From: Candidatus Uhrbacteria bacterium CG10_big_fil_rev_8_21_14_0_10_50_16
GTDB taxonomy: Bacteria > Patescibacteriota > Patescibacteriia > UBA9934 > UBA11717
Direction: 5' to 3'
Assembly: GCA_002774875.1 (NCBI GenBank)
Contig: PCYM01000007.1
Span: 1 to 36,871 of the forward strand
DNA: 36,871 nucleotides
Part shown: positions 1 through 36,871 of the stretch, piece after piece
How positions within the stretch are numbered: the stretch's first letter is position 1
Layout of the letters: each line of letters starts with the position of its first letter
The notes under the pieces: generated by a model
Database searches by the model: none
Told to the model about the DNA's origin: nothing
What the model saw: the letters and a program-made list of their open reading frames with translations, nothing else
Position numbers and translations under genes: made by a program

Positions 1-82
1 AACGGCTATGCGAAATGCCGGCATGCCATTCCGTTTCACTCCATGCCATACCGTCACTTCGCATCAGCCGCGCGCGTTAGGC
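1..82 (+). repeat. attC-like recombination site, left edge truncated
   Basis: The window opens on AAC (1-3), the expected end of an R'' box. Bases 3-14 (CGGCTATGCGAA) pair with 58-70 (TTCGCATCAGCCG) as a 12-bp stem carrying one bulged C at 65. That single extrahelical base in the L-box stem is the signature that sets strand choice in attC sites. A GC spacer then leads to the R' core GTTAGGC (76-82), whose GTT pairs with the AAC. The interior 15-57 is the variable loop. The R'' start lies outside the window. Confidence 0.65.
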
Positions 83-91
83 GAAATATTT

Positions 92-466
92 AATTGTTTT
101 CTTTTGTATTTACAAAGCTCGATTACCTGGCTAAACTATACTCATTATTCATAAATATAAATCATAAGTATAAAGAAAGTGGAGAACCAATGCCCGATCA
201 GGGCGGATCAAAGGAGGCTCAATTTAAGGAGTTATTTAGAGCAGATGAGGAGGCTTTCCAAGGTTTGGAAGAACCAACCTTTTCAAAAGTCGTCACTGTA
301 AGCGAACAAGGTGCTGAGAGCATGGGCAAACCAGCTGGGAGTGAGTGGTTAGGGTTTACTTACTATGACAAGGGAGAAATATACCACGGAGCTATCGATC
401 CAACTGATGGACAAGTGATAGCTACGGGCTCAGAAATGACATGGTGGTTTGATTAAGAAAACAATT
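92..466. repeat. Inverted repeat pair bracketing cassette gene 1
   Basis: AATTGTTTTCTT at 92-103 is the exact reverse complement of AAGAAAACAATT at 455-466. The left arm begins 13 nt after the GTT of the upstream attC-like core, and the right arm ends 13 nt before the AAC of the downstream one. The intervening 13-mers are also partly complementary. In a circular excised cassette these arms would lie in register on either side of the attC and lengthen its stem. Confidence 0.6.
190..456 (+). CDS. Hypothetical cassette protein (88 aa)
   Basis: I do not recognise this small acidic soluble protein. ATG at 190 is chosen because GGAG sits 7 nt upstream; the longer frame beginning at TTG 94 would read through the cassette's left inverted repeat. 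The middle and C-terminal parts (TVSEQGAES, GSEWLGFTYYDKGEIYHGAIDP, ending MTWWFD) have an alternating hydrophobic/aromatic pattern suggesting a small beta-rich domain. No signal peptide or membrane segment is visible. It is the sole gene between attC-like cores at 76 and 650, and small unknown proteins are typical cargo of integron cassettes. No promoter is evident; it may rely on read-through transcription. Confidence 0.7.
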   Translation: MPDQGGSKEAQFKELFRADEEAFQGLEEPTFSKVVTVSEQGAESMGKPAGSEWLGFTYYDKGEIYHGAIDPTDGQVIATGSEMTWWFD

Positions 467-475
467 GAATACATC

Positions 476-656
476 CGATAACAGCGTATAGCAGGTTCAG
501 AAAATCGCCCCTTTCTATTTTTACGGCGGGGCGATATTCTTCTCCCAGATGCCGCTAACTGGAATTGAAGTTTGAGGTGTTTGTGAAAATTCATGTCAAC
601 CGAAGTTTCGTGCAATGATGATGGGCGGCACTACTGCTATACACGGCACGTTAAAC
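476..656 (+). repeat. attC-like site between cassettes 1 and 2 (long form)
   Basis: CGATAAC (476-482) stands in the R'' position and GTTAAAC (650-656) in R'. GTATAGCAG (486-494) is a perfect 9-bp complement of CTGCTATAC (634-642), giving the L''/L' stem. The interior contains a second hairpin, ATCGCCCC/GGGGCGAT, near 505-534. The span of 181 nt is longer than usual for attC, and R'' pairs with R' essentially only through AAC/GTT, so the assignment is tentative. Confidence 0.5.
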
Positions 657-660
657 GAAA

Positions 661-1314
661 TCGAGAAAAGAGCTATTTTGAATTTTGAGGGGGCAAAACT
701 TTTATATATCATAATTTTTCAATAGTAATATGGTATCGAAAATCACTTATTTTGTTCATGGAACTACAACCGATAACGAACAGGAAATCTCCTCTGGCTG
801 GTTTGATGTTGATTTGTCAGAGTTAGGGGTTCAACAATCTGTTGAATTGTGGGACAAAATTAAAAATAAGCATTTTGATGTCGTTTTCTGCTCTGACCTA
901 AAACGGGCTGTGCATTCGGCTGAACTAACTTTCAAAAATAAAGTCAAAATTATTCCTGATAAACGTTTGCGGGAATGTAATTATGGAAAATACAATGCAC
1001 AGCCCTCTGAAATTGTTGGACCCATGCAAGAACAAAATATAACGAAGAGATTTCCCGACGGTGAATCTTACGAAGATGTCAAAATGAGAATAAGTGATTT
1101 TCTTGATTTTTTGAAGAAAAATTATGATGGAAAGTCGGTTGCCGTTGTCGCACACAAAGCACCACAGTTAGCATTAGATGTTCTGTTGAAAAACAAAACT
1201 TGGGAACAGGCTTTTGCAGATGATTGGCGAGAGACAAAAGCATGGCAACCTGGCTGGAACTATACATTAGAGTAAAAGTTTTACCCCTTTTTATTATAAA
1301 CGTTCTTTTCTCGA
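661..1314. repeat. Long inverted repeat pair bracketing the histidine phosphatase cassette gene
   Basis: 661-704 and the reverse complement of 1273-1314 both begin TCGAGAAAAGA and end GGGG(C/T)AAAACTTTTA, with a diverged middle of about 17 nt. The inner 15 bases match 14/15 (690-704 against 1273-1287), and the outer 11 match exactly (661-671 against 1304-1314). The left arm starts 8 nt after the GTT of the upstream core, and the right arm contains the gene's TAA stop. No target-site duplication is visible at the outer ends. Confidence 0.65.
730..1275 (+). CDS. Histidine phosphatase superfamily (phosphoglycerate mutase-like) protein
   Basis: A 181-aa single-domain protein of the phosphohistidine phosphatase/phosphoglycerate mutase fold. 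The N-terminal active-site motif is FVHGTTTDN (residues 8-16), where the family normally has RHGET: the histidine nucleophile is kept but the preceding arginine is valine. The second motif is FCSDLKRAVHSAE (about 53-65), matching SxLxRAxxTA, and the second histidine is in VAVVAHKAPQ (near 139). Acid/base and phosphate-pocket elements are otherwise present. Substrate cannot be deduced. It is the only gene in its cassette and no clear Shine-Dalgarno precedes ATG 730. The low GC content contrasts with the housekeeping genes from 2176 on, suggesting acquisition by transfer. Confidence 0.85.
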   Translation: MVSKITYFVHGTTTDNEQEISSGWFDVDLSELGVQQSVELWDKIKNKHFDVVFCSDLKRAVHSAELTFKNKVKIIPDKRLRECNYGKYNAQPSEIVGPMQEQNITKRFPDGESYEDVKMRISDFLDFLKKNYDGKSVAVVAHKAPQLALDVLLKNKTWEQAFADDWRETKAWQPGWNYTLE

Positions 1315-1332
1315 CTCACTCCACTTCGCTTC

Positions 1333-1363
1333 GTGTAAACTTGATATATCCCAGACGTTAGCC
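1333..1363 (+). repeat. Degenerate attC-like junction between cassettes 2 and 3
   Basis: GTGTAAAC (1333-1340) resembles the R'' expected for cassette 2 (reverse complement of GTTAAAC with one extra base), and GTTAGCC (1357-1363) is the next core. Only 16 nt, including the palindrome GATATATC, separate them. This is far shorter than a functional attC, so it is probably a deletion remnant. GAAATATTT follows, as after the first core. Confidence 0.35.
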
Positions 1364-1367
1364 GAAA

Positions 1368-1924
1368 TATTTTTAAACATGACTAAAATGAACAAAAAGA
1401 TAATTTTTTTTGGATGGAGATGGGACACTTTGGTATCCTCGATCAACGAGATATACAAAGAAACCCCATTGGATTTATCTAGAGAGTAAAGACGCAAAGG
1501 AACATTACAAACACTTGGTCATGATCCCGACGGTTTTATCTACCTTGAAAAGGTTAAAAAAAATGGGCATTCTCACAATCTTACTTTCAACGCATCCACA
1601 CCCTCCCAAAGAAGCTGATTCTATAATCAATCATAAAGTCACCCATTTTAGATTGAATGGTTTGTTTGATGAAGTACACGCTACCAGAGAATTTCACGGT
1701 TCCAAAGGAGAGTTCATTGTTAAAATATTAAAGGAGCGTGGTATTCCAAAGACGAAAGCTCTAATGGTCGGCGACCACTATCGCTGGGATTATAAATCAG
1801 CAAAAGATGTAGGTGTGGATGCGCTACTGATTGAGTCAGAATATATGCGAAAAGATATTCAAGGTAGAAGAATAAAACGGACGATCAAAAAATTATCTGA
1901 TGTTTTTAGTCATGTTTAAAAATA
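1368..1924. repeat. Perfect 21-bp inverted repeat pair bracketing the HAD cassette gene
   Basis: The 21 bases 1368-1388 (beginning TATTTTTAAACATG) are the exact reverse complement of 1904-1924 (beginning TTTTAGTCATG). The left arm starts 8 nt after the GTT of the core at 1357, and its last base is the A of the likely ATG start. The right arm contains the last codons and the stop. This is the strongest of the three gene-bracketing repeats. Confidence 0.8.
1388..1919 (+). CDS. HAD-family phosphatase (MDP-1-like), apparent frameshift near the start
   Basis: The main frame (TTG at 1410 to 1919, 169 aa) opens directly at HAD motif I, DGDGTLWYP. Motif II is ILLSTHPHP, a conserved lysine follows in HGSKGEF, and motif IV is GDHYRWDY, so the catalytic set of a haloacid dehalogenase phosphohydrolase is complete. 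The natural N-terminus MNKKII(F) is encoded from ATG 1388 (or ATG 1379) in another frame. An eight-T run (1404-1411) joins the two; with seven Ts the protein would read MNKKIIFLDGDGTLW. Either a one-base homopolymer error, a real frameshift or slippage is involved. Length and the DGDGTLW motif resemble magnesium-dependent phosphatase-1. It is the last recognisable cassette gene, and its stop lies within the right inverted-repeat arm. Confidence 0.8.
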
Positions 1925-1969
1925 CTCAAGGGGACGCTGCGCTTTCGCTCCCGATGGTCGCTCACCCTC

Positions 1970-2020
1970 GGCTAACACAGCGTATGCGGCTACGGCTTGC
2001 TTCGTACCTCCGCAAGCCTC
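1970..2020 (+). repeat. Half attC-like site at the right end of the array
   Basis: GGCTAAC (1970-1976) is the exact reverse complement of this cassette's left core GTTAGCC. It is followed by ACAGCGTATGCGG, which resembles the L'' region of the site after gene 1 (AGCGTATAGCAG). A GGCTTGC/GCAAGCC hairpin follows. No matching L' or GTT core is found further right, so the array seems to end in a truncated site. Confidence 0.45.
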
Positions 2021-2060
2021 CACCCACAATAACAGTGCCTGTCCCCTTTATCCACAAAAC

Positions 2061-2095
2061 AAACCAAAACCTCCGGTCCCCCGGAGGTTTTGTGC
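2061..2095 (-). terminator. Intrinsic terminator-like hairpin after ftsL (probably bidirectional)
   Basis: AAAACCTCCGG (2066-2076) and CCGGAGGTTTT (2081-2091) form a perfect 11-bp stem with a TCCC loop. T-rich sequence follows on the minus strand. It separates the mraZ-rsmH-ftsL operon from the cassette region. Confidence 0.75.
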
Positions 2096-2175
2096 GCGTA
2101 TCACTCTTGAAATACCAATGCATAACATGATATTTCAATCTCTATCCACGGAATGAACAAAAATTGAAACACCGC

Positions 2176-2508
2176 CTATCGCACGGCAACGGAATTAACC
2201 CCCGTCAAATACACCACCTCTTGTGAATCAACAAACCCAAGTATCTGCATACGCTCAGACACTGTTCCAAGGCTGGTCGCAGAGGCGACAGATGTCATGA
2301 GTCGCTCATTCTTCACTTGTAGCTCTTGCACAGAATTTTCCAAATCACGCATCGTATAACCATGTTGTGTCGACTGCGAGACCTGCATCACATAGGCGAC
2401 GCCCAGCACGATCACTACAACACTAAGCACTAGGTTCCAGAGGGTGAGGGATGTTGGAATCGTCGGGAGAAAACGCGTGACGCGCTTGGTTGTTGAGAGA
2501 ACGGTCAT
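2176..2508 (-). CDS. ftsL: FtsL-like cell division protein
   Basis: A 110-aa bitopic membrane protein: a short basic cytoplasmic N-terminus, one transmembrane helix (about residues 23-43, LWNLVLSVVVIVLGVAYVMQ), then a coiled-coil-like stretch (DLENSVQELQVKNERL, about 56-71) and a short extracytoplasmic tail. Size, topology and position directly after rsmH are those of FtsL, which pairs with FtsB/DivIC in the division complex. FtsL sequences diverge fast, so the name rests on topology and synteny. The start at 2508 lies 86 nt inside the end of rsmH in another frame; no methionine exists between it and the membrane helix, so the overlap appears real. Last gene of the operon before the terminator at 2061-2095. 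Confidence 0.75.
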   Translation of the reverse strand: MTVLSTTKRVTRFLPTIPTSLTLWNLVLSVVVIVLGVAYVMQVSQSTQHGYTMRDLENSVQELQVKNERLMTSVASATSLGTVSERMQILGFVDSQEVVYLTGVNSVAVR

Positions 2509-3418
2509 GTTGAGGGTATTTGTTTTTGCTTTTTCCTATCTCCTCCGGGCCGACTTTTTGTGCGACACGGAGTTTTGCGCTGCGAGCGCGCGGATTACTG
2601 GCGATTTCTGACGGGCTCGGTTTGAGCGGTTTTTTGGTCAGAATACGCAGGTCTGGTCGTCCTTTGAGAAAACGTTTAACCAGTCGATCTTCCAGCGAAT
2701 GGAACGAGATCACACAGAGGCGACCCCCTACATTGAGAGCGTCAACGGCTTGTGGAAGGACTGTTTCAATAGCTCCCAGTTCGTCATTAACGACAATGCG
2801 TAACGCCTGAAACACACGGGTTGCGGGATGAATTTTCCCATGCCTTCCAAGCGTCACCGCAATGGTTTCCGCGAGATCGACCGTCGTAGAAAACGGTCGT
2901 TCACGTCTTCGGGCAACAATGGCTTTTGCCACCTCTCGCGCACGATCCTCTTCTCCGTAGACAAGAAATGCTTGCGTGAGCTGCTCCTCCGACCAGGAGT
3001 TCACAACCTCGGCGGCTGTCTGCCCTTGGTCGACGTCGTAGCGCATGTCCAACGGTCCATCTTTTTGAAAACTGAATCCGCGTGCGGCATCATCCACATG
3101 TGCCGAGCTAAACCCGACATCTAACAAGATTCCGTCCACCTCCCCTATTCCCTGCGCGTGCAGAATTTTTTTGAGGTGTCGGTAATCATCCTGCACAAAG
3201 GTGAGTCGATCCGTGGCACCGATGCGATCCTGTGCCATCGCAATATTGCGCGCATCACGATCAACGCCAATCACACGACCATCTGGAGCACTTGCCTCCA
3301 ACAACAGTATCGTGTGCCCACCATGTCCCAATGTCCCATCCACGTAAACTCCTCCTGCGTGCGGTTGCATCCAATGGCGTATCTCCTCCTTGAGAACCGG
3401 AATGTGGAACGATTCCAT
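2423..3418 (-). CDS. rsmH: 16S rRNA (cytosine(1402)-N(4))-methyltransferase RsmH
   Basis: A 331-aa SAM-dependent methyltransferase that modifies C1402 in the 16S decoding centre. The N-terminus MESFHIPVLKEEI and the SAM-binding motif YVDGTLGHGGH (about 25-35) are characteristic, followed by VIGVDRDARN, GILLDVGFSSAHVDDAARGFSF and the C-terminal CVISFHSLEDRLVKRF and NPRARSAKLRV motifs. A polar tail of about 45 residues follows that last motif and overlaps ftsL. It starts 6 nt after the mraZ stop, giving the conserved mraZ-rsmH-ftsL order. Confidence 0.97.
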   Translation of the reverse strand: MESFHIPVLKEEIRHWMQPHAGGVYVDGTLGHGGHTILLLEASAPDGRVIGVDRDARNIAMAQDRIGATDRLTFVQDDYRHLKKILHAQGIGEVDGILLDVGFSSAHVDDAARGFSFQKDGPLDMRYDVDQGQTAAEVVNSWSEEQLTQAFLVYGEEDRAREVAKAIVARRRERPFSTTVDLAETIAVTLGRHGKIHPATRVFQALRIVVNDELGAIETVLPQAVDALNVGGRLCVISFHSLEDRLVKRFLKGRPDLRILTKKPLKPSPSEIASNPRARSAKLRVAQKVGPEEIGKSKNKYPQHDRSLNNQARHAFSPDDSNIPHPLEPSA

Positions 3419-3424
3419 ACACCA

Positions 3425-3856
3425 CTAAATACCCAATTCACCGAGCTGCTCGGCAATCGCCGAAGATGCAGACTCTGTTTTTTTCTTATACGCTTCCCAC
3501 GTGGACGCATCCCAAAGTTCGAGACGGTTGTATAAACCCGCCACAACCACATTCTTCTTCATACCCGCGTATTGTCGAAGATATTCTGGGATACCAAATC
3601 GTCCCTGTTTATCGATACTCACATCCATTGCACCCGCAAGCATGAGTCGGGCGAACGCACGAGAGTTTTGTTGTGAAATAGGAAGGTTTGCAAGCTTGGT
3701 TGCAAGAACTTTCCATTCAGTCATGGCATAAATGACGAGGGAGTTGTCCAACCCGCGCGTAACGACGGCGCCCTTACGGAGCGCATCACGAAACTTTACC
3801 GGGATGGCCAACCGACCTTTTTCATCTAACGCATGATTATATTCACCAAGAAACAT
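3425..3856 (-). CDS. mraZ: Transcriptional regulator MraZ
   Basis: A 143-aa protein with two SpoVT/AbrB-like repeats: MFLGEYNHALDEKGRLAIP (residues 1-19) and the second half ending in DKQGRFGIPEYLR. MraZ forms a DNA-binding ring that regulates its own division-gene operon. ATG 3856 is preferred over GTG 3874 because the family begins MF(L/M)GEY. No Shine-Dalgarno precedes it. The C-terminus (KKKTESASSAIAEQLGELGI) is longer and more polar than usual. Candidate target sites lie 130-190 nt upstream. Confidence 0.95.
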   Translation of the reverse strand: MFLGEYNHALDEKGRLAIPVKFRDALRKGAVVTRGLDNSLVIYAMTEWKVLATKLANLPISQQNSRAFARLMLAGAMDVSIDKQGRFGIPEYLRQYAGMKKNVVVAGLYNRLELWDASTWEAYKKKTESASSAIAEQLGELGI

Positions 3857-3882
3857 GGACGTTGGGGCTACCACAGGTTAAA

Positions 3883-3949
3883 GATGTGCTGACGACTCAA
3901 CACATCATCTCTCTTCACACCGTGTCTGGTTCTAAAAAACCAGGCACAT
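3883..3949 (-). promoter_or_regulatory. Two hairpins in the mraZ leader region
   Basis: GATGTG...CACATC (3883-3906) forms a stem extended by TGA/TCA, 27 nt upstream of the mraZ start. CTGGTT/AACCAG (about 3929-3947) forms a second stem enclosing an A-rich loop. Neither has a proper U-run on the minus strand. They could be leader RNA structures or operator palindromes; the function is unknown. Confidence 0.4.
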
Positions 3950-4410
3950 CTAAGGCAGTGTGAGGAAGAGAATTGCCTATCTTCTCCTCCCCACCACTCA
4001 CCACTTTGCACCCTTCAGAACCAATACTACCCACCATGCCACCCTTCGTCTATTGAAACAAAAGGCGAACAAAGGTGGGCTTATACACATATGCTGTGGA
4101 TAGACTGACAAATGCCGTGTTTTCTCCTATAAATACGCTAGATCTTTCCACCTTGGAGGTACCCGTGAAGATCAAAGTTTTACCTAGCCACGCGTCGCTG
4201 AACACTCTCGGTCGTCATTGCAAGTTCCGCGAAGCAATCTTATCGATTTTGCAAGATCTAGAAGGTATCTCTCCCATCATCCTGAACGAAGTGAGTTACA
4301 CGAATGCCGTCGAAGGGCCTTTGCCGTGTTCTCTAAGAGAGATACTCACGAAAATATAGGCCAATGTCCCTCGTCAAGCTCGGGATGACGGATAGTTGTT
4401 TGTGATCAGA
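3907..4410. other. Non-coding interval with dispersed REP-like elements
   Basis: No convincing gene is seen here. The interval holds the phased MraZ-box candidates, an element at 4208-4240 (33 nt, beginning TCGGTCGTCATTGC and ending CGAAGCAATCT) that recurs near 36570, and a palindromic GTCATCCCGAG...GAGGGAC-type element (minus strand) near 4367-4390. A + frame at 4075-4359 has no family resemblance and crosses the repeat. Confidence 0.6.
3991..4044 (-). promoter_or_regulatory. Candidate MraZ-box array: decamer-phased TGG/GGG repeats
   Basis: On the + strand, CC-starting motifs recur every 10 nt: CCAC 3991, CCAC 4001, CCCT 4011, CCAA 4021, CCAC 4031, then ACCC 4041. Read on the mraZ strand these are TGG/GGG triplets at one helical turn. 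Known MraZ targets are short TGGGN-type direct repeats spaced 10 bp apart. The array lies 135-190 nt upstream of mraZ ATG, farther than in E. coli. Confidence 0.5.
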
Positions 4411-4826
4411 TCCAGCCTTCGCCCCCAAGAACACGTGTGTTTTAAAGTATGAGCCTGCGAGTACTCTTAAAACGCATGTGTTTGAAGATGAGTGTACTCG
4501 GCGAAGGAATCCAGCCCTTCGCCCCCAAGAACACGTGTGTTTTGAAAGCTGAAGTCTATGCGCAAGATTCTCAAAACGCATGTGTTTGAAGATAAGGATC
4601 CTCGGCGAAGGAATCCAGCCCTTCGCCCCCAAGAACACGTGTGTTTTGAAAGATAGAGCCACAGCGCGAATCTTCTCAAAACGCATGTGTTTGAAGATAG
4701 GCGAGTTCGGCGAAGCGATCAAGGTCTTTGCCCCCAAGAACACGTGTGTTTTGAAAGCTGAAGCCTATGCGAAAGATTCTCAAAACGCATGTGTTTGAAG
4801 ATAGGCGAGTTCGGCGAAGGACTGTA
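4411..4826. repeat. Four-copy ~104-bp tandem array of inverted half-sites
   Basis: Block A (GCCCCCAAGAACACGTGTGT) begins at 4421, 4521, 4625 and 4730. Block B (AAAACGCATGTGTTTGAAGA) begins at 4469, 4573, 4678 and 4782. The period is 100-105 bp. B resembles the reverse complement of A, so each unit can fold A-loop-B. Units are linked by GGCGAAGG...CCTTCGCC hairpins. Loops of copies 2 and 4 are near-identical; those of 1 and 3 differ. It lies between the uvrC terminator and the mraZ upstream region. Confidence 0.9.
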
Positions 4827-4828
4827 GA

Positions 4829-4858
4829 CAAAAAAAGGAACGACACATCGGTCGTCCC
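4829..4858 (-). terminator. Intrinsic terminator of uvrC
   Basis: On the minus strand GGGACGAC and GTCGTTCC (4837-4858) form an 8-bp stem with one GU pair and a 6-nt loop, followed by seven or more Ts. It starts immediately after the uvrC stop codon. Confidence 0.88.
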
Positions 4859-6211
4859 TTACTTCTTTCTCTTCATTGCTTTTCCGCGCAACTGCTTGTG
4901 ATAACTCTGCGCAAACCGGTGTGCCTCGTCCCGCGCACGTTGAAACAACGGTTTCTGTGCCTGCACCACGCGCGCCAAAAACGTATCGTCATGGTCGTAG
5001 ATGAGTTCATCTTTTTTGCGATCCGCCCCCTTTGCCAACCCCACGATCGGCACACGTACTTGCTCCTGATCCAAAATCGCCTGCACGGCATTCACCTGTG
5101 GCTTTCCCCCATCGATCACCATTACATCTGGCAACGGCCACGTGTTTGGAAACGTTTCCGCGCGCTTAATTCTGCGCGACAAAACTTCTTGTAACGAGGC
5201 GACGTCGTTTGGTCCCTCCACGGTTTTAATTCTAAACTTGCGATATTTTGACGGTGCCGGCCGCCCCGATTCAAACACCACCATACTCCCCACAGAATTG
5301 GTGCCAGACGTATTAGAAATATCATACGCCTCCACACGGCCCAGTGCGTTCACAAATTCCTTGTCTGGATTCTCGTACGGCAGCGGCGAAAAGTCACGCG
5401 TAAGCACTGCAATATCGCGAATATGCTGCAGTGCAAACACACGTCGCTTAAGCACACCGGCGTGCTCAAACGCAAGCTTGGCGGCGGCGGCCTTCATCTG
5501 TTTTTCTAACTGTTTAATGACGGTCAGTTTCTTTCCATCAAAAAAACGCATGAGTCCATTGATTGATTTTCGATATTCTGCCTTGGAGATACTCCCCGTA
5601 CACACACCGGGACACAATTTGATATGCACATAAAAACACGGACGCACCCCGTGACGCTCATCTGGCGGATTGCATTCGGACCACGGAAAAATCTTACGCA
5701 ACAACTCCAGCGCCTTGCGCAGGGCACCTGGTGAAGTAAACGGTCCATACACGGCCAGATATTTATGGCCGGCAATTTTTTTCACTTCTTCCACGCTCAT
5801 AAACGGCAAAATCCCCTCACGCGCGAGCTCCAATCCACGTTTGAGTACAGGTTTTGGATAATCTTCGTTGGTAAACACTAAGAACAAAAAACTCCGATCA
5901 TCCTGCAGTAAAACATTGTAATACGGCTTTTTTGTACGCACATAGTTAGCCTCCAACACCAGCGCCTCAATCACCGTCGGCGTCTCGACATAGTCGATCT
6001 TCGCAATTTCTTGCACCATGGTTCCAATGCGCCGCGCGTACGGGTCGTCGTCGCGTTGATATTTTTTTGAAAAGTAGGATGTGACACGTTTTTTGAGACT
6101 CATGGCTTTTCCTACATATAACAAATCCCCTGCCGCGTTGTAATACAAATACACCCCCGGATTGTCCGGAAGTTGGTTGTTTTTAATTTGAATCGGTGAA
6201 GGAATTGCCAT
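4859..6211 (-). CDS. uvrC: UvrC-type excinuclease subunit, short form lacking the C-terminal HhH domain
   Basis: A 450-aa nuclease that makes the two incisions of nucleotide excision repair. The N-terminal GIY-YIG domain is clear (NPGVYLYYN...LLYVGKA, residues 17-36, with conserved EALVLEANYV near 82-91). A UVR motif for UvrB contact lies near residues 200-235 (QLEKQMKAAAAKLAFEHAGVLK). The RNase H-like 3'-proper endonuclease domain has AYDISN, VIDGGKPQ and RDEAHRF with the expected Asp, Asp and His. The protein ends about 20 residues later, whereas typical UvrC (about 600 aa) continues into helix-hairpin-helix motifs. ATG 6211 is chosen because MAIPSPIQIK precedes the domain directly; TATACT lies 6 nt upstream, suggesting a leaderless transcript. 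Confidence 0.93.
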   Translation of the reverse strand: MAIPSPIQIKNNQLPDNPGVYLYYNAAGDLLYVGKAMSLKKRVTSYFSKKYQRDDDPYARRIGTMVQEIAKIDYVETPTVIEALVLEANYVRTKKPYYNVLLQDDRSFLFLVFTNEDYPKPVLKRGLELAREGILPFMSVEEVKKIAGHKYLAVYGPFTSPGALRKALELLRKIFPWSECNPPDERHGVRPCFYVHIKLCPGVCTGSISKAEYRKSINGLMRFFDGKKLTVIKQLEKQMKAAAAKLAFEHAGVLKRRVFALQHIRDIAVLTRDFSPLPYENPDKEFVNALGRVEAYDISNTSGTNSVGSMVVFESGRPAPSKYRKFRIKTVEGPNDVASLQEVLSRRIKRAETFPNTWPLPDVMVIDGGKPQVNAVQAILDQEQVRVPIVGLAKGADRKKDELIYDHDDTFLARVVQAQKPLFQRARDEAHRFAQSYHKQLRGKAMKRKK

Positions 6212-6410
6212 ACAAACAGTATAGTAAAAATTGAGGGTCGAGGCACGCCGTACGCGCACCCAACTCATAGAGACGATAAACGGTCATGCCGCAGTTCTCC
6301 ACACCGGAAACGTCGTCTCGGTAGATCGTATAGAACCAGAGCGGTTGGTCGTCTGGATTCATCGCAAGGAGTCGATCCACCAACCACTGGGCGTCGGTGA
6401 TCTTGCCCAT
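6183..6410 (-). CDS. Possible small or remnant protein gene upstream of uvrC
   Basis: A 75-aa frame from ATG 6410 (MGKITDAQWLVDRLLAMNP...) with mostly G/C third positions and a plausible amino-acid mix (WFYTIYRDDVSGVENCGMTVYRLYELGAR). The same frame stays coding-like upstream to about 6480 without a start codon, so this may be the tail of a decayed longer gene. It overlaps the start of uvrC by 29 nt and contains the uvrC -10 element. No family recognised and no Shine-Dalgarno. It is the only content I can support in the gap between uvrC and uvrA. Confidence 0.35.
   Translation of the reverse strand: MGKITDAQWLVDRLLAMNPDDQPLWFYTIYRDDVSGVENCGMTVYRLYELGARTACLDPQFLLYCLYGNSFTDSN
6218..6223 (-). 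promoter_or_regulatory. -10 element of uvrC (TATACT, 6 nt before ATG)
   Basis: TATACT on the minus strand ends 6 nt before ATG 6211, placing the expected transcription start at or next to the start codon. The preceding triplet is TAC rather than TGn, so it is not an extended -10. Confidence 0.55.
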
Positions 6411-6528
6411 GATCAGCTTGTAGCAGTCGAGGTCCGTGGAGTACTCGAACTCGTGGAGGAACGACGAGTGACAGATAACAAAGAGTGTCCAAGCGTTTTG
6501 TTTGTCCTGCGCTCTGCAAAGCTCGGGG

Positions 6529-9036
6529 CTACTTCTTACTCTTTTTGAGCGTTTTCTTGAGGTACTGCCCCGTATAGGAACGCGGCATGCGCGCAATCTC
6601 CTCCGGTGTTCCCTCGGCCAGCAACGTCCCTCCACGATCTCCGCCCTCCGGACCCAAGTCAATCACCCAATCCGCCGTCTTAATGACATCCAAATTATGC
6701 TCAATCACCACCACCGTGTTCCCTTTCTCCACCAAGCGATGCATCACCTCCAACAACTGTTTGATATCGGCAAAGTGCAATCCCGTAGTCGGCTCATCAA
6801 ACACATACATCACGCGGCCCAGGTGGCGCTTGGATAATTCCTTAGCTAACTTAACACGCTGCGCTTCCCCGCCCGAAAGCGTGGTAGCCGGCTGTCCAAT
6901 GGTGATATACCCCAACCCGACGCTCTGCATGCCCAACATGCGGTCATGCACAATCGGCACGTCTTTAAAGAAGTCTACGCCTTCGTCGATGGTCAACTCC
7001 AAAATCTGGTGCACGTTCTTGCCGTTCCAAAGCACCTCCAATGTTTCTCTATCAAATCGTTTTCCGTGACACACATCACACGGCACATACACGGTTGGCA
7101 AAAAATGCATCTCGATGCCAATCTGACCATTACCTTGGCAGTTCTCACACCGTCCGCCTGGCGTGTTAAAGCTAAACCGCCCCGGCTTGTATCCACGGTA
7201 ACGTGCCTCCTCTACACTTGCGAGCAGTTCACGAATCGGCGTCCACGCACCCGTGTAGGTTGCAGGGTTAGAGCGTGGCGTACGACCTATCGGCGATTGA
7301 TCAATCATTTCCACACGATCCAAGTACTCCGTTCCAAGCACCGCTGTGGCTTTTCCGGGACGCCCTCCTGTTCCCTGCAACTTCTTAGCTAAGTGTTTGT
7401 ACATTACGTCTTCCACCAACGTGGATTTACCCGACCCCGACACGCCCGTCACACACACAAAGCGTCGTAATGGAATGTCTACGTCAATATTCTTTAAATT
7501 GTTGGCCGAGGCTCCACGAATCTTAATCACATCCCGACCAATCGCACGACGATCTTCTGGAACCGGAATATCCAAATCTCCACGCAAATAGGCTGCCGTG
7601 AGCGACGTAGGATGATTGATTGCCTCCGCCATGTCCGCCGAAACAATCAAATGTCCTCCATGGATTCCCGCGCCCGGCCCCAACTCTACCATCCAATCAG
7701 CGGCAAGAATCGTATCCTCGTCGTGTTCCACCACAATAATCGTATTACCCATATCACGGAGCTCCAGTAACGTAGCAATCAACTTGTCGTTATCGCGTTG
7801 ATGCAGCCCGATCGTTGGTTCATCCAACACATACATAGCCCCCACCAATCGTGATCCAATCTGTGAAGCCAAACGAATGCGTTGCGCTTCCCCGCCGGAC
7901 AACGTTCCCGCGCGACGATCAAGCGTCAGGTATTCAATTCCCACATTCAACATAAACTGCAGTCGATTGTTAATCTCCCGCAATATATTCTCTGCGATTT
8001 TTGCTGATTGCGCATTTAATTTAATGTGAGACAAAAACGCCTGTGCGTCGTCTATGTTCATGCGTGTCACCTCCACAATACTTTTGCCGCCCACCCACAC
8101 ATGTAACCCCTCAGGACGCAATCGCTTGCCGTTACAAACTGGGCATACACTTTCTGAGAAAAGCGATTCAATACCCAACCCATCACAACCCGGGCACGCA
8201 CCGTAAGGTGAGTTAAAACTAAACAAGCGCGGCTCAATCTCCGGGAACGAGAATTCATCATCGGGACAGCTAAACTTGGAAGAGAGTAATCGCTCACGTT
8301 TTCCGCCAAACAACACGGTCATCACATCTTTCCCATATTCCAAACACGTCTCAATCCCCTCCGAGATCCGTTGTCGAGTCTCCTTGGAGACCTTTTTCAT
8401 TTCTGCCGCCGTGAGCGTGTCGACCACCACCTCAATGGTGTGCTTGCCATAACGTGACAGCGTAATCTGCTCCGAGAGGTTATGAATTTTGCCATCCACG
8501 CGCACCTTGGCGAATCCGCTATTATATAAATCGTACAGCAACTGATAGTACTCGCCCTTACGTCCACGCACAGCAGGTCCGAGCAACATCACCTTCTCAC
8601 CCTTCGATTCACTCACAATCACGTCCACCATCTCGTCGACGGTGAGTTTTTGAATCGGTTTTTGACACACCACACAATGCGGCTGACCGATACGCGCATA
8701 CAACACACGCAAATAGTCATACACCTCAGTAATTGTCGCCACCGTTGAGCGGGGATTTCTAGAATGCGCTTTTTGATCAATCGAGATAGCCGGGCTCAAT
8801 CCTTCTATTTCATCCACATCCGGTTTTTGCAATTGCCCCAAAAATTGCCGGGCATAGGCCGACAAAGACTCCACATACCGTCGCTGCCCCTCCGCAAAGA
8901 TCGTATCAAAGGCCAAACTCGACTTTCCAGAGCCAGAAAGCCCTGTAATACAGATCATTTTGTTGCGTGGCAGCTCTAAACTCACGTCTTTGAGGTTGTG
9001 TTCTCGCGCCCCTTTGATTCTGATGTGTTCTTGCAT
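6529..9036 (-). CDS. uvrA: UvrA excinuclease ATPase, short form lacking the insertion domain
   Basis: An 835-aa damage-recognition ATPase of nucleotide excision repair. The first ABC module has Walker A GLSGSGKSS (32-40), the UvrB-binding region (about 115-250, with CVVC 121-124), CPGC (281-284) and LSGGEAQRIRLASQIG. The second has GVSGSGKST, a zinc module CENC...CDVC, and LSGGEAQRVKLAKEL with FDEPTTGLHFAD. Between CPGC and the next pair CPVC (298-301) only 13 residues remain, where typical UvrA has about 120; this accounts for the shortfall from about 940 aa. The missing part corresponds to the DNA-facing insertion domain, while the UvrB-binding domain is kept. ATG 9036 begins MQEHIRIKGAREHNL, the family N-terminus. 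Confidence 0.97.
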   Translation of the reverse strand: MQEHIRIKGAREHNLKDVSLELPRNKMICITGLSGSGKSSLAFDTIFAEGQRRYVESLSAYARQFLGQLQKPDVDEIEGLSPAISIDQKAHSRNPRSTVATITEVYDYLRVLYARIGQPHCVVCQKPIQKLTVDEMVDVIVSESKGEKVMLLGPAVRGRKGEYYQLLYDLYNSGFAKVRVDGKIHNLSEQITLSRYGKHTIEVVVDTLTAAEMKKVSKETRQRISEGIETCLEYGKDVMTVLFGGKRERLLSSKFSCPDDEFSFPEIEPRLFSFNSPYGACPGCDGLGIESLFSESVCPVCNGKRLRPEGLHVWVGGKSIVEVTRMNIDDAQAFLSHIKLNAQSAKIAENILREINNRLQFMLNVGIEYLTLDRRAGTLSGGEAQRIRLASQIGSRLVGAMYVLDEPTIGLHQRDNDKLIATLLELRDMGNTIIVVEHDEDTILAADWMVELGPGAGIHGGHLIVSADMAEAINHPTSLTAAYLRGDLDIPVPEDRRAIGRDVIKIRGASANNLKNIDVDIPLRRFVCVTGVSGSGKSTLVEDVMYKHLAKKLQGTGGRPGKATAVLGTEYLDRVEMIDQSPIGRTPRSNPATYTGAWTPIRELLASVEEARYRGYKPGRFSFNTPGGRCENCQGNGQIGIEMHFLPTVYVPCDVCHGKRFDRETLEVLWNGKNVHQILELTIDEGVDFFKDVPIVHDRMLGMQSVGLGYITIGQPATTLSGGEAQRVKLAKELSKRHLGRVMYVFDEPTTGLHFADIKQLLEVMHRLVEKGNTVVVIEHNLDVIKTADWVIDLGPEGGDRGGTLLAEGTPEEIARMPRSYTGQYLKKTLKKSKK

Positions 9037-9104
9037 ACGTATTGGTAAATATTATCCACAGAGAGCTACCGTTGACGCACCATTTTTATGTGCTCCTCAA
9101 AATT

Positions 9105-9113
9105 TGTTAAGAT
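9105..9113 (+). promoter_or_regulatory. Extended -10 upstream of the 9136 gene
   Basis: TGTTAAGAT (9105-9113) has the TGn extension. It is followed 22 nt later by ATG 9136 with a strong Shine-Dalgarno AAAGGAGGAA (9121-9130) between. Unlike several neighbouring genes, this one has a conventional leader. Confidence 0.5.
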
Positions 9114-9135
9114 ACGAGCGAAAGGAGGAATTCCC

Positions 9136-9687
9136 ATGGAATCATTCACCCTCTCACCAAAGATGCCCGATCCCTGCCTGCCCTTTCATGACTGGGTACG
9201 CACTCTGTTATATGTCTGGGCGGGGTACGGTGGCTGTCGACCTCCGGATGCGCCTCAGGACAAGTCGTGTCCAGATCCAACCCGAACGCTCAGCAACGAA
9301 ACCATCGATCAGATCGTCAGCGGCATGTTCTGCCTTCCGCCGGATCGAATGCTGGCCTTCGTTGCACGTCACACTCCTCCCAACGACGACATCAGTGCCA
9401 ACCTTGGGGAAGGGACGATTCTCGCGGGTGGAGTTGGTGCGAGCCAGATCTTCTACCGGTTCATCCGCATCATCGGTAGCTGTGGGGAGACGGTCTACGG
9501 GTACCGTAGGTACTGGCACCGTCCCAATAATCCCATCTTCCCGTTCCCAGAAGATCTACAGGCGGCTATCGATCTCGGTCGACGCACATGTTTGTTTCGC
9601 ATCGCCCTGGGCAACGTCGACGAGTTCACAAGGGGGCAGATTCGTTTCTTCTCCGACCTTCACGTCCTTCTTGCGGCGCACCCCTAG
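9136..9687 (+). CDS. Hypothetical protein (183 aa) between uvrA and uvrB
   Basis: I recognise no family. ATG 9136 follows a near-perfect Shine-Dalgarno (AAAGGAGG), the strongest in the window. The protein looks soluble, with several cysteines (near residues 15, 35 and 46, later in FCLPPDR, GSCGETV and RTCLFR) and a Tyr/Arg-rich centre (YGYRRYWHRPNNP). Codons are GC-rich at third positions, as in the candidate frame at 6183-6410. It lies on the + strand, divergent from uvrA and convergent with uvrB: its TAG and the uvrB TAG overlap in the tetranucleotide CTAG at 9684-9687, leaving no room for a terminator. The position inside an otherwise single-strand uvr cluster suggests insertion, but no mobility signals are seen. 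Confidence 0.8.
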   Translation: MESFTLSPKMPDPCLPFHDWVRTLLYVWAGYGGCRPPDAPQDKSCPDPTRTLSNETIDQIVSGMFCLPPDRMLAFVARHTPPNDDISANLGEGTILAGGVGASQIFYRFIRIIGSCGETVYGYRRYWHRPNNPIFPFPEDLQAAIDLGRRTCLFRIALGNVDEFTRGQIRFFSDLHVLLAAHP

Positions 9688-11714
9688 CGGTTGCGTCGTT
9701 CACTTTTTTTCTTACCCATCTCTTTAACCTCCTTCTCTAACGTCGCGATCTCATCCCTCAACAGTGCCGCCGTCTCAAAGTCCAAATCCTGTGCGGCCTG
9801 ACTCATGGCGTATTGCTTCTCTTTAATGACGGCCTTTATCTCGTGCGGCTCAGCCAGAAGTTCAATATCCAATACATCCGAGATATCCACGTCCTCCGGC
9901 ATTCCGCCAAACAAACCGCGAATGTCTGACAGATCACGTTTAGTGCTCCGTGGCGTAATCTTATGCTTTTTGTTGTACGTCGTTTGAATGGCGCGTCTGC
10001 GATTGGTCTCCTCGATCGCGCGGCTAAGTGATCCCGTCATTTTATCTGCATACAACACTACTTGTCCACGCACGTTACGTGCCGCTCGTCCCATGGTTTG
10101 GATGAGCGCCATTTCTGATCTCAGAAAGCCTTCTTTATCTGCATCCAAAATCGCCACCAGTGACACCTCAGGAAGGTCCAGCCCCTCTCGCAACAAGTTG
10201 ACCCCCACAATCACATCCACAATCCCGTTTCTAAACTTAGAGAGAATCTCCACACGCTCCATGGTTTTAATATCACTGTGCAGATACGAAACTTTGATTC
10301 CCTCGTCCGTTAAATAGTCTGTCAGGTCCTCCGACATTTTTTTGGTCAACGTGGTCACCAGCACACGATCACCCTGTGTGATCCGGTCCTTAATACGCGG
10401 GATGAGATCATCAACTTGACCAGGCGATTCCTCCGTACCCGACACGGGCATCACGAGGATTTCTGGGTCAATAAGCCCCGTTGGGCGAATAATTTGCTCC
10501 ACCACTTGATCGCTCTGATCGAGTTCTATCTCTCCGGGCGTCGCCGACACATACACGCGCTGTCCAATGCGTTTTGCAAACTCCTCATAACTCAATGGTC
10601 TGTTATCCACGGCGCTCGGTAATCGGAAACCGTGCTCTACCAAGTTTTGTTTCCGTGCCTGATCCCCGGCCAACATCCCTCGCACCTGCGGCAAAGTCAC
10701 GTGTGACTCGTCGATAATCGTCAAAAAGTCTTCTGGGAAAAAGTCGATCAGGGTAAATGGCGGTTCTCCTGGCTTGCGTCCATCAAACCAACGCGAGTAG
10801 TTCTCGATGCCACTGCAAAATCCTGTTTGCTCAATCATGGAAAGATCGTAAATCGTCCGTCGCTTTAATCGCTCTGCCTCCAACATCTTGCCAACGGCTT
10901 CCAATTCCGCCACGCGATCCGTCATCTCGGCACGAATTCCTGCGACCGCTTTTTTGACCACGCTCGGCGACGTATTGTAATGACGTGCCGGGAATAACCA
11001 GAGTTCCTCCGAGTGTTTAAGGTGTCGGCGAGTGACCGCGTCTAACTCGCTCATTTTTTTGAGTTGCCCTTCCTCAAACTCCAATCGATACAGCACTTCC
11101 AAGTTGATGGGCATGATTTCCATCACATCTCCACGCACGCGAAAATGTCCGCGCGTAAGATCACCCGTTGTACGCTCAAATTGCATAGAAAGGAGCTCGC
11201 GCATAATGAGCTCACGCGTCATGTTGCCGTGCAAAGGAATTTGCAGCACGTTGGCCTGGTACTCCTCCGGTGATCCCAGTGAGTAGATACATGACACGCT
11301 CGCCACAATAATCACATCGCGACGTGTAAGTAGCGCTTGGGTTGCGGCGTGACGCAGACGGTCGATCTCGTCGTTAATTTGCGCCTCTTTCTCAATATAG
11401 GTATCACTTCCTGGCATGTAAGCCTCCGGTTGATAGTAATCGTAGTAAGACACAAAGTATTCCACCACGTTATCCGGGAAGAATTGACGAAACTCGGCAC
11501 AAAGCTGCGCTGCCAAGGTTTTGTTGTGAGCCACCACCAGCGTTGGGCGCTGTGTCCGCTCAATCACGTTGGCCATAGTGAAGGTTTTACCAGATCCTGT
11601 AACACCCAGGAGCGTTTGCTCGTGCATCTGCGCACCTAAGCCTTCCACAAGCGCGTTAATGGCTTTTGGTTGATCCCCTGCGGGTTGGTAGTCGGAATGG
11701 AGTTGAAATTTCAT
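9684..11714 (-). CDS. uvrB: UvrB, excinuclease helicase-like subunit
   Basis: A 676-aa damage-verification subunit. It begins MKFQLHSDYQPAGDQPKAI and has Walker A GVTGSGKT (about 37-44), the beta-hairpin region YYDYYQPEAYMPGSDTYIEK, helicase motifs DESH and GRAARN, and a C-terminal UVR motif (KEKQYAMSQAAQDLDFETAALLRDEI) that contacts UvrC. Length is normal, unlike the trimmed UvrA and UvrC beside it. ATG 11714 is preferred to GTG 11720 from family N-termini; no Shine-Dalgarno is seen. With uvrC and uvrA it forms a complete set within 7 kb, although the three genes are not one operon because of the opposing gene at 9136. Confidence 0.98.
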   Translation of the reverse strand: MKFQLHSDYQPAGDQPKAINALVEGLGAQMHEQTLLGVTGSGKTFTMANVIERTQRPTLVVAHNKTLAAQLCAEFRQFFPDNVVEYFVSYYDYYQPEAYMPGSDTYIEKEAQINDEIDRLRHAATQALLTRRDVIIVASVSCIYSLGSPEEYQANVLQIPLHGNMTRELIMRELLSMQFERTTGDLTRGHFRVRGDVMEIMPINLEVLYRLEFEEGQLKKMSELDAVTRRHLKHSEELWLFPARHYNTSPSVVKKAVAGIRAEMTDRVAELEAVGKMLEAERLKRRTIYDLSMIEQTGFCSGIENYSRWFDGRKPGEPPFTLIDFFPEDFLTIIDESHVTLPQVRGMLAGDQARKQNLVEHGFRLPSAVDNRPLSYEEFAKRIGQRVYVSATPGEIELDQSDQVVEQIIRPTGLIDPEILVMPVSGTEESPGQVDDLIPRIKDRITQGDRVLVTTLTKKMSEDLTDYLTDEGIKVSYLHSDIKTMERVEILSKFRNGIVDVIVGVNLLREGLDLPEVSLVAILDADKEGFLRSEMALIQTMGRAARNVRGQVVLYADKMTGSLSRAIEETNRRRAIQTTYNKKHKITPRSTKRDLSDIRGLFGGMPEDVDISDVLDIELLAEPHEIKAVIKEKQYAMSQAAQDLDFETAALLRDEIATLEKEVKEMGKKKSERRNR

Positions 11715-11873
11715 ATACACACAAAACGCCCAGTACTTAGGGGTACTAGGGGGTCAGAAAAGATTCGTGGCCATTCTACCCAAACAAAAGGCGAACGTCA
11801 ATGTGTATAGTTGTTGATTGACAACGCGAGGAATTCGTGGCATGATCGTGACGTTCCACACATGGTTTGACAT

Positions 11874-11947
11874 TCGGGGATCGTCTAATGGTAGGACACC
11901 AGGTTTTGGTCCTGGGAATCGGGGTTCGAACCCCTGTCCCCGAACCA
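11874..11947 (+). tRNA. tRNA-Gln (anticodon TTG)
   Basis: The acceptor stem TCGGGGA (11874-11880) pairs with TCCCCGA (11937-11943), followed by discriminator A and an encoded CCA (11945-11947). The anticodon stem CCAGG/CCTGG encloses TTTTGGT with anticodon TTG at 11906-11908. The T arm has GGTTCGAACC. Confidence 0.97.
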
Positions 11948-11950
11948 AAG

Positions 11951-11983
11951 AAAAATCACGGCGCGCTGCCGTGGTTTTTCTTT
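11951..11983 (+). terminator. Terminator of tRNA-Gln
   Basis: AAAAATCACGGC pairs with GCCGTGGTTTTT (12 bp with one wobble) and is followed by CTTTG. It starts three bases after the tRNA CCA end. Confidence 0.85.
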
Positions 11984-12147
11984 GTGTGATGGGGTGGAGA
12001 GAACATGCCATTGAGGCATGTTTGACGGGTGAGAACGGCCGGAGCCATGTTGCGCTGATATTGGCGAGAAGTGCAACGGCGAGGCCCGGACCCGAACCCG
12101 AATTTTCGGAAGAAAATGAGAGGTGAGGGCGCAAACAGGTGTGTCTA

Positions 12148-12156
12148 TGGTAAAAT
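12148..12156 (+). promoter_or_regulatory. Extended -10 upstream of the 12184 gene
   Basis: TGGTAAAAT (12148-12156) fits a TGn-extended -10 and lies 27 nt before ATG 12184. The rest of the interval 11984-12147 shows only a short ACATGCC/GGCATGT hairpin near 12004. Confidence 0.45.
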
Positions 12157-12183
12157 TGGTTTGTAAACACAAATCATAACCCT

Positions 12184-13011
12184 ATGATTGACAGGTTATC
12201 TCTCCCCATCGTAGAAAATCGCAGAGAAAAAGATCCTTCTACCAGCATCTTTACAAGGCAAGAGATCATTGCACCAAAAGACTTCGTTTCTGTATTTCAT
12301 GAAACCTCCCCCCAGAGGCTACAAGATATTGACGCGTATGGTTTACATTTTGATGCTGAAGTGAGAAATTTTTCTAATCCGACATTAATTAGCACATTTA
12401 ATGACATCCTTAACAAGGCCAGACCCGAATGGGCAAGACAAGCCAAGCTTGATCGGGATCAGGTTCTCTTTGCTTATCCAAATTTAGAACTTGGTCACGG
12501 TATGGGCGGTCTTGCAGACGAACGTTTTAACGATAAAAAACACATTGCCGTTTTTGAAACAATGCAAAAATACAATCCCAAAGACCTACAGAAGCATGGG
12601 ATCACAACCTGGGAGGAGTATCGTGATTACGTCATTTCTGAAATTCAGCAAAGTAAAACAATGCAAGGAGCGCTTTTGGAGCTCAAGGTTGATCCAACGA
12701 CTTCTTTTGTTGGTGACTTGATGTTAATTGAAGATGCCAGATTTTTTGCCGATCGTACTCTCCGCGAACAAGCTCTTGCCAACTACTGGCGATCTGTTAT
12801 TGCATTTACAGATTTTCAAAAGTGGTACAAAATTCCTACGGAAAACGAACAAGGAATAGACGAGGAGCTACGCGACCCGAGCGGTTGGGGCGGACGAGGA
12901 TATATGGCAATCAAAGGAGCACCCGCCCATCTGCCGGATGCAATCGTTACGGCGGAAATCATGATCCCGCAGGATATTCCACAGGAGCACATTCGCGTTG
13001 TTGCAAGTTAG
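12184..13011 (+). CDS. Unknown protein with features of the ADP-ribosyltransferase (KptA/DarT-like) fold
   Basis: A 275-aa soluble protein. Near residues 38-54, FVSVFHETSPQRLQDIDAYGL matches the general pattern (V/L)(Y/F)H(G/E)TS...I...GL found at the NAD-binding start of KptA/PARP/DarT-type ADP-ribosyltransferases. LFAYPNLE (near 100) and a C-terminal IPQDIPQEHIRVV, like the IPPEyI ending of many such domains, also fit. The resemblance is by eye and no catalytic glutamate can be assigned with certainty. The gene stands alone between tRNA-Gln and the convergent CNNM gene, with its own promoter-like sequence, and is more AT-rich than its neighbours, consistent with acquisition. No partner antitoxin-like gene is adjacent. 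Coding status is firm; function is a hypothesis. Confidence 0.82.
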   Translation: MIDRLSLPIVENRREKDPSTSIFTRQEIIAPKDFVSVFHETSPQRLQDIDAYGLHFDAEVRNFSNPTLISTFNDILNKARPEWARQAKLDRDQVLFAYPNLELGHGMGGLADERFNDKKHIAVFETMQKYNPKDLQKHGITTWEEYRDYVISEIQQSKTMQGALLELKVDPTTSFVGDLMLIEDARFFADRTLREQALANYWRSVIAFTDFQKWYKIPTENEQGIDEELRDPSGWGGRGYMAIKGAPAHLPDAIVTAEIMIPQDIPQEHIRVVAS

Positions 13012-13129
13012 GCGTAGGAGAGAAAAACCAAAAAATGAAGCTCCGCTCACCGAGATGCTCTGGTAAACGACTCATGATGGGTGACGAAAAGATTCAGGAT
13101 TAAAGACCTGACCCCATTTGGACCCTCGT

Positions 13130-14116
13130 TTATTTCCGGCGCTTGGCCAACTCCCGCATGTCAATGTGTTGATCAAACTCATCCACAATCTCCACGCCCA
13201 CAATTTCCTCGATAATATCCTCCACAGAAATTAGTCCCACTAGCGTGTCCTCATTATTGAGCACAATAAACAAGTGATGGCGCGTTTTAATAAAAGCATT
13301 TAACACATCGTCCAGTTTAGACGACGCGTGTACACCATAGACTGTTTTATCTACAAACGCCTTGACTGTCTTGCCCGTAAGTTTACGACCCAATAAATCT
13401 TTTACGTACAAAATTCCCAAAATATCCTTACTGCCTTCACTGTACACCGGGTAACGAGAATGTCCGGCTTCGCGCAACTGTTTTAAAAACGCCGGCGTCA
13501 GAGGTTGATTCTCCTCCAAGAGCATCACAACCACACGCGGCGTCATCACATCGCCAACCATCTTATTGGAATACGTCAACGCTCCTTTTATAATTCTCTC
13601 TTCATCCGCATCGATATCACTCTGGTGAGAATCTTCATGTTCTTCAATCACCTTCAATAGCTCATGTCGCGAGTACACAGACGGAAGCTCTTCCCCAAGG
13701 AGTCGATCCAATCCCCACGCAATAGGCCCGGCAATTGGATAAAACAAGATCATTAAAACACGCACGATCAATGATGTCCTTGCCCCAAACGCTAATGCAT
13801 GGCGGGAGATCACTGCCTGCGGAATAATTTCTCCAAATAAAAAAATGAGACCCGTAGCCAATACCCCCGCCAAAACACCACTTGCAATCGATCCCAAGAA
13901 AATTGCCAAAATAGCGTTCACCGCCACGTTCCCGAGTAACAGTGTTGTGAGCAATAAGTTTCCACGCGAACGAATTGGAAGGACGAGACGAGCCTGTTTA
14001 TCTTTAAGTGTCGCCTTCCGTCTTAAATCATGCACGTCCAAACTCATCAAACCCAACGTGAGGCCAGAGAACAACGCCGAACACAAAAGAAGTAACAAAG
14101 AAATCATGTACACCAT
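13130..14116 (-). CDS. CNNM/CorC-type membrane protein with CBS pair (HlyC/CorC family)
   Basis: A 328-aa protein with an N-terminal CNNM (DUF21) transmembrane domain: hydrophobic segments from residue 4 to about 130, with FSGLTLGLMSLDVHDLRRKA and the conserved FGEIIPQAVISRHALAF. Two cytoplasmic CBS motifs follow (from VGDVMTPRVVVMLL to DILGILYVKDLL, and VLNNEDTLVGLISVEDIIEEIVG). The family transports or senses Mg2+ or related cations. The CorC-HlyC C-terminal domain is absent; the protein ends at DMRELAKRRK. ATG 14116 is chosen because it lies 2 nt after the ftsX stop and directly precedes the first membrane helix. It is the third gene of the ftsE-ftsX operon, an uncommon partner. Confidence 0.9.
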   Translation of the reverse strand: MVYMISLLLLLCSALFSGLTLGLMSLDVHDLRRKATLKDKQARLVLPIRSRGNLLLTTLLLGNVAVNAILAIFLGSIASGVLAGVLATGLIFLFGEIIPQAVISRHALAFGARTSLIVRVLMILFYPIAGPIAWGLDRLLGEELPSVYSRHELLKVIEEHEDSHQSDIDADEERIIKGALTYSNKMVGDVMTPRVVVMLLEENQPLTPAFLKQLREAGHSRYPVYSEGSKDILGILYVKDLLGRKLTGKTVKAFVDKTVYGVHASSKLDDVLNAFIKTRHHLFIVLNNEDTLVGLISVEDIIEEIVGVEIVDEFDQHIDMRELAKRRK

Positions 14117-14118
14117 AT

Positions 14119-15030
14119 CTACACGCGCAAATAACGACCCATAGCAAGTGCGGATGCGACGGTCGATAAAACGGCAAGTGCCAAGAACTGTCCCCCAAAA
14201 ATCCAATACCAGTTTTGGAGATAGTACGTCGAGAGACCAATAGTGTTGCTTTCAAAAAATTGCGCTAATTGTGGTTCCATAGACGCGGCCGTTGGAAACA
14301 CGATCGCAGCCGTAATAAGTGTCGCAAGCAAACTAAAGATAATTCCTTCAATAATAAACGGAAGCCGCACAAAACTATTGCTTGCCCCCACCAACTTCAT
14401 AATGCCAATCTCCTCTCTGTGCGTATAAATGGAGACGCGAATTGAGTTGAGTACAATCAAGACAGCAATAAGCGCAAAAATCCCGGCCAGCACAAGCGCA
14501 AATAGCTGTACACGCTGCGTAAACGCGTCGATACGTTGAATCACCCGCTCATGGTCAGAGAAGTCCTGACTCTCAATGGCATTGCCGAACGTCGGATTTT
14601 TTAGCGCCTCCAAAATAAACGCAAAATCATCTGTATTACGTGCCGAGACAATCAACTCTCCGCCAAACGGATTGGTCTCCACGACCGTCAACGCCTCTAA
14701 AATACGTGCGTCGTACCGGTGACGCTCAGAAAAACGCTTCAGTGCCTCCTCTCCACTCACATACTCTACCTTGGAGACTTGCGACAAGCTCGACACATAA
14801 TCTTGCGCTCCAAAGATAATCTCCTCCGAAGTCCCCTTTTTAAAATACACCGAGACATCAATTTGATCCTCCACACTTTGAATCGCTGCATCCGTAAGCA
14901 CGTGAAGCGTAATCAAAATATTGATCGTAGAGAGCGTCAATACAAAGACCAACACCGTGGCCACGGAGAGCCAGATGTTTCTCCCAATATTTTGGAGAGC
15001 AAACTTGGTTGTTCTGTGGAGGGTCCTCAT
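14119..15030 (-). CDS. ftsX: Cell division protein FtsX
   Basis: A 303-aa integral membrane partner of FtsE. The order is: cytoplasmic N-terminus, first helix (about 20-42), an extracytoplasmic domain (about 45-170, with DVSVYFKKGTSEE and NPFGGELIVSA), then three helices. The cytoplasmic loop YTHREEIGIMKLVGAS is typical of the FtsX/MacB permease fold. FtsEX controls peptidoglycan hydrolases during division. It overlaps ftsE by 4 nt (ATGA) and nearly abuts the CNNM gene, so the three are translationally coupled. Confidence 0.96.
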   Translation of the reverse strand: MRTLHRTTKFALQNIGRNIWLSVATVLVFVLTLSTINILITLHVLTDAAIQSVEDQIDVSVYFKKGTSEEIIFGAQDYVSSLSQVSKVEYVSGEEALKRFSERHRYDARILEALTVVETNPFGGELIVSARNTDDFAFILEALKNPTFGNAIESQDFSDHERVIQRIDAFTQRVQLFALVLAGIFALIAVLIVLNSIRVSIYTHREEIGIMKLVGASNSFVRLPFIIEGIIFSLLATLITAAIVFPTAASMEPQLAQFFESNTIGLSTYYLQNWYWIFGGQFLALAVLSTVASALAMGRYLRV

Positions 15031-15707
15031 GCCAATGTATAGTTACCAACATGGTCACGTACCACCGTTCCGTCTTTGAGCGTAATCACGCGTCCTTTAA
15101 GGTGGTTCACGATCGTTTTATCATGCGTCACCAACACCACCGTCGTCCCAAAATCGTTTATCTTTTTTAACAGATCAATAATCTCATGGGCGGTAATGGT
15201 ATCCAGGTTTCCTGTGGGCTCGTCGGCCACAAGTACCTTTGGTCGATGCACTAACGCACGTGCAATCGCCACACGTTGCTGCTCACCGCCAGACATCTGG
15301 TGCGGATAGCGACGCTCTTTCCCCTCCAACCCCACAATGCGCATCACCTGCGGAACAACTTCTTTGATCCGTTTCCGCGCACCTCCAGCCACCTCCAACG
15401 CAAACGCAATATTCTCTGCCGCGGTCTTTTTTGGCAGCAATTTAAAATCCTGGTAGACCACACCAATTTGCCGTCGTAAAAACGGTACTTGTGCAGAAGA
15501 AATATCAGAAATATCCCATCCACCAATCACAATTTTCCCATGTGTTGGACGCTCTTCGGCAATCAAAAGCCGCAAAAGCGTTGTTTTTCCGGTGCCACTT
15601 TGACCTACGATTGAAACAAACTCCCCTGGTTCGATATGCAAATTGACCCCATGGAGTGCATGGACCTCTGTATCATACGCCTTAGAAACATTGTGAAGTT
15701 TGATCAT
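15027..15707 (-). CDS. ftsE: Cell division ATP-binding protein FtsE
   Basis: A 226-aa ABC ATPase beginning [23 protein letters not shown]. Walker A is GQSGTGKTT (about 35-43), the Q-loop is in [20 protein letters not shown], the signature is [15 protein letters not shown], Walker B is [12 protein letters not shown], and the switch His is in VVLVTHDK. The Q-loop context and pairing with ftsX identify FtsE. ATG 15707 is used; frames extending upstream run into the divergent tRNA-Thr. AAGGG lies immediately before ATG. Confidence 0.96.
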
Positions 15708-15750
15708 ACCCTTGATTTTTTTGAGCCCTTTGGCTACAATCCATGCCGCC

Positions 15751-15759
15751 AGTATAGCA
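15751..15759 (-). promoter_or_regulatory. Extended -10 of the ftsEX operon
   Basis: TGCTATACT on the minus strand (15759-15751), 43 nt upstream of ftsE ATG. A leader with AAGGG just before the start follows, in contrast to the leaderless arrangement at other genes here. Confidence 0.55.
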
Positions 15760-15818
15760 CAGAGAGATGTGAGCTCTTGTCGCTTTTCCCCAGCGCGTTC
15801 CTCTCCGTAACAACCCGT

Positions 15819-15894
15819 GCCACTGTAGCTCAGCTGGTAGAGCAATGCCTTCGTAAGGCAGAGGTCAGCGGTTCGACTCCGCTCAGTGGCTCCA
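15819..15894 (+). tRNA. tRNA-Thr (anticodon CGT)
   Basis: GCCACTG (15819-15825) pairs with CAGTGGC (15884-15890), followed by discriminator T and an encoded CCA (15892-15894). The anticodon loop TTCGTAA carries CGT at 15852-15854. The T arm GCGGTTCGACTCCGC is intact. Confidence 0.96.
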
Positions 15895-15898
15895 TAAG

Positions 15899-15927
15899 AC
15901 GATCTACCCAGTAGGTCGTTTTGTTTT
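15899..15927 (+). terminator. Terminator of tRNA-Thr
   Basis: ACGATCTAC pairs with GTAGGTCGT (one wobble) and is followed by TTTTGTTTT. It ends at the stop codon of the convergent parvulin gene. Confidence 0.82.
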
Positions 15928-16897
15928 ACGGCTTCATGTAGTACGTCACGTTCGCCTTCGCGCGACGGTCATTCAATACGTCGTATACATCACGTTTTGC
16001 TACAGAAAGTTCTTGTGCGTTTACAAGAGTCACTCCCTGTGTCGCGTCCTGTTCTAGCACGCGGTAAAAAATAAACCGATCAGCGAGTTCTATCACCTCC
16101 GTCACGCCACCCTCTGATGTTGTACGCAATACTTGTTGTGCCTCCGTCGGATAATCATCGAGCGGTCGTAATCCAAGTTCTCCTCCATCAATGGCCGACA
16201 AGCTTCCACTCACCTGCACCGCAAGTGTACTAAATTGTTCCGGGTCACGCGTAATCTCCTCATGAATTCCTGCAATAACGGTTCGTGGCGGATCCTGCAT
16301 CTCCTCATTATGTAAAATCGCTTCGTCGAGAACACGTATGCGCGCAAGCGGCTCTGTCACAAACTGTGTAAACTGTTCCGGTGTCCATCTAAACTGTTCG
16401 TACAATGCCGCCTCATAGCGTGCTTCGTCTTCATATTGATCAATAAACGTGCGACGTACGCTCTCAACATCCGTTTGTTGCACACGTAGATGCAGTTCTT
16501 CTGCTAAATCGATCAATAACACTTCTTGAATCATACGCTCCGTAATCCGTTCCTTCAGAGCATCTTTGTTTGTGTCATCCGTTGCTCCTTTTTGTTGATA
16601 GAGTTCCGACCATCCATCAAGCACGGTTTGATACGCACGATACGAAATATTGGTCGAATTCACACGAATCGCCGGAACCGGTAAAACCGTACCAATGGAA
16701 CGCAAGAGCGAACCCCCTATCGGTAATTGGTAGAGCGACATCACAAACAGCCCAATTAACGTACAGACAACAAGCAAGACAACAAAAAGACGGCCCCCAA
16801 TAAGCAGGACACGGCGCACGGGCAATTGACGAGAAGCGTAAAGATGCTCAGGTATTGGTTCTGGGCCCACGCGATCAACTCGCTTCTTTGCGGTCAT
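15926..16897 (-). CDS. Membrane-anchored SurA/PrsA-like parvulin foldase
   Basis: A 323-aa protein: a short basic cytoplasmic segment, one membrane helix (about 30-55, VLLIGGRLFVVLLVVCTLIGLFVMS), then an extracytoplasmic SurA-like N-terminal region (VNSTNISYRAYQTVLDGW... to about 220) and a PpiC-type rotamase-like domain (FSTLAVQVSGSLSAIDGGELGLRPLDDYP...VIELADRFIFYRVLE). Such proteins assist folding of secreted proteins. Catalytic parvulin residues are not clearly conserved, so chaperone function without isomerase activity is possible. ATG 16897 overlaps the end of the FtsB-like gene by 23 nt. It is the last gene of the envelope operon starting at 22846. Confidence 0.87.
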   Translation of the reverse strand: MTAKKRVDRVGPEPIPEHLYASRQLPVRRVLLIGGRLFVVLLVVCTLIGLFVMSLYQLPIGGSLLRSIGTVLPVPAIRVNSTNISYRAYQTVLDGWSELYQQKGATDDTNKDALKERITERMIQEVLLIDLAEELHLRVQQTDVESVRRTFIDQYEDEARYEAALYEQFRWTPEQFTQFVTEPLARIRVLDEAILHNEEMQDPPRTVIAGIHEEITRDPEQFSTLAVQVSGSLSAIDGGELGLRPLDDYPTEAQQVLRTTSEGGVTEVIELADRFIFYRVLEQDATQGVTLVNAQELSVAKRDVYDVLNDRRAKANVTYYMKP

Positions 16898-17297
16898 ATT
16901 GTTCTGGATCAAAGAAATACCAAGCCCACTGTTGCAAACGCGTACCATCTTGCACAGACGCAATCCCACGTTTTGCCTCTTCGTCACCTCCAAGAAGTTC
17001 CCCTCCAATAAACACCTGTGTTTCCCCAGGACGCTGCAAGCCAAATTTTTCTCGCGCTTCCTTTTCTAAAAAAGATTCGGTGGAAAGGTACTCCTGGTAG
17101 TCCTTCAACGACTGATTGCGTTCTTCTAGCGACTGCTTCTCGTCTTGCAATGCAGAAATCTCCCGTTGAATCGATGCACTGCGAACAAACTCACGACCAA
17201 AACTCAACGCAATAAGGACAAATAAAATCCCGTTAATAACAAAAAACAATCGATACTGGAGCACGTGTCGAACAGCTTGAAAGGGTTGGTGTTTCAT
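16875..17297 (-). CDS. ftsB: FtsB/DivIC-type septum formation initiator
   Basis: A 140-aa bitopic protein: a short N-terminus, one membrane helix (about 17-35, LFFVINGILFVLIALSFGR), then a coiled coil (IQREISALQDEKQSLEERNQSLKD, about 43-66), followed by FLEKEAREKFGLQRPGE, the most conserved patch of the DivIC/FtsB family, and an extra acidic tail. It likely pairs with the FtsL-like protein at 2176-2508. The first four bases overlap the end of the PH-domain gene (ATGA), indicating coupled translation. Confidence 0.88.
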   Translation of the reverse strand: MKHQPFQAVRHVLQYRLFFVINGILFVLIALSFGREFVRSASIQREISALQDEKQSLEERNQSLKDYQEYLSTESFLEKEAREKFGLQRPGETQVFIGGELLGGDEEAKRGIASVQDGTRLQQWAWYFFDPEQYDRKEAS

Positions 17298-17842
17298 GAC
17301 GGTTGGGAATCAAGATGAACTCGTTCAAACGTTGTTTGTCGCGAAGAAGGTGCACCTCGGGTCGCACCAGAAAGCTCTACAATAATCGCATGTAAAACCT
17401 CTGGGCGACGGATACGATCAAAATGCATTGTCGGAGCAACTCCTCGAAACAATACGCGCACAGAACCCAGGGAGAACAAGGACCCAATCGTACCATAACG
17501 GCGATGTCCGGCATCTTGAATCGTCTCCAATGCAGCACTATTCACACGTCGATCCATAAATCCGCGCTGTTGAAGAGAAAAAATACGTACATTTGTTAGC
17601 ACACAGACCGTCCCTCGCCATCGAATGGTTGTACGTATAATAACACCTAAACCCAAACACACTACAAGCAGCAACGGAATTAAACCTGCAACTCCAAAGG
17701 AAAAAAAAGGGAAAAAGAAGAAGAACGGCGTAATCGTGAGAAAAAGACCGACAAGAAGCCAAGGAATCCGCGGCAGCAACGACGCGTATTCCACATGCAC
17801 AATTTGTTCTCCCTCCCTAAGCTGTACGCCCCGCATACGCAA
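17294..17842 (-). CDS. PH-domain (bPH2-type) membrane protein
   Basis: A 182-aa protein with two adjacent hydrophobic helices (about 27-70, unusually Phe-rich: LTITPFFFFFPFF) followed by a bacterial PH-like domain: VCVLTNVRIFSLQQRGFMDRRVNSAALETIQDA...GSVRVLFRG. This matches membrane-associated bPH2 proteins of unknown role that often sit in envelope operons. The start at 17842 overlaps the MurE-like gene by 26 nt; an alternative ATG lies two codons in. The C-terminus is polar and Ser/Arg-rich. Confidence 0.85.
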   Translation of the reverse strand: MRMRGVQLREGEQIVHVEYASLLPRIPWLLVGLFLTITPFFFFFPFFSFGVAGLIPLLLVVCLGLGVIIRTTIRWRGTVCVLTNVRIFSLQQRGFMDRRVNSAALETIQDAGHRRYGTIGSLFSLGSVRVLFRGVAPTMHFDRIRRPEVLHAIIVELSGATRGAPSSRQTTFERVHLDSQPS

Positions 17843-19154
17843 TTGCCATACGAACAGCCTCTCTGTCGTCCCACGGGATCTTCTTGCCTCCCGCCACAGC
17901 CATGACGGGTTCTGATCCTTTTCCTGTAATTAACACAACATCTCCCGGCTGAGATAAATCGATCGCTTGTTGAATCGCCTCCTTACGATCCACCAGACAA
18001 AACAGCGTCTCTCCTTCTCGCATACCTCCGTCTCGTGCACCTTGGGCAACATCTTGAATAATGTGCATTGGATCGTCATCGTAGGGATCCTCATTCGTCA
18101 CAATAACGATCGTGTCCTTTTGACTTGCGAGTAGGCCAATTTGTGCACGACGGGCCACATCCCGACCGCCTCCAGTCGATCCAGTAACATGAATAATACG
18201 TTTAGGGCGTAGTAAGGACACGGCCTCGTATAACGCCATGAGCGCATAAGGTTCTGGAGCATAATCTACAATCACATCGGCTCCATCGTAAACGAATCGC
18301 TCTAAGCGACCAGGAATAGGTTGGAGCCGCTCCGCCACCTGTAGCACATCGATGAGTGGGAATCCTAGGGAAACAACCGTAGTAATCGCTGCCAAACTAT
18401 TCTCAAAATAATACGCACCCAGTAACGGAATGGAGACATCGCCTCCACGTACACGTGCTTTTGTACCCATTTTATTCTCTGTAACAGCGGACGCTTCGAT
18501 CACATCGTCCACGCGTATATCAAACACCTGCTTGTCTTGGCGTGCGAACCCAACCACACGGTCTACATCCACCGCCGCCATTTCTTTGGCATGCACATCA
18601 TTTAAATTCACGACAATAGACTTAACGAGACGCTTCCCATGGAGTGTTTTATGTGGGGCCGACGCGACCGCTTCAAATAATTTCCGTTTTGCCCGTTTAT
18701 ATTTTTCAAATCCCCCATGTGCTTCCAAATGCTCAGGTGTGAGATTTGTAAAGACCGCTGTATCAAATTGAATGCCCACGTGGCGAAATTGATCGATTCC
18801 TTGTGAAGAAACCTCCACAATTGCATAGGTACACCCCGCTTGCACCATCGCTCGTAGCATCTTTTGTGTTTGTGTCCGACCAAGCATGGTCATCTTTTTA
18901 TCATTCGCAATTAATCGATCTCCAATGCGAAATGAGTCTGTCGTGGTCCATCCGACTGTTTCTCCCAAGGTCATGAGTAATTGGCCAATAAGCTGTGTCG
19001 TACTCGATTTTCCATTGGTCCCCGTGACCCCAATCACATGCATGTGTTTTGATGGATAACGGTACACAAAAGCCGCTCCTTGCGCCAAGACATAGTGATA
19101 CGGCCGTAACAAAGACACCGGGATCCATTTTTTTATTCTATGAAGCATGTGCAT
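17817..19154 (-). CDS. murE: MurE-like Mur ligase lacking the N-terminal UDP-binding domain
   Basis: A 445-aa ATP-dependent amide ligase of peptidoglycan stem-peptide synthesis. The central ATPase domain has GVTGTNGKSSTTQ (about 42-54), VEVSSQGIDQFR, TNLTPEHLEAHGG and ENSLAAI; the C-terminal domain has PGRLERF, GSTGGGRD and ITGKGSEPVMAV. It starts with a short basic/hydrophobic stretch where MurE normally has a domain of about 90 residues binding the UDP moiety. DYAPEP replaces DYAHTP, and TNEDPYDDDP occupies the region of the DNPR motif that selects diaminopimelate in typical MurE, so the amino acid added is uncertain. It overlaps the P-ATPase gene by 17 nt. Confidence 0.88.
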   Translation of the reverse strand: MHMLHRIKKWIPVSLLRPYHYVLAQGAAFVYRYPSKHMHVIGVTGTNGKSSTTQLIGQLLMTLGETVGWTTTDSFRIGDRLIANDKKMTMLGRTQTQKMLRAMVQAGCTYAIVEVSSQGIDQFRHVGIQFDTAVFTNLTPEHLEAHGGFEKYKRAKRKLFEAVASAPHKTLHGKRLVKSIVVNLNDVHAKEMAAVDVDRVVGFARQDKQVFDIRVDDVIEASAVTENKMGTKARVRGGDVSIPLLGAYYFENSLAAITTVVSLGFPLIDVLQVAERLQPIPGRLERFVYDGADVIVDYAPEPYALMALYEAVSLLRPKRIIHVTGSTGGGRDVARRAQIGLLASQKDTIVIVTNEDPYDDDPMHIIQDVAQGARDGGMREGETLFCLVDRKEAIQQAIDLSQPGDVVLITGKGSEPVMAVAGGKKIPWDDREAVRMAIAYAGRTA

Positions 19155-21726
19155 GTTTTTTGATAAGGAGATACCCTTCTTTACCTACCTCGATAGCAAT
19201 AAGTTTAATCATAGCCAACAAACCCACCAGCCCCCAGTCCGCAGCTGAGAGTCCGATCGTACGGAAAATTGCCTGAAGTCCAGGAACGTATACAACGGCC
19301 GCCTGTGTCACAAGACCAATCAACACTGCGCCTACCAACCATCGGTTTGTAAAGGGGTTCATGCGGAAAATTGATCGTCGCAGGCTACGCACAGCAAACA
19401 CGTAGAGAAGCGAATCCACTGCCAGCGCCGTAAAGATAATCGTTCGCAAATGATCGGTTTGGATGCCCTTTGCCTGCAAAAGGATGTACATGACCAATAA
19501 TCCAACATCTGTAAGGACTCCGATAAGGAAGATTAACACTTTCATCTCCGTATTGACAACCGGCGTATCTCGTTTGCGTGGAGGACGTTGCATAACGTCT
19601 GATTCGGCCGGTTCCATGGTGAGCGCAAGACCCGGAAGACCATCTGTCACTAAGTTGATCCACAAAATTTGAACGGCCAAAATCGGCAACGGCAAACCGA
19701 GTAAAATTGTTCCACTAATTAAAATCACCTCACTAAAACTATCCGCAACCAGATACACAATGATCTTACGGATATTATCAAAAATAACACGTCCTTCATA
19801 CACGGCAGCCGTAATAGAGGACAAATCATTGTTTAAAAGGACCATATCTGAGGTTTCTCGTGCAACGTCTGTTCCCGATCCAACAGACACACCGATATCC
19901 GAAGCCTTCATTGCCGCTGCATCATTGACACCATCTCCAACCATCGCAACTACCTCGCCACGTGCACGCCATGCCTGAACAATTCGTAATTTATGCTGTG
20001 GTTCCACACGCGCGAAAACGTTACACGTTGCCACACGCTCTTTCAAGACAGCATCACTCATGGAATCAAGTTCCTTCCCGAGAATAACGCCACCCTCACG
20101 ATGAAGAATTCCCGAATCCTCCGCGATCGCTAACGCCGTTTCTGGATGGTCTCCCGTGATCAAAACAATTCGCACACCTGCGTCATTGAGCGTCTGAATG
20201 CTCTCCCGCGTACTGACACGCAGCGGATCAGAGATGCCAATCAACCCTTTGCACGCAAAATTCGATAAAACATCTGTCGGTGTTTCTTCTTGTGGCTTTT
20301 CTGCAACCGCAAGCACACGTAAACCTTGTTTGGTCATCTCATCTGCCTGACGTGTCCAATAGAGACGATCCGCTTCCGTCATGCGACACATGGCAAATAC
20401 ACGCTCCGGTGCTCCTTTTACAAATACAAACGTACCTGCGTCCGTCCTGTGTTGGGTGACCATATATTTACGTTCTTCCGTAAACGGAATCTCTGCGATA
20501 CGCCGATACGTCTCTCGTGCTTCCTTGACCGCGATCCCAGCTGCAAGCGCCACATCTACCAACGCACGTTCTGTAGGGTGACCCAAGCGTACCTCCGCTT
20601 CCTCTGTTACGTCCGCATCGTTATTCAACGCGCCAATGAGTAATGCTGATCGCACAGCCTCCGTTGTCTCCTTAAACGCCGTCGTGAGCCCGTCCCGCGT
20701 GCGAATTTGGACAACCGCCATTTTTCCTTCTGTAAGCGTTCCAGTTTTGTCCGTACAAACCACCGACACGCTCCCAAGCGTTTCCGCCGCAACTAGACGA
20801 CGAACCAAAACAAAGCGTTTTAACATGTGCTGCATTCCAACCGCCAATACAACGGTTAATGAGATAAGAAGCCCCTCCGGAATGGACGCCACAGCCAATG
20901 CAATAGCGATACTCAGAATCTCTATCGTCGGGACTCCATGCAACCATCCAGCCACAAACAACACCATTGCCACGCAGACAACAATAACGCCAAGTATCCA
21001 ACTAAATCGTTTGAGCTGAACCTGTAAAGGAGTTGACTCATCTTGTGTCTCAGATACGAGTTGTGCGATCGCGCCTAGATGCGTCTCGCTTCCAATAGCA
21101 ACCACTACCCCCTCTGCCCTTCCACGAACCATCAACGTTCCCAAAAAAGCCATATTTGCACGATCACCGACAACAGCACTTACAGTCAATATGTTCGTGT
21201 GCTTCGATACCGGAAACGATTCGCCCGTGAGTAGCGACTCGTCGATTTGTGTATCCACCGCTTCGATTAGACGAACATCCGCCGGAATACGTGATCCCGC
21301 CTGAAGTAACACAATATCTCCGGGTACCAACTCCGTCGCAAGAATATCGGACACCGCGCCTCCTCGACGAACACGTGCATGCGGAATCTCGTAAGAAGAG
21401 AGCGCTTCGGCAGACCGTTCCGCCTTCCATTCTTGAACAAACCCCACAACCCCGTTTAGCAACGCGGCGATAGCAATGACAATCGCATCTTCCTCGTTTC
21501 CTATAACAACACTCGCCCCCGTCGCCAAAATTAGCAACATCATGAGGGGGCTCGTAAATTGGCGACCAATCACCCTAACGATGCTCATACGTCGTTTTTG
21601 TGGAAGATGGTTGGGTCCATATTGACGCTGTCGTGCACGTACGTCATCCATTCTCAAACCAGAAATAGACGTTTCTAGCCTTTGGTGCACTTCTTCTGTG
21701 CGTAATCGATACCAGGACGGTTTCAT
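19138..21726 (-). CDS. P2-type (calcium-pump-like) cation-transporting ATPase
   Basis: An 862-aa P-type ATPase: cation-ATPase N-terminal domain (EEVHQRLETS...RQRQYGPNHLP), TGES in the actuator domain, the membrane motif ASIPEGLLISLTVVLAVGM, phosphorylation site CTDKTGTLTEG, nucleotide-binding KGAPERVF, hinge MVGDGVNDAAAMKASDIGVS, and M6 motif INLVTDGLPGLALTMEP. The PEGL and NxxTD motifs are those of SERCA/PMR1-type calcium pumps, so Ca2+ (or Mn2+) export is likely; the ion is not proven. ATG 21726 lies 8 nt after the stop of the upstream glycosyltransferase gene. Its location between a glycosyltransferase and a Mur ligase gene in a coupled operon is unusual. Confidence 0.94.
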   Translation of the reverse strand: MKPSWYRLRTEEVHQRLETSISGLRMDDVRARQRQYGPNHLPQKRRMSIVRVIGRQFTSPLMMLLILATGASVVIGNEEDAIVIAIAALLNGVVGFVQEWKAERSAEALSSYEIPHARVRRGGAVSDILATELVPGDIVLLQAGSRIPADVRLIEAVDTQIDESLLTGESFPVSKHTNILTVSAVVGDRANMAFLGTLMVRGRAEGVVVAIGSETHLGAIAQLVSETQDESTPLQVQLKRFSWILGVIVVCVAMVLFVAGWLHGVPTIEILSIAIALAVASIPEGLLISLTVVLAVGMQHMLKRFVLVRRLVAAETLGSVSVVCTDKTGTLTEGKMAVVQIRTRDGLTTAFKETTEAVRSALLIGALNNDADVTEEAEVRLGHPTERALVDVALAAGIAVKEARETYRRIAEIPFTEERKYMVTQHRTDAGTFVFVKGAPERVFAMCRMTEADRLYWTRQADEMTKQGLRVLAVAEKPQEETPTDVLSNFACKGLIGISDPLRVSTRESIQTLNDAGVRIVLITGDHPETALAIAEDSGILHREGGVILGKELDSMSDAVLKERVATCNVFARVEPQHKLRIVQAWRARGEVVAMVGDGVNDAAAMKASDIGVSVGSGTDVARETSDMVLLNNDLSSITAAVYEGRVIFDNIRKIIVYLVADSFSEVILISGTILLGLPLPILAVQILWINLVTDGLPGLALTMEPAESDVMQRPPRKRDTPVVNTEMKVLIFLIGVLTDVGLLVMYILLQAKGIQTDHLRTIIFTALAVDSLLYVFAVRSLRRSIFRMNPFTNRWLVGAVLIGLVTQAAVVYVPGLQAIFRTIGLSAADWGLVGLLAMIKLIAIEVGKEGYLLIKKHAHAS

Positions 21727-21733
21727 AGTGGCG

Positions 21734-22846
21734 TTAGTGACGTACGGACCGATATACCTCCAACGTCTGATCCACAATCCGATCCCAAGCAAAATAGTCT
21801 TCAATCACCCGTTTTACGTCCCGTTGTGCCCGCTTGATTTCCTCTGGATTTTCAACAAGATGTCGTAACTGTTGCTCTAGGTCATCCACATCCTTATTCT
21901 CGAACGTAAATCCTGCGCGATGGATTGCCTCAAGATTCCCCGGAATATCGGACACCAATACCGCCGTTCCAAACGCCATTGCCTCCAAAACGGTGAGTGG
22001 CAACCCTTCGCTTTCCGATGGCTGACAATACAAATACGCATGTGCATACAGCTGTGCCAAAGTCTCTCCAGTTTGAAATCCGATAAATTGTATCCGTGTG
22101 TCTCCCTCCGCTAATGCCTTTAGCTGTTCTAAATACGTATCCTTGAGCGCAGGTGCTCCAACAATCACAAGATGCTTGTCTGTTTTAATGCGACGAAACG
22201 CCTGGATTAAATGATGCACGCCTTTTACCTTTAACAACCGCCCAACCATCAAAAGGTATCCGTCTTTTTTGAGACCAAATGCTGCAAGTAAATGCTGCTT
22301 GCGAATCGTTTGCCTGTCAGCTCCACTTGGAATAAAGACAGCCTCTGTATGATAGCGATCACGACAAATCACCTGCAATCCGTGACTCACGGTAATCGTT
22401 GCATGCGGTGCACGACAAGCCATCCACTCACCCGCGCGTAATGCAATCCTACCGAACAATCCCCATTTTTGATGGAGACGATCCTGTGCATGGAACGTGG
22501 CAATCACCGTTACGTGCGGTCGCAGCAAGCGCGGAATCCAACTCAACAAGGCAGGACCAACTCCGTGATAATGAATGACATCCACAGGACGCAAACAGAC
22601 ATCCACGGTTGCCAAGAACGTATGGATAATTGCCTCAAGATTTTTTGAATATACCGTTGGCAAATAGTGCACGCGCACACCCTCATAATAGGTAGGATGT
22701 TCTGTACTATACCGTTTACGCGCATAGGCCGTTACCTCGTGTCCACGCAAAACCAACCGCGTTGCAAGGTTCACAACGTGTGTTTCGATTCCTCCGGCCG
22801 TGCGGCCAAGAATAAGACTTTTTTGACCCAAAAAAGCGATACGCAT
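21734..22846 (-). CDS. GT4-family glycosyltransferase (GT-B fold)
   Basis: A 370-aa protein with the N-terminal donor-family hallmark GQKSLILGRTAGGIETHVVNLATRLVLRGHEV and the C-terminal domain GYLLMVGRLLKVKGVHHLIQAF...LYCQPSESEGLPLTVLEAMAFGTAVLVSDIPGNLEAI, containing the retaining-type EX7E-like motif. Related enzymes transfer sugars from nucleotide donors to lipid carriers or glycans. ATG 22846 is chosen because MRIAFLGQK is the canonical start; an extended -10 TGTTATACT lies only 6 nt upstream. First gene of the operon running to 15926. Confidence 0.93.
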   Translation of the reverse strand: MRIAFLGQKSLILGRTAGGIETHVVNLATRLVLRGHEVTAYARKRYSTEHPTYYEGVRVHYLPTVYSKNLEAIIHTFLATVDVCLRPVDVIHYHGVGPALLSWIPRLLRPHVTVIATFHAQDRLHQKWGLFGRIALRAGEWMACRAPHATITVSHGLQVICRDRYHTEAVFIPSGADRQTIRKQHLLAAFGLKKDGYLLMVGRLLKVKGVHHLIQAFRRIKTDKHLVIVGAPALKDTYLEQLKALAEGDTRIQFIGFQTGETLAQLYAHAYLYCQPSESEGLPLTVLEAMAFGTAVLVSDIPGNLEAIHRAGFTFENKDVDDLEQQLRHLVENPEEIKRAQRDVKRVIEDYFAWDRIVDQTLEVYRSVRH

Positions 22847-22852
22847 GCAACA

Positions 22853-22861
22853 AGTATAACA
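22853..22861 (-). promoter_or_regulatory. Extended -10 of the envelope operon, 6 nt before ATG
   Basis: TGTTATACT on the minus strand; the hexamer ends 6 nt before ATG 22846, leaving no room for a leader. It predicts a leaderless transcript for the GT4-to-parvulin operon. Confidence 0.6.
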
Positions 22862-22872
22862 CGAACGCTCTC

Positions 22873-23265
22873 TTACGTTTCTTGTGTGTCTGCTTCCGTA
22901 AATCCAAGTGCCGCCGAATTGATGCAAAATCTCTGACCCGTGGTCTGAACGGGACCGTCCGGGAACACATGACCCAAATGTCCACCGCAATTCTTACACA
23001 GTACCTCCAATCGATATATCCCCTGTGAAGAGTCATCCCGTATCACAACCGCGTCCGTTTCCATGGGCCTGTCAAAACTTGGCCATCCACTTCCTGAATC
23101 ATACTTATTTTGAGAAGAAAATAACGTCGCCCCACAACCTGCGCATGTGTAGGTTCCGTTGTCGTGATGATCGTAATACTTGCCAGAAAAGGGTGGTTCC
23201 GTTCCTCCGCAGCGAAGCACGTCGTACGCCTGCGTACTGAGTGGTTGTTGATCGTCTTGTTTCAT
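22873..23265 (-). CDS. msrB: Peptide methionine (R)-S-oxide reductase MsrB
   Basis: A 130-aa single-domain enzyme that reduces methionine-R-sulfoxide in proteins. Zinc-binding pairs CAGC (residues 41-44) and CKNC, the SGSGWPSF substrate loop, GHLGHVF, and the catalytic cysteine in QRFCINSAALGF are all present, so it should be active. No MsrA domain is fused or adjacent. TGGTACAAT lies 6 nt before ATG 23265, indicating its own leaderless-type promoter. Confidence 0.97.
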   Translation of the reverse strand: MKQDDQQPLSTQAYDVLRCGGTEPPFSGKYYDHHDNGTYTCAGCGATLFSSQNKYDSGSGWPSFDRPMETDAVVIRDDSSQGIYRLEVLCKNCGGHLGHVFPDGPVQTTGQRFCINSAALGFTEADTQET

Positions 23266-23271
23266 ACAAAC

Positions 23272-23280
23272 ATTGTACCA
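23272..23280 (-). promoter_or_regulatory. Extended -10 of msrB, 6 nt before ATG
   Basis: TGGTACAAT on the minus strand, with 6 nt between the hexamer and ATG 23265. Confidence 0.55.
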
Positions 23281-23320
23281 TCTCTATTTTTCTAGCTTGT
23301 CAAGGGGGCGGGTGTGGAAA

Positions 23321-23346
23321 AATAAAAAAACGAGGACGTATCCTCA
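23321..23346 (-). terminator. Terminator after the tRNA-Lys-like remnant
   Basis: GAGGA/TCCTC (23332-23336 and 23341-23345) with a 4-nt loop, followed on the minus strand by TTTTTTTATTTTT. It resembles the terminator of the intact tRNA-Lys upstream. Confidence 0.7.
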
Positions 23347-23480
23347 TCTTTCTTTGGTGCGCCGGGCGGGAATCTCACGTCGGCCTATGGCCTCTTTAAA
23401 ACCATGCGGTTTTAATGTTTCCTCCTTGGGGGAACACCCAGTTCCCCCATCGCCCCCTCTGGTTCGAATCCCTTCTCTTA
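23341..23480 (-). pseudogene. Decayed tRNA-Lys-like copy with 31-bp direct repeat
   Basis: 23341-23371 is identical, base for base over 31 nt, to 23503-23533: half of the terminator hairpin, the CCA, and the acceptor end of tRNA-Lys. Beyond that the sequence diverges: the T arm has lost its GTTCGAA core, and a TTTTAAA loop-like segment remains near 23395. The stretch also contains hairpins GGCC-TAT-GGCC, TTAAAACC-ATG-CGGTTTTAA and GGGGGAAC-ACCCA-GTTCCCCC. No 5' acceptor strand is found, so no functional tRNA can form. Confidence 0.6.
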
Positions 23481-23484
23481 AAAA

Positions 23485-23513
23485 AAGAAAGATGGAGAAT
23501 CATCCTCATCTTT
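23485..23513 (-). terminator. Terminator of tRNA-Lys
   Basis: AAAGATGAGGA/TCTCCATCTTT (one mismatch, one GU) with loop TGAT on the minus strand, followed by a T-rich run (CTTTTTTT) at about 23487-23480. Confidence 0.75.
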
Positions 23514-23516
23514 CTT

Positions 23517-23592
23517 TGGTGCGCCGGGCGGGATTCGAACCCACGACCTTGGGCTTAAAAGGCCCCTGCTCTACCAACTGAGCTACCGGCGC
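23517..23592 (-). tRNA. tRNA-Lys (anticodon TTT)
   Basis: The minus strand GCGCCGG (23592-23586) pairs with CCGGCGC (23527-23521), followed by discriminator A and encoded CCA (23519-23517). The D arm has AGCTCAGTTGGTAGAGCA, the anticodon loop CTTTTAA carries TTT, and the T arm GGGTTCGAATCCC is intact. Confidence 0.97.
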
Positions 23593-23658
23593 ATGCGGGG
23601 CAAGGATATCAGAAAACTCTCGCCCTGTAAAGGGATACCCCTACTCTTGCAATACTCC

Positions 23659-24984
23659 CTACAATTCCTTTGTTTCAAACGGATAATCCTCCTCAGAAGC
23701 CTCTTCCACATGCACGACGGTATTTCCCAATGCACGCGCAACCTGCTCCTGTATGGACAGTGGCAACGGCTCGCTCCCCTGTTCTTCCTGCTGTACATCT
23801 TCCTCAACACGCTCTTGGGAGTGCTCGGTCATGCCAGTCGTATACCCTTCCTCGCCTTCCTCCAAAAACCGCTCCAACGGCGACGGATCCTTCCGTTCTC
23901 GAGACCATTTGGCATCCGACTCCCCTGCCAGCTTCAACACACCTTCTGCAATTTTCTTGGTTCCATCTTTTGGAAACGTCAGCTTAAGATTAGCCGCAAA
24001 ACGCATCTGCACATCCTCGTTATCCATAACGGTCCGAATCGACGAAAGAAGAATCTGCGGAGTTGTCTCGGTTTGATCTAAAATCAGCCCCGCCTGATGC
24101 TCGTACAAATGAAACGCATTCATCTCTTGGTGTGAGTCTGGAATTGGAACCACAATTGCCGGCTTCCCAACTGCCGCAAGTTCGGTAAGCGTCCCCAACC
24201 CCGCACGGCAAAGCACAACGTCCGCAATCGCATATGCATCGTCCATGCCATCGTTAATAAGTGGCTCCGTCACATAATACTTGTCGGACACGTTCACCAT
24301 ATGATGTTTGTCTCGACCCGTAACATGGAGCACTTGCCATTTCTTTGTGAGATCCGCTGCAATTGCGCTCACAGACTCATTAAGCCACATTGCTCCACCT
24401 CCGCCACCCAATACAAGCAGCGTCTTTCGCTCAGGACTCAACCCAAACTTAAGTAACGCACGTTCTCGCGACCCCTGTAACATACTTTCTCGCACCGCAT
24501 TCCCTGTAACTTCCGTTTTTTTGCTTGGAAACACATCCTTGCTCGCATCGAATGTCGTAGAAATTTTCGCCGCGAACCGTGCCATGATTTTATTCGCTAG
24601 ACCCGGCAATACATCTTGCTGATGTACCCAGCTACGAATTCCCATAAACCGTCCAAGAATCACTAACGGCACGCTCACATACCCTCCTGCCGTTACAATC
24701 ACATCTGGTTGCTCTGCTTTTAACACATTCCACGCCTCCACACCCGCGTACACAAGCCTAAACGGAATCGTAAGCCAATAAAAAGAAACATAGCGAGGGA
24801 TTTTAACGCTCGCAATGGAGATGAACCGTACATCCTGTGATGTAACCATGTTAGCCTCTGGCCCATGAACCGTGCCAACCCAAACAAGATCCACGAGCTT
24901 ATTGTGCGCTCGCCAATATTCAACAAGACCGAGCAAGGGCGTCACAGGACCGAGTGTCCCACCACCGGATAGCAAAATCTTCAT
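23659..24984 (-). CDS. murG: MurG-type UDP-GlcNAc:lipid I N-acetylglucosaminyltransferase
   Basis: A 441-aa GT-B enzyme that converts lipid I to lipid II at the inner membrane face. Recognisable elements are the glycine-rich loop near the N-terminus, IVTAGGYVSVPLVILG (about 94-109), SWVHQQDVLPGLANK, VLGGGGGAMWLNE, and CRAGLGTLTELAAVGKPAIVVPIPDSHQEMNA. The family GGTGGH loop reads GGGTLGPVTP here, without its histidine. After residue 365 there is a tail of about 75 residues, strongly acidic and Glu-rich, absent from typical MurG. An extended -10 (TGGTATACT) lies 8 nt upstream of ATG 24984, so it has a promoter separate from ftsW. Confidence 0.93.
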   Translation of the reverse strand: MKILLSGGGTLGPVTPLLGLVEYWRAHNKLVDLVWVGTVHGPEANMVTSQDVRFISIASVKIPRYVSFYWLTIPFRLVYAGVEAWNVLKAEQPDVIVTAGGYVSVPLVILGRFMGIRSWVHQQDVLPGLANKIMARFAAKISTTFDASKDVFPSKKTEVTGNAVRESMLQGSRERALLKFGLSPERKTLLVLGGGGGAMWLNESVSAIAADLTKKWQVLHVTGRDKHHMVNVSDKYYVTEPLINDGMDDAYAIADVVLCRAGLGTLTELAAVGKPAIVVPIPDSHQEMNAFHLYEHQAGLILDQTETTPQILLSSIRTVMDNEDVQMRFAANLKLTFPKDGTKKIAEGVLKLAGESDAKWSRERKDPSPLERFLEEGEEGYTTGMTEHSQERVEEDVQQEEQGSEPLPLSIQEQVARALGNTVVHVEEASEEDYPFETKEL

Positions 24985-24992
24985 ATAGTGGG

Positions 24993-25001
24993 AGTATACC
25001 A
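24993..25001 (-). promoter_or_regulatory. Extended -10 of murG, 8 nt before ATG
   Basis: TGGTATACT on the minus strand, identical to the element before the protease gene at 31432; 8 nt separate the hexamer from ATG 24984. Confidence 0.6.
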
Positions 25002-25032
25002 GAAACGAATTGAATAAACAGGAAGCAACCGT

Positions 25033-26136
25033 CTACGTGCGATAAGACGAGATATTAAGCACAATTCCCATAGCGGACAACATCATCACCATCGAGGTTC
25101 CCCCGTAGCTAATAAACGAGAGCGGAATTCCCGTAATCGGCAGCAATGCCAACATAGCTCCAATGTTCACAAATGCCTGAAAGAGAATCCACGTCATAAC
25201 ACCCACCACCACAAACTGTGAGAACTTATCCGGCGCGTGTGTCGCAATGCGGAGCATCTGTCTCGCAAAGAAGGCAAACGTAACAATTACAGCCGCAGTC
25301 AAAACAAAACCAAGCTCTTCTGCAATCACGGCAAAAATCGAATCTCCCGCCACCTCAGGGAGGTATTGAAACTTCTGACGTGAATGTCCGTAGCCAAGTC
25401 CAAGGAACCCACCAGACCCAATTGCCAACAACGCCTGGTTAATGTGATACCCCACCCCCTGAGGATCGAGCTCTGGGTGCAAAAACGTCGTAAAGCGCGC
25501 CGCTCGGTAGGGAGCTAACCGAATCAACAAAAAGAATAGTGTCGCACCTCCACCTCCCAATAAAAACAAGTGCGGCCACGGGGCGCCTGCTACAAAGTAG
25601 ACCGTTAAGGCAATCATCACAATCACTGCCATCGTTCCAATGTCCGGCTGTAGAATCATGAGCAGCATAATGATTCCCAGGACTGTCACAAACGGAATCA
25701 ACCCCGTGTTTGCATCCTTAATACCTGTGTCCGTTCTCCGTTCAAACCACGCAGCCAAATAGAGTAAAAACGTGAGCTTAACAATCTCTGCTGGTTGAAA
25801 ACTTAATCCCCCGATGGCAATCCAGCTATGTGCCGTTCCAAAATCTGCGCCAATCCCTGGAATAAACACAAGAATCAATAAGACGATTGAGATGATCAGT
25901 AGCGCACCTGCCATGTTACGCCAAAACGTAAACGGGATCCGTGACATCACAAACATCCCCACAAGACCTGGTAGCACACCAAAAATAACTTGATGTTTTA
26001 TAAACCAATAGGTATCGCCAAATCGTTCAAACCCCAGCGGACCCGATGCACTCATAAGCATCGCCAGACCAAACAAGAGCAACCCGCCCACGAGTGCCAA
26101 TAAACGGTAGTCTATCGCGTGCTTAGGCTTTAGCAT
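25033..26136 (-). CDS. ftsW: SEDS-family peptidoglycan glycosyltransferase (FtsW/RodA)
   Basis: A 367-aa polytopic protein with about ten hydrophobic helices. Family motifs are GGLSFQPAEIVKLTFLLYLA, LQPDIGTMAV, DPQGVGYHINQALLAIGSGGFLGLGYGHS..K..YLPEVAGDSIFAVIAEELG (including the Asp expected for catalysis) and GIPLSFISYGGTSM near the end. It polymerises lipid II with a partner transpeptidase, which is not in this window. Placement between mraY and murG favours FtsW over RodA. It starts 3 nt after the mraY stop. Confidence 0.95.
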   Translation of the reverse strand: MLKPKHAIDYRLLALVGGLLLFGLAMLMSASGPLGFERFGDTYWFIKHQVIFGVLPGLVGMFVMSRIPFTFWRNMAGALLIISIVLLILVFIPGIGADFGTAHSWIAIGGLSFQPAEIVKLTFLLYLAAWFERRTDTGIKDANTGLIPFVTVLGIIMLLMILQPDIGTMAVIVMIALTVYFVAGAPWPHLFLLGGGGATLFFLLIRLAPYRAARFTTFLHPELDPQGVGYHINQALLAIGSGGFLGLGYGHSRQKFQYLPEVAGDSIFAVIAEELGFVLTAAVIVTFAFFARQMLRIATHAPDKFSQFVVVGVMTWILFQAFVNIGAMLALLPITGIPLSFISYGGTSMVMMLSAMGIVLNISSYRT

Positions 26137-26139
26137 GCT

Positions 26140-27192
26140 TTAAAATAACCCCATGTCCAAGAGCGCAACGGCTACTCCTAGTGTCGACGCTACGATGGAG
26201 ATAACCCAAGCGCGCATGACAATCTTGGGTTCTGGCCAACCAATAGCCTCAAAATGATGATGTATGGGTGTTGATAAGAAAATCTTTTTGCCTTTGCGTA
26301 GTTTCTTAGAGGTCAGTTGCACAATAACCGATAACGACTCCAGTACCAAAACGATACCAATCAACGGCAAGAGCAACGCCATATTTGTAAGCATCGCAAC
26401 CACGCCCAACGTTACGCCAAGTGCCATAGACCCTGTGTCTCCCATAAAAAATCGTGCAGGATAAATGTTAAACCACAGAAAAGCTAGAAGAGCTCCAACG
26501 ATCGCGATACAAAATGCCGCCAACTCAAATCGACCCTGCGCAAGTGCAATAGCCCCATAGGCGCCAAACGATGTCATAAGCGTTCCCCCGGCAAGTCCGT
26601 CCAGTCCATCAGTCTCATTCACAGAGAATGACGTCGCAACGATCACAAAAATAAAAATGGGGATATACCACCAACCGACAGCAAAATCTCCTACAAACGG
26701 AACGTGAAACAAATCCCAATCTAATTTTGTATAAAACCACCAAGACCCAATAGCGGCAATAATCGTATAGATCCCAAGACGATACTTCATACTTAAACCA
26801 CCGCCATGAGGACCAATCTTTTTGACGTTCATCCAATCATCCACCAATCCAACAAGAGCAGAAGCTACAAAAGCTCCCAATGGCAACAATGTTTGCGAAC
26901 GCGTCAAAAAACTCAAATGTCCCACCAGCGAATCGGGCGCTACGAGTCGTACAATCAATAATACAGACGAGACGGCAAGGACCGTTCCCCAAATAAGCAC
27001 ACCTCCCATAGTAGGCGTTCCTGCTTTCTTTGCATGAAGTTTTGCAAAGATCGGCGTTATGGAAGCCGTGCGAATTGTTTTCCCAATTTTGAGGCGATAC
27101 AACACGTTGGTTAACAACGGCGTCCAGGCGATGGCCACCACAAATGTGAGAGCTGCAAGAAGAATCAAACGAATTACTTGAAATGACTCCAT
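26140..27192 (-). CDS. mraY: Phospho-N-acetylmuramoyl-pentapeptide transferase MraY
   Basis: A 350-aa polytopic transferase making lipid I from UDP-MurNAc-pentapeptide and undecaprenyl phosphate. Diagnostic motifs are KAGTPTMGGVLI (periplasm-proximal substrate loop), SVNETDGLDGLAGG (catalytic aspartates), FMGDTGSMALG and STPIHHHFEAIGWPEPKIVMR. ATG 27192 is one base beyond the stop of the preceding small membrane protein gene, so translation is likely coupled; upstream in-frame sequence overlaps that gene. Followed directly by ftsW. Confidence 0.97.
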   Translation of the reverse strand: MESFQVIRLILLAALTFVVAIAWTPLLTNVLYRLKIGKTIRTASITPIFAKLHAKKAGTPTMGGVLIWGTVLAVSSVLLIVRLVAPDSLVGHLSFLTRSQTLLPLGAFVASALVGLVDDWMNVKKIGPHGGGLSMKYRLGIYTIIAAIGSWWFYTKLDWDLFHVPFVGDFAVGWWYIPIFIFVIVATSFSVNETDGLDGLAGGTLMTSFGAYGAIALAQGRFELAAFCIAIVGALLAFLWFNIYPARFFMGDTGSMALGVTLGVVAMLTNMALLLPLIGIVLVLESLSVIVQLTSKKLRKGKKIFLSTPIHHHFEAIGWPEPKIVMRAWVISIVASTLGVAVALLDMGLF

Positions 27193-27193
27193 A

Positions 27194-27562
27194 CTAGGCA
27201 TTAAGAACAAGGACAAAAAAGAGCGCAAGCGCCGTAAACAAACCAATAAACAGTGCCGCAACAGACAAGGTATTTGCCAGAAGCGGTGAATATTTACGCA
27301 TCCAGATAGCAAGACCGGTATTGACAATCAAAACGATCGTCGCAAATGCAGGGAAAAACAAGGACGCATACCAAGGTCCTGCATAGTCAACGCCCAAGTG
27401 CACATTATAATGCAAGGGAAGCAACTCTCCCGAGGGCACGACGTCTCGTAGGAACCATAGCGGGATAACCCATGTAACAAGTAGAACGAGAAGTGAGAGC
27501 AAAAATACCAAGCGTCTTTCCTTACGCGGAGCAAGAACCTGCAAAAGACTACGGATGTTCAT
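27194..27562 (-). CDS. Small three-helix membrane protein (DUF1648-like pattern)
   Basis: A 122-aa protein with three hydrophobic helices (about 17-38, 65-86 and 96-118). Between the first two lies the extracytoplasmic motif LPLHYNVHLGVDYAGPWY, reminiscent of the P-x-H-(Y/F)-N segment in DUF1648-type proteins; this is resemblance only. The N-terminus is basic (RSLLQVLAPRKERR), consistent with inside orientation. It overlaps nifU by 14 nt and is coupled to mraY, suggesting an envelope-related role, function unknown. Confidence 0.8.
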   Translation of the reverse strand: MNIRSLLQVLAPRKERRLVFLLSLLVLLVTWVIPLWFLRDVVPSGELLPLHYNVHLGVDYAGPWYASLFFPAFATIVLIVNTGLAIWMRKYSPLLANTLSVAALFIGLFTALALFFVLVLNA

Positions 27563-27797
27563 AGATATTGGTCACGCAGCGCACCTCCGGTACCTGCTCT
27601 TTTAACAAAACTTCAATGCCCATTTTGAGCGTCATCTCGGACAAAGGACAGCCACGACATGTGCCGGTAAGCGACACCTGTACCTCCCCTGTTTCTGTAT
27701 TAAATCCAAGAAATTCCACGTTGCCCGCATGAAGCGCAAGACGAGGACGGATCGTTTCTAACACCTCCTCAATTTTATTCTCAAGCGTCTGCAACAT
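27549..27797 (-). CDS. NifU C-terminal-domain iron-sulfur scaffold protein
   Basis: An 82-aa protein consisting only of the NifU/NfuA-type domain: short helix (LENKIEEVLETIRPRLALHAGNVEFLG), then VQVSLTGTCRGCPLSEMTLKMGIEVLL with the CxxC cluster ligand (CRGC). It probably carries or transfers Fe-S clusters. ATG 27797 (MLQTLENK) is chosen; TATTCT lies 6 nt upstream, again leaderless-like. First gene of the nifU-membrane protein-mraY-ftsW run. Confidence 0.92.
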   Translation of the reverse strand: MLQTLENKIEEVLETIRPRLALHAGNVEFLGFNTETGEVQVSLTGTCRGCPLSEMTLKMGIEVLLKEQVPEVRCVTNIYEHP

Positions 27798-27821
27798 GCA
27801 CAGAGAATAGCGTGTTTTAAA

Positions 27822-27855
27822 CAAAAAAACAACCGCCTTACGACGGTCATTTTTT
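27822..27855 (-). terminator. Terminator of rpmA (nearly symmetric)
   Basis: ACCGTC/GGCGGT stem (one mismatch) with loop GTAA on the minus strand, followed by TTGTTTTTTT. A-rich sequence on the other side makes it potentially bidirectional. Confidence 0.75.
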
Positions 27856-28135
27856 ACTCTGCAGGAACAATGTTAACAAAGGTTCGTGAACGCAAGATCC
27901 CAATAAAGTTTGGTTTCATGCGTGTGGTGAACTTCACGGCTCCCGCAACGGCTGCGTACAACGTATCGTCAGCGCCGCGGCGAACATTCTTACCTGGGTG
28001 AATCTTTGTTCCACGTTGGCGGACCAAGATTTCTCCGGCATTGACAGCTTGTCCGTCAGAACGCTTTGTTCCGAGACGCTTTGCCTCTGAATCACGTCCA
28101 AGTCGGGAAGAACCACCGGCCTTTTTGTGTGCCAT
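27854..28135 (-). CDS. rpmA: 50S ribosomal protein L27
   Basis: A 93-aa protein starting [22 protein letters not shown], the conserved N-terminus that reaches the peptidyl transferase centre; no cleavable extension precedes it. [21 protein letters not shown] and the [10 protein letters not shown] motif confirm identity. The usual upstream partner rplU (L21) is not next to it; rplI lies upstream instead, with its own terminator between. TAATAT ends 9 nt before ATG 28135. Confidence 0.98.
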
Positions 28136-28258
28136 AGTGGACCAATATTACGTATTAAGGACGGAGGACGGCGCAATGCCGATTCCGTACGGTGACGAGA
28201 GTATAGCCGAAACAAGAAAAATCGTCAATATCTCGTTCAAAACCAGGCCGTTTTAAAG

Positions 28259-28284
28259 GAAAAAAGCCCTTTTACCGGCCTTTC
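28259..28284 (-). terminator. Terminator of rplI
   Basis: AAAGGCC/GGGCTTT imperfect stem (one mismatch, loop GGTAAAA) followed by TTTTCC on the minus strand, 36 nt after the rplI stop. Confidence 0.55.
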
Positions 28285-28319
28285 TCCTGCGATAAGAAGT
28301 ATGGATGAATGAGGGCCTC

Positions 28320-28763
28320 TTATTTTGCCTCCACGATAATAGAGAGTTCTGCCTCGTATCCACCCAAAAACTCGGCGACAACAGTAAACGAGCCGGTTTC
28401 CTTGATAGGCGCCGTAAAGACCACTCGCTTTGGCTTGAGTTTTACTCCCTGCTCCTGTGCCGCTTTTACAACGTCTTTTTCCGATACAGCCGCATACAGC
28501 GTGCCGTCATCATTGGCTTTTACGGCAAGGGTGAGCGTGGTTCCATCGAGTTCTGCCACAGCTTTGCGTGCTTGATCGTCCGCCTTCACTGACTCACGCT
28601 CTACGCGCTTCTCCTGCGCCTGGATTTTCAGCAACGCCTCTTTGGTTGCCGGGACGCCCAACGCCTGTGGATAGAGGAAGTTTTGCGCATACCCATCGCT
28701 CACGTCCACAACGTCGCCCTTGTACCCTTTCCCCTTTACATCTTTTAGTAATATTACTTTCAT
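28320..28763 (-). CDS. rplI: 50S ribosomal protein L9
   Basis: A 147-aa protein with the N-terminal domain [40 protein letters not shown], a long connecting helix and the C-terminal domain ([23 protein letters not shown]...). Length is normal. Some CPR lineages are known to lack L9, so its presence may help taxonomic placement. An extended -10 TGTTAAGAT lies 24 nt before the start. Confidence 0.98.
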
Positions 28764-28787
28764 AGGTGTGTTGTTTACAATGACTTT

Positions 28788-28796
28788 ATCTTAACA
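28788..28796 (-). promoter_or_regulatory. Extended -10 of rplI
   Basis: TGTTAAGAT on the minus strand, the same nine bases as at 9105-9113, with 24 nt to ATG 28763, so rplI mRNA has a short leader. Confidence 0.5.
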
Positions 28797-28823
28797 CATC
28801 CAACCCACATAGCGAAAATACTG

Positions 28824-29567
28824 TTATGCGTCTGAGGAAGAATTGTATTTCTGCACCAAGAGCGTTCCTGCCGCCGCAGACATAGGCAGTACAAAGATAT
28901 TGAAAAACGGGATCAAAAGGCCGAGCGCTTTAGCGGTTCCCAGTCCCAAAACTGGACCCAAATGTTTTACAACCCACCTACGCCTATCACCCAACATCAA
29001 TCCACGTCGTGCAAGCGCCGGACTCACAGCATCCCCGCCAGAAGTAACCAAAAGCACACCAAATCCCAAAACACCACTGAGCACCTGCCCCACTACTGGC
29101 AAAAACTGCAATAGGAATCCAATCATCACAACAACTCCAAGCAAAACTGCCTTCCGAGATTCCTGCGTGATTGTAAACAATATTTCCTTATACCAGGGCC
29201 GTTCAATGATCACCTGATTGTGTTGCTTTTCCAGACGAGCACCAAGTTCCTCATAAAACGGCGAGCCAACCACCTCAGCGATAAGAGAAAAGAAAAAGGC
29301 ATACCCCAAAAGGACAAGAAAAAAGAACAAGAGGTATACGATCCACATCAACAACACAAGCCAAAAGGATTCAAATGACGCTCCAAGAAATCCCGCTACG
29401 ATTGGTGCAATCCACTGCCACCCGATCAGAATCATTGCAACAAAAATTCCCACGTTGAACAAAATGGGGATCGTTAAAAGCCACCACGCACCCGGAATTT
29501 CAACCATGACTCTTGCACCACGAAAGAGCAGAAAAAAGCCATCCGACATCTGATGAAGATGCTTCAT
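28824..29567 (-). CDS. EI24/CysZ-like membrane protein
   Basis: A 247-aa protein with about five hydrophobic segments (about 22-50, 65-100, 138-175 and 205-240). The pattern of an N-terminal amphipathic FFLLFRGARVM, the central EVVGSPFYEELGARLE, and a C-terminal FFNIFVLPMSAAAGTLLVQKY fits the EI24 domain family, which includes the sulfate transporter CysZ. Nothing in the context supports sulfate transport. The start overlaps the end of the NUDIX gene by 4 nt (ATGA), implying a two-gene operon. Confidence 0.83.
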   Translation of the reverse strand: MKHLHQMSDGFFLLFRGARVMVEIPGAWWLLTIPILFNVGIFVAMILIGWQWIAPIVAGFLGASFESFWLVLLMWIVYLLFFFLVLLGYAFFFSLIAEVVGSPFYEELGARLEKQHNQVIIERPWYKEILFTITQESRKAVLLGVVVMIGFLLQFLPVVGQVLSGVLGFGVLLVTSGGDAVSPALARRGLMLGDRRRWVVKHLGPVLGLGTAKALGLLIPFFNIFVLPMSAAAGTLLVQKYNSSSDA

Positions 29568-30151
29568 GAATGACGTATGCGCCGGTCTCGCCGATTACGA
29601 CTCCGCGCACGCTGTGTGGGCGGTTTTATTTGCCCTGGCGCTGGCTGGCCCGGCTCGACTTTTACTTTAAACGGATCGCGTTTATTGCGTCGGCGCACTT
29701 GCCGAGCAATGAGTCCCACCGCTTTTTCTACAATAAACTCCATGTCCTCGTATTCCGACCACTGCTTAACATCTCGCAACGGCGCCCACTTGCGCCCACG
29801 AATCTTCTCTCCTTGTTTGGTCGCGACTTGTACACGCTTAAACCTCGCGTTCTCGGGTGCCTCAAACAAAAAGTAATGGATATCTTTTTTAATGGTATCT
29901 CCTTTGCGTACGTATCTATCTTCAAACGTAATTTGAATATTTCCAAGCTTGCGAACAAGACGAAGTCCCTTCAGTCCGGTCTCTTCATACACTTCGCGCC
30001 GCGCGGTCTGCTCAATACTTTCCCCTTTTTCTACATGCCCTTTTGGGAAGGTCATTTTTCCAACAGAATCACGCACAAAGGCCACATCTACGCCTCGCTT
30101 GGTTACTTTATAGATAATTCCTCCTGATGAAACTTCTTGGCGAATAGCCAT
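29564..30151 (-). CDS. NUDIX hydrolase
   Basis: A 195-aa protein. The Nudix box G-HVEKGESIEQTARREVYEETGL (about residues 38-61) has the full GX5EX7REUXEEXGU pattern for Mg2+-dependent diphosphate hydrolysis. EVSSGGIIYKVTKRGVDVAFV precedes it, as in diadenosine polyphosphate/NTP-type enzymes. The C-terminal 45 residues are highly basic (RRRNKRD...RARSRNRRDRRIRHS), an extension suggesting nucleic acid binding. ATG 30151 (MAIRQEV) is preferred over TTG 30163. Confidence 0.93.
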   Translation of the reverse strand: MAIRQEVSSGGIIYKVTKRGVDVAFVRDSVGKMTFPKGHVEKGESIEQTARREVYEETGLKGLRLVRKLGNIQITFEDRYVRKGDTIKKDIHYFLFEAPENARFKRVQVATKQGEKIRGRKWAPLRDVKQWSEYEDMEFIVEKAVGLIARQVRRRNKRDPFKVKVEPGQPAPGQIKPPTQRARSRNRRDRRIRHS

Positions 30152-30181
30152 AGGGTTCAACAATAATCTCTATGAACCAAC

Positions 30182-31432
30182 CTACTCTCCATGTTCTTCG
30201 TTCAAAATGGAAAGTGCACGCTCAAACTGTGTATCGATACCTTCTGCTAAATCTTCTTCCGTGAACGTAACCTCCTCATCTGGAGTGATTCCTTGCTTGT
30301 TGATTGAACGTCCTTGCGGCGTGAGCCATTCTGCAATTGTGATCTTGAGCGCCGATCCATCGGACAACTCACGATATTCTTGCACGGAACCTTTTCCAAA
30401 CGTCTGTGCCCCAATAATGATCGCCGACGCATAGTCTTGTAACGCTCCTGCTACAATCTCCGTTGCCGACGCACTCCCCTCGTTTACAATCACCACAGTT
30501 GGAATGTCTTTTAATCGAGCGACGCCCTGTGCCTCGATATCCTTCATAACACCATCTTCTCCGCGTTCGATCACCACGGTGTTATTCCCGACCCACTCAC
30601 CAGCAATCACGACTGCCTGATCCAAAAATCCACCTGGGTTGTTCCGCATGTCGATCACAAGTCCTGTTGCGCCCTTAGACAAAACATCTACCACAGCATC
30701 GTTAAATCGACGTGCGGTGTCTTCGTTGAAAGCAAAAATGTCTATAACCGCAATCCCGTCTTCTCGGACGGACCATTCTACAGAACTTAATTCAATAATC
30801 GCACGGTGGATAGGAACCTCTACAGATGCATTTGCTCCTTCATGTACCACCGTAAGTGTTACCGTTGTTCCTTTTGGACCGCGAATCAACGCAACCGCGT
30901 CCTCTATACTTAACCCTGCGGTTTCTGTTTCATCGATCAAATAAATTGCGTCTCCTGCCGCGATACCTGCAAGTTGTGCCGGTGAATCACGTAACGGAGA
31001 AACGATCACAAGTTGACCCTCGCGCAAGCCAATCTCGGCGCCGATCCCCTCAAACTGACCAGATAAACTTGTCTGGAAGCTGTTTGCGGCTTTTGGGTCA
31101 AAGAACGTTGTGTAAGGATCCCCTAACCCAGCAACGAGTCCGTGCAAGGCACCATAAAACAAATCTTTTTCCGCAACCGGACCGTATACGTAATCCTCCT
31201 GTACTTGTTGCCACACGTCCCAGAACAACTGAAAATCCACATCTTCTGCAATGCGTGCAATTTCTCCGGCGCCGATTACGCGTCCATCCTCTAACGTAAC
31301 CGATCTTGGAGGCAAAGCCTCGCGACCAATAAAAATTCCTCCCAATAAACTCGTAAGCGCGATCCCAACCGCGACCGTTGTCATGAGCCATAAAGGCCAT
31401 CGAAGGGTTTTTTGACGTTTTTCTTGAAACAT
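30182..31432 (-). CDS. C-terminal processing peptidase (S41, CtpA/Prc-like)
   Basis: A 416-aa secreted/membrane-anchored serine protease. An N-terminal membrane helix (about 15-35, LWLMTTVAVGIALTSLLGGIFIG), a helical region, a PDZ domain (GQFEGIGAEIGLREGQLVIVSPLRDSPAQLAGIAAGD, about 130-210) and the S41 core follow: DMRNNPGGFLDQAV, NEGSASATEIVAGAL with the nucleophile Ser, and FGKGSVQ with the general-base Lys. Members trim envelope or division proteins. The catalytic dyad is intact. An extended -10 TGGTATACT lies 10 nt before ATG 31432; the PEGA gene diverges 93 nt away. Confidence 0.96.
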   Translation of the reverse strand: MFQEKRQKTLRWPLWLMTTVAVGIALTSLLGGIFIGREALPPRSVTLEDGRVIGAGEIARIAEDVDFQLFWDVWQQVQEDYVYGPVAEKDLFYGALHGLVAGLGDPYTTFFDPKAANSFQTSLSGQFEGIGAEIGLREGQLVIVSPLRDSPAQLAGIAAGDAIYLIDETETAGLSIEDAVALIRGPKGTTVTLTVVHEGANASVEVPIHRAIIELSSVEWSVREDGIAVIDIFAFNEDTARRFNDAVVDVLSKGATGLVIDMRNNPGGFLDQAVVIAGEWVGNNTVVIERGEDGVMKDIEAQGVARLKDIPTVVIVNEGSASATEIVAGALQDYASAIIIGAQTFGKGSVQEYRELSDGSALKITIAEWLTPQGRSINKQGITPDEEVTFTEEDLAEGIDTQFERALSILNEEHGE

Positions 31433-31442
31433 ATGTGAGCGC

Positions 31443-31451
31443 AGTATACCA
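31443..31451 (-). promoter_or_regulatory. Extended -10 of the S41 protease gene, 10 nt before ATG
   Basis: TGGTATACT on the minus strand, sharing a 93-nt divergent intergenic region with the promoter at 31509-31517. Confidence 0.55.
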
Positions 31452-31508
31452 CGTCTTTAAAGATTCACCTGAAGTAATTCTTATTTCCACCACACAATCC
31501 TCAGAATT

Positions 31509-31517
31509 TGATAGAAT
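31509..31517 (+). promoter_or_regulatory. Extended -10 of the PEGA gene, 8 nt before ATG
   Basis: TGATAGAAT on the + strand, with 8 nt to ATG 31526. Confidence 0.5.
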
Positions 31518-31525
31518 GGACACAC

Positions 31526-32680
31526 ATGAATAACCGTCGCATCCAACAGGTGATTTTTGCGCTCTTTATTGCACTCTTTTTTGTCAGTGCACCACTCGTC
31601 GTTCTCTATACGGCAGGCTATAGATGGAGCCCACAGCAGGGTGTCATCCGTACAGGAACACTCTTTGTCGCTACGACTCCAAAAAATGCAACCGTCAACC
31701 TAGGAGGAAAACCCTATAAGGACAAGACACCCACCATTATTAAAACGCTTAAGCCCGCAGAGTATTTAATTGAACTTGCATTACCTGGTCATCTCTCTTG
31801 GGAAAAACGACTCAGCATTAAAGAAGGAGAAACCACGTTTATTGACAACGTCATCTTATTTTTAGATACAAATCCACAACTTGTTATCCAAGAGGATATG
31901 CAAACCATTGCTTGGTCTGCAACCGGCGCGCACGTCGCATGGGCGGATCATCAAGCTGGTTGGACAGAGGTTTGGATCTCCACACTCGCCAAACCTGCGT
32001 CACGGCTGGTTTACCGCGTGGAGCGAGATGAACATCTTGCGCTTTCTTGGATCGACTCAGAGACATTGGAGATTAAACAAACAGCAGGCAATCATTACGT
32101 CACTTCCACTGGTCAACTGGTGTCTCAAGTCAGTCATACGCGCGTAACGTTTCAAAAAAACACTGACTCCGTTGATCTTCTTGTGAACGGGACCGTTCTC
32201 GCGCGTCTTCCATTTGGTACCTATACAGTTCTAGACGAACGTGGCCCCTATATTCTCGTGCAAGACACAGCACATCATCGTATCTCGTTACTCACGACGG
32301 CAGACACACAGCAACCGCTGCTCTTGCAAGAAGATGCGCTCTTTGTAGACTGGGTGAGGCAAGATGCCCTTGCATTTGCAACAGAATTTTCTATCTCAAT
32401 TTACGAACCCGCGCGGCATCAGACCACGCTCATTACACGTATCAGCGAACGTATTCATAATGTAATTTGGCATCCAGATGGTGGTTACTTGTTTTACGCC
32501 ACGGACACAGAATTGCGCGCGATCGAACTAGACGACCGGGACAACAGACGCGTCACAACGCTTGTCACCATGAAGCATATTTACACGTTCTTTGCCCATC
32601 CCCAAGGAAACATTCTCTATTTTGTGGGTAACGACGGTATCGACACAGGCTTGTATCAACGATTGCTGTTTAAAAAGTAA
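31526..32680 (+). CDS. PEGA-domain surface protein with propeller-like C-terminal region
   Basis: A 384-aa protein. An N-terminal membrane anchor or signal (about 8-30, IFALFIALFFVSAPLVVLYTAGY) is followed by a PEGA domain (GTLFVATTPKNATVNLGGKPYKDKTPTIIKTLKPAEYLIELALPGH, about 42-90), a beta-sandwich found in envelope proteins that may contact carbohydrate. The rest consists of repeated beta-strand segments (AWSATGAHVAWADHQAG, VIWHPDGGYLFYATDTELRAIEL, FFAHPQGNILYFVGNDG) like a degenerate WD/TolB-type propeller. Such proteins are common in CPR genomes; function unknown. Transcribed alone, with a terminator at 32801-32827. Confidence 0.9.
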   Translation: MNNRRIQQVIFALFIALFFVSAPLVVLYTAGYRWSPQQGVIRTGTLFVATTPKNATVNLGGKPYKDKTPTIIKTLKPAEYLIELALPGHLSWEKRLSIKEGETTFIDNVILFLDTNPQLVIQEDMQTIAWSATGAHVAWADHQAGWTEVWISTLAKPASRLVYRVERDEHLALSWIDSETLEIKQTAGNHYVTSTGQLVSQVSHTRVTFQKNTDSVDLLVNGTVLARLPFGTYTVLDERGPYILVQDTAHHRISLLTTADTQQPLLLQEDALFVDWVRQDALAFATEFSISIYEPARHQTTLITRISERIHNVIWHPDGGYLFYATDTELRAIELDDRDNRRVTTLVTMKHIYTFFAHPQGNILYFVGNDGIDTGLYQRLLFKK

Positions 32681-32800
32681 TGTTCGTCTTTTGTTTGACC
32701 GTTACGTTTCTTAAACCTTGATCACATCCTGTTTCAAAAGGGTACGAGCAGGGAGCAGAAATGAACTGCAATGGACAGGACGAAATCCTTAGACAACAAC

Positions 32801-32827
32801 ACCGCCCACATGGTGGTTTCTTTTTTT
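32801..32827 (+). terminator. Terminator of the PEGA gene
   Basis: ACCGCC (32801-32806) and GGTGGT (32812-32817) with loop CACAT, followed by TTCTTTTTTT. It lies in the convergent gap before the glycosyltransferase cluster. Confidence 0.82.
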
Positions 32828-32844
32828 GTCTCTTGTGCATTCAA

Positions 32845-33909
32845 TTACCGTCGGATCACAAAAAGCAAAAACCGATAGTAAGCGGCCAGAACGGGATTGA
32901 CTATTGTATCCAAAAGCCAACTTGCCGTTTGTTGTGCCTCGATGGTCGGCGCCATGACACGCACAATCTCTACGTCCCCAACGGAGCGACGCGATTGAAT
33001 TTGTGCACGTCTCTCTAAGAGTTGTTGCCAGTTTTTTGCCTGCAAAAAATATCCGTACACCTGCAACTTGGTTGTAAACCACCCACCCTTAATTGCAAAC
33101 AAGAGTGTTCCCAGTTCCATTGTGATCGCCATGGGCAACATCCAAAAAAACGTCGACCACTGCAAATGCGTCAGCTGTGTAATCCAACGATTGCGCTCCA
33201 TCCAATAAAATTTCGTAATGCTTCGAGAAAATTCATAGCGATGATAGACGATCGAATCATGTGCCACCCCAATCGTATAACCCGCCAACCGTGCACGCCA
33301 CGACAAATCTACGTCCTCATGATACATAAAGTACCACGTCTCAAACAGCCCACCAATCTCCTCAATCACGTTTGTGCGAATCAACAACCCTGCACCAGAC
33401 CCATAAAAATGCGGTCGCCCACTCGTAAGATCGGGATCTTGATACCCAAACCCTAAATAGTGCAGCACGTTTCCATAGGAGTCCACATGCGTATGGTTCT
33501 GCTCGGAGACAATTAACGATTGCACAATCGGCTGCTGTGGATGTTTTTGTGCGTACGCCACTGCCGTTGTAAGAGCATCCGGGTGCATACGTGCGTCTTG
33601 GTTGAGTAAGTAAATGTACTCCGCTCCCCATGTTTGTGCGCGCTGGTACGCTCGGTTATGTCCACCAGAAAACCCATCATTCACCGGTGAATCAATAAAA
33701 AACAACTCTGGTAATCGATCGTCCGCAAACCACCGCACCTCCATTTGCGTGCGTGCCATTCCATGAACCGAAGGATTATCTACCACAATCAAACAGACTT
33801 GATCACGATCGTAATCAAGTTGTCTCAGTGATTCCATACAGGCGTCAATATCGTTTGCTGCCTCTGGAGACCAATAGGCCACGTATTGAATAGCAATTTT
33901 TGGCATCAT
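32845..33909 (-). CDS. GT2-family glycosyltransferase (fourth of four)
   Basis: A 354-aa GT-A enzyme: N-terminal IAIQYVAYWSPEAANDIDACMESL, VDNPSVH, the acidic metal/sugar motif LLNQDARMHPD (near 100), then GAGLLIRTNVIEEIGGLFETWYFMYHEDVDLSWRARLAG with the conserved ED pair, as in rhamnosyltransferase-like (WbbL-type) proteins. The C-terminal third has hydrophobic stretches suggesting membrane association (STFFWMLPMAITMELGTLLFAI). The start ATG 33909 overlaps the previous gene's TGA as ATGA. End of the cluster. Confidence 0.93.
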   Translation of the reverse strand: MMPKIAIQYVAYWSPEAANDIDACMESLRQLDYDRDQVCLIVVDNPSVHGMARTQMEVRWFADDRLPELFFIDSPVNDGFSGGHNRAYQRAQTWGAEYIYLLNQDARMHPDALTTAVAYAQKHPQQPIVQSLIVSEQNHTHVDSYGNVLHYLGFGYQDPDLTSGRPHFYGSGAGLLIRTNVIEEIGGLFETWYFMYHEDVDLSWRARLAGYTIGVAHDSIVYHRYEFSRSITKFYWMERNRWITQLTHLQWSTFFWMLPMAITMELGTLLFAIKGGWFTTKLQVYGYFLQAKNWQQLLERRAQIQSRRSVGDVEIVRVMAPTIEAQQTASWLLDTIVNPVLAAYYRFLLFVIRR

Positions 33910-34727
33910 AGGCGACGCGTTCCCCATTTGAGCAAGTACTTGACCCAACTATCTACGTGCACGCGAGCTAATTTATTTTGAAACAAATTTTTTGCCACCG
34001 TTTTTTCTTTCGCAGACCCCTGACCATAGACATGATGTACCTCAGCCTCCGGAACATAATACACCGCACGACCCTTGTCCCAACATGCGCGACATAAATC
34101 CACATCCTCAAAATACATAAAGTAGCGATCATCAAACCCACCGATCTCTCGAAACAGGGCTCCATCAATCAAAAAAGCTGATCCCTGAACCCAATCCACG
34201 AGCCGACGTTTATCCGGGTCGACTCCTTGCAACAAAAATTGATCACGGTAACGCTGTCCCTGTTGTGTGTTGGCAAACCGCGTGCGTTGCACAAATGGCA
34301 TGTACCATTCTGGAAACCGTCGTGCGGTTTGCTGATGGGATCCATCCATATAACGCACGCGCGGTGCCGCGATACCCACTTGAGGATGCGCCTGTAATAC
34401 ATCAGATAATGTATCCAGCACCCGTACATCCATGAGTTTGGTATCAGGATTTAAAAAGAAATAAGATCGTGCATGCACCTCAGAGGCCCCACGATTAGAC
34501 GCGCGTCCAAATCCACTGTTGTGGTTCCGTAACACCACGTGTGCCTCCGGAATCTGGTTTTTTACATACGCATAGGCATCAAAATCAGAAGACGCGTTAT
34601 CAACCACAATCAACGCCGTTGAGTGGCGTGTGTGCTGCATAGCTATGCGTAACGTAGAGAGACACTCTGGATGAATCCCATTATACGTCACCATGACGAT
34701 GGCAATATCAACGGTTTGTGTGGGCAT
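33906..34727 (-). CDS. GT2-family glycosyltransferase (third of four)
   Basis: A 273-aa GT-A enzyme: IAIVMVTYNGIHPECLSTL, VVDNASSD (about 43-50), FFLNPDTKLMD (DxD-type position near 92), GSAFLIDGALFREIGGFDDRYFMYFEDVDLCRACWDKG (ED motif). It lacks the extended hydrophobic C-terminus of its neighbours. It overlaps the second gene by 20 nt and the fourth by 4 nt. Probably transfers sugars in surface polysaccharide or glycoprotein synthesis. Confidence 0.94.
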   Translation of the reverse strand: MPTQTVDIAIVMVTYNGIHPECLSTLRIAMQHTRHSTALIVVDNASSDFDAYAYVKNQIPEAHVVLRNHNSGFGRASNRGASEVHARSYFFLNPDTKLMDVRVLDTLSDVLQAHPQVGIAAPRVRYMDGSHQQTARRFPEWYMPFVQRTRFANTQQGQRYRDQFLLQGVDPDKRRLVDWVQGSAFLIDGALFREIGGFDDRYFMYFEDVDLCRACWDKGRAVYYVPEAEVHHVYGQGSAKEKTVAKNLFQNKLARVHVDSWVKYLLKWGTRRL

Positions 34728-35661
34728 AAAACATGCGTTTGTTGATCAAATGTGCCCAGTGCTGTCTGGTGTCCCGGATCGTATCACGCACGATGGATGG
34801 ATGAAAGGCGAGCAAAAAGAAGAACTTCGCCAGCTCAAACGGGACAAGCGCCCAACTACGCAGCAGCCCTTCCCGCCACGAGGTATAAACGATCGTATTC
34901 CACAGATGATTGCGATACGAATAAAACTGCAAAAATCGCGAGGCGTCACGATGCAACCATGAAGGCTTAAACGCACGATAATGATACGCCTTCGCTTGTG
35001 GAACGAGTGCAGCAATCCATCCACCTGCGTAAAGTCGATAGGCCAAATCCACATCCTCCTTATAGATCACATAGAGTGGATCAAAGAGGTGGCCATCGCA
35101 ACTCGCCTGCTCCACCGCCGCGCGACGCACCATTGGTAAACATCCAGACACACCAAACACCTGCCGCATTTCATCTGGTACGGATCCATCCTGCCCGCCC
35201 GTAAGGTCCGTGACCTTTCCACTTGGCGCAACATGGAGCCCGAGAGAATCAACGTCTTGGGTCTTATTTGGTTGACCTCCCTTCCATTCCCACCGAAAAA
35301 TCGCCCCCGTGGCCGATCCAAGCTCCTCCCAGGATTCAAACGCACGTCGTAATGTGGCAATAGAGTCTGGGTCCAAGATGACATCAGGATTCACGAGCTG
35401 AATCAACTCTGCATCATGTTCGGTAAACAATCGTTGATGTCCGCCTGCAAATCCAATGTTCTTTGCTGATTCTTCATAGCGGATCGATAACCGTTTGTCA
35501 TACGTCTCCACAAGGGATCGCGTCTTGCCCCGCTCTTCCCTGTTGCTATTATCCAAAATAAAAAGCGTCCAGTCTTGATCCGTCTGTTGTGCAAGCGAAT
35601 CGAATAAAAACGGCAAGTATACCGAGCTGTTATAGGTGACCAGTTGTAGAGCGAGTGTCAT
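34708..35661 (-). CDS. GT2-family glycosyltransferase (second of four)
   Basis: A 317-aa GT-A enzyme: LALQLVTYNSSVYLPFLFDSLAQQ, ILDNSNREE, IQLVNPDVILDPDS (near 93), then GCLPMVRRAAVEQ...LFDPLYVIYKEDVDLAYRLYAGGW (ED motif) and a C-terminal amphipathic region (LLRSWALVPFELAKFFFLLAFHP). The insertion between the donor motif and the ED motif (QDVDSLGLHVAPSGKVTDLTGGQDG) is longer than in its neighbours. The first four bases overlap the first gene's end. Confidence 0.93.
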   Translation of the reverse strand: MTLALQLVTYNSSVYLPFLFDSLAQQTDQDWTLFILDNSNREERGKTRSLVETYDKRLSIRYEESAKNIGFAGGHQRLFTEHDAELIQLVNPDVILDPDSIATLRRAFESWEELGSATGAIFRWEWKGGQPNKTQDVDSLGLHVAPSGKVTDLTGGQDGSVPDEMRQVFGVSGCLPMVRRAAVEQASCDGHLFDPLYVIYKEDVDLAYRLYAGGWIAALVPQAKAYHYRAFKPSWLHRDASRFLQFYSYRNHLWNTIVYTSWREGLLRSWALVPFELAKFFFLLAFHPSIVRDTIRDTRQHWAHLINKRMFYAHTNR

Positions 35662-36515
35662 GCTGCGTTCTTGACTAAATCATAGACAGCTCCCGCCAAA
35701 TAGGCAAAGGGACGCACGATCCAAAAGATTGCTGCCTGCCACCAACTCCCATGTTTTCCAAAATACTGTGCCATGGATCGTAAAAGAATGGCTTGTTTTT
35801 TTGCGGTCGACACCTGTTTAAAACTCTGTCCCACCAAATCCGTACACGATACATCCGCCAAAAAACGCACCGTATATCCCACCTCTCGCACACGCTTGCA
35901 ATAATCCACCTCCTCAAACCACAAAAAAAATCGCTCGTCAAACAATCCCACCACATCCATAACCTCACGTCGGAAGGCAAAATACGAGCCACGCACCTGC
36001 TCTACATCCTGTGTTTTTCCGTACTCCATATCTGTACGCAGGTAACGATCCACAGACGGCAATTGCACGTGCAAATGGGAGAGTTTGAGCGCAATAGCAA
36101 GTTGATCCTTCCATGTAGGATCACGTCTGACGGACGAGACGTACGTGTCTCCTTGCCGCAATTTGACACCGAGCACACCCACCCGTTTCTGCTCCATGAG
36201 TTCTTGATACGTTCGCGCGAGTGTTCCCGTCCCCACCAGCATGTCAGGATTCAACAAGAGTAGAACCTCTCCTTTTGCATAACGAAGTCCCTGATTGCAC
36301 GCAAACCCGAATCCCGCATTCCAATCATTGATCACCAATTGCACCCAAGGAAATTGTTCGCGCACCATTCGTGTTGTACCGTCGGAGGATGCATTATCGA
36401 TCACCAATACCTCAAAAGAGATCTCATCGCGCAACGTCAACAGTCGCTCCAGATTACTCTGCAGCGCCTGTTTAACGTTCCAACTGACAATAATGATGCT
36501 CAATTTTGGGTGCAT
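35658..36515 (-). CDS. GT2-family glycosyltransferase (first of four)
   Basis: A 285-aa GT-A enzyme: KLSIIIVSWNVKQALQSNLERLL, VIDNASSDGTT (about 38-48), NAGFGFACNQGLRYAKGEVLLLLNPDM (DxD-type position), GSYFAFRREVMDVVGLFDERFFLWFEEVDYCKRVREVG (ED motif) and a hydrophobic C-terminal segment (QAAIFWIVRPFAYLAGAVYDLV). ATG 36515 (MHPKLSIIIVSWN) is preferred over the longer frame, which extends through dispersed repeats. No Shine-Dalgarno is visible. The four genes form one coupled operon. Confidence 0.94.
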   Translation of the reverse strand: MHPKLSIIIVSWNVKQALQSNLERLLTLRDEISFEVLVIDNASSDGTTRMVREQFPWVQLVINDWNAGFGFACNQGLRYAKGEVLLLLNPDMLVGTGTLARTYQELMEQKRVGVLGVKLRQGDTYVSSVRRDPTWKDQLAIALKLSHLHVQLPSVDRYLRTDMEYGKTQDVEQVRGSYFAFRREVMDVVGLFDERFFLWFEEVDYCKRVREVGYTVRFLADVSCTDLVGQSFKQVSTAKKQAILLRSMAQYFGKHGSWWQAAIFWIVRPFAYLAGAVYDLVKNAA

Positions 36516-36734
36516 AGGAGATTTATGGGCCTGAGTTGTCATTGCAAGTTCATGGTGTAATCGATATCCTCGGTCGTCATTGCGAGTTTCACGAAGCAAT
36601 CTATTTATTCTTTCTCCCTCCTTTTTGTTTCGCCAAAAAGGAGGCAAAAAGCATCGTGTCTGTACGGCGTACTCGTGGGGACATGCTGAGGGAACTCGCG
36701 ATTTTGCTCACGATCTGATCTGATCTGATCTGAT
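36516..36734. repeat. Intergenic cluster of REP-like elements and a perfect hairpin
   Basis: 36570-36602 matches 4208-4240 in 30 of 33 positions (GTCATTGC...GAAGCAATCT type); a partial further copy (GTCATTGCAAGTT) begins near 36537. CCTCCTTTTTG/CAAAAAGGAGG (36617-36627 and 36634-36644) is a perfect 11-bp stem without a T-run. A short GATCT repeat lies at about 36714-36733. No gene is supported here. Confidence 0.8.
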
Positions 36735-36869
36735 TCAGACTTCGTCGGTGAAGGAATCCAGCAATGCAGGAGCGAGGTACGTTGCTTCTAAATAATCCGT
36801 GTTGGGCGTCGACCCACTCTTTAGCAGACGCAGGCAATACACTGGTACGTCGACGACTCCTTGCGGATT
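36735..36869 (-). CDS. C-terminal end of a gene leaving the window
   Basis: On the minus strand an open frame enters from the right edge and ends at TGA 36737-36735: 44 residues reading NPQGVVDVPVYCLRLLKS...YLEATYLAPALLDSFTDEV. The composition looks protein-like, but the piece is too short to name. The terminal 2 nt of the window belong to the preceding codon. Confidence 0.4.
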   Translation of the reverse strand, partial: NPQGVVDVPVYCLRLLKSGSTPNTDYLEATYLAPALLDSFTDEV

Positions 36870-36871
36870 AT

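Follow-up and report, generated by a model that had tools for sequence, protein, structure and literature searches.

What occupies the short stretch between an intact tRNA gene and a second copy of that gene's own 3' end? The question is raised by the tRNA-Lys(TTT) gene in contig PCYM01000007.1 of Candidatus Uhrbacteria bacterium CG10_big_fil_rev_8_21_14_0_10_50_16, where the window (the whole stretch of DNA analysed) is 36,871 nucleotides long. A sequence-only reading had described a 31-bp direct repeat at this gene, and the repeat is there: positions 23341-23371 are identical to 23503-23533, inside a 57-nt pair of 82% identity at a spacing of 162. In line with that reading, the repeat contains the tRNA-Lys 3' end and the first part of the terminator, the interval between the copies is short, and three hairpins are present within it. 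The repeated end includes the CCA, the interval is 131 bp, and the hairpins are read on the minus strand. The T-arm-like piece reported on the opposite strand is also found (GGTTCGAATCCC, plus strand 23461-23472), forming a 12-nt inverted repeat with the tRNA T-arm; it is the left arm of the element described below, complementary to the end of its target. A chance match is excluded for an exact 31-bp repeat within 200 bp, and other tRNAs show the same layout. On the tRNA strand the order is tRNA, first terminator (T1), left arm GGGATTCGAACC, three hairpins, GACGTGAGATT, the copied tRNA 3' end with its CCA, and second terminator (T2), with the following coordinates:

23517-23592, minus strand: tRNA-Lys(TTT), the intact target gene, whose 3' end (T-loop onwards) is copy one of the duplication
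23478-23516, minus strand: first terminator T1, a hairpin and then a T run, separating the tRNA from the element
23461-23472, minus strand: left arm GGGATTCGAACC, complementary to the target T-arm
23368-23472, minus strand: the element, arms plus core; matches model R1 at 114.9 bits, being itself among the four sequences from which R1 was built
23427-23449, minus strand: hairpin 1
23396-23415, minus strand: hairpin 2
23382-23392, minus strand: hairpin 3
23368-23381, minus strand: right junction GACGTGAGATTCCC; the GTGAG part is family-wide and CCC is part of the target copy
23355-23371, minus strand: second copy of the tRNA-Lys 3' end, TCCCGCCCGGCGCACCA
23318-23354, minus strand: second terminator T2, its first 16 nt the same as T1 and divergent after that

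The other two tRNA genes of the window, for Gln and Thr (11874-11947 and 15819-15894), have no element behind them, and R1 matches only the tRNA-Lys copy. An identity with an Rfam family was considered and set aside: the window gives only its three tRNAs at gathering score, and in a permissive scan of six related loci only tRNA and tmRNA rose above the cut-off.

The interval behind tRNA-Lys is a structured element of about 105 nt that carries no genes, and it has relatives. In the same genome, tRNA-Ala and tRNA-Leu have one further copy each, and beyond each copy the end of that tRNA is repeated; a sister genome has copies behind tRNA-Ala and, more diverged, behind tRNA-Glu, again with the end of the respective tRNA duplicated. 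Strong R1 matches were confined to these two genomes among 72 genomes of the order. A pattern drawn from the junction revealed the same layout at Tyr, Gln, Ser, Gly, and Arg tRNAs of other families; across 380 genomes it gave 18 matches, two of them already known; on reading, nine were judged to be elements and nine not. A covariance model, R2, built from five copies found by this pattern, gave 106 matches in 46 of 380 genomes of the class at E<=0.01, with a maximum of ten per genome. At E<=0.001 it matched in 22 of 379 genomes of the phylum, 11 of those 22 outside the class, and 11 of the 12 loci that were read there sit behind a tRNA. In total, 98 copies were laid out (95 via R2, three via R1 only); two other R1 matches, L144 and L147, were unconvincing on reading and were set aside. 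These units are mostly solitary. For 77 of the 98, a tRNA precedes the unit on the same strand at a distance of 8-182 nt (within 70 nt for 74 of the 77), and the hosts cover nearly all amino acids.

We also considered a viral origin, which was rejected: none of the 96 viral stretches that fit a 14-base pattern matches R2. Viral sequences gave no match to two core patterns, no phage match was obtained, and the five plasmid matches listed, out of 11, are limited to the tRNA part of the query. A search limited to CC-licensed literature returned no published description of the family.

Taken across the family, the general layout is a gene end, a spacer that in most cases is a terminator, a left arm that can pair with the target, three hairpins, and a second copy of the target end. 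T1 is terminator-like (hairpin plus T run) in 64 of 74 copies. The tail copy agrees with its own host at a mean of 14.5 of 16 positions, and at 14 or more in 58 of 77 copies, versus a mean of 8.8 of 16 against other isotypes, where 0.02% reach 14 or more. Two observations count against reading the family as mobile elements. First, 19 of the 77 tail copies fall below 14 of 16, and for 10 the own host is not the single best match. Second, just 28 of 77 left arms fit their own host strictly better than any other, partly because T-arms resemble one another.

The fold is strongly conserved. Compensatory changes occur at 33 of 33 base pairs, in that both sides vary in some copy, and 93.6% of cells pair; the covariation score is 0.634, where shuffles give 0.204 (sd 0.006) and slid pairings no more than 0.132, in a 97-row alignment that was fitted to the model and hence leans towards the structure. 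A U.U mismatch and tandem G.A pairs in the closing stem make the two strands unlike. Along the tRNA strand of hairpins 1-3, G-T pairs number 43 versus 11 A-C (1733 Watson-Crick cells); for comparison, tRNA acceptor stems have 18 G-T versus 1 A-C (307 Watson-Crick cells). Such pair statistics do not decide between single-strand DNA and RNA, and this is counted against a mobile-DNA reading.

Several lines of evidence suggest that the element moves. In G341, two different Ser tRNAs are followed by copies that are alike in T1, arms, and core and part immediately beyond the CCA in the second tail, and a third copy has the same T1 and core next to a different upstream flank; two Gln copies in G018 behave as the Ser pair does. 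Units occur in tandem in G247, and in G320 about 2 kb separates two units, a stretch that contains one long ORF. At L167 in the latter genome, the single ORF between the two nearly identical units is 490 aa long and is possible cargo; its protein has no Pfam match. Empty sites are seen as well. In G003, a relative in the same family, the syntenic locus consists of a glycosyltransferase, tRNA-Lys, and a MurG-like gene, with one tRNA, a simple terminator, and no element; at tRNA-Arg(tct), G326 has the element and three genomes of the same genus have none.

The cores also indicate what happens when a new gene is entered. Among 77 copies having a genome mate, 43 find their nearest core within their own genome, often at a different tRNA, where shuffling gives a mean of 2.8 and a maximum of 12. 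Between genomes, the nearest core has a host tRNA for the same amino acid in 9 of 75 cases (expected 3.9, sd 2.2). Near-identical cores are found at different tRNAs, for example His/Glu in G107 (96%) and Ala/Arg in G326 (95%); in eight such same-genome pairs the arms pair 107/128 with their own partner versus 70/128 when swapped. Since cores group by genome and not by target, arms and tail change with each new target.

Genes other than tRNAs are entered too. Non-tRNA sites include tmRNA (2 copies), the lepA 5' end (2), the rplK 5' end (1), and the pyrG 3' end (1), the lepA and rplK insertions being antisense at the 5' ends of the genes. Duplication of the gene end on both sides of the element is clear at L189, L260, and L261 (scores 37, 55, and 51) and weak at L258 (score 9). 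At each protein-gene site the left arm is complementary to the target over 10-14 nt; thus, matching arms follow the target and are no feature of tRNA structure as such. Two loci have further sequences of their own around the copy. Just upstream of one copy, and probably inside the target tRNA, lies a group I intron (L262:664-921; Rfam RF00028, 79.6 bits). In G001, the region upstream of a tRNA-Glu copy (L168:8950-9180) is a hotspot of repeated fragments, with partial tRNA-Glu pieces and what appears by eye to be the start of a GIY-YIG-type reading frame; at L168:9680-10360 an ORF that looks by eye like a membrane protein lies between a full and a partial unit near tRNA-Glu.

Based upon these comparisons, the window feature is probably a copy of a Patescibacteria family of small, gene-less, non-autonomous mobile DNA elements that restore the gene they enter. 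The family is apparently mobile, as judged from the comparison of genomes. Integration would convert a target A|B into A-B-T1-(left arm, three hairpins, right junction)-B, so that the intact gene would retain a working 3' end (B) and usually its terminator (T1), with a second B on the far side. The working form may be a folded single DNA strand, whose closing stem, made of the left arm and B, would recreate the junction sequence as in an integron attC, and an enzyme acting in trans, perhaps a tyrosine recombinase, would carry out the reaction. At a new gene, the B part would come from the target, and the left arm could be re-made by copying B, for example through fold-back synthesis.

More tentatively, the element may be mobile DNA that rewrites its own ends: a core without fixed terminal repeats would take the target end as its right flank and obtain its left arm by self-primed fold-back copying. 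We regard this as possible, though well short of likely. The hairpin stem would thereby always match its present address, and the universal T-loop (GTTCRA), common to the old and the new target, would serve as the bridge between tRNAs. At L212 the untouched downstream flank has CCTGTT where the left arm begins, complementary to the junction AACAGG, and at L236, L029, and L030 the duplication extends a few bases into the left arm. These four cases are a hint in favor of arm copying. The flank with the natural CCTGTT site is not shared by congeners.

How else could such a unit arise? The best-surviving alternative is an ordinary satellite of a tyrosine integrase, in which a minimal attP with a tRNA end and terminator is moved in trans by a phage or island integrase, with fixed target specificity and with the hairpins as accessories. 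An intact gene with a displaced fragment is the classic signature of such integration, as described for Islander (PMC4383910), and in G341 and G018 the unit is accompanied by T1 as it travels. T1 and T2 are moreover unlike in most copies (13 of 62 lie above the 99th percentile of random pairs), as this account would have it. However, a fixed attP leaves unexplained why cores cluster by genome and why arms and tail change per target, and the re-matched arms on near-identical cores rule it out as the explanation of that pattern. The length of the duplication is variable as well: in the clearest T1/T2 duplicates it extends from the T-loop to about the left arm, mostly some 50-60 nt and about 170 nt in L212. 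Nor does a fixed integrase gene adjoin the copies. We consider this alternative unlikely, if the most serious of those we weighed.

A mobilising enzyme was also sought. Tyrosine recombinases (PF00589) are encoded in 19 of 20 element genomes, but when compared the matches fall mostly into two widespread, housekeeping-like groups, one XerC/XerD-like and one of 275 aa. The first usually adjoins tRNA-Arg. The second is kin to integron integrases, below the curated cut-off, and in seven proteins scanned the cut-offs for integron integrase proteins were not reached. A scan of 30 recombinase loci showed the element at two, in each case next to Xer genes of the housekeeping-like kind. Across the 20 genomes the mobilising enzyme was not found, and neither reverse transcriptase, Y1 transposase, nor tyrosine recombinase could be linked to the element, which we count against the mobile-element reading. 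Two side observations belong here. The XerC/XerD-like gene lies near tRNA-Arg(tct) at every one of L267, L269-L272, L274, L275, L277, L278, L282, and L288, a neighbourhood that is conserved across families, and G341 (L150), the richest genome seen with ten copies, has seven tyrosine recombinase and two reverse transcriptase matches.

Insertion could instead be mediated by RNA, a reverse transcriptase copying folded element RNA into a nicked target with duplication of the target. The strong covariation of a single-strand structure, the excess of G-T over A-C pairs in the stems of the tRNA strand, and the variable length of the duplication are all consistent with this. Yet reverse transcriptase genes were found in just 11 of 20 element genomes and not in G264 (6 copies), G305 (6), or G175 (5), and the terminator-like hairpin separates tRNA and element in most copies, which together make the RNA route improbable. 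Still less credit is due to a functional small RNA processed from tRNA transcripts and spread by duplication, as for rtT of E. coli tyrT. It would fit the conserved fold and the shared strand of tRNA and element in the copies counted, but T1 precedes the element, the lepA and rplK insertions are antisense, no Rfam match exceeds the cut-off, and the distribution is patchy at 46 of 380 genomes.

Finally, a decayed tandem tRNA or the footprint of an excised island would give a duplicated tRNA 3' end with little in between, but we judge this to have next to no chance, given that the interval belongs to a family conserved at tRNAs and protein genes that are unrelated, and that the relative with the syntenic locus has a lone tRNA there and lacks the element. 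Of the three possibilities raised by the sequence-only reading, the minimal satellite at a tRNA integration site thus came close to the mark, in that the unit is repeated and apparently mobile. A decayed tandem tRNA is refuted by a core of the same structure at many different tRNAs and by the single tRNA-Lys of G003, and an excision scar is unlikely, since it is the interval itself that is conserved.

If the mobile-DNA reading is true, an element with no genes of its own that reaches nearly every kind of tRNA and leaves it intact, re-matching its arms each time, would be a new solution to target recognition, and it would bear on how small elements switch attachment sites. The element is also a feature at the level of the phylum in Patescibacteria, a large group of ultra-small bacteria about whose mobile DNA little is known, and it may account for assembly breaks and for false 'tRNA fragments' in their genomes.

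How does the element compare with known systems? REP/BIME and other palindromic non-autonomous elements are short, hairpin-rich, and mobilised in trans. The element is likewise short and hairpin-rich, but Y1 transposases, found in 8 of 20 element genomes, were not found in the other 12, the window's own included, and a long target stretch is duplicated. The rtT repeats of E. coli tyrT likewise repeat the 3' end of a tRNA downstream of its gene, as the element does; in contrast to them, it has no match to the rtT Rfam family, and the same core occurs at many tRNAs.

The resemblance to integron attC sites covers the gene-poor unit, a palindromic site with a single-strand fold, arms by which the recombination site is recreated, a possibly branched terminal structure, mismatches that make the strands unlike, and tandem units (one case here). 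The element has the attC-type combination of a single-strand fold, paired outer arms, and a terminal structure. Lengths of attC are given as 57-142 nt (PMC2727003). Unlike attC, which is bounded by conserved R'/R'' boxes as described in the same source (PMC2727003), the element has arms that vary with the target; it uses many tRNA genes where integrons have one attI, and no integron integrase (intI) platform adjoins it. Genomic islands at tRNA and tmRNA genes, as described for Islander (PMC4383910), similarly restore the gene end, displace a fragment, and use both kinds of target. The element differs in its small size and lack of genes (the window's unit has no room for an integrase gene), in re-matching arms and tail at another tRNA, and in targeting some protein-gene ends; Islander discards candidates under 2 kb (PMC4383910). 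Strand-biased circularizing integrative elements (SEs) are described as having imperfect inverted repeats, four conserved genes between them, strand-biased, copy-out-like movement, and a 6-bp footprint (PMC10214605), whereas the element has neither four genes nor room for them and duplicates tens of bases. TIGR arrays are described as tandem dual-repeat arrays near a tas gene (PMC12045711).

Integron attC sites, tRNA islands, REP-like elements, and SEs thus each share part of the features of the element. We know of no system with target-matched arms that change as the core spreads. If a recombinase does act on the folded strand, the element would be a mechanistic relative of integrons outside integrons.
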